From: a virus
Length of the DNA stretch: 24,356 nt
Direction: 5' to 3' (one strand)
Virus record (IMG/VR): IMGVR_UViG_3300034198_008335
Coordinates: 1 to 24,356 of that record
Shown: positions 1 to 24,356 of the stretch, piece after piece
Layout of the letters: each line of letters begins with the position of its first letter
How positions within the stretch are numbered: the stretch's first letter is position 1
The notes under the pieces: model-generated
Told to the model about the DNA's origin: nothing
What the model saw: the letters and a program-made list of their open reading frames with translations, nothing else
The model's database searches: none
Program-made: the position numbers and the translations under genes

Positions 1-1
1 A

Positions 2-961
2 GTTACTAATACGGGTGTATCTTCCCCAATCACGATCACGGGTTTGACCAACGGCGCAAACTATACCGTGACCGTTTCTGCAACCAACGCCTTTGGAACC
101 GGCCCAGCAAGTTCGGCCTCTAACAGCGCCACTCCTGTGGCTCCAACAATAGTTGAATACTTAGTAGTTGCTGGTGGCGGTAGTGGCGGCCAGTACGTTG
201 GTGGTGGTGGCGGTGCTGGGGGCTTGAGGTCAGGTACGGCTTCTGTATCTGCTGGAACTCCATACACAATTACTGTGGGTGCGGGCGGCGCACAAAAGAC
301 TTCACCCGGAACAGGAAATAACGGATTTGCGTCATCTGCTTTTGGTATTAACACCACTGGCGGCGGCGGTGGCGCTAACTTAACAAATAATGGAAATAGT
401 GGTGGTTCTGGTGGTGGTGGCGCTACTAACACTGGTGGCTCTTTGACAAGTCCCGGTTCGGGAAATGCCGGTGGGTATTCCCCAGTTGAAGGGTATGCTG
501 GCGGAACTTCTGGAGATGGTGTTGCTGGTGATGCTGTTACTGGCGGGGGTGGCGGCGCTGGCGCTGTTGGCGCAAATGCAACACCTTCCCCTGTAAAAGG
601 TGGCGATGGTGGTATAGGCCGAGTATGGCCTAGCGGTTCCGGAACTTACTATGGCGGTGGTGGTGGCGGTTGCGGTGGAGAAACTGGTACTGCGGGTTCA
701 GGAGGTTTAGGCGGTGGTGGTGCGGGTTCAATTGGTAACGCAACCCCAACTGCTGGCACTGCAAACCGAGGCGGTGGCGGTGGCGCTGGTCGCGGGGGTA
801 ACGGCACGCCTGTTGGCGCGGCTGGTGGTTCTGGAATTGTAATTATTCGCTACCCAGACTCTTTCCCACTAGCCACCTCAACAACTGGCTCCCCATCTGT
901 TACTACTACTGGCGGATACCGTGTTTACAGTTGGACGAGCAGCGGCTCGATTACCTTTTAA
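2..961 (+). CDS. Glycine-rich tail/adhesin protein with fibronectin III module (5' end outside window)
   Basis: The frame is open from base 2, so the N-terminus lies left of the window. The first 48 or so residues are the end of a fibronectin type III domain (ITGLTNGANYTVTVSATNAF). Next comes EYLVVAGGGSGG, opening about 190 residues dominated by GGGG runs. The C-terminus has the signature GGSGIVIIRYPDSF, then STTGSP, TTTGGYR and a terminal WTSSGSITF. The same signature closes the genes at 971-2101 and 2452-3423, so this is one of three tandem paralogs. Such Gly-rich proteins with Fn3 modules are typical distal tail or receptor-binding components of environmental phages. The exact role here is inferred from that and from the position before the lysis genes. 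No enzymatic domain is seen. Confidence 0.8.
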   Translation, partial: VTNTGVSSPITITGLTNGANYTVTVSATNAFGTGPASSASNSATPVAPTIVEYLVVAGGGSGGQYVGGGGGAGGLRSGTASVSAGTPYTITVGAGGAQKTSPGTGNNGFASSAFGINTTGGGGGANLTNNGNSGGSGGGGATNTGGSLTSPGSGNAGGYSPVEGYAGGTSGDGVAGDAVTGGGGGAGAVGANATPSPVKGGDGGIGRVWPSGSGTYYGGGGGGCGGETGTAGSGGLGGGGAGSIGNATPTAGTANRGGGGGAGRGGNGTPVGAAGGSGIVIIRYPDSFPLATSTTGSPSVTTTGGYRVYSWTSSGSITF

Positions 962-970
962 GGAAAGTCG

Positions 971-2101
971 ATGCCTAACTTCAATGGACTCTGGTCTTCA
1001 AGACAACAACTTCAGGCAATTGGACAAAGCCTCTGGCCGTCCAGTCCGGGCGCTCCCACGATTGGAACGGCTACGGCTGGAAATGCTCAGGTAAGCGTAA
1101 CATTTACTGCCCCTGCTCGGACGGGCTATCCAGCATCGCTCACATATACAGTAACTTCAAGCCCCGGCGGAATTACTGCCTCTGGCGCTTCATCGCCAAT
1201 TACAGTTACTGGTTTAACAAACGGAACTGCTTACACATTTACCGTAACGGCAACCAATGCATCTGGCACTGGGCCAGCAAGTTCGGCAAGTAACAGCGTT
1301 ACTCCTGCGGTTACGGCTCCTTCAACCGTTGAGTATTTGGTTGTTGCGGGTGGAGGCGGCGGCGGGGGTGATGATGGCGGCGGCGGCGGTGCTGGAGGTT
1401 TTAGAACGGCATCAGGCTTTGCGGTAAGTGCAGGTTCCCCAATAACTGTGACCGTTGGTGGAGGCGGCGCTGGTGCATCCGCTGGCACTGCAACCGCAGG
1501 TTCTCCGTCTGTGTTTTCTTCAATTACATCCAATGGTGGCGGCGCTGGATTTAAAAATAGCCCGCCCGGCACCACAAACGGCTCTGGCGGCGGTGGCGGT
1601 TATCCAAACGGCACTGGTGAAAACGGCACTGCTGGGCAGGGCAACAGAGGCGGTAATGCAAGCGGACAAGTTGCTGGCGGTGGTGGTGGTGGCGCATCTG
1701 CTGTGGGTACAAATGCGACTAGCAGCAATGACCCCGGCAATGGCGGCAACGGCACTGCGTCTTCAATTTCTGGAAGCGCTGTAACTTACGCTGGCGGTGG
1801 CGGCGGGGGCGGTCGAGGTACTGGTGGAGGCAATGCTGGCGCAGGCGGTGGGGGCTTGGGTACATACGGTGGTCGATATCGCACTGAAGGGGCTGCTAAC
1901 ACAGGCGGCGGTGGTGGTGGTGGTGGGGACATCGGTGGCGTACCTAACAGGAGTGGTGCAGCTGGTGGCTCCGGAATCGTGATCATTCGCTATCCAGACT
2001 CATTTGCCCTTGCTTCCTCAACCACAGGTTCACCCACAATTACAACCACCGGCGGTTACCGAATTTATCAATGGACTTCATCCGGCTCAATTACTTTCTA
2101 A
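971..2101 (+). CDS. Glycine-rich tail/adhesin protein with fibronectin III module
   Basis: 376 aa with an AGGAAA ribosome site just upstream. Order: a short N-terminal segment GLWSSRQQLQAIGQSLWP (residues 6-23), which resembles the segment GIWNLSQQAALQKQGAWP of the third paralog and may anchor the protein to the virion; a fibronectin III domain (about residues 28-113, PITVTGLTNGTAYTFTVTAT); EYLVVAGGGGGGG followed by about 200 Gly-rich residues; and the family C-terminus GGSGIVIIRYPDSF...TSSGSITF. It begins 10 bp after the upstream paralog and is probably co-transcribed. The role is inferred to be tail fibre or surface adhesion; the Gly-rich part may form a polyglycine-like lattice. No catalytic motif is visible. 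Confidence 0.82.
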   Translation: MPNFNGLWSSRQQLQAIGQSLWPSSPGAPTIGTATAGNAQVSVTFTAPARTGYPASLTYTVTSSPGGITASGASSPITVTGLTNGTAYTFTVTATNASGTGPASSASNSVTPAVTAPSTVEYLVVAGGGGGGGDDGGGGGAGGFRTASGFAVSAGSPITVTVGGGGAGASAGTATAGSPSVFSSITSNGGGAGFKNSPPGTTNGSGGGGGYPNGTGENGTAGQGNRGGNASGQVAGGGGGGASAVGTNATSSNDPGNGGNGTASSISGSAVTYAGGGGGGGRGTGGGNAGAGGGGLGTYGGRYRTEGAANTGGGGGGGGDIGGVPNRSGAAGGSGIVIIRYPDSFALASSTTGSPTITTTGGYRIYQWTSSGSITF

Positions 2102-2110
2102 GGAGAAAAA

Positions 2111-2455
2111 ATGTCGCACTTTGCAAAAATTGAAGACGGAATCGTCACTCAAGTTATTGTGGCTGAACAAGACGTCATTGATACTGGTATGTTTGGTGAC
2201 CCCAAGTCTTGGGTTCAAACCTCTTACAACACTCATGGTGGTCAACATCCTGAGGGACGTCCTATGCGTAAAAACTACGCTGGGGTTGGTTACAGCTACG
2301 ATTCTTATCGTGATGCTTTCATCCCCCCACGCCCATTTAAGAGCTGGAGATTGAATGAAGAAACCTGCCTTTGGGAAGCTCCAGCCCAAATGCCTACTGA
2401 CAACAAGATTTACCGTTGGGATGAAATTACAACTTCTTGGACGGAAGTTGTATGA
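2111..2455 (+). CDS. Small tail-associated phage protein of unknown function
   Basis: 114 aa preceded by a strong AAGGAG ribosome site, 9 bp after the previous gene. It starts MSHFAKIEDGIVTQVIVAEQ and contains WVQTSYNTHGG, NYAGVGYSYD, DAFIPP and a tryptophan-rich C-terminus (ETCLWEAPAQMP, YRWDEITTSW). This layout is familiar from small proteins next to tail-fibre genes in cyanophages and other aquatic phages. Their biochemical role is not established; a tail-fibre accessory or chaperone role is a guess from position. Its stop codon overlaps the start of the third Gly-rich gene (ATGA), so the two are translationally coupled. Confidence 0.8.
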   Translation: MSHFAKIEDGIVTQVIVAEQDVIDTGMFGDPKSWVQTSYNTHGGQHPEGRPMRKNYAGVGYSYDSYRDAFIPPRPFKSWRLNEETCLWEAPAQMPTDNKIYRWDEITTSWTEVV

Positions 2456-3423
2456 GCGAGCAGTGGCCCGGTGGTTACGTAACAAGAACGCCTCCAACGC
2501 CGACATCTTCTGCTGCTCCGGGGATTTGGAATCTTTCCCAGCAAGCCGCCTTGCAAAAACAAGGCGCATGGCCTCAACCAATTCCTGCACCATCCGCTGT
2601 TGAATATTTGGTAGTCGCTGGCGGCGGTGGTGGTGGTGAAGGTGATAACGCCACTGGTGGCGCTGGGGGCGGTGGCGGTGGAGGTTTTAGAACTGCAACT
2701 GGACTATCTGTTACGGCAGGGTCTGCAATTACGGTTACTGTAGGCGCTGGGGGCAACGCTGGTGCTGTTGGTTCTAACTCTGTTTTTGGAACGATTACCG
2801 CATCAGGCGGCGGAAGGGGTGCACAAACGGGGTTAACTGGAGGAAGCGGCGGCTCTGGCGGCGGCGGCTCTGGAAGACTTTCTGCCGCAGGGGGTTCTGG
2901 TAATTCAGGTGGATATTCTCCCGTTGAAGGAAGAGCAGGCGGTTCAGGTGGCACCACTGGCGGTTCTGGTATGACGGACAACGGTGGCGGCGGGGGTGGT
3001 GGTGGCGCCGATCAAACTGGGTTTGCAGCAAGCGGGGCAACTGGCGGCCAAGGCGGTCGTGGTGGTGAATCAAGTATTGCTGGTATTGGCCCTTTGCTTT
3101 ATGCAGGTGGCGGCGGAGGTGGCGGAGGAAATGGCGGCGCTGGTAACGGCGGCGGTGCTGGTGGCGGCGGACAAGCTGGCTCAGGCTCATCTGGTAACCG
3201 TAACGGTGCGGCGGCAACTGCAAATACTGGCGGCGGTGGTGGCGGAGGTGCTGGCGGAGGTGGCTCAGGAAACCCGGGCGGTTCTGGCGGCTCCGGTGTC
3301 GTGATTATTCGTTACGCAGATACATTCAGGTTAGCCACTTCAACAACCGGTTCTCCGACCATCACAACTACTGGTGGCTATCGCATTTACCGGTGGACTT
3401 CTTCTGGATCAATCACATTCTGA
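2452..3423 (+). CDS. Glycine-rich tail/adhesin protein, no Fn3 module
   Basis: 323 aa from the ATG at 2452, chosen because it overlaps the previous stop as ATGA and has CGGAAG upstream; a TTG at 2437 would extend it into the neighbour. After a short Pro-rich lead comes the anchor-like segment GIWNLSQQAALQKQGAWP. Then directly EYLVVAGGGGGGEG, about 200 residues of Gly-rich repeats, and the shared C-terminus GGSGVVIIRYADTF...TSSGSITF. It lacks the fibronectin III domain of its paralogs at 971-2101 and before 961. That difference suggests module gain or loss. Presumed tail or adhesin function, as for its paralogs. Confidence 0.8.
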   Translation: MSEQWPGGYVTRTPPTPTSSAAPGIWNLSQQAALQKQGAWPQPIPAPSAVEYLVVAGGGGGGEGDNATGGAGGGGGGGFRTATGLSVTAGSAITVTVGAGGNAGAVGSNSVFGTITASGGGRGAQTGLTGGSGGSGGGGSGRLSAAGGSGNSGGYSPVEGRAGGSGGTTGGSGMTDNGGGGGGGGADQTGFAASGATGGQGGRGGESSIAGIGPLLYAGGGGGGGGNGGAGNGGGAGGGGQAGSGSSGNRNGAAATANTGGGGGGGAGGGGSGNPGGSGGSGVVIIRYADTFRLATSTTGSPTITTTGGYRIYRWTSSGSITF

Positions 3424-3454
3424 TGAGGATAAACAATGGATGCAAGGCAGCACT

Positions 3455-3802
3455 ATGAGCAATGACCTATCAAGCGTTAACTTTATAGACCGCCGAACAG
3501 GGCCGAACCCTATGTCCATCAAGCTCGATGCAATGGCAGAGGATGTGAGTGAGATGAAGTCTGCAATGAAGCAGCTGGCGGCATCAATCAACCGTTTGAC
3601 CTTGGTCGAGGAGCGCGTGGCCCACACCAACACAGCCGTAGAACGTGCCTTTGCCAACGCTGAAAAACTCCAAGCGCGTGTGGCGGTGCTAGAGCAATCG
3701 CAGGTGACTTCTAAGCAAACAAGCGAGTGGGTAGGTAAGGCTATGTGGGCTGCTGCTGCTGCGGCTGCTGTTTTCGTGGCCAAGAAAGCGGGGCTGGTAT
3801 GA
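3455..3802 (+). CDS. Small coiled-coil protein with C-terminal membrane segment (lysis cassette)
   Basis: 115 aa from the ATG at 3455, preceded by AAGG at good spacing; an in-frame ATG at 3440 is an alternative. The middle is a long amphipathic heptad region (MAEDVSEMKSAMKQL through ARVAVLEQSQ), predicted coiled coil. The C-terminus is one hydrophobic Ala-rich segment (MWAAAAAAAVFVAKKAG), so it looks tail-anchored in the inner membrane. This plan is like XhlA-type holin-associated proteins. Position immediately before another small membrane protein, the endolysin and the holin supports a lysis or membrane role. No catalytic motif is seen and the family is not identified with certainty. Confidence 0.7.
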   Translation: MSNDLSSVNFIDRRTGPNPMSIKLDAMAEDVSEMKSAMKQLAASINRLTLVEERVAHTNTAVERAFANAEKLQARVAVLEQSQVTSKQTSEWVGKAMWAAAAAAAVFVAKKAGLV

Positions 3803-4056
3803 GCTGGGCCGATGTACTTAAAGCAGTAATACCCATCATCGTCATGGCGTTGGCTTGGCTGCTGGGGCAAGTCAATGACTTTTCCACCCGACTTACCAAA
3901 ATTGAAGGGGCCATGACAGCTTTGATTACCAAAGAAGGTGTGCCCACTGACTCTCCCATATCTGCCGAGCGCCGTGCTGCGATGAAAGAGCAAATCTACA
4001 AAGATATCCACGACCTCCAAGTGAAGGTCAGGGTACTTGAGGAAAGCAAAAAATGA
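3799..4056 (+). CDS. Small N-terminally anchored coiled-coil protein (candidate holin-like or spanin-like)
   Basis: 85 aa from the ATG at 3799, which overlaps the upstream stop as ATGA. One transmembrane helix lies at about residues 9-24 (VIPIIVMALAWLLGQV). A charged helical, probably coiled-coil remainder follows (QIYKDIHDLQVKVRVLEES). A single N-terminal anchor with a soluble helical domain is the shape of inner-membrane spanin subunits and of some small holin-associated proteins. No lipoprotein partner was found nearby, so a complete spanin pair is not shown. It overlaps the endolysin start by ATGA. Confidence 0.68.
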   Translation: MSWADVLKAVIPIIVMALAWLLGQVNDFSTRLTKIEGAMTALITKEGVPTDSPISAERRAAMKEQIYKDIHDLQVKVRVLEESKK

Positions 4057-4481
4057 CCGAACACTTCAGCCTTGACGAGCTGACTTACAGCCCCACAGCG
4101 GTTCGATTGTCTATCGACCAAACCCCACCACCCAGCGTGCTTGCCAACCTGCAAAAGACGGCTGAATCTATGGAGCAGGTGAGGGCGCTGCTGGGCCACC
4201 CCATCAAAGTCAATTCCGGCTACAGGTCTATCCCCCTCAATAAAGCGGTGGGTGGTAGCGCTAAGTCTGACCACGTAAACGGCTGGGCGGTGGACTTTGT
4301 ATGCCCCGGCTTTGGAACTCCCAAAGAGGTGTGTCGAGCCATCATGGACTCAGACATCGACTTTAGCCAGTGTATTTACGAGGGGTCATGGACACATATC
4401 AGCTTTAAGGACGCCAAGCGTCAGGTTTTAACTGCTCACTTTGCAAACGGAAAAGCAACCTATACGGAAGGACTCGCCTAA
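4053..4481 (+). CDS. Endolysin, M15 family zinc peptidase
   Basis: 142 aa. Peptidoglycan-degrading peptidase of the M15 (D-Ala-D-Ala carboxypeptidase/L,D-endopeptidase-like) group. The zinc-site pattern is visible: SGYRS (55-59), SDHVNGWAVDF with His74 and Asp81, and WTHIS with His115. The length is that of a bare catalytic domain with no separate wall-binding domain. No signal peptide is seen, so export must rely on the neighbouring holin, as in classic phage lysis. It sits between a small membrane protein and a 3TM holin, linked on both sides by stop/start overlaps. Confidence 0.88.
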   Translation: MTEHFSLDELTYSPTAVRLSIDQTPPPSVLANLQKTAESMEQVRALLGHPIKVNSGYRSIPLNKAVGGSAKSDHVNGWAVDFVCPGFGTPKEVCRAIMDSDIDFSQCIYEGSWTHISFKDAKRQVLTAHFANGKATYTEGLA

Positions 4482-4996
4482 TGGAACTCAAGGACATCAT
4501 CAAACCTATCAGCGGTCTATTGGGCACAGCACTGGCTGGCCCACTCGGTGGTGCAGCTGCATCGTTTTTAGCTGACAAGCTGGGCCTTTCTGAAAAGACT
4601 GTCGAGGCGGTGACTGAGGCCATCAGTGCAGGCAAGCTGACACCCGATCAGATCGCAAGCGTCAAGCTGGCTGAGATTGACTTCCAAAAGTTCCTAGAAA
4701 CACACAAGCTGGACATGGCGAGGCTGGAGGTGGAGAACACCCAAGGCGCGAGGGAGATGCAGATTGCTACCCGCAGCATGGTTCCTGCTTTGCTGGGGTT
4801 AATTATTGTGCTGGGTTACCTAGGCATCCTGCTGGGACTCATGATGGGCAACCTGACGGTGGCAGACAACCAAGTGCTGCTCATCCTGATCGGTGCGCTG
4901 GCAACGGGATTTGGCACCGTGCTGAACTACTACATGGGGTCAAGCTCGGGTTCTCAGGCTAAGACTGAGATATTGGGGCGAGCCAAGCCTGTGTAA
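4481..4996 (+). CDS. Holin, 3TM type
   Basis: 171 aa; its ATG shares a base with the endolysin stop (TAATG). An N-terminal Gly/Ala-rich hydrophobic stretch (about 11-33) is followed by a charged helical region (SEKTVEAVTEAISAGKLTPD to VENTQGAREMQ). Two clear membrane helices come next (about 101-121 PALLGLIIVLGYLGILLG and 130-150 QVLLILIGALATGFGTVLNY). This matches the three-transmembrane holin type seen in phages and gene transfer agents. It permeabilises the inner membrane and releases the endolysin. It is the last gene of the lysis cassette; its stop overlaps the first TGTGTAA heptamer of the attachment region. Confidence 0.78.
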   Translation: MELKDIIKPISGLLGTALAGPLGGAAASFLADKLGLSEKTVEAVTEAISAGKLTPDQIASVKLAEIDFQKFLETHKLDMARLEVENTQGAREMQIATRSMVPALLGLIIVLGYLGILLGLMMGNLTVADNQVLLILIGALATGFGTVLNYYMGSSSGSQAKTEILGRAKPV

Positions 4997-5246
4997 AAAG
5001 TTGTGTAATTTTGTGCAATTCTGGGGTGTTTTATGATGCCCCTGAAATGACTCTCCCTCTGAGAACCTCTCAAAAACTACCCTTCACTGACATTCACACT
5101 GCGGTGCTAACCCCTTACTAATCAACAAGTTACAACGCCCTGTGTAATTTGTCTGTGTAATTTGGGTCGTTAACTCAGCGGTAGAGTGCCACCTTCACAC
5201 GGTGGAAGCCAGTGGTTCGATCCCACTACGACCCACCATTTACACA
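4990..5246. other. attP: Probable phage attachment region (attP) with integrase arm-type repeats
   Basis: The heptamer TGTGTAA occurs at 4990-4996, 5002-5008, 5141-5147 and 5154-5160, and inverted as TTACACA at 5240-5246. The two copies just left of the tRNA form a 13-bp-spaced tandem of CTGTGTAATTTG (5140-5151, 5153-5164). Five copies in 257 bp flanking a tRNA and abutting a tyrosine integrase gene are what integrase arm-binding sites would look like. The core crossover site is expected in the tRNA, probably its 3' half. The 167 bp between holin and tRNA contain no gene I can support. Confidence 0.6.
5164..5238 (+). tRNA. tRNA-Val (anticodon CAC), complete with encoded CCA
   Basis: A full cloverleaf can be folded by eye. 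The acceptor stem GGGTCGT pairs perfectly with ACGACCC, and the D stem ACTC pairs with GAGT around AGCGGTA. The anticodon stem CCACC/GGTGG holds the loop TTCACAC, giving anticodon CAC (reads GTG, valine). The T stem AGTGG/CCACT holds TTCGATC. A discriminator A and genomic CCA follow. The int stop codon lies 1 bp beyond the CCA on the opposite strand, the usual arrangement for a tRNA used as an integration target. The gene is intact rather than a 3' fragment, which is unusual for an attP. Confidence 0.93.
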
Positions 5247-6184
5247 AGCACACTGATTTTGTCCAAAGCCTCGCGCTTCTGGGCAACCTGCAAATGGGCA
5301 TACCTTTGGGTGGTTTGGGTGTTGGAGTGGCCCAAAATCTCACCAATGGTGGACAACGGCACTTCATGGGCCAGCAAGATACTGGCGCAGCTATGTCTCA
5401 AATCATGGAAGTTCACATGCTCCATGCCAGCTTTGACCCTTGCCCTCTGCCATGCGGTCTTTATGCCTTCCTCATTCACCTTCAGGGGGAAGTGCTTCAA
5501 CCACGGCCTTAGTGCCGCAACAATCGGAACGACTCTAGATCGTCTTGTTTTGGTGGTCTTGCGCTCAAACGTCAACACATCCTCACCAATAAACTCAGCC
5601 TTCAACTTCACCAGTTCGCCACGCCTCGCACCCGTTAACAGTGCTGCCCAGATCACGGCTTGCATTTGCTCGGTGCAGTGCTGTGCAATATCCCTCACCT
5701 GTTCTACGTTTAGGAAAATCTCGCGCTTGTTGTTGACAGGCAGGTTCTCAATCCTCAACCCGTAGTTCTCTGGTATCAACTCAGCCTTCCATGCCAAGCT
5801 CATTCCCTTTTTGACACAAGCCAAACTGCGGTTGATGGTGGCTGGCGCGTAGGCCTCCACCGTGTCTTTGATGAAGTGTGAGGTGAACTCTTTGACTTGG
5901 CTGGCTCGGTACTTTTCAGCCCAAGGCACCAGCCTCAATGCAGCGTCACCCTTGTCGGCCAGCGTCTTTGCATGCTCCATGTAAAGAGCAATGATTGCGG
6001 TCATGGGCGGGTCGCCCGGTATGGATACCTTCTTGGGCGACTTGGCAATCGCCTTACGCAATTCAGCCTCGATCAGCTTGGCGTCACCCGCAGTTGTACC
6101 CGGCGCAAGGATTCTGTGAACCCTTTGGCCCCCGACCATGATGCCAACGTGTCTGCGGCCCTGCTTGTCTGTCCAAACTGACAT
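5240..6184 (-). CDS. int: Tyrosine-type site-specific integrase
   Basis: 314 aa from the ATG at 6184, chosen because GAGGGTGA lies just upstream; an in-frame ATG at 6202 is possible. Catalytic residues of the family are visible: Arg187 in TGARRGEL, a Lys in the ERKTTKTRRSR segment, His260 and Arg263 in HDLRH, His286 in LGHS, and nucleophile Tyr295 in TQRYAHL. The N-terminal part (about 60-145) fits the SAM-like core-binding domain. It would catalyse recombination between attP and a host tRNA-Val gene. It is the last gene of the long leftward operon and ends one base from the tRNA. Confidence 0.95.
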   Translation of the reverse strand: MSVWTDKQGRRHVGIMVGGQRVHRILAPGTTAGDAKLIEAELRKAIAKSPKKVSIPGDPPMTAIIALYMEHAKTLADKGDAALRLVPWAEKYRASQVKEFTSHFIKDTVEAYAPATINRSLACVKKGMSLAWKAELIPENYGLRIENLPVNNKREIFLNVEQVRDIAQHCTEQMQAVIWAALLTGARRGELVKLKAEFIGEDVLTFERKTTKTRRSRVVPIVAALRPWLKHFPLKVNEEGIKTAWQRARVKAGMEHVNFHDLRHSCASILLAHEVPLSTIGEILGHSNTQTTQRYAHLQVAQKREALDKISVLV

Positions 6185-6342
6185 TGATTCACCCTCAACC
6201 ACTGCTTACATTCGGCAAGATCGTACCTCTTTGACCTCACCCCCACCGGGGTGTATGGCAAGCCCTGCGCTTCTAGTCGGCGAACAGTAGATTCACTGAC
6301 GCCTAGGGCCGCGCAGATTTGCTGTCGGTTTAAGTCACTCAT
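6073..6342 (-). CDS. xis: Excisionase-like winged HTH protein
   Basis: 89 aa. The first 50 residues form a MerR/AlpA-type helix-turn-helix (RQQICAALGVSESTVRRLEA, then RYDLAECKQWL), the fold of many phage excisionases. It directly precedes int, and its last 37 codons overlap the start of int in another frame (6073-6184). That C-terminal extension may be a consequence of the overlap. The start overlaps the previous gene by ATGA. Role inferred from HTH type and position: directing the integrase towards excision and perhaps repressing int. Confidence 0.75.
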   Translation of the reverse strand: MSDLNRQQICAALGVSESTVRRLEAQGLPYTPVGVRSKRYDLAECKQWLRVNQCQFGQTSRAADTLASWSGAKGFTESLRRVQLRVTPS

Positions 6343-6551
6343 TTCTTGCCCCTTGCCCTCACCGACCTAGCCATCTCGGCACCCAAGCCTCGGACTATGT
6401 AGCCTTCGCAAACCCGCGCACAGGCTTCGCGCTCTTTCTCTGCTATCAGCTTTGCAAAGGATTGAAGTGCTTCAAAATAAATGCCATCACGGTTACTGTT
6501 ATTTGCAAGCTGGCACTGAATTGCCAAGCGGATGATTTCATCTTCATTCAT
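6339..6551 (-). CDS. Small phage protein of unknown function
   Basis: 70 aa with acidic start MNEDEIIRLA and the helical segment FAKLIAEKEREACARVCEG, then RARGKK at the end. The EREACARVCE stretch is common in small orphan proteins of proteobacterial phages, but no function is known to me. It is coupled to both neighbours by ATGA overlaps inside the leftward operon, which supports its being translated. Confidence 0.7.
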   Translation of the reverse strand: MNEDEIIRLAIQCQLANNSNRDGIYFEALQSFAKLIAEKEREACARVCEGYIVRGLGAEMARSVRARGKK

Positions 6552-6814
6552 GTGTTTAACTCCCGCAACTTAGATTCAATGTTCTGTATCCCCGCAATGA
6601 AGTTGCCTTTCTTTAAAGCCCCTGCAAACTCTGTTATCTCATCAGCGGTTAGCCCTGACCAAGGGCGCGTCTTTGCTGCTTGAAGTGAACCTTTCGCCGC
6701 TTGAAATGCGGCTTTCTTCAGCGCCTTGTTCTCTTCAACAAGTTCGTTAATCTGATCGAGCACATCCTTCAGCATTTCAGAAGTCTCATGAAGCGCCTGC
6801 ATTGCGTCAGTCAT
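6548..6814 (-). CDS. Small coiled-coil protein of unknown function
   Basis: 88 aa. Residues 5-50 form a probable coiled coil (MLKDVLDQINELVEENKALK). This is followed by RPWSGLTADEITEF, a short motif seen in many small phage orphans, and a helical C-terminus. No cysteines, no membrane segment, no catalytic motif. It overlaps both neighbours by ATGA. Confidence 0.68.
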   Translation of the reverse strand: MTDAMQALHETSEMLKDVLDQINELVEENKALKKAAFQAAKGSLQAAKTRPWSGLTADEITEFAGALKKGNFIAGIQNIESKLRELNT

Positions 6815-7071
6815 GCGTTCTTCTCCCGCAGCCTTTCTTGCACCGCAGCCACCAATTCAAACGGGGCGTCTTTTTTGTCGAGCATCAAGGTCATGCTCTC
6901 TTCGTCAGTCAAATCTTTCCAGCCGCTTTTGTAGGCATAAGACAAGGCGTGTTGAAGTACGTCCTTGGCATGGCAAAGAGCTTCTGTGGACTCGCTCAAC
7001 TGCACTGCGGTAGTAGCGTCCAGCTCTAGCTTGATGGCCTCGATTGCAAATTTGATGGCTTCGGTAATCAT
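6811..7071 (-). CDS. Small helical protein of unknown function
   Basis: 86 aa, mostly helical and acidic (MITEAIKFAIEAIKLELDAT). A central SGWKDLTDEESMTLML segment recalls the W-x-x-LTDEE motif of the neighbouring protein, so the two may be distant relatives. Function unknown. The ATG overlaps the stop of the 53-aa gene upstream as ATGA. Confidence 0.68.
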   Translation of the reverse strand: MITEAIKFAIEAIKLELDATTAVQLSESTEALCHAKDVLQHALSYAYKSGWKDLTDEESMTLMLDKKDAPFELVAAVQERLREKNA

Positions 7072-7229
7072 GTCTCTTCCTCCTCTAGTTCGCGTTCTAT
7101 ACGGTCAATAGCAGCTTGCATGGCTTCCAGCCTTTGGATAGCAGCAAGCACCTCTTGGCGCTCTTTGATAGAGAGCGTTCGTGACGTTCGTAAACCGTTT
7201 AAAGACAACAGCAGAGCTTCGATGGACAT
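7068..7229 (-). CDS. 53-aa helical protein of unknown function
   Basis: Short reading frame from ATG at 7229 to TGA at 7068-7070. The product starts MSIEALLLSLNGL and ends in a long charged helix (AIQRLEAMQAAIDRIEREL, then EEEET). GGGGA precedes the start, and the stop overlaps the next start as ATGA. That fits the coupled pattern of the whole operon and argues it is real despite its size. Function unknown. Confidence 0.62.
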   Translation of the reverse strand: MSIEALLLSLNGLRTSRTLSIKERQEVLAAIQRLEAMQAAIDRIERELEEEET

Positions 7230-7277
7230 GGTTTTCCCCGAAAAATCTGATGTTAAAAAGGCTGTATGAAACGACAG

Positions 7278-7574
7278 TCACAAACGGCCCCTTATGTTGT
7301 GAACAGTCTCAACGGCGTGTCCAAAAGCGATGTATTTGTCGTCTGAATCAGACAGTGAATGCCAGATTGCAGACAACTGGGCATCGGTCAGCGGCGGCGA
7401 GTTATAGGGACTCAGCGTTGCCTTGGCCCACCTCTCTAGCCTTGACGGGTCAACCGCCGGGTGTTGGAGCGCGGCTACCAGTATTTGGATGGCCTGTGCG
7501 TAAACAGACTCATGCCTCAGGTGGCTCTCAATCACCTCGATTGAGTATTTCAATGCCTCATCCTTAATGTTCAT
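7278..7574 (-). CDS. Small phage protein of unknown function
   Basis: 98 aa from ATG 7574 (GTG 7577 and TTG 7586 are upstream alternatives; GGGGCGAG precedes the ATG). It begins MNIKDEALKYSIEVIESHLR and contains PLTDAQLSAIWHSLSDSDD, a W-centred LTD-type motif similar in flavour to the nearby small proteins. Helical and soluble, no known domain. It overlaps the end of the upstream gene by 11 bp. A 48-bp gap separates it from the next gene. Confidence 0.68.
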   Translation of the reverse strand: MNIKDEALKYSIEVIESHLRHESVYAQAIQILVAALQHPAVDPSRLERWAKATLSPYNSPPLTDAQLSAIWHSLSDSDDKYIAFGHAVETVHNIRGRL

Positions 7575-7782
7575 CACTCGCCCCAAAAAATTGCGACCTC
7601 TGGTGCGTCATGGCCTCTAGGTCCTCATCACTGAGCGAGTACCGAGGGGCGTTCAGGGCCTTGCGTAGAAGCTCGATGGCCGCATCCACAAACCCCTCGT
7701 CTGAGGGGGGCAGGGTGTTGAACTCGCGCACCAGTTGCAAGGCCTTGTACGCCACCTCGGCTGCATGTTTCAGGTCACCCAT
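7564..7782 (-). CDS. Small phage protein of unknown function
   Basis: 72 aa: MGDLKHAAEVAYKALQLVRE, then PPSDEGFVDAAIELLRKALN and a C-terminal SLSDEDLEAMTH. Helical, no cysteines or membrane segment. It starts directly after the stop of the 59-aa Lys/Glu-rich gene (the CAT at 7780-7782 abuts that gene's TTA at 7783-7785). Function unknown. Confidence 0.66.
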   Translation of the reverse strand: MGDLKHAAEVAYKALQLVREFNTLPPSDEGFVDAAIELLRKALNAPRYSLSDEDLEAMTHQRSQFFGASDEH

Positions 7783-7962
7783 TTACACACGCTCGGACAA
7801 GATGCGCTCGGGGTCACGCTTAGGCTCTTGGGGCTTCTCAGCCTTTTGTGCCTCTTGCTGCTTGACCTGCTCGGCCTTCTGTTGCTCTTCCACTGCGCCA
7901 ACTTTCTTGACGGGTTCAACTGGCTTGTATGTGCTCACGCTGCTGGTTGCATCAACTCTCAT
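7783..7962 (-). CDS. 59-aa Lys/Glu/Gln-rich protein of unknown function
   Basis: Reading frame from ATG 7962 to TAA 7783-7785 with a strong AGGAG upstream. The product (MRVDATSSVSTYKPVEPVKK, then EEQQKAEQVKQQEAQKAEKP, ending RILSERV) is highly charged and low complexity, probably a disordered tail plus a helix. The start overlaps the previous gene by 11 bp. The good ribosome site and operon fit support it; function unknown. Confidence 0.62.
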   Translation of the reverse strand: MRVDATSSVSTYKPVEPVKKVGAVEEQQKAEQVKQQEAQKAEKPQEPKRDPERILSERV

Positions 7963-8125
7963 TTTCTAGCTCCTGTAAAAATAAAATTAACGACTTCAAC
8001 TCTTCTGCCATCCGGCGCAGAGCTATTGGGTTACCTCGCCCCTTGGCGCTGGCTTCCATCAACTCAGCGGCACTGGTCAGCGAATCAATCGCATGGCCCA
8101 ATCTCTCTAGGTGCTCTGCTTTCAT
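7952..8125 (-). CDS. 57-aa helical protein of unknown function
   Basis: Frame from ATG 8125 to TGA 7952-7954. The product MKAEHLERLGHAIDSLTSAA ... LKSLILFLQELENES is wholly helical. The ATG overlaps the stop of the zinc-binding gene upstream as ATGA, and its end overlaps the following start by 11 bp. Function unknown. Confidence 0.62.
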   Translation of the reverse strand: MKAEHLERLGHAIDSLTSAAELMEASAKGRGNPIALRRMAEELKSLILFLQELENES

Positions 8126-8364
8126 GCGTTCTTGGCTCGCAGTTCGTTCTCGATGGCACGGGCAAAGGTCAGGTAAACATTCCCACCCGTCTGCTTGCGA
8201 ACGTCTTCCAAGATGTCAGATATCTCTTTGTCGCGCAGCCCGTCCCAGCTTCGCTTGGTGGATGTAGAGGGCTTGACTTGGGTGTAGGTCACCTTGCACT
8301 TGCTACATGCCCATTCGGAAATTCTGTTGGCGCTGGCATCTACCCAAACGTGGTCACAAGTCAT
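8122..8364 (-). CDS. Small putative zinc-ribbon protein
   Basis: 80 aa. The N-terminus has CDHVW (Cys3, His5) and then WACSKC (Cys19, Cys22), a Cys/His + CxxC arrangement that could bind one zinc ion. A basic linker and a helix (DKEISDILEDVRKQ) follow. It overlaps its neighbours by ATGA on both sides. Function unknown; nucleic-acid or protein binding is only a guess from the zinc motif. Confidence 0.66.
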   Translation of the reverse strand: MTCDHVWVDASANRISEWACSKCKVTYTQVKPSTSTKRSWDGLRDKEISDILEDVRKQTGGNVYLTFARAIENELRAKNA

Positions 8365-8597
8365 TTCAGGCCCCCTGTAATGGATGCTCTGTAGGCATCG
8401 AGGGCCACGCGCAGCTCAGCGCGAAGCTCGATGATTTCGTGGTGGCAGTCGGACGCAAATTTTTCAAGCGTTTTTCGCTGCCAACCGGAAAAATCAATTC
8501 CTCCCTTGTCGTGAAGCGGTGGCCGTTGAAGCATTCCCTGCGGCGGGTCTGCATGCGGGTTTCCAAGACTGTGGTCGGTGCGTTGCATGTCGGACAT
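8361..8597 (-). CDS. Small protein overlapping the zinc-ribbon gene in another frame (start uncertain)
   Basis: 78 aa if it starts at ATG 8597. The C-terminal half (KFASDCHHEIIELRAELRVA, DAYRASITGG) looks like genuine small-phage-protein sequence, and its stop overlaps the next start as ATGA. The N-terminal half lies over the zinc-ribbon codons of the gene at 8366-8650 and looks like shadow sequence. The true start may be internal, or the C-terminal half may be fused to the zinc ribbon by a -1 frameshift. Confidence 0.5.
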   Translation of the reverse strand: MSDMQRTDHSLGNPHADPPQGMLQRPPLHDKGGIDFSGWQRKTLEKFASDCHHEIIELRAELRVALDAYRASITGGLK

Positions 8598-8650
8598 TTC
8601 AATTTCTTGCCGCTTTCCATGCTTGCCGAATAGCTGGGATGGGGTGCCAT
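8366..8650 (-). CDS. NrdR-like zinc-ribbon protein
   Basis: 94 aa from ATG 8650, or 84 aa from ATG 8620 (MESGKKLKCP). Residues 19-49 carry CPTC ... RRRECFNGHRFTTRE, close in pattern to the N-terminal zinc ribbon of NrdR-type regulators (CPxC ... RRRxC..C..RFTT), with Gly-His where the fourth Cys would be. The ATP-cone domain of true NrdR is absent. The last 40 residues are Ser/Pro-rich and unlike known sequence. That region overlaps a more convincing frame at 8361-8597, so the annotated C-terminus may be wrong. A DNA-binding role is possible. Confidence 0.6.
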   Translation of the reverse strand: MAPHPSYSASMESGKKLKCPTCNAPTTVLETRMQTRRRECFNGHRFTTREELIFPVGSEKRLKNLRPTATTKSSSFALSCAWPSMPTEHPLQGA

Positions 8651-8697
8651 CCCAAGTCGAAGATGTACATCCTTAAGATTCTGAAAAATTTCATGGC

Positions 8698-9075
8698 TTA
8701 AAACGGTAAGTCCTTTGCTTGTTCACGGGTAGACTTGCCACCCAGCATTTGCATTTCTGAGACCACGATGTCTGTGGTGTAACGCTCGACACCCGTGGTT
8801 TTGTCGGTGTACTTGCCGTACTTCAGCGTCCCCTCCACATACAGCGGGGAGCCTTTGGTGACGTACTGGCCAGCAATTTCTGCCAGCTTTCCGAAAAAGA
8901 CCAAACGGTGCCACTGGGTGTCTTCCACCGACTCACCCGAGGTTTTGTCTTTGCGCTTGCTGGTCGTTGCCAGCGACAGGTTGCAAATTGAATCACCAGA
9001 CTGAGTGCTGCGAATTTCAGGCTCTTTGCCCACGTTCCCAACCAAAATCACCTTGTTTACTGCTGCCACGTTCAT
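8698..9075 (-). CDS. ssb: Single-stranded DNA-binding protein
   Basis: 125 aa with the OB-fold pattern of bacterial/phage SSB: NKVILVGNVGKEPEIRST (7-24), then LATTSK, then TQWHRLVFFGKLAEIAGQYV and LYVEGTLKYGKYTD. The C-terminus ends DLPF, matching the acidic DxPF-type tip that recruits partner proteins, although the spacer is very short. It follows the YqaJ exonuclease with a start/stop overlap, a standard recombination/replication cluster with ERF. Coats single-stranded DNA during phage replication and annealing. Confidence 0.93.
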   Translation of the reverse strand: MNVAAVNKVILVGNVGKEPEIRSTQSGDSICNLSLATTSKRKDKTSGESVEDTQWHRLVFFGKLAEIAGQYVTKGSPLYVEGTLKYGKYTDKTTGVERYTTDIVVSEMQMLGGKSTREQAKDLPF

Positions 9076-9689
9076 TCCATTTCATTAAGTTGTTTAACCA
9101 TGGCGTCAAGCTCAGATAAGAACTTGATCACCTCTTCTTCCATTGCCTCGATAACCTTGTCGTCACGCTCATGGCGAAGCACGCAAAGCTGCAAGTGCTC
9201 GGGAAACCGGGGGTCGAAGCTGGCAAAGTCCACCCATGGCCGACCAGTGCAGGCCATCTGCCAGTTCATTTGTGTTTGGTACTTGCTTGGCACCTTTTTA
9301 GAGGCCAGCGTTTCCAAGTGGGTCGTGCTTTTGGGGCACTTGATCTCGATGAGGCCCTCTTGCACCAAGCCGTCAGGTGAGGCACCAGACATGTCGATGG
9401 TTGGGTGGTCGATCATGGGCACCTCTTCCACCAAAAAGCCTGTGCGGGACTCATAAGCAGCCCTAGCCAGTGGCTCGGTGGCAGTACCCCACTCCATGTA
9501 ACTGTTTACAAAAGTGGGAGTCTTGTTGCCGGTGATGCGCTCCAATGCCAGTTCAACCATCACGTCTTCACGGCTCGCTACATAGCCCGTCTTCGTTTTG
9601 GTGATGGCTTCATGCACACGGCTGGCCGTCAGCTTGCCGAGGCGGCTTTGAAACCAAGCCTCGCTGCCCTGTTCAATCATTTCGATCAT
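9072..9689 (-). CDS. YqaJ-like (lambda-type) recombination exonuclease
   Basis: 205 aa. The N-terminal QGSEAWFQSRLGKLTASR is the family signature. The nuclease site is seen as GASPDGLV and, 8 residues on, LIEIKCP, giving the D...ExK residues of the lambda-exonuclease/YqaJ fold. KYQTQMNWQMACTGRPWVDF matches the conserved Q-x-Q motif region. It would resect double-stranded ends to feed the neighbouring ERF annealing protein. It is coupled by ATGA to ERF (9686-9689) and by overlap to ssb. A second ATG at 9680 (MIEQGSEAW) is also plausible. Confidence 0.9.
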   Translation of the reverse strand: MIEMIEQGSEAWFQSRLGKLTASRVHEAITKTKTGYVASREDVMVELALERITGNKTPTFVNSYMEWGTATEPLARAAYESRTGFLVEEVPMIDHPTIDMSGASPDGLVQEGLIEIKCPKSTTHLETLASKKVPSKYQTQMNWQMACTGRPWVDFASFDPRFPEHLQLCVLRHERDDKVIEAMEEEVIKFLSELDAMVKQLNEME

Positions 9690-10312
9690 GCTGTCACCTG
9701 ATCAGCAGACTTGGCCGCTGCCTTGAGGGACTTGCTGTGCTTGGCCCAAAAGGCGTTCTTCAGGTCAGCAGGTACGGGAAGTCCACCGAACGCCTCTTGA
9801 AGGGCGGCTGTGCCGTTTAAGGCAGCCTCTTGCATGGTTGGCAAGTGCTTGGCCTCGTACTTGTCAGCATCGCTCTGACCCACCACCTGATGGGTGTGTG
9901 CGTCAGGGTCGTTGTCGGCCTCGGTAGGGATTGAAAAAGCCTGAAAAGCAGCGTACTTGTAAGCTGCGCTCATGGCCTTGTTTGTGCCCTTGTCGCCAGA
10001 GTCCATGGCCTCGCCAAAGGTCTTGACAGTGTGCTTGGAGCCGTCTTCAATACAAACAAAGTCAAACTCTACTTCCACCACCACGTAAAAGAGTGCGCCG
10101 CCTTTTTGAGAAAGGCGTTCTGTAATAGTGCGGTTGATTACCCGAGGCAAGATGCACAGGCCATGGCGCGACAGCAATGGAGACAGCGCATTCAGAACAT
10201 CATCAATTCCACGGAATCTGTATCCAGAACCTTGGGTGTTTGTCCGATCTTTTGTAATGCCGACTTTTGACAGATCACTCTGAACGGCGTTTATGGCTTT
10301 GTAAACTTTCAT
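9686..10312 (-). CDS. erf: ERF-family single-strand annealing recombinase
   Basis: 208 aa. MKVYKAINAVQSDLSKVGIT, then GSGYRFRGIDDVLNALSPLL and the central YKYAAFQAFSIPTE fit the ERF superfamily of phage recombination proteins (as in P22). It anneals complementary single strands and acts with the adjacent YqaJ exonuclease and SSB, probably for circularisation and recombination. The C-terminal 60 residues are Ala/Lys-rich and variable. Its start abuts the stop of the 25-codon membrane microprotein. Confidence 0.9.
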   Translation of the reverse strand: MKVYKAINAVQSDLSKVGITKDRTNTQGSGYRFRGIDDVLNALSPLLSRHGLCILPRVINRTITERLSQKGGALFYVVVEVEFDFVCIEDGSKHTVKTFGEAMDSGDKGTNKAMSAAYKYAAFQAFSIPTEADNDPDAHTHQVVGQSDADKYEAKHLPTMQEAALNGTAALQEAFGGLPVPADLKNAFWAKHSKSLKAAAKSADQVTA

Positions 10313-10390
10313 TTAGAAAGCCCCCAACGAAGCAATGATGAGGATGGTGGTGAGGGTCATATAGACCCAAGTGATTTCAAAGGTGTCCAT
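10313..10390 (-). CDS. 25-aa single-pass membrane microprotein
   Basis: Frame from ATG 10390 to TAA 10313-10315, product MDTFEITWVYMTLTTILIIA + SLGAF. About 18 residues form one hydrophobic helix. The stop is immediately followed by the ERF ATG, so the two would be translationally coupled. The ribosome site is weak (GAAAGA). It could be a real membrane peptide or a short leader; no homology can be claimed. Confidence 0.45.
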   Translation of the reverse strand: MDTFEITWVYMTLTTILIIASLGAF

Positions 10391-10418
10391 GATGTTTAGT
10401 CTTTCGTAACAAGTTGGT

Positions 10419-10661
10419 TTAGTGGGAGAGGCCGGAATCGAATGCGTAGTCTTCTTGGCTGCGATTCAGGCAGCGTGTGGCCTTGTAAATGGAGTCCTCA
10501 AGGTCTTGGAATGTTGTGGACATCCAGAGGTATTCCATGCAGTTCTGCTCCGCTTGCATGCTGTGCAAGGCGCTGCAAAGCTGCATCAGTTCGTCTGTGT
10601 TGGGGAGGGGGCCTGACTTGAGAGACTCAATGTAGGTCTGGGTAGCGGTTTTGGTTTTCAT
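10419..10661 (-). CDS. Small protein, first gene of the leftward operon
   Basis: 80 aa from ATG 10661 with AAAGGAC upstream; the longer frame to 10760 runs through the promoter and is rejected. Sequence MKTKTATQTYIESLKSGPLP, then DELMQLCSALHSMQAEQNCM and a C-terminal KATRCLNRSQEDYAF. Helical, three cysteines without a spaced motif. Function unknown; as the first leftward early gene it could act early in infection. Confidence 0.68.
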   Translation of the reverse strand: MKTKTATQTYIESLKSGPLPNTDELMQLCSALHSMQAEQNCMEYLWMSTTFQDLEDSIYKATRCLNRSQEDYAFDSGLSH

Positions 10662-10698
10662 CGCGTGTCCTTTCGTAGTTAATGAGTGGCGATGAGTT

Positions 10699-10728
10699 AA
10701 TGTACCACGGTTCAACACAAAAAGACAA
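10699..10728 (-). promoter_or_regulatory. Candidate leftward early promoter (PL-like)
   Basis: On the minus strand a -35 TTGTCT (10723-10728) and -10 TACATT (10699-10704) are separated by 18 bp, about 40 bp before the first leftward gene. Two TTGAAC hexamers lie around it. An AAGTACAA half-site at 10753-10760, identical to part of the CI/Cro operator at 11456-11464, lies 25 bp upstream and may be a regulator site. Confidence 0.45.
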
Positions 10729-11012
10729 CCAAAGTTCAAAATAAACAAAAAAAAGTACAAAACTAGGGAAAACCCTTAGTCATAGGTACACAGCAACATC
10801 CTGTAAGAATGTTCGCCGAAATGGGGGGTATTGAGGGTGGCTCTAAAGGGGGTCAGCACCCCATAGACCGGGATGTCAGTGTTGTGTCTTCCAACAAACT
10901 ACAACTATGAAAAGTTCAATTGACAGCATCAACCAAACGCCCACGCCAGTGGTGGTCAGTAGTGATTTCTTAGTGGGTCAGGAGAGGGCGCTGCGCTTGG
11001 CAGGCCTCGGAG
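10729..11012. other. Intergenic region between repressor and leftward operon
   Basis: 284 bp with no gene I can support. It holds the AAGTACAA element at 10753-10760, a small hairpin CTAGGG-AAAA-CCCTTAG (10763-10779) and a 5-bp hairpin GGGGT-CAGC-ACCCC (10849-10862) without a T-run. The plus-strand frame 10907-11119 lacks a ribosome site and runs antisense into the repressor. A small RNA or further operators cannot be excluded. Confidence 0.4.
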
Positions 11013-11414
11013 TCACAGAGGTGGTGTTTTCTGATCGACTACTTGCAAAACGATTTCGTGCCCTTCAAGCACACCGACAATCGCAGCTTGCGCTAACGAA
11101 AATGCTTTCGCACGTTTGATTCTCTCGCTGGAATTGATCATGTCGTAAAGCATTCCAAGCTCATGGGCTTGGGGTGAGAGCTTCATATCTGTATCAGACG
11201 TTATCTGATCTTTGTCGCCAAGGCCCGTAGCCAGCCATTGCGGCGAGACATCAAAAAAAGCAGCGGCCTTCAGGTTGTTCTTACTACCTAGCGCCCCGCT
11301 TGTCTCAAACACCTTCCTGACCGCCTGATAGGTCACGCCCAAGGCAGCAGCGAGCTGGGTGCGTGTCACACCCTTCTCGGTCATTAGCTGTTCAAGGCGG
11401 TCTTTGTAACTCAT
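11013..11414 (-). CDS. CI-like phage repressor, HTH only
   Basis: 133 aa. Residues 1-60 are an XRE/CI-type helix-turn-helix (LEQLMTEKGVTRTQLAAALG, VTYQAVRKVFE). The C-terminal half is a short helical region with no LexA/S24 protease motif (no Ala-Gly cleavage site, no Ser/Lys dyad). It lies head-to-head with Cro across a 58-bp operator region, as expected for the lysogeny repressor. Without the peptidase domain, induction by RecA-driven self-cleavage is unlikely; an antirepressor or other signal would be needed. Confidence 0.82.
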   Translation of the reverse strand: MSYKDRLEQLMTEKGVTRTQLAAALGVTYQAVRKVFETSGALGSKNNLKAAAFFDVSPQWLATGLGDKDQITSDTDMKLSPQAHELGMLYDMINSSERIKRAKAFSLAQAAIVGVLEGHEIVLQVVDQKTPPL

Positions 11415-11427
11415 TTAAAAAAATTTC

Positions 11428-11463
11428 TGTACTTCCGTATAAACTGTTTTAAACCGAAGTACA
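11428..11463. promoter_or_regulatory. CI/Cro operator with divergent promoters
   Basis: An inverted repeat TGTACTTC (11428-11435) / GAAGTACA (11456-11463) fills the gap between repressor and cro. On the minus strand TTGTAC, then 17 bp, then TATACG forms a promoter for the repressor whose -35 overlaps the right arm. On the plus strand TTCTGT - 17 bp - TTTAAA is a weaker candidate for cro. Occupied arms would cover both promoters. AATTTCTG is also present at 11422-11429 and 11463-11470. Confidence 0.6.
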
Positions 11464-11472
11464 ATTTCTGCC

Positions 11473-11676
11473 ATGGAAAAACAAGAAGCAATCAATTTAC
11501 TTGGCGGTTCGATCTCTTCGGCTGCTAAAGCACTCGGCACGACCTATCAGGCTGTTTACAAGTGGCCCAAAAACCTCTCCCCAAGACTTTCAGATCGTGT
11601 CGTTGGTGCTGCGTTTCGACTGAATTCTAAACCTTGGTTAAGGAATTTGGTCATTTCTCAACAGAAAACAAGCTGA
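11473..11676 (+). CDS. cro: Cro-like repressor (P22 Cro type)
   Basis: 67 aa. The HTH is plain: INLLGGSISSAAKALGTTYQ then AVYKWPKNLSPRLSDRVVGA. The AVxxWP...L.PRL.DRVVGA pattern is typical of P22-type Cro regulators in proteobacterial phages. It starts 9 bp from the operator arm and is divergent from the CI-like gene. It should repress the repressor promoter and allow lytic development. First gene of the rightward operon. Confidence 0.87.
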   Translation: MEKQEAINLLGGSISSAAKALGTTYQAVYKWPKNLSPRLSDRVVGAAFRLNSKPWLRNLVISQQKTS

Positions 11677-11702
11677 TCGTTTAACCAGTTCAAAGGGGAA
11701 AT

Positions 11703-11801
11703 ATGACACAGATCAAGAAAGTTGCACGTTTGCTGACCCAAAAGGGGGGCTGTGCATATCCCACCCATTACTTCGGTATGCCACCAAAGGCATGCCAGTA
11801 A
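11703..11801 (+). CDS. Short ORF (32 aa), possible truncated regulator
   Basis: ATG at 11703 with a good AAGGGGAA upstream; product begins MTQIKKVARLLTQKGGCAYP and ends YFGMPPKACQ. The N-terminus resembles the start of small HTH proteins common at this position in phages, but the rest of an HTH is absent. It may be an internally deleted remnant or a small leader gene. Supported mainly by the ribosome site and position after cro. Confidence 0.4.
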   Translation: MTQIKKVARLLTQKGGCAYPTHYFGMPPKACQ

Positions 11802-11875
11802 GCAAAAACCGCTACCTGCGTGAACAAGTAGCGGCCTTCTATCAAAAAACCAAAAGGAGCTTGATTAATGAATGA
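11792..11875 (+). CDS. Very short ORF (27 aa), uncertain
   Basis: ATG 11792 overlaps the end of the preceding short ORF and its stop overlaps the ATG of the next gene (11868). Product MPVSKNRYLREQVAAFYQKT + KRSLINE is basic. The frame is open upstream to at least 11702 without a good start, so it could also be the displaced C-terminus of a frameshifted gene. Low confidence. Confidence 0.28.
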   Translation: MPVSKNRYLREQVAAFYQKTKRSLINE

Positions 11876-12077
11876 AGAAGATTTTAGCAGCGAGTTGCTA
11901 AACCTGCCACTGGAATTTGCCACCCGTGTATTTGAAAACAACGGTGGCGGGGTGACCATAGAACAAGAAGATTTCTTTTCAGCAGACCCCCCAAAGATTG
12001 TTCTAAGCAAATCACAGACCGAGCAGTTGTACCTAGCTCTTCAGGAGTTTGTCGAGGGAGTGCGTCATGGCAATTGA
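11868..12077 (+). CDS. Small acidic protein of unknown function
   Basis: 69 aa starting MNEEDFSSELLNLPLEFATR, with GGGVTIEQEDFF and a C-terminal helix SQTEQLYLALQEFVEGVRHG. AAAAGGAG precedes the ATG. It overlaps the replication initiator start by 11 bp. No recognised domain; early-right operon position suggests a regulatory or replication-accessory role, which is only inference. Confidence 0.68.
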   Translation: MNEEDFSSELLNLPLEFATRVFENNGGGVTIEQEDFFSADPPKIVLSKSQTEQLYLALQEFVEGVRHGN

Positions 12078-12795
12078 TTGGATAAAGATGAGGGTCGATC
12101 TTCAGTCGCACCCAAAAGTTGTCCGCATTCTGTCCGCAATGCGTCCACACGATGTCCAAACTTCCACGGACAAGTTTCGGGTAATTGGTGGACTGCATGC
12201 GGTTTGGTGTGTGTTTGACGCGCATTGTGAAGACGGTGTTTTGCATGGTTACACACCAGAAACTCTTGATCACATCATCGGTTGGGCGGGTTTTTCTAGT
12301 GCTTTAGTAAGCGTTGGATGGCTTGTTGAGAACAGTGATATTTCACTAGAAATGCCTGAGTTTTCAGAGCACAACGGCCAATCTGCCAAGCGCCGAGCAG
12401 AAGACCAAAAACGCAAAAGAGACACACGAAAAAGCTGTCCTGATTCTGTCCGCAAAGTGTCCGCAGAAATTGTGGACAAAAAGCAGACTAGAGAAGAGAA
12501 GAGAAGAATAGATATAAATACAGATACCACGCAACCATCTAACGATGGTTTCGACCAGTTCTACCAAGAGTATCCAAAGAAGGTCGCCAAGTCAGAGGCT
12601 CTAAAGGCTTGGAAGAAGGTCAAGACAGAAGAAATACCTCTCATCTTGAGAGACATCATCAGAAGAAAAAACTCTCCTGATTGGCAAAAAGACAATTTCA
12701 AATTTACGCCCAACCCTGCAACCTACCTAAACCAGCGTAGGTGGGAAGACCAGACCACGGCACACGTTTCCAACCGATTTGCGGGGGCGATATGA
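12067..12795 (+). CDS. Phage replication initiator-like protein (O/DnaT-like)
   Basis: 242 aa from ATG 12067 (GTCATGGCAATTG; an upstream start at 12049 would only extend the overlap). The N-terminus MAIDWIKMRVDLQSHPKVVR with GGLHAVWCVFDAH fits the winged-helix region of phage replication proteins. The C-terminus has FDQFYQEYPKKVAKSEALKA with WKK and NPATYLNQRRWED, the hallmark tail of phage O/DnaT-like helicase loaders. A charged linker (about 100-155) separates them. It lies upstream of an SF4 helicase, so it probably binds the origin and loads that helicase. Its coding sequence contains 11-bp-period repeats, a candidate origin. Confidence 0.82.
   Translation: MAIDWIKMRVDLQSHPKVVRILSAMRPHDVQTSTDKFRVIGGLHAVWCVFDAHCEDGVLHGYTPETLDHIIGWAGFSSALVSVGWLVENSDISLEMPEFSEHNGQSAKRRAEDQKRKRDTRKSCPDSVRKVSAEIVDKKQTREEKRRIDINTDTTQPSNDGFDQFYQEYPKKVAKSEALKAWKKVKTEEIPLILRDIIRRKNSPDWQKDNFKFTPNPATYLNQRRWEDQTTAHVSNRFAGAI
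12120..12163 (+). repeat. Iteron-like tandem repeats, cluster 1 (candidate origin)
   Basis: Four units at an exact 11-bp period start at 12120, 12131, 12142 and 12153: TGTCCGCATTC, TGTCCGCAATG, CGTCCACACGA, TGTCCAAACTT. An 11-bp period is not a codon multiple, so the repeat is not a protein repeat. It lies inside the replication initiator gene, as lambda iterons lie inside gene O. Confidence 0.6.
12436..12478 (+). repeat. Iteron-like tandem repeats, cluster 2, followed by AT/purine-rich tract
   Basis: Three units at 12436, 12447 and 12458 with the same 11-bp period (TGTCCTGATTC, TGTCCGCAAAG, TGTCCGCAGAA). An inverted TGTGGACA follows at 12471-12478, whose complement TTGTCCACA differs from a DnaA box (TTATCCACA) at one base. 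Downstream 12487-12530 is purine- then AT-rich, a plausible unwinding element. Confidence 0.58.
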
Positions 12796-13121
12796 ACGGC
12801 CACTCCCAAATCATTGAGCTGCGCAAAAAACGCCTGAAGCCTGAGATCGTTTTCATCAACGACTTTTCTTGCAAAACAGATTGGTTTGAGCACAAAGACC
12901 ATGCAACGGTTTCAATCATGCCCACCGAGGCCATTGAAACGCTCGACATGCGTTTTTTGAACGGCCTGACTGTCTCGGTAGCCTCATTCGATGAAAAACG
13001 CGCCAAGGGCCTTTTTGAGGCTTGCAAGGCTGCGGGTGCAAAAACCGTGGTGGCCGTACACCAACTGCTAGGCAAGAAACCTTACGAGCAAGACGGCTGG
13101 ATGGGGGTGGCTCATGGCTAG
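12792..13121 (+). CDS. Phage protein of unknown function in the replication module
   Basis: 109 aa from ATG 12792 (ATGA overlap with the initiator stop). MNGHSQIIELRKKRLKPEIV, FINDFSCKTDWF, VSIMPTEAIETLDMRFLNG, EKRAKGLFEACKAAGAKTVV. It looks like a compact alpha/beta protein; no catalytic motif or known family recognised. It overlaps the helicase start by 8 bp, so it is probably made with the replication proteins. Confidence 0.72.
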   Translation: MNGHSQIIELRKKRLKPEIVFINDFSCKTDWFEHKDHATVSIMPTEAIETLDMRFLNGLTVSVASFDEKRAKGLFEACKAAGAKTVVAVHQLLGKKPYEQDGWMGVAHG

Positions 13122-14073
13122 CCTGATACCTGACGACATCGACTTTGGCAAGTACCTGAAAGAGACTGACGCCAAGACCAATGTGCGTGCTGCTTCTGCT
13201 TACATACCCGGCATCAAGCAGCGGATGCGGGACATGGCTACTGAGCGCCGTCTGTACATGCCTTGGCTTAAGACCCGTGAGAGCTTTTACTACCGCCCCG
13301 GCGAAATGAGTGTCTATGCGGGGCAGAACGGCCACGGCAAGTCACTGGTCACTGCCCAAATTGCACTGCACCTGATGGCCCAAGGCGACAAGGTGTGCAT
13401 GGCCAGCTTTGAAATGAAGCCTGTGCAGACCATTCGACTGATGAGCCGAATGTTCATAGGCACCAACCCATTCGCACAGGAATACCAAAACGAAGAGGGC
13501 TATGCCGAACTGGACAAGCTCTTCGACAAGTTTGGCGCTTGGTCAGACAACAAGCTGTGGCTCTACGACCAGTTGGGCACTACCAACCCCGAAACCGTCA
13601 TTGGAATGACCCGCTACTGCGCCAAAGAGCTGGGGATCAAACACATCTTCATCGACAGCCTGATGAAGGTTGTGGGGGACGAAGACGACCTGAATGCCCA
13701 AAAACGCTTAGTTGGCGAGTTGTTTTCGCTTGCCAAAGACCACCAAGTTCACATCCACCTCATACACCACCTACGCAAACCCAAAGATGAGCATCAGCTA
13801 CCAGACAAGCACGACTCCAAAGGCTCGGGGTCTATTACCGACCAGCCGGACAACATTTTCATGTTCTGGCGAAACAAAGGAAAAGAAGAAGAGCAGCGCA
13901 CCAACGGACAGTTTGGTCAAAAGGCAGATGAGCCGGATTCCCTCCTACTTTGCCGCAAGCAAAGGCACTACGAAGGCTCGGGTGACGGCGAGCCCACCAT
14001 CCAGCTCTGGCTCGACAAAGACTCTGGCCAGTTTGTTGCCCACCACGGCGATGCCCCAACCCATTACGGGTGA
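13114..14073 (+). CDS. Replicative helicase, SF4 (DnaB/gp4/Twinkle-like) ATPase domain
   Basis: 319 aa. RecA-fold ATPase: Walker A GQNGHGKS (70-77), motif 1a region VCMASFEMKP with the catalytic Glu, Walker B HIFIDS (177-182), then HIHLIHHLRKP (213-223), and the GSGSITDQPDNIFMFWRN segment (237-253) that holds the base-sensing and arginine-finger region. No primase domain and no DnaB N-terminal domain, so it is a single-domain helicase of the kind found in temperate phages. It would unwind the phage replication fork after loading by the upstream initiator. Starts within the end of the 109-aa gene. Confidence 0.9.
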   Translation: MASLIPDDIDFGKYLKETDAKTNVRAASAYIPGIKQRMRDMATERRLYMPWLKTRESFYYRPGEMSVYAGQNGHGKSLVTAQIALHLMAQGDKVCMASFEMKPVQTIRLMSRMFIGTNPFAQEYQNEEGYAELDKLFDKFGAWSDNKLWLYDQLGTTNPETVIGMTRYCAKELGIKHIFIDSLMKVVGDEDDLNAQKRLVGELFSLAKDHQVHIHLIHHLRKPKDEHQLPDKHDSKGSGSITDQPDNIFMFWRNKGKEEEQRTNGQFGQKADEPDSLLLCRKQRHYEGSGDGEPTIQLWLDKDSGQFVAHHGDAPTHYG

Positions 14074-14257
14074 CCGGGTGTATTTGGAACAAGCAGAGGC
14101 AAGAGAAATGCTCTACAACTACAACAGCCAAGACCCCGTACAGGCACGCAAGTGGCTTGAAGCGCGTATTGCCAAGCTGTGCAAGATTTACGGCGCAGGG
14201 TTTGACCAAAGGGTGCGTGTGTACATGCGCCAGTACCAAGACGAGGTGTTGGCATGA
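14051..14257 (+). CDS. Small helical protein of unknown function
   Basis: 68 aa from ATG 14051, overlapping the helicase end by 23 bp. MPQPITGDRVYLEQAEAREM, then DPVQARKWLEARIAKLCKIY and RVYMRQYQDEVLA. It is basic, helical and soluble. Its stop overlaps the ninB start by ATGA. No family recognised. Confidence 0.66.
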   Translation: MPQPITGDRVYLEQAEAREMLYNYNSQDPVQARKWLEARIAKLCKIYGAGFDQRVRVYMRQYQDEVLA

Positions 14258-14664
14258 AAAAAACCTTTGTCATGTCACACCTCACTGCTCGCAAGGCGGC
14301 GTGTCAGGCGGTTACAGAGTGCCCAGACGGGTACTTTGTGACCATCTCAGAGCCAACCAGAACCCTAGAGCAAAACGCAGCCCAATGGGTCTACCTTGAG
14401 GCATTTGCCAGACAAAAACAGCTATGCATCAACGGGGTCATGCAGTCGGTCACCAGTGAGGATTGGAAAGATGTGCTGACTGCCTGTCATGAGGGGGAGA
14501 TGAGGATGGCCGTCTTCGACAGCAAGGTGATCATGCTGCCTTGCAGAACCAGCAAGATGGGCAAGCAGGAATTTAGCAGCTGGATGGAGTTTCTTGTCTC
14601 CATGGCCGCAGAGTTTGGGATCGAGCCCGTTTACAAAACTGAGGCTGCTGGTCATGGCTCTTGA
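14254..14664 (+). CDS. ninB: NinB-like recombination protein
   Basis: 136 aa. Typical NinB features: N-terminal MKKTFVMSHLTARKAACQAV, GYFVTISEPTRTLEQNAAQW, TSEDWKDVLTACHEGE, and PCRTSKMGKQEFSSWMEFLV followed by AAEFGIEP. NinB (Orf of lambda) is a single-strand-DNA and SSB-binding mediator of phage recombination. It is in the rightward operon with NinG, as in lambdoid nin regions, and is coupled by ATGA to the upstream gene. Confidence 0.88.
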   Translation: MKKTFVMSHLTARKAACQAVTECPDGYFVTISEPTRTLEQNAAQWVYLEAFARQKQLCINGVMQSVTSEDWKDVLTACHEGEMRMAVFDSKVIMLPCRTSKMGKQEFSSWMEFLVSMAAEFGIEPVYKTEAAGHGS

Positions 14665-15136
14665 TGTCAACACCACCAAAGGGCAGATTGCGGTGATTGA
14701 TGAGGCCCGAGCGATTGGCATCTTCTTGGATTGCAATGAAGGGTACAGGTTTGTCCACACCCCAAAGACCAAAGCATCCAAGGTGGACGGTCTTCTACTC
14801 AAAGGCGACCAGCTGGTTGCGGTCATCGAAACTAAGTGCCGTTACGACTTCGACCTTGAGAAGTTCCGAGGCGATTACAAGTCCCAGTGGCTGGTGACCC
14901 TTGACAAAGTGGACTCAGCCCGAGCCATGGCCCACCAACTGAGTGTTCCCCTTGTAGGGTTCCTGTATGTCGAGAAAGACAGAACCCTACTGGTGCAGCG
15001 CATCACCGATGAAGACGGCTTGTTGTGCGTACAAATGACCAGCGAGGCCACCCGAACACAGGAAACCACCAACGGCGGCTCCAAGGTACGTAACAACGCT
15101 TACATCGACATGAGCAGGGCGAAGGTGTACCAATGA
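14654..15136 (+). CDS. PD-(D/E)XK nuclease-like protein
   Basis: 160 aa from ATG 14654, overlapping ninB by 11 bp; the longer upstream frame is not needed. The core KVDGLLLKGDQLVAVIETKC has Asp45, Glu59 and Lys61 in D-x13-ExK spacing, the signature of the restriction-endonuclease fold. An alpha/beta remainder follows (DYKSQWLVTLDKVDSARAMA, VPLVGFLYVEKD). It sits between ninB and ninG, so a role in processing recombination intermediates is reasonable. Substrate unknown. Confidence 0.72.
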   Translation: MALDVNTTKGQIAVIDEARAIGIFLDCNEGYRFVHTPKTKASKVDGLLLKGDQLVAVIETKCRYDFDLEKFRGDYKSQWLVTLDKVDSARAMAHQLSVPLVGFLYVEKDRTLLVQRITDEDGLLCVQMTSEATRTQETTNGGSKVRNNAYIDMSRAKVYQ

Positions 15137-15699
15137 AGACGTGCAAACACTGCTCCACCCCATTTGCGCCACTGAGGCCCTTGCAGTCTGTCTGCTCCCC
15201 AATCTGTGCCTCCCGCCTTGTAAAAGCAGTAAGAAAGCAGGAGGCCGCAAAACTGAAGGAGCGCAAAGAAAGGCTCAAGCGCATTCCTGACCTCATCCGA
15301 GAGGCCCAGACTGAATTTAATGCCTACATCCGGGCTAGAGACAGAGACAAGCCCTGCATCTGCTGTGGACAGCACTTGGAGCTATCCGCAGTGGGTGGGG
15401 GATACGACTGTGGTCACTACCGCAGCACAGGTAGTGCAAGCCATCTCAGATTCCATGAAGACAACGCCCACGCCCAAAGAAAGGTCTGCAACCGATACGG
15501 GGCAGGGAGGGCGGTGGACTACCGAATGGGGCTCATCGAGCGAATTGGCCTAGAGAGGGTGGAGGCCCTAGAGGCCAACAACCAAGTACGCAAGTGGGAC
15601 AAAGAGACCCTACTGAGCATCAAGACCACCTATCGAGAGAAAAGAAAGGCTCTAGAGCGTGAAAGACTTCAACAGACAGAGGGGACGATCCAATGCTAA
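15133..15699 (+). CDS. ninG: NinG/Rap-like recombination nuclease
   Basis: 188 aa. N-terminal zinc-binding motif CKHC ... CSPICA (4-25), a basic helical linker (KLKERKERLKR), then CICCGQ (75-80), YDCGHYRSTGSASHLRFHED and AQRKVCNRY, the second zinc/HNH-like cluster of the NinG family. In lambda NinG (Rap) resolves branched recombination intermediates. The order ninB - nuclease-like gene - ninG resembles a lambdoid nin region. Coupled to the upstream gene by ATGA. Confidence 0.9.
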   Translation: MKTCKHCSTPFAPLRPLQSVCSPICASRLVKAVRKQEAAKLKERKERLKRIPDLIREAQTEFNAYIRARDRDKPCICCGQHLELSAVGGGYDCGHYRSTGSASHLRFHEDNAHAQRKVCNRYGAGRAVDYRMGLIERIGLERVEALEANNQVRKWDKETLLSIKTTYREKRKALERERLQQTEGTIQC

Positions 15700-16025
15700 A
15701 AAAAGGCAGACCCATCAAGTTTCGCAAACCCGGCTCGATCATGGAGAGGGTCTACAGGGCAGTAGCAGACGGCCACACCGCAAAGATGCGGATTGTCGTA
15801 GCGACATCACTCTCTTACCAAACAGTCTCCACCGCACTCTATGCGCTCACGTATTGCGGAAACCTTGTCTCTGTGAAGGAGGGGAGGACTTTCAGATACA
15901 GACTCCCAGAAACAAAACCCGAAATCACCACCAAAAACATCATTGAACTTCAAAGGATTTTCTATGCTGGCACAACGGAAGAACATTATTCATACCCCGA
16001 AAAAAGGGAGACCACTGAAGCCTGA
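15693..16025 (+). CDS. Putative winged-HTH regulator
   Basis: 110 aa. MLKKGRPIKFRKPGSIMERV, then VYRAVADGHTAKMRIVVATS, YQTVSTALYALTYCGNLVSV and KEGRTFRYRL. This spacing of helices plus a terminal beta-hairpin fits a winged helix such as those of late regulators. The last 35 residues are variable. It overlaps ninG by 7 bp. Late in the rightward operon, it might control late transcription; this is inference. Confidence 0.65.
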   Translation: MLKKGRPIKFRKPGSIMERVYRAVADGHTAKMRIVVATSLSYQTVSTALYALTYCGNLVSVKEGRTFRYRLPETKPEITTKNIIELQRIFYAGTTEEHYSYPEKRETTEA

Positions 16026-16134
16026 GAAAGTAGCCAAGGTGGCATTCGTTCCAAAGACTAAGAAGGCGCGTGACAAGTTCTTTGAGCTGGGTGGTTCGCG
16101 TTGGATCAATCGAATCTTGGAGGGGTTGTTGTGA
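15964..16134 (+). CDS. Small ribbon-helix-helix-like protein
   Basis: 56 aa from ATG 15964 with AAAGGA upstream. MLAQRKNIIHTPKKGRPLKP is basic; VAKVAFVPKTKKARDKFFEL followed by GGSRWINRILEGLL resembles small MetJ/Arc-like phage proteins, whose typical ending is LGGSxWLxxxI. It overlaps the previous gene by 62 bp. Probably DNA-binding; last gene before the terminator. Confidence 0.62.
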   Translation: MLAQRKNIIHTPKKGRPLKPEKVAKVAFVPKTKKARDKFFELGGSRWINRILEGLL

Positions 16135-16182
16135 TCCCTTTACCAAATCGGACAATTCTTACGTCTCCCTTGATTGATAGGC

Positions 16183-16197
16183 ATTGGTGCCACCAAT
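16183..16197. repeat. Perfect 15-bp palindrome
   Basis: ATTGGTG-C-CACCAAT, 7-bp arms around a central C, followed by CTTTT. It lies in the 126-bp gap between early and late operons. It could be an operator for a dimeric regulator or a weak first hairpin ahead of the terminator at 16204. Confidence 0.5.
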
Positions 16198-16203
16198 CTT
16201 TTC

Positions 16204-16234
16204 GCTCCCGCCCTCAAAAGCGGGGGCATTTTTA
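16204..16234 (+). terminator. Rho-independent terminator of the rightward early operon
   Basis: GCTCCCGC (16204-16211) pairs with GCGGGGGC (16220-16227) over 8 bp with one G-T pair, loop CCTCAAAA, followed by ATTTTTA. Placed between the last early gene and the packaging genes. Confidence 0.75.
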
Positions 16235-16260
16235 AGCCACGAACAATCGAAAGAACTCGC

Positions 16261-16866
16261 ATGGCCTTAACTGCCAAACAAGAAAAATTTGCCCAAGCCT
16301 ATCAAAGCTGCAAGAACTTCACTCAAGCTGCTTTTGATTCAGGCTTACAAAAATCAAAAGGGCGAGGTTATTACGTCTACTTCCTGATTGACCCAAGAAG
16401 CCAAGAGATATTTTATGTTGGCAAGGGGAAAGGTGGTCGAGTCTCCGACCATGTAAAGCAAGCAATCAAGGGCAATGTTTCCAATGCTGAAAAGCACAAA
16501 AGGATTACAGAGATTCTTTCTGCTGGGAAAAAGGTGCAAGAGTTTGTCTTTGAGCATTACGAGTTAGAGCGCGATGCGTTTGATTGTGAGAAGCAGCTAA
16601 TTTCAACACTCCGCTATCTCGGGCTGACTAATATTGCCAATGGGGTAATGACTAATGAGGAGAAAGTCAGCGAGGAGGCTAAGTTCTTGCTCACTCAGCT
16701 TGTGTCTGAACATTGGTTCAATAACTACGGTAAGCCAGAGATGCGGGAAGCCATAGAGGGGCATTTTGGCAGCTTCAGGGCTTACGACAACTTTGTGATG
16801 GGCGTACTTAACAAGTTGATCGTCCCATCTAAAGTAGACGCAATTAGAGAGGTTGCGTATGGCTGA
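16261..16866 (+). CDS. GIY-YIG endonuclease with TerS-like N-terminal HTH
   Basis: 201 aa from ATG 16261, chosen because MALTAKQEKFAQAYQSCKNF looks like the opening helix-turn-helix of Terminase_2-type small subunits; the frame continues upstream to 16174 through the terminator and that part is rejected. From residue 37 a GIY-YIG nuclease domain of the LEM-3/Ankle1-like kind begins: YYVYFLIDPRSQEIFYVGKG (GIY-like YVY, YIG-like YVG), catalytic Arg60 (GGRVSDH) and Glu110 (FDCEKQLI). The C-terminal part is helical. Such nucleases are often phage homing endonucleases. It appears more AT-rich than the terminase exteins. Its stop overlaps the TerS start. Confidence 0.82.
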   Translation: MALTAKQEKFAQAYQSCKNFTQAAFDSGLQKSKGRGYYVYFLIDPRSQEIFYVGKGKGGRVSDHVKQAIKGNVSNAEKHKRITEILSAGKKVQEFVFEHYELERDAFDCEKQLISTLRYLGLTNIANGVMTNEEKVSEEAKFLLTQLVSEHWFNNYGKPEMREAIEGHFGSFRAYDNFVMGVLNKLIVPSKVDAIREVAYG

Positions 16867-17152
16867 TGGCGTGAAAACAGGCGGTAGGGCGCGAGGAACG
16901 CCGAATAAGGCCACTTCTGAAGCTAGGCAGGCTATTGCCTTGTTTGTGGATGGAAACGCTCATAGGCTCTCTGGCTGGCTTGACTCCGTGGCTGCTGGTG
17001 ACGTGACAAACGACATAAAGCCAAACCCTGCAAAGGCTTTTGAGTTGTTTCAGAGTGTTGTGGAATATCACATTCCTAAACTTGCAAGGCAAGAACTGAG
17101 TGGGCCTGATGGCGGTTCAGTTCAACACAGCGTGACAGTGCGCTTTGAGTGA
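16859..17152 (+). CDS. Terminase small subunit-like protein
   Basis: 97 aa from ATG 16859 (a TTG at 16853 is possible). KTGGRARGTPNKATSEARQA is the signature opening of a phage protein family usually encoded just before TerL. GWLDSVAAG, FELFQSVVEYHIPKLARQEL and a terminal HSVTVRFE follow. It is expected to recognise the packaging site and recruit TerL. The gene overlaps the GIY-YIG stop (ATGGCTGA) and its own stop overlaps the TTG start of terL. Confidence 0.75.
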   Translation: MADGVKTGGRARGTPNKATSEARQAIALFVDGNAHRLSGWLDSVAAGDVTNDIKPNPAKAFELFQSVVEYHIPKLARQELSGPDGGSVQHSVTVRFE

Positions 17153-19499
17153 AGTTCTATTCCCCAAGGCGCTGAAGTTTCTATTCGGGCCAGCACGTTA
17201 CAAGGTGGCTAGGGGCGGTAGGGGTTCAGGCAAGTCATGGGGCTATGCCAGAGCAATCATCATCCGTTGCGTCCAGCAGCAGACTAGGGTGCTTTGCACC
17301 CGTGAGGTGCAGAAGTCCATCCAGCAGTCTGTCCACCAGCTGTTGTGTGATCAGATAGAGGCGATGCACTTTTCCGATGCGTTCACCATTTTGAACAACG
17401 AGATTCGTGGGCCGCACGGTTCACAGATATTTTTCTCTGGACTCTCAGACATCACGGCAACGGCACTGAAGTCTTTTGAGGGGGTAGACATCTGTTGGTG
17501 CGAAGAGGCGCAGGCAATCTCAGCCAAGTCTTGGAAGACTCTGATCCCGACAATCCGCAAGAACGGTTCAGAGATTTGGGTCACATACAACCCCGAGCTG
17601 GAGTCAGACCCGACTCACCAGATGTTTGTGGTCAACCCTCCACCCGACTGTGTGTCGGTTCTGATGAACTGGAGCGACAACCCCTACTTCCCCGATGTGT
17701 TGAGGGCAGAGAGAGAACACGCCGAGAAGACCATGAAAAGTGAGGAGTACCGCAACGTGTGGGAGGGTGAGTGCCTCCCAGCCGTGACGGGTGCCATCTA
17801 CTTTGATGAGGTTGCCGCAGCCGAGAGAGAGGGTCGGATCAGGAACGTCCCTAACGACATCATGCTCAAGACCCATGTGATCTGGGACTTGGGCTGGAAC
17901 GACTCGATGTCGCTCATCTTGGTGCAGAGGTCGGCATCAGAACTGAGGATCGTGGACTACATCGAGGACTCACACAGGACTCTGGCCGACTATGTGATGC
18001 AGCTCAAGCAGATGAACCTTAACTGGGGCATCCACTACCTGCCTCACGATGGCTTTGCCAAAGACTACAAGACGGGCAAGAGCGCACAAGAGATTCTTGA
18101 GGGGCTGGGTTGTGCCGTTGAGCAGACCCCGAACATGGGGATTGAAGAAGGCATCAAGGCGGCCAGAATGACCTTCAGCAGGGTCTACTTTGACAAAGAC
18201 AAGGCGGCTCGGCTTATTGAGTGCCTGAAGCGCTACCGGCGGCACATCAACAAGCAGACGCTTGAGGCTGGCTCTGCCCTGCACGATGAGTACAGCCACG
18301 GATGCTTAGACGGTGACTCGCTTATCTCTACTTCGCGTGGATTGGTTGCAATTCGTGATGTTGTCGTCGGGGATATGGTTGATACGCCAGCAGGCTACGC
18401 CCATGTTTCAGCCAGCGGCGTGACAAAGATTGCGACTGAAATAGTCGAAATGACGCTAGTGGATGGGTCTATTTTGCTGATGACCCCTGAACACAAAGTA
18501 TTCACGACGAGAGGTGTCGTTCGAGCTGATACATTGAGTTATGATGATGCCATATTCACTATTAAGTCAGCACCATGCTTGTCGTTTCAATCAATCAAAT
18601 CTGCGGGGTATCGGGACGCTCTTATCGAGAGTTTCAAGGCGAAAAATACTGGCTTTGGACTAACAGAGGCATTTACGCAAGTCAGATCGGCGGCAAGCAG
18701 CGCTTGCTTCACCTTGAAATCTATCGCGCAATTCATGGGGAGCCTCACATCAGGGCCAAGATTGAATGCGTCGATGGGAATATGTGCAACGTCACCCCGG
18801 AAAACTGGGTTATCAAGCGTTCAGTCAGAGAGCGTTTACACCCAGTTCAAGAGATTGATGGGGTTCGCTTCTATTACAAGCCAGAGGGTTACTACAAAGC
18901 TAACCACGGAAAGCATGGCGGCATCACCATGCATAGATATGTATGGGAGAGACACAACGGGCCTATCGGCGCAGGACTTCATGTCCACCATGTCGATGGC
19001 GACAAGTCCAATAATGACATATCAAACTTGGAATTACTCACAGCAAGCGATCACAGCACCCACCACGGTGAAACAAATCCGTGGGTCGGAAGTGATGCAA
19101 ACAAGCGACAACTCTCAGGCATCAACCATAAAGCCAAAGCATGGCACTCTAGTCCTGAAGGCTTGGAGTGGCATAGAAACAATGGCATCGCAGTTTGGGC
19201 GAATCGCAAAATGCACGTTAAAAACTGCACAGAATGCGGCAAGTCTTACGAAACTCATTGGCCGAACAAGTCAAAGTTCTGCCATCAGAATTGCAAAGCT
19301 AAGGCGAATAGAAGGCGCGGAAGCGACAAGACCAGTTTATGACCTGACTGTAGATCACCACCATTGCTACGTTGCCAATGGTGTTTTGGTGAGTAACTGT
19401 GATGCATTCAGGTACGCCTGTATCGTTGCTGACGCTCTGGGAAACAGCTCCGGCAGCGTCAAGCCCATCGCCTACCGCCAAAAGAGGTACATCGCCTAG
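17145..19499 (+). CDS. terL: Terminase large subunit, interrupted by an intein
   Basis: 784 aa precursor starting at TTG 17145 (8-bp overlap with TerS). N-extein: Walker A GGRGSGKSW (25-33), Walker B VDICWCEEA, coupling-motif region WVTYNP, then the RNase H-like nuclease with first Asp in VIWDLGWND. At residue 387 an intein begins (Cys387-Asn751), and the C-extein CDAFRYACIVADALG completes the last nuclease motif (normally SHxADAFRY). Spliced length 419 aa, usual for this terminase family. It powers ATP-driven DNA packaging and cuts concatemers. Splicing should be essential because the intein separates catalytic Asp753 from the rest. Confidence 0.93.
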   Translation: MSEVLFPKALKFLFGPARYKVARGGRGSGKSWGYARAIIIRCVQQQTRVLCTREVQKSIQQSVHQLLCDQIEAMHFSDAFTILNNEIRGPHGSQIFFSGLSDITATALKSFEGVDICWCEEAQAISAKSWKTLIPTIRKNGSEIWVTYNPELESDPTHQMFVVNPPPDCVSVLMNWSDNPYFPDVLRAEREHAEKTMKSEEYRNVWEGECLPAVTGAIYFDEVAAAEREGRIRNVPNDIMLKTHVIWDLGWNDSMSLILVQRSASELRIVDYIEDSHRTLADYVMQLKQMNLNWGIHYLPHDGFAKDYKTGKSAQEILEGLGCAVEQTPNMGIEEGIKAARMTFSRVYFDKDKAARLIECLKRYRRHINKQTLEAGSALHDEYSHGCLDGDSLISTSRGLVAIRDVVVGDMVDTPAGYAHVSASGVTKIATEIVEMTLVDGSILLMTPEHKVFTTRGVVRADTLSYDDAIFTIKSAPCLSFQSIKSAGYRDALIESFKAKNTGFGLTEAFTQVRSAASSACFTLKSIAQFMGSLTSGPRLNASMGICATSPRKTGLSSVQSESVYTQFKRLMGFASITSQRVTTKLTTESMAASPCIDMYGRDTTGLSAQDFMSTMSMATSPIMTYQTWNYSQQAITAPTTVKQIRGSEVMQTSDNSQASTIKPKHGTLVLKAWSGIETMASQFGRIAKCTLKTAQNAASLTKLIGRTSQSSAIRIAKLRRIEGAEATRPVYDLTVDHHHCYVANGVLVSNCDAFRYACIVADALGNSSGSVKPIAYRQKRYIA
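18303..19397 (+). mobile_element. Intein in TerL (365 aa, Hint domain)
   Basis: The Hint motifs are visible. Block A CLDGDSLISTSRG with splice nucleophile Cys1, block B LLMTPEHKVFTTRG with the TxxH pair, block F VYDLTVDHHHCYV, block G NGVLVSN followed by extein Cys+1. The penultimate residue is Ser instead of the usual His. Between the splicing halves (about residues 92-340) the frame encodes Ser/Thr/Ala-rich sequence with no recognisable endonuclease. The endonuclease is instead in another frame (18575-19342). DNA here looks more AT-rich than the flanking exteins, consistent with acquisition. Confidence 0.92.
18575..19342 (+). CDS. HNH homing-type endonuclease nested out of frame inside the TerL intein
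   Basis: 255 aa, ATG 18575 to TGA 19340-19342, in the -1 frame relative to terL. The frame is closed by TAA at 18563, so this is the first ATG. Residues 22-80 (GEKYWLWTNRGIYASQIGGK, ECVDGNMCNVTPENW) look like the DNA-binding front of phage HNH proteins. Residues 136-164 hold the HNH core HVHHVDGDKSNNDISNLELL; Cys218, Cys221, Cys236 and Cys240 form a probable zinc finger (CTECGK, FCHQNC). The ribosome site is weak (AAG only). Its end overlaps intein block F. It would cut intein-less terL alleles and drive homing; that is inference. Confidence 0.88.
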   Translation: MLVVSINQICGVSGRSYREFQGEKYWLWTNRGIYASQIGGKQRLLHLEIYRAIHGEPHIRAKIECVDGNMCNVTPENWVIKRSVRERLHPVQEIDGVRFYYKPEGYYKANHGKHGGITMHRYVWERHNGPIGAGLHVHHVDGDKSNNDISNLELLTASDHSTHHGETNPWVGSDANKRQLSGINHKAKAWHSSPEGLEWHRNNGIAVWANRKMHVKNCTECGKSYETHWPNKSKFCHQNCKAKANRRRGSDKTSL

Positions 19500-19597
19500 C
19501 CAGCCCTTAAACCAATTCTTAGGCGTCAAATGATTCGTGGCTCCTAGCTTTCGCACCCTTTACCACTTCAGACAATAGACAAAACGAGGGCGAATCT

Positions 19598-19732
19598 ATG
19601 TCACTTGAAGAACTGAAAGAGTTAATTCTTAGGGTCGGTATGGGCCGCAGAGATGCCGCTGAAGAGCTGGCTGAGCTGCTCCATTCGTTGCTGCAAAAGA
19701 CAGCCGAAAAGCCCAAAAAAGCCGTTAAATGA
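19598..19732 (+). CDS. 44-aa helical protein between terL and portal
   Basis: ATG 19598 with GAGGG upstream, stop overlapping the portal start as ATGATG. Product MSLEELKELILRVGMGRRDA ... LLQKTAEKPKKAVK is one or two charged helices with a Lys-rich tail. Function unknown; expressed with the portal by coupling. The 98 bp before it hold nothing I can identify. Confidence 0.6.
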   Translation: MSLEELKELILRVGMGRRDAAEELAELLHSLLQKTAEKPKKAVK

Positions 19733-22005
19733 TGATGGATGATGAAGACCTGTTAGAGATTCTCCAAAACAAGGAGGATGCAGCGTCTCATTACGCCCAC
19801 GGGGTGCTTGGAAGTGCGCGCGAAATCGCCGTGCGAGAGTACAACCGCATGCCCTACGGCAACGAGGTGGACGGCGAGTCGCAGATAGTCGCATCAGACG
19901 TTCAGGACAGCATTGAGTGGCTGCTTCCCTCCCTCCTGAAGACCTTCACATCCACAGACAAGGCCGTCTCTTTTGAGCCTTCTACATCCAACGACATCAA
20001 GGGCGCTGAACAGGCCACTGACGCCTGTAACTACGTCTTCTATAAGCAAAACAACGGCTTCCTGATCCTGTACACGGCGATTAAGGACATGTTGACGGTC
20101 AAGAATTGTGCCGTGATGTGGCGCAAAGAAGACATCGAGACCGTCTCATCAGTCCCCTTCAAGGGAGCATCTGAAGAGATGCTTGCGATGATGATGCAGG
20201 AGGAAGACGCCGTGATTGAGGCCGCTAACCCGGCACCCATCTTGGGTGAGCAGGGCCAGCCACAGGTCGATCCCTACACAGGCCAGCCGCTGATGGGCTA
20301 CAACGGACGACTCAAGAAGACCGAGAAGAAGTCCATCGTGAGGGTCGAGGCTTTTAGCCCCGACTCTTTGCTTGTCCAGCGTGATTGGACTTCACCTCTA
20401 CTGCACGACTGCCCTTATGTCTGTCGGATGATGCGTGTGACGCTCTCAGACCTCCACATGATGGGCTACAAGGAAGTGACCGCTGAAGATTTACGGTCAT
20501 CTGACAACATTGACTACAACGGCAGCAACCTGCACACAAGGCTGACGAATGTTCAGGATCAGTCTGCTGCCAGCGACCTGCTGATTCGTGATGAGCACTC
20601 TGATGACTCGATGGCTGAAGGCTGGCTCCGCATTGAGTACATCTTGGCAGACAAGGATGGGGACGGCATCGCTGAGAGGCTGTGTGTCTACCGCCTCAGA
20701 GACAAGATTTTGAAGTGTGAGGTAACGAGCCATGTACCCATCGCCACCTCATCACCTATTCTCAACCCGCATCGGTGGGACGGCATGTCCATCGCTGATG
20801 CGGTGTCAGACCTGCAAAAGCTCCACACCGAGCTACTGCGCCAGACGCTTAATAACCTCTACCTTACCAACAACCCAAGAACCAAAGTCCTCACAGACGC
20901 GAACTGGTCGCCACTAGCCAACATCGATGACCTGCTGGACTCTAGGGCTGGTGGGGTGATACGTCAGAGAGACGCCAACGCCATCTCTGAGCAGGTGATC
21001 CCGTTCTCAGCTGGTGCCTCCCTGCCCATGCTGGAGTATGTTCAGAACATGAGAGAGAACCGCACAGGCGTCTCTCGCACAAGTCAGGGCCTCAACCCCG
21101 ACAGCATGAACAACACCGCCACAGGCCGCGCTATGGACATGTCGGCGTCCATGCAGCGCATTGAGCTGATCGCACGGATCATCGCTGAGACGCTGGTCAA
21201 GCCGATCTTCCAAGGCATCCTGAAGACACTCACAGACGGTGGGATGGAGAAACTCGCGTTCAGGCTCAGAGATGAGTTTGTCGAGTACGACCCCAACGAG
21301 TGGCGTGATCAGTACGACATGACGATCAATGTCGGGCTCGGCACGGGCGACACGCAGCAAAAAGCGCAGCAGCTGTTGAATATTTGGCAGATGCAGATGG
21401 CCTCGATGCAGTTTGGTCTTGCCACACCTGCCCACCTCTACCACACCGCTTCCAAGCAGATTGAGAACAGCGGCTTTAAGGACGTTCAGAACTTCCTGCA
21501 AGACCCCAGAAACACCCCACCAAGGCCACAACAGCCCCCGATTGAGGTGCAGGTCGCTCAGATGAAGATTCAGGCTGACGGGCAGAAATATCAGGCAGAG
21601 ACACAGGCCGATATTCAGAAGTTTCAGGCCGAGACACAGATGCAGCGCGAGGTTGAGCAGATCAAGGCGCAGGCCAAGCTGCAAGAGATACAGGCCAGCC
21701 TTGAGCTTCAGGCCGCAAACGATGCACGGGACGCCGAAAGAGAGAGGCAAAAGGCTCTGATGGATGCCCAGCTAGAGGCTCAGAAGATTGAGTTTGAGAA
21801 GTGGAAGGCAGAGCTGACGGCTCAGACCCAAATCTACATCGAGCAGCTCAAGATGGGCAGCACCCAGACCCCGCAGCAAGAGACACCTGACCTCAACAAC
21901 GCATTGGCCGCATCTATTGACGGCTTTCGCGCTGCGTTGGATCAGATGAACAGACCCAAGACCATCATTCGCGGCCCTGACGGACGAGCCGCTGGCATCG
22001 CTTAA
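19729..22005 (+). CDS. Portal protein (P22-like, long)
   Basis: 758 aa, starting within the ATGATGATG run at 19729. N-terminal segment RMPYGNEVDGESQIVASDVQ with IEWLLPSLLKTFTSTDKAV is typical of large podovirus-type portals. The central part (WDGMSIADAVSDLQKLHTEL, RTGVSRTSQGLNPDSMNNTA) matches the stem/clip core. Residues about 604-709 are a long Gln/Glu/Lys/Ala-rich helix (QAETQADIQKFQAETQMQRE), like the C-terminal barrel of P22 portal. It forms the dodecameric DNA channel at the capsid vertex and docks the terminase encoded just upstream. Confidence 0.85.
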   Translation: MMMDDEDLLEILQNKEDAASHYAHGVLGSAREIAVREYNRMPYGNEVDGESQIVASDVQDSIEWLLPSLLKTFTSTDKAVSFEPSTSNDIKGAEQATDACNYVFYKQNNGFLILYTAIKDMLTVKNCAVMWRKEDIETVSSVPFKGASEEMLAMMMQEEDAVIEAANPAPILGEQGQPQVDPYTGQPLMGYNGRLKKTEKKSIVRVEAFSPDSLLVQRDWTSPLLHDCPYVCRMMRVTLSDLHMMGYKEVTAEDLRSSDNIDYNGSNLHTRLTNVQDQSAASDLLIRDEHSDDSMAEGWLRIEYILADKDGDGIAERLCVYRLRDKILKCEVTSHVPIATSSPILNPHRWDGMSIADAVSDLQKLHTELLRQTLNNLYLTNNPRTKVLTDANWSPLANIDDLLDSRAGGVIRQRDANAISEQVIPFSAGASLPMLEYVQNMRENRTGVSRTSQGLNPDSMNNTATGRAMDMSASMQRIELIARIIAETLVKPIFQGILKTLTDGGMEKLAFRLRDEFVEYDPNEWRDQYDMTINVGLGTGDTQQKAQQLLNIWQMQMASMQFGLATPAHLYHTASKQIENSGFKDVQNFLQDPRNTPPRPQQPPIEVQVAQMKIQADGQKYQAETQADIQKFQAETQMQREVEQIKAQAKLQEIQASLELQAANDARDAERERQKALMDAQLEAQKIEFEKWKAELTAQTQIYIEQLKMGSTQTPQQETPDLNNALAASIDGFRAALDQMNRPKTIIRGPDGRAAGIA

Positions 22006-22016
22006 AGGAGTAAATC

Positions 22017-22439
22017 ATGTCTTTATCCAACTCAACCGAAACCGCAGCACTCGCAGCCTTCTTGCAGGGCACAGACCCCAGCTACCGAGCAGGTGCCACC
22101 CAGTACCTAGCCCTGTTTACCGCAGACCCCGGCGAGACCGCTTCTTTGGCGGCAGAGGCCAACTACACAGGTTATGCCCGTGTGGCTTTGACCAAGGCCA
22201 GCGCATGGAACAACGGTGGCGGTAACGGTGCTGCGTTTACCAACGCCAATTTGATTCAGTTTGGTGCTTGCACTGCTGGAACCAACGCCATCACCCACTT
22301 CGCTGTGGTCGATACAGGCCCCGCCAGTGGTACTGCTGTGAACATGATGATCTCCGGCGCTCTGAGCTCTACGCTCAACGTCAGCTCCGGCATCCAGCCA
22401 CAGTTCAGCATCGGCAGCCTCAGCGTGTCGGCAGACTAA
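22017..22439 (+). CDS. Small virion/tail-type structural protein
   Basis: 140 aa with AAAGGAG upstream. MSLSNSTETAALAAFLQGTD, YLALFTADPGETASLAAEAN, YTGYARVALTKASAW, FGACTAGTNAITHFAVVDTG. This resembles small tail-fibre-like proteins annotated in aquatic phages (LxLFTxxPG...Y.GYAR motif). Beta-rich, no catalytic motif. Follows the portal directly, so it is a structural protein; whether on head or tail is unclear. Confidence 0.72.
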   Translation: MSLSNSTETAALAAFLQGTDPSYRAGATQYLALFTADPGETASLAAEANYTGYARVALTKASAWNNGGGNGAAFTNANLIQFGACTAGTNAITHFAVVDTGPASGTAVNMMISGALSSTLNVSSGIQPQFSIGSLSVSAD

Positions 22440-23312
22440 ATGCCATTCGTCAACTGGAAAGCTATGGTCGATGCGGATAACGCAGGGCAGAGCTTTTTCA
22501 GTGCGTGGAGAAAGACTCCGACACAGACCACAGGCGCAGGAATATGGTTCGATTTGTCCATGTCGCCGGGTAACCCTGTACCGAACTATTACGCAGCCTC
22601 TCCGAATATTGCAGTGAGATTGGCCCAAAGCACAGACGGGGGTATCCCCCACGGGTCGAATGTGAGTGGTAAGAAGTATCTGAAGAGCTTCACGGTGATG
22701 ACGCCCACCGCATCGGCGGCTCCTATGAGCTACATCTTGTGCGACTACCTGCTGTTTTACCCGTTTGTGGATATGTCGATCACCGACCCGCAAACATTGG
22801 ACAACACAGCGACTTTGAGCAGGTACACCTCGGGTCGGGGTGTGAAGATCATGGCCGTTGAGGTGGCGGGTCAGACGGGGGTGGGCAACCCTCAGTTCTT
22901 TGTGACCTACACCAACTCGGACGGGGTATCAGGCAGGACAACGCCTGTTGTGTCTTGCAACACCCAAGTGGTGAACGGCACGATCATCAATTCGCAGCCT
23001 TCTCAGGTCAACGGGCGCAGGGAGGCCACAGGGCCGTTTCTACCCTTGCAAGACGGCGACACAGGCGTGCAGAAGATTGACAGCGTGACCTTTGTGCAGG
23101 GCGACATTGGGCTGATTGCCTTTGTGCTGGTGTATCCCCTAGAGAACATTGCACAGCGAAGCATTGACGCGCCTATGGAGCGAGTGCCCGTGATTGACTT
23201 CATGGACTTGCCTACGGTTGAAAACGATGCATACCTCAATCTGATTTGCTGTCCCAACGGCTCTCTAGCGGGTGCGCCGCTGATGGGGACGATAGAAACT
23301 TTCTGGAACTAA
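22440..23312 (+). CDS. Phage structural protein, paralog of the next gene
   Basis: 290 aa; its ATG directly follows the TAA of the previous gene, so translation is probably coupled (no strong ribosome site). MPFVNWKAMVDADNAGQSFF, WFDLSMSPGNPVPNYYA and, near the C-terminus, GPFLPLQDGDTGVQKIDSVT followed by IAFVLVYPL. The same pattern recurs in the following gene (WYDLSLGAGNP, GPFLPLQSGDAGIASVQTIN), so the two are tandem duplicates. Beta-rich; probably a virion surface or head component. Not identified with a known family. Confidence 0.72.
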   Translation: MPFVNWKAMVDADNAGQSFFSAWRKTPTQTTGAGIWFDLSMSPGNPVPNYYAASPNIAVRLAQSTDGGIPHGSNVSGKKYLKSFTVMTPTASAAPMSYILCDYLLFYPFVDMSITDPQTLDNTATLSRYTSGRGVKIMAVEVAGQTGVGNPQFFVTYTNSDGVSGRTTPVVSCNTQVVNGTIINSQPSQVNGRREATGPFLPLQDGDTGVQKIDSVTFVQGDIGLIAFVLVYPLENIAQRSIDAPMERVPVIDFMDLPTVENDAYLNLICCPNGSLAGAPLMGTIETFWN

Positions 23313-23322
23313 GGAACCTCTT

Positions 23323-24356
23323 ATGGCACTCACCTCAATGGACTCCCTGATTGCTGCAATGTCAGCGGGTCAGACTTACCGTTCAGATTTCAACAAAAAC
23401 ACGCTCCCCACGACAGCTTATGCCGCAGGTCAGTGGTACGACTTGTCCTTGGGTGCAGGTAACCCCGGCGTCAATTCCGTGGTGGGCAGTTCGGGCAACT
23501 TGTTGCATCGTGAGGTTACCGAAACCACCAGCGTCACCGCTGCTACGGGCGCATTGGGTGGGTCTATCGCCACCACCACTTTTACCGACACCACACACGG
23601 TTCAGGCCGATTCACAGTAGGCATGCTGCTTTCAGGGGCAGGCGTGGCCCCCGGCACCTACATCACTGCGCTGGGTTCGGGTACAGGTGCCAACAACGGT
23701 GGTACTTACACCGTCAACATCTCCCAAACCGTCACAGCCCAAACCATTACAGGTACAGGCACTCCCAACGGTATCTACCACGGTGGCAACGTGGGGGCAA
23801 GCAACAAGAGTCTCTCTAACGCCTCCATATTCAGCGCGGCTTTAACGTCAGCCCCAGCCGTTGCCATGTTGTACGACATGCTGGCTTGCTACACCATCAC
23901 CAGCACCACCACTACAGGCTTACAGTCATTCACAGGTCAGGCCGCATGGCCCCGCTACGCCAACGGCGCAGGTGTCAGAGCCTTCTTGGTGCCTTCTATC
24001 GTTATGGGTGCGGGTTCTCCCACCGTTCAGTTGGGTTACACCAACACCGCCTCGGTTTCAGGCCGTCTGACCCCTGCCGCACCGTCTCTGCCCTTACTGA
24101 ACTCCGCAGCCCCCGTAGGCTCGATTCCCTACTCTGGTACGGGTATTGGTAAGTACGGCCCGTTCCTGCCGTTGCAGTCAGGTGATGCAGGTATTGCCTC
24201 GGTGCAAACCATCAACTTCTCTGCCACCATGACCTCGGGTGTGATGAATCTGATCATCTGCAAGCCTTTGGCCTTCTTGCCTATTACTACGGTAGGTGTG
24301 GCGGCAGAGCGTGACTTTGTGAACATGCTGCCCTCCATGCCCCGCATCTATGACGG
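23323..24356 (+). CDS. Phage structural protein with inserted beta module (3' end outside window)
   Basis: Open from ATG 23323 (AAGGAA upstream) to the window edge, 344 codons so far. MALTSMDSLIAAMSAGQTYR, WYDLSLGAGNPG, GIYHGGNVGASNKSL, GPFLPLQSGDAGIASVQTIN, LIICKPLAFLPITTVGV. Paralog of 22440-23312 but with about 80 extra residues (around 65-145) containing GTYITALGSGTG and GGTYTVNISQTVTAQTITGT, a repeat module common in phage and metagenomic surface proteins. It probably decorates the virion; function inferred from context only. Confidence 0.75.
   Translation, partial: MALTSMDSLIAAMSAGQTYRSDFNKNTLPTTAYAAGQWYDLSLGAGNPGVNSVVGSSGNLLHREVTETTSVTAATGALGGSIATTTFTDTTHGSGRFTVGMLLSGAGVAPGTYITALGSGTGANNGGTYTVNISQTVTAQTITGTGTPNGIYHGGNVGASNKSLSNASIFSAALTSAPAVAMLYDMLACYTITSTTTTGLQSFTGQAAWPRYANGAGVRAFLVPSIVMGAGSPTVQLGYTNTASVSGRLTPAAPSLPLLNSAAPVGSIPYSGTGIGKYGPFLPLQSGDAGIASVQTINFSATMTSGVMNLIICKPLAFLPITTVGVAAERDFVNMLPSMPRIYD

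What the first reader, a model, noticed from the sequence alone, without database searches (positions are those of the whole stretch)
18303..19397. Intein whose endonuclease is encoded in a different, overlapping reading frame
The terL frame must stay open through the whole 1095-bp intein for splicing. Yet the recognisable HNH endonuclease (18575-19342) is in the -1 frame, with its own ATG 12 bp after an in-frame TAA (18563). Usually an intein endonuclease is in frame, fused between the splicing halves. Here roughly 250 codons are double-coded: one frame is low-complexity Ser/Thr/Ala filler, the other a full HNH plus zinc-finger protein. The third plus-strand frame closes soon after 18575 (TAA near 18661), while the terL frame stays open for about 250 codons, which suggests selection. 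This could be a mini-intein invaded out of frame by a free-standing HNH gene, giving a composite mobile element with separable splicing and homing proteins.
Basis: partly seen in the sequence, partly recalled or inferred. Interest (0 to 1): 0.88.

Follow-up and report, generated by a model that had tools for sequence, protein, structure and literature searches.

The report
Terminase intein hiding out-of-frame homing endonuclease
A self-splicing insert in a phage DNA-packaging gene carries its own copy-and-paste enzyme written in a different, overlapping reading frame of the same DNA; the same double-coded design recurs in at least 165 distinct virus and prophage loci and had been noted only in passing before.

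Summary
The window's terL gene (17145-19499) carries an exact 1095-bp class-1-type intein (18303-19397). A complete HNH endonuclease with a zinc finger (18575-19342) lies wholly inside it, in the -1 frame. At least 165 distinct loci share the architecture, always in terL and almost always with the same frame offset; about 7 use the other offset. Wherever the gene is contiguous the host frame has no stop across the HNH region (about 520 expected over 110 loci). Free-standing and split relatives carry stops at the expected rate. Substitutions show that the HNH frame is under purifying selection, while the terL frame there is only kept open (window versus L014: dN/dS 0.14 and 1.5). Intein-free terL alleles, mini-inteins, split ('fractured') terL with HNH between the halves, and free-standing HNH genes beside terL all exist, so intein and endonuclease are separable parts of one mobile element. 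Prior art: a 2015 brucellaphage paper mentions an 'out of frame' intein-encoded HNH in terL; the 2025 'ShiLan' insertion is an out-of-frame HNH without splicing domains. New here: breadth, dual-frame selection, and the free/entangled/split series. Splicing, HNH translation and homing remain unproven.

The parts
17145..18302 (+). TerL N-extein (ATPase and most of the nuclease domain), TTG start
   Evidence: Pfam Terminase_3, TIGR01547; substitutions concentrate at terL codon position 3 (58/32/205)
18303..19397 (+). whole intein, 365 codons in the terL frame, C1 to N365, followed by Cys+1
   Evidence: Intein_splicing Pfam 54 bits; empty-site alleles L207 and L208
18303..18566 (+). Hint-N splicing half (C1, block B TPEH)
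   Evidence: HMM hit, AlphaFold pLDDT 94-98 through residue 80, 86 to residue 90; dN/dS 0.15
18575..19342 (+). HNH endonuclease ORF in the -1 frame relative to terL, ATG start, fully inside the intein
   Evidence: HNH_3 Pfam 63 bits, PHROG HNH families, dN/dS 0.14, AlphaFold mean pLDDT 88
18575..18838 (+). N-terminal extension of the HNH protein, present in L007-L014, L052 and the window; looks like a degenerate second HNH_3 unit
   Evidence: alignment A2, repeated beta-beta-alpha pattern in the model; duplication is inferred
18986..19054 (+). HNH catalytic motif (H138 H139 ... N147 ... N151 ... H160)
   Evidence: invariant in 40-43 diverse sequences
19226..19294 (+). CxxC...CxxxC zinc finger of the HNH protein (C218, C221, C236, C240)
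   Evidence: invariant
18567..19319 (+). terL-frame reading of the HNH region: Ser/Thr/Ala-rich linker between the Hint halves, not confidently folded
   Evidence: 37% S+T+A; pLDDT mostly 35-70; dN/dS 1.5
19320..19397 (+). Hint-C splicing half ending VSN
   Evidence: TIGR01443 27 bits against cut-off 15.6; pLDDT 92-97
19398..19499 (+). TerL C-extein beginning C-DAFRY (nuclease motif) to the stop codon
   Evidence: alignment with intein-free TerL

Best explanation
The window holds an 'entangled' mobile intein. One DNA segment makes two proteins. Read in the terL frame it is a splicing domain whose two Hint halves are joined by a non-conserved, probably unstructured linker; it is expected to cut itself out and restore terminase. 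Read in the -1 frame the linker DNA is a free HNH homing endonuclease with its own start and stop, both inside the intein. The nuclease is expected to cut intein-free terL alleles at the empty site so that repair copies the whole 1095-bp element in. Selection keeps the terL frame free of stops and keeps the HNH protein sequence. Shown here: the two ORFs, their boundaries, conserved splicing and catalytic residues, selection on both frames, recurrence, empty sites, and movement of intein and HNH together between distant TerL families. Inferred: splicing, translation of HNH by internal initiation, DNA cleavage and homing.
For: Recurrence: 110 of 163 scored HNH loci are continuous with Hint halves in the +1 frame relative to HNH, and 7 in the other frame; 165 distinct offset-1 loci in all. 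An independent scan with Hint-C alone gave 73 of 79 loci continuous with HNH out of frame, none in frame, 3 mini-inteins. Stop avoidance: 0 host-frame stops against 520 expected (free synonymous choice) or 215 (permuted codons) in 110 loci, and 0 against 322 in 73 loci of the second scan; free-standing HNH 6.5 against 6.6 and split 5.3 against 5.7 per locus. Stop counts are bimodal: 117 loci with none, 2 with 1-3, 8 with 6 or more. Selection: over 24 independent pairs, HNH codon positions 1/2/3 carry 27/23/50% of differences, as in free (30/22/48) and split (30/21/49) HNH. Window against L014 the constrained phase shifts from terL position 3 to position 2 in the overlap and back. HNH and zinc-finger motifs in 107 and 109 of 110. 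HNH stop inside the intein in all loci measured. Intein moves as a unit: window-L007 N-exteins 30% identical, Hint-N 64%, HNH 59%. Start: ATG is the best candidate in 95 of 115 loci with a candidate; Shine-Dalgarno-like sites in 30% of first candidates against 13% of control ATG/GTG (p = 3e-5).
Against: No splicing, expression or cleavage data. The window's own HNH start has a weak Shine-Dalgarno site (-0.9 kcal/mol), so its HNH may be poorly translated. The penultimate intein residue is Ser rather than the usual His. Zero stops is partly built into the class definition; the control classes and the bimodality carry that argument. Hint HMMs were built mostly from this clade, so other TerL inteins were not sampled fairly.
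Confidence: 0.88

Rival explanations
1. HNH is made by -1 programmed ribosomal frameshifting from terL, giving a TerL-N/Hint-N/HNH fusion rather than a separate protein.
For: HNH is in the -1 frame in 110 of 117 continuous loci, the direction of common bacterial frameshifting.
Against: In-frame slippery heptamers occur upstream of HNH in only 14 of 110 loci, about twice control density. Own ATG/GTG/TTG starts exist in all but 2 of 110 offset-1 loci, with enriched Shine-Dalgarno sites. Seven loci use the other offset. The -1 bias has a simpler reason: free-standing HNH genes have 6.5 stops in that frame and 20.6 in the other.
Confidence: 0.06
2. The HNH frame is only a relic or by-product and the terL-frame linker is the functional part.
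For: The terL frame is never interrupted in the continuous class; some linker motifs look conserved.
Against: Substitutions follow HNH codon positions; terL-frame dN/dS is 1.5 in the overlap. HNH catalytic and zinc residues are invariant. The terL-frame linker model is low confidence while the HNH model is confident. Linker conservation is what a conserved HNH gives when read one base off.
Confidence: 0.02
3. A group I intron or other RNA-level splicing removes the segment, so the open terL frame is irrelevant.
For: HNH genes are common in phage group I introns (general knowledge).
Against: No Rfam match in 16500-20500; Hint halves under purifying selection with splicing residues; strong stop avoidance would not be needed.
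Confidence: 0.01
4. The HNH serves DNA packaging, as HNH proteins beside terL do in some phages (HK97 type), and is not a homing enzyme.
For: Free-standing relatives sit next to terL or terS in isolates; HNH proteins are known packaging cofactors (cited in PMC4422536).
Against: Sporadic presence with empty alleles, placement exactly inside an intein, and movement with the intein between unrelated TerL families; profile match to the homing enzyme I-HmuI.
Confidence: 0.08

Closest known systems
Brucellaphage terL intein-encoded HNH (PMC4422536, Virol J 2015)
   Same: The authors state that a putative intein-encoded HNH gene lies out of frame within the terminase large subunit in all annotated brucellaphages.
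   Different: Noted in passing in one very uniform phage group, without boundaries, frame statistics, selection tests or recognition of a class. Records not held here, so homology could not be checked.
[quoted passage not shown]
   Same: HNH with zinc fingers in another frame of an insertion that leaves the host frame open.
   Different: No splicing domains detectable, host is a non-essential methylase, insertion is thought to stay in the protein. Here Hint halves flank the HNH and the host is terminase.
Canonical intein with in-frame endonuclease (e.g. PI-SceI; HNH_3 in the dCTP deaminase intein of cyanophage CL131, PMC6293099)
   Same: Endonuclease occupies the usual position between the two Hint halves.
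   Different: There the nuclease is part of the same polypeptide; here it is a separate overlapping gene. One in-frame terL counterpart, L198, was found.
Fractured genes with split inteins and an intervening endonuclease (Dassa 2009; cited in PMC3229294, text not held)
   Same: Endonuclease is a separate gene between Hint halves; gp41-1 is the closest solved Hint structure.
   Different: Here the host ORF is contiguous. About 20 relatives in this HNH family do show the fractured form.
I-HmuI, HNH homing endonuclease of a group I intron (PDB 1u3e)
   Same: Profile match E 4e-4 and top fold hit by rank.
   Different: Intron-borne; weak fold match, different DNA-binding parts.

Membership tests
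Class 1 intein (Hint) | Cys/Ser at position 1 and block B TxxH | tested here: met
   C1, T61 and H64 invariant in A7
Class 1 intein (Hint) | C-terminal Asn followed by Cys/Ser/Thr | tested here: met
   VSN|C at 19397/19398; N365 at least 90% conserved
Class 1 intein (Hint) | Penultimate His | tested here: not met
   Ser in the window (LVSN), His in many relatives (LVHN); a tolerated variation, since the abstract of PMC5050341 reports it inconsistently maintained in mycobacteriophage inteins
Class 1 intein (Hint) | Hint fold | tested here: met
   Foldseek to gp41-1 6qaz E 2e-7; profile E 3.5e-19
Class 1 intein (Hint) | Protein splicing activity | not testable with these tools
   needs experiment
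Class 1 intein (Hint) | Insertion in a conserved host site with intein-free alleles | tested here: met
   L207, L208
Canonical endonuclease-containing intein | Endonuclease in the same frame, fused between the Hint halves | tested here: not met
   -1 frame
HNH homing endonuclease | HNH catalytic residues and DNA-binding zinc finger | tested here: met
   invariant residues, HNH_3 63 bits
HNH homing endonuclease | Cuts the empty allele and promotes copying | not testable with these tools
   only indirect: sporadic distribution and transfer between TerL families
Split intein / fractured gene | Host gene divided into two ORFs | tested here: not met
   window terL is contiguous; fractured relatives exist
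ShiLan-type insertion | No splicing domains in the host frame | tested here: not met
   Hint halves present
Group I intron with HNH | Intron RNA structure | tested here: not met
   no Rfam match
Brucellaphage out-of-frame HNH intein | HNH out of frame inside a terL intein | tested here: met
   shared arrangement as described in PMC4422536; sequence homology not testable, records not held

The most novel reading that the evidence does not exclude
Terminase inteins of this clade form a large mobile-element class in which endonuclease and splicing protein are separate, overlapping genes by rule. Free-standing HNH beside terL, entangled intein, and fractured terL with a split intein are interconverting states of one element, so natural split inteins and new endonuclease-bearing inteins arise by this route.
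Probability: 0.5. Interest if true: 0.87.

Novelty: new variant of a known kind. Interest (0 to 1): 0.76.

Why it matters
Inteins are described as a splicing domain with a nuclease nested in the same chain. A class in which the nuclease is a separate overlapping gene changes how intein mobility, loss and gene annotation should be read: inteins called 'without endonuclease' may hide one, and gene callers leave it out (only TerL is annotated in Highwayman, TJE1 and LS06). It is also an unusually well-controlled natural case of a long same-strand gene overlap: the same nuclease occurs entangled, split and free, so the cost of double coding can be measured. And it offers testable intermediates for how endonucleases enter inteins and how natural split inteins, widely used tools, arise.

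Tried and rejected
Frameshift or assembly error: rejected, recurrent in 165 distinct loci. Programmed frameshifting: slippery sites in only 14 of 110 loci. Intron: no Rfam match. Degenerate HNH: motif kept in 72 of 73 loci found without using HNH. Host genes other than terL: Pfam and PHROG scans of 124 N-exteins found terminase families almost exclusively. In-frame relatives: L198; a scan from L198 gave 6 out-of-frame, 1 doubtful in-frame and 2 without Hint among 9. Brucellaphage records could not be fetched. The HNH fold search gave only a weak I-HmuI match (E 0.085). Trees of HNH and Hint are poorly resolved and unrooted, so gain versus loss was not settled. The preprint 10.1101/2025.01.02.630785, whose title mentions non-canonical intein architecture, is not held and may describe similar cases.

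Full report
WHAT IS THERE. The terL ORF (17145-19499) contains terminase domains and both halves of an intein splicing domain; a second ORF, 18575-19342, in the -1 frame encodes an HNH_3 endonuclease. Relatives without the intein read HDEYSHG-SDMFRY (Pseudomonas phage CF63a) and HDDESHG-ADAVRY, so the intein is exactly 18303-19397 and sits in the last conserved motif of the terminase nuclease domain. The HNH ORF begins 272 nt into the intein and ends 55 nt before its end. The third frame has 17 stops across it, the terL frame none.

IT IS A CLASS. Searching with the HNH, relatives were found in IMG/VR and in GTDB genomes. Profiles for Hint-N, Hint-C and HNH placed on all frames showed 110 scored loci with both Hint halves continuous in the +1 frame relative to HNH, 7 with the other offset, about 22 in which the host frame is closed, 21 free-standing HNH genes, and one in-frame case, L198. 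A second scan used only the Hint-C end and so did not select for any nuclease: 73 of 79 loci are continuous with the HNH out of frame, 2 more are truncated but look the same, none is in frame, 3 are mini-inteins with 22-56 residue linkers, and 1 could not be placed. After removing duplicates there are 165 distinct offset-1 loci. Hosts include contigs assigned to many bacterial phyla and to archaea, and sequenced phage genomes: Acinetobacter phage Highwayman, Tetrasphaera phage TJE1, Rhodobacteraceae phage LS06-2018-MD07, all annotated as TerL only. N-exteins of 124 loci match terminase families.

SELECTION ON BOTH FRAMES. Within the HNH core of 110 continuous loci there are 0 host-frame stops; random synonymous recoding predicts 520 and permuting each gene's own synonymous codons 215. 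In the same frame free-standing HNH genes have 6.5 stops per gene (6.6 expected) and split loci 5.3 (5.7 expected). The seven opposite-offset loci have 0 stops in their host frame (82 expected) but 8.7 per gene in the other frame. The second scan gives 0 against 322. Because 'continuous' was defined by absence of stops, the weight lies on the controls and on bimodality: 117 loci with none, 2 with one to three, 8 with six or more. In the overlap, differences between 24 independent pairs fall 27/23/50% on HNH codon positions 1/2/3, the same as in split and free HNH genes and as Hint-N in its own frame. Between window and L014 the constrained phase moves: terL codon positions 1/2/3 differ 58/32/205 in the N-extein, 18/9/47 in Hint-N, 17/60/21 in the overlap, 5/3/18 in the C-extein; dN/dS is 0.14 in the HNH frame, 1.53 in the terL frame of the overlap, 0.15 in Hint-N. 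The terL-frame value is inflated because its synonymous sites are HNH first positions; the safe statement is that the terL-frame linker shows no constraint beyond staying open. The HNH motif and the zinc finger are retained in 107 and 109 of 110 loci, and in 72 and 70 of 73 loci found without reference to HNH.

STRUCTURE. AlphaFold gives the terL-frame intein two confident Hint halves (residues 1-88 and 327-365) and a linker mostly at pLDDT 35-70; the halves match the gp41-1 intein. The HNH frame is confident throughout (mean 88) and its profile matches I-HmuI (fold match weak). In the window's clade the HNH has an extra N-terminal unit that looks like a decayed second HNH_3 module (inferred).

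HOW IT WORKS. Most likely terL is translated through, the intein splices out and the linker is discarded with it; separately, ribosomes start inside terL at the HNH ATG and make the nuclease. Start codons are present in all but two of 110 loci, and Shine-Dalgarno-like sites are enriched (30% against 13%, p = 3e-5), though weak in the window. Slippery sites are rare, so frameshifting is unlikely. The nuclease would cut intein-free terL and the element would be copied in. Indirect support: empty alleles exist; the HNH ORF always ends inside the intein; Hint and HNH stay together while crossing between unrelated TerL families (window-L007: N-extein 30% identity, Hint-N 64%, HNH 59%). Splicing, expression and cutting were not tested.

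ORIGIN. The same HNH family stands alone next to terL or terS in phages without the intein (Pseudomonas PAE1 and FBPa53, Sphaerotilus SN1, Exiguobacterium EauM-23, Brevundimonas Poludnitsa, Acinetobacter BP10, Salmonella Shemara). About 20 relatives have terL broken after Hint-N, the HNH as its own gene, and Hint-C with the terL end on a further ORF with its own start, some with a clear ribosome site: the 'fractured' arrangement with a split intein. L139 has a single host-frame stop followed at once by ATG, a possible intermediate; L134 looks like a one-frameshift break of its continuous sister L142. This fits HNH genes entering terL mini-inteins, with the host frame later either kept open or fractured, but the trees do not fix the direction. 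The preferred -1 offset is expected, since HNH genes have three times fewer stops in that frame than in the other.

WHAT IS KNOWN. A 2015 brucellaphage paper states that an intein-encoded HNH lies out of frame within terL; the 2025 ShiLan papers describe out-of-frame HNH insertions without splicing domains. Mycobacteriophage TerL inteins studied so far sit in the ATPase domain. Nothing held describes the class, its selection signature or the free/entangled/split series; one possibly relevant preprint could not be read. I therefore call it a new variant of a known kind, with an earlier passing mention.

Noticed in passing
L002, L005, L019, L025, L062, L077, L082, L088, L099, L133, L137, L140, L143-L145, L147, L148, L150, L152, L160: terL is broken after Hint-N, HNH is a separate gene, and Hint-C plus the terL end are on another ORF with its own start: candidate natural split inteins not annotated as such in the phage records (Lactobacillus phage CL2, Vibrio phage 1.238.B).
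   Followed up: partly
L020, L054, L059, L061, L070, L138: Continuous terL inteins with the HNH in the opposite frame offset (+1 of terL), on different Hint lineages: probably independent origins of the entangled form. L020 terL also carries a second intein near its Walker A motif.
   Followed up: partly
window 18575-18838: N-terminal extension of the HNH protein, shared by L007-L014 and L052, resembles a degenerate tandem HNH_3 unit.
   Followed up: partly
L239, L257, L269: Mini-inteins at the same terL site with no endonuclease in any frame.
   Followed up: partly
L295 3001-3459; L001, L003, L004: HNH genes of this family left out of public annotation, either between terL and portal (Brevundimonas phage Poludnitsa) or inside terL.
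   Followed up: no
L198 730-3675: The one clear terL intein with an in-frame HNH (Acetobacteraceae MAG), a natural comparator.
   Followed up: partly
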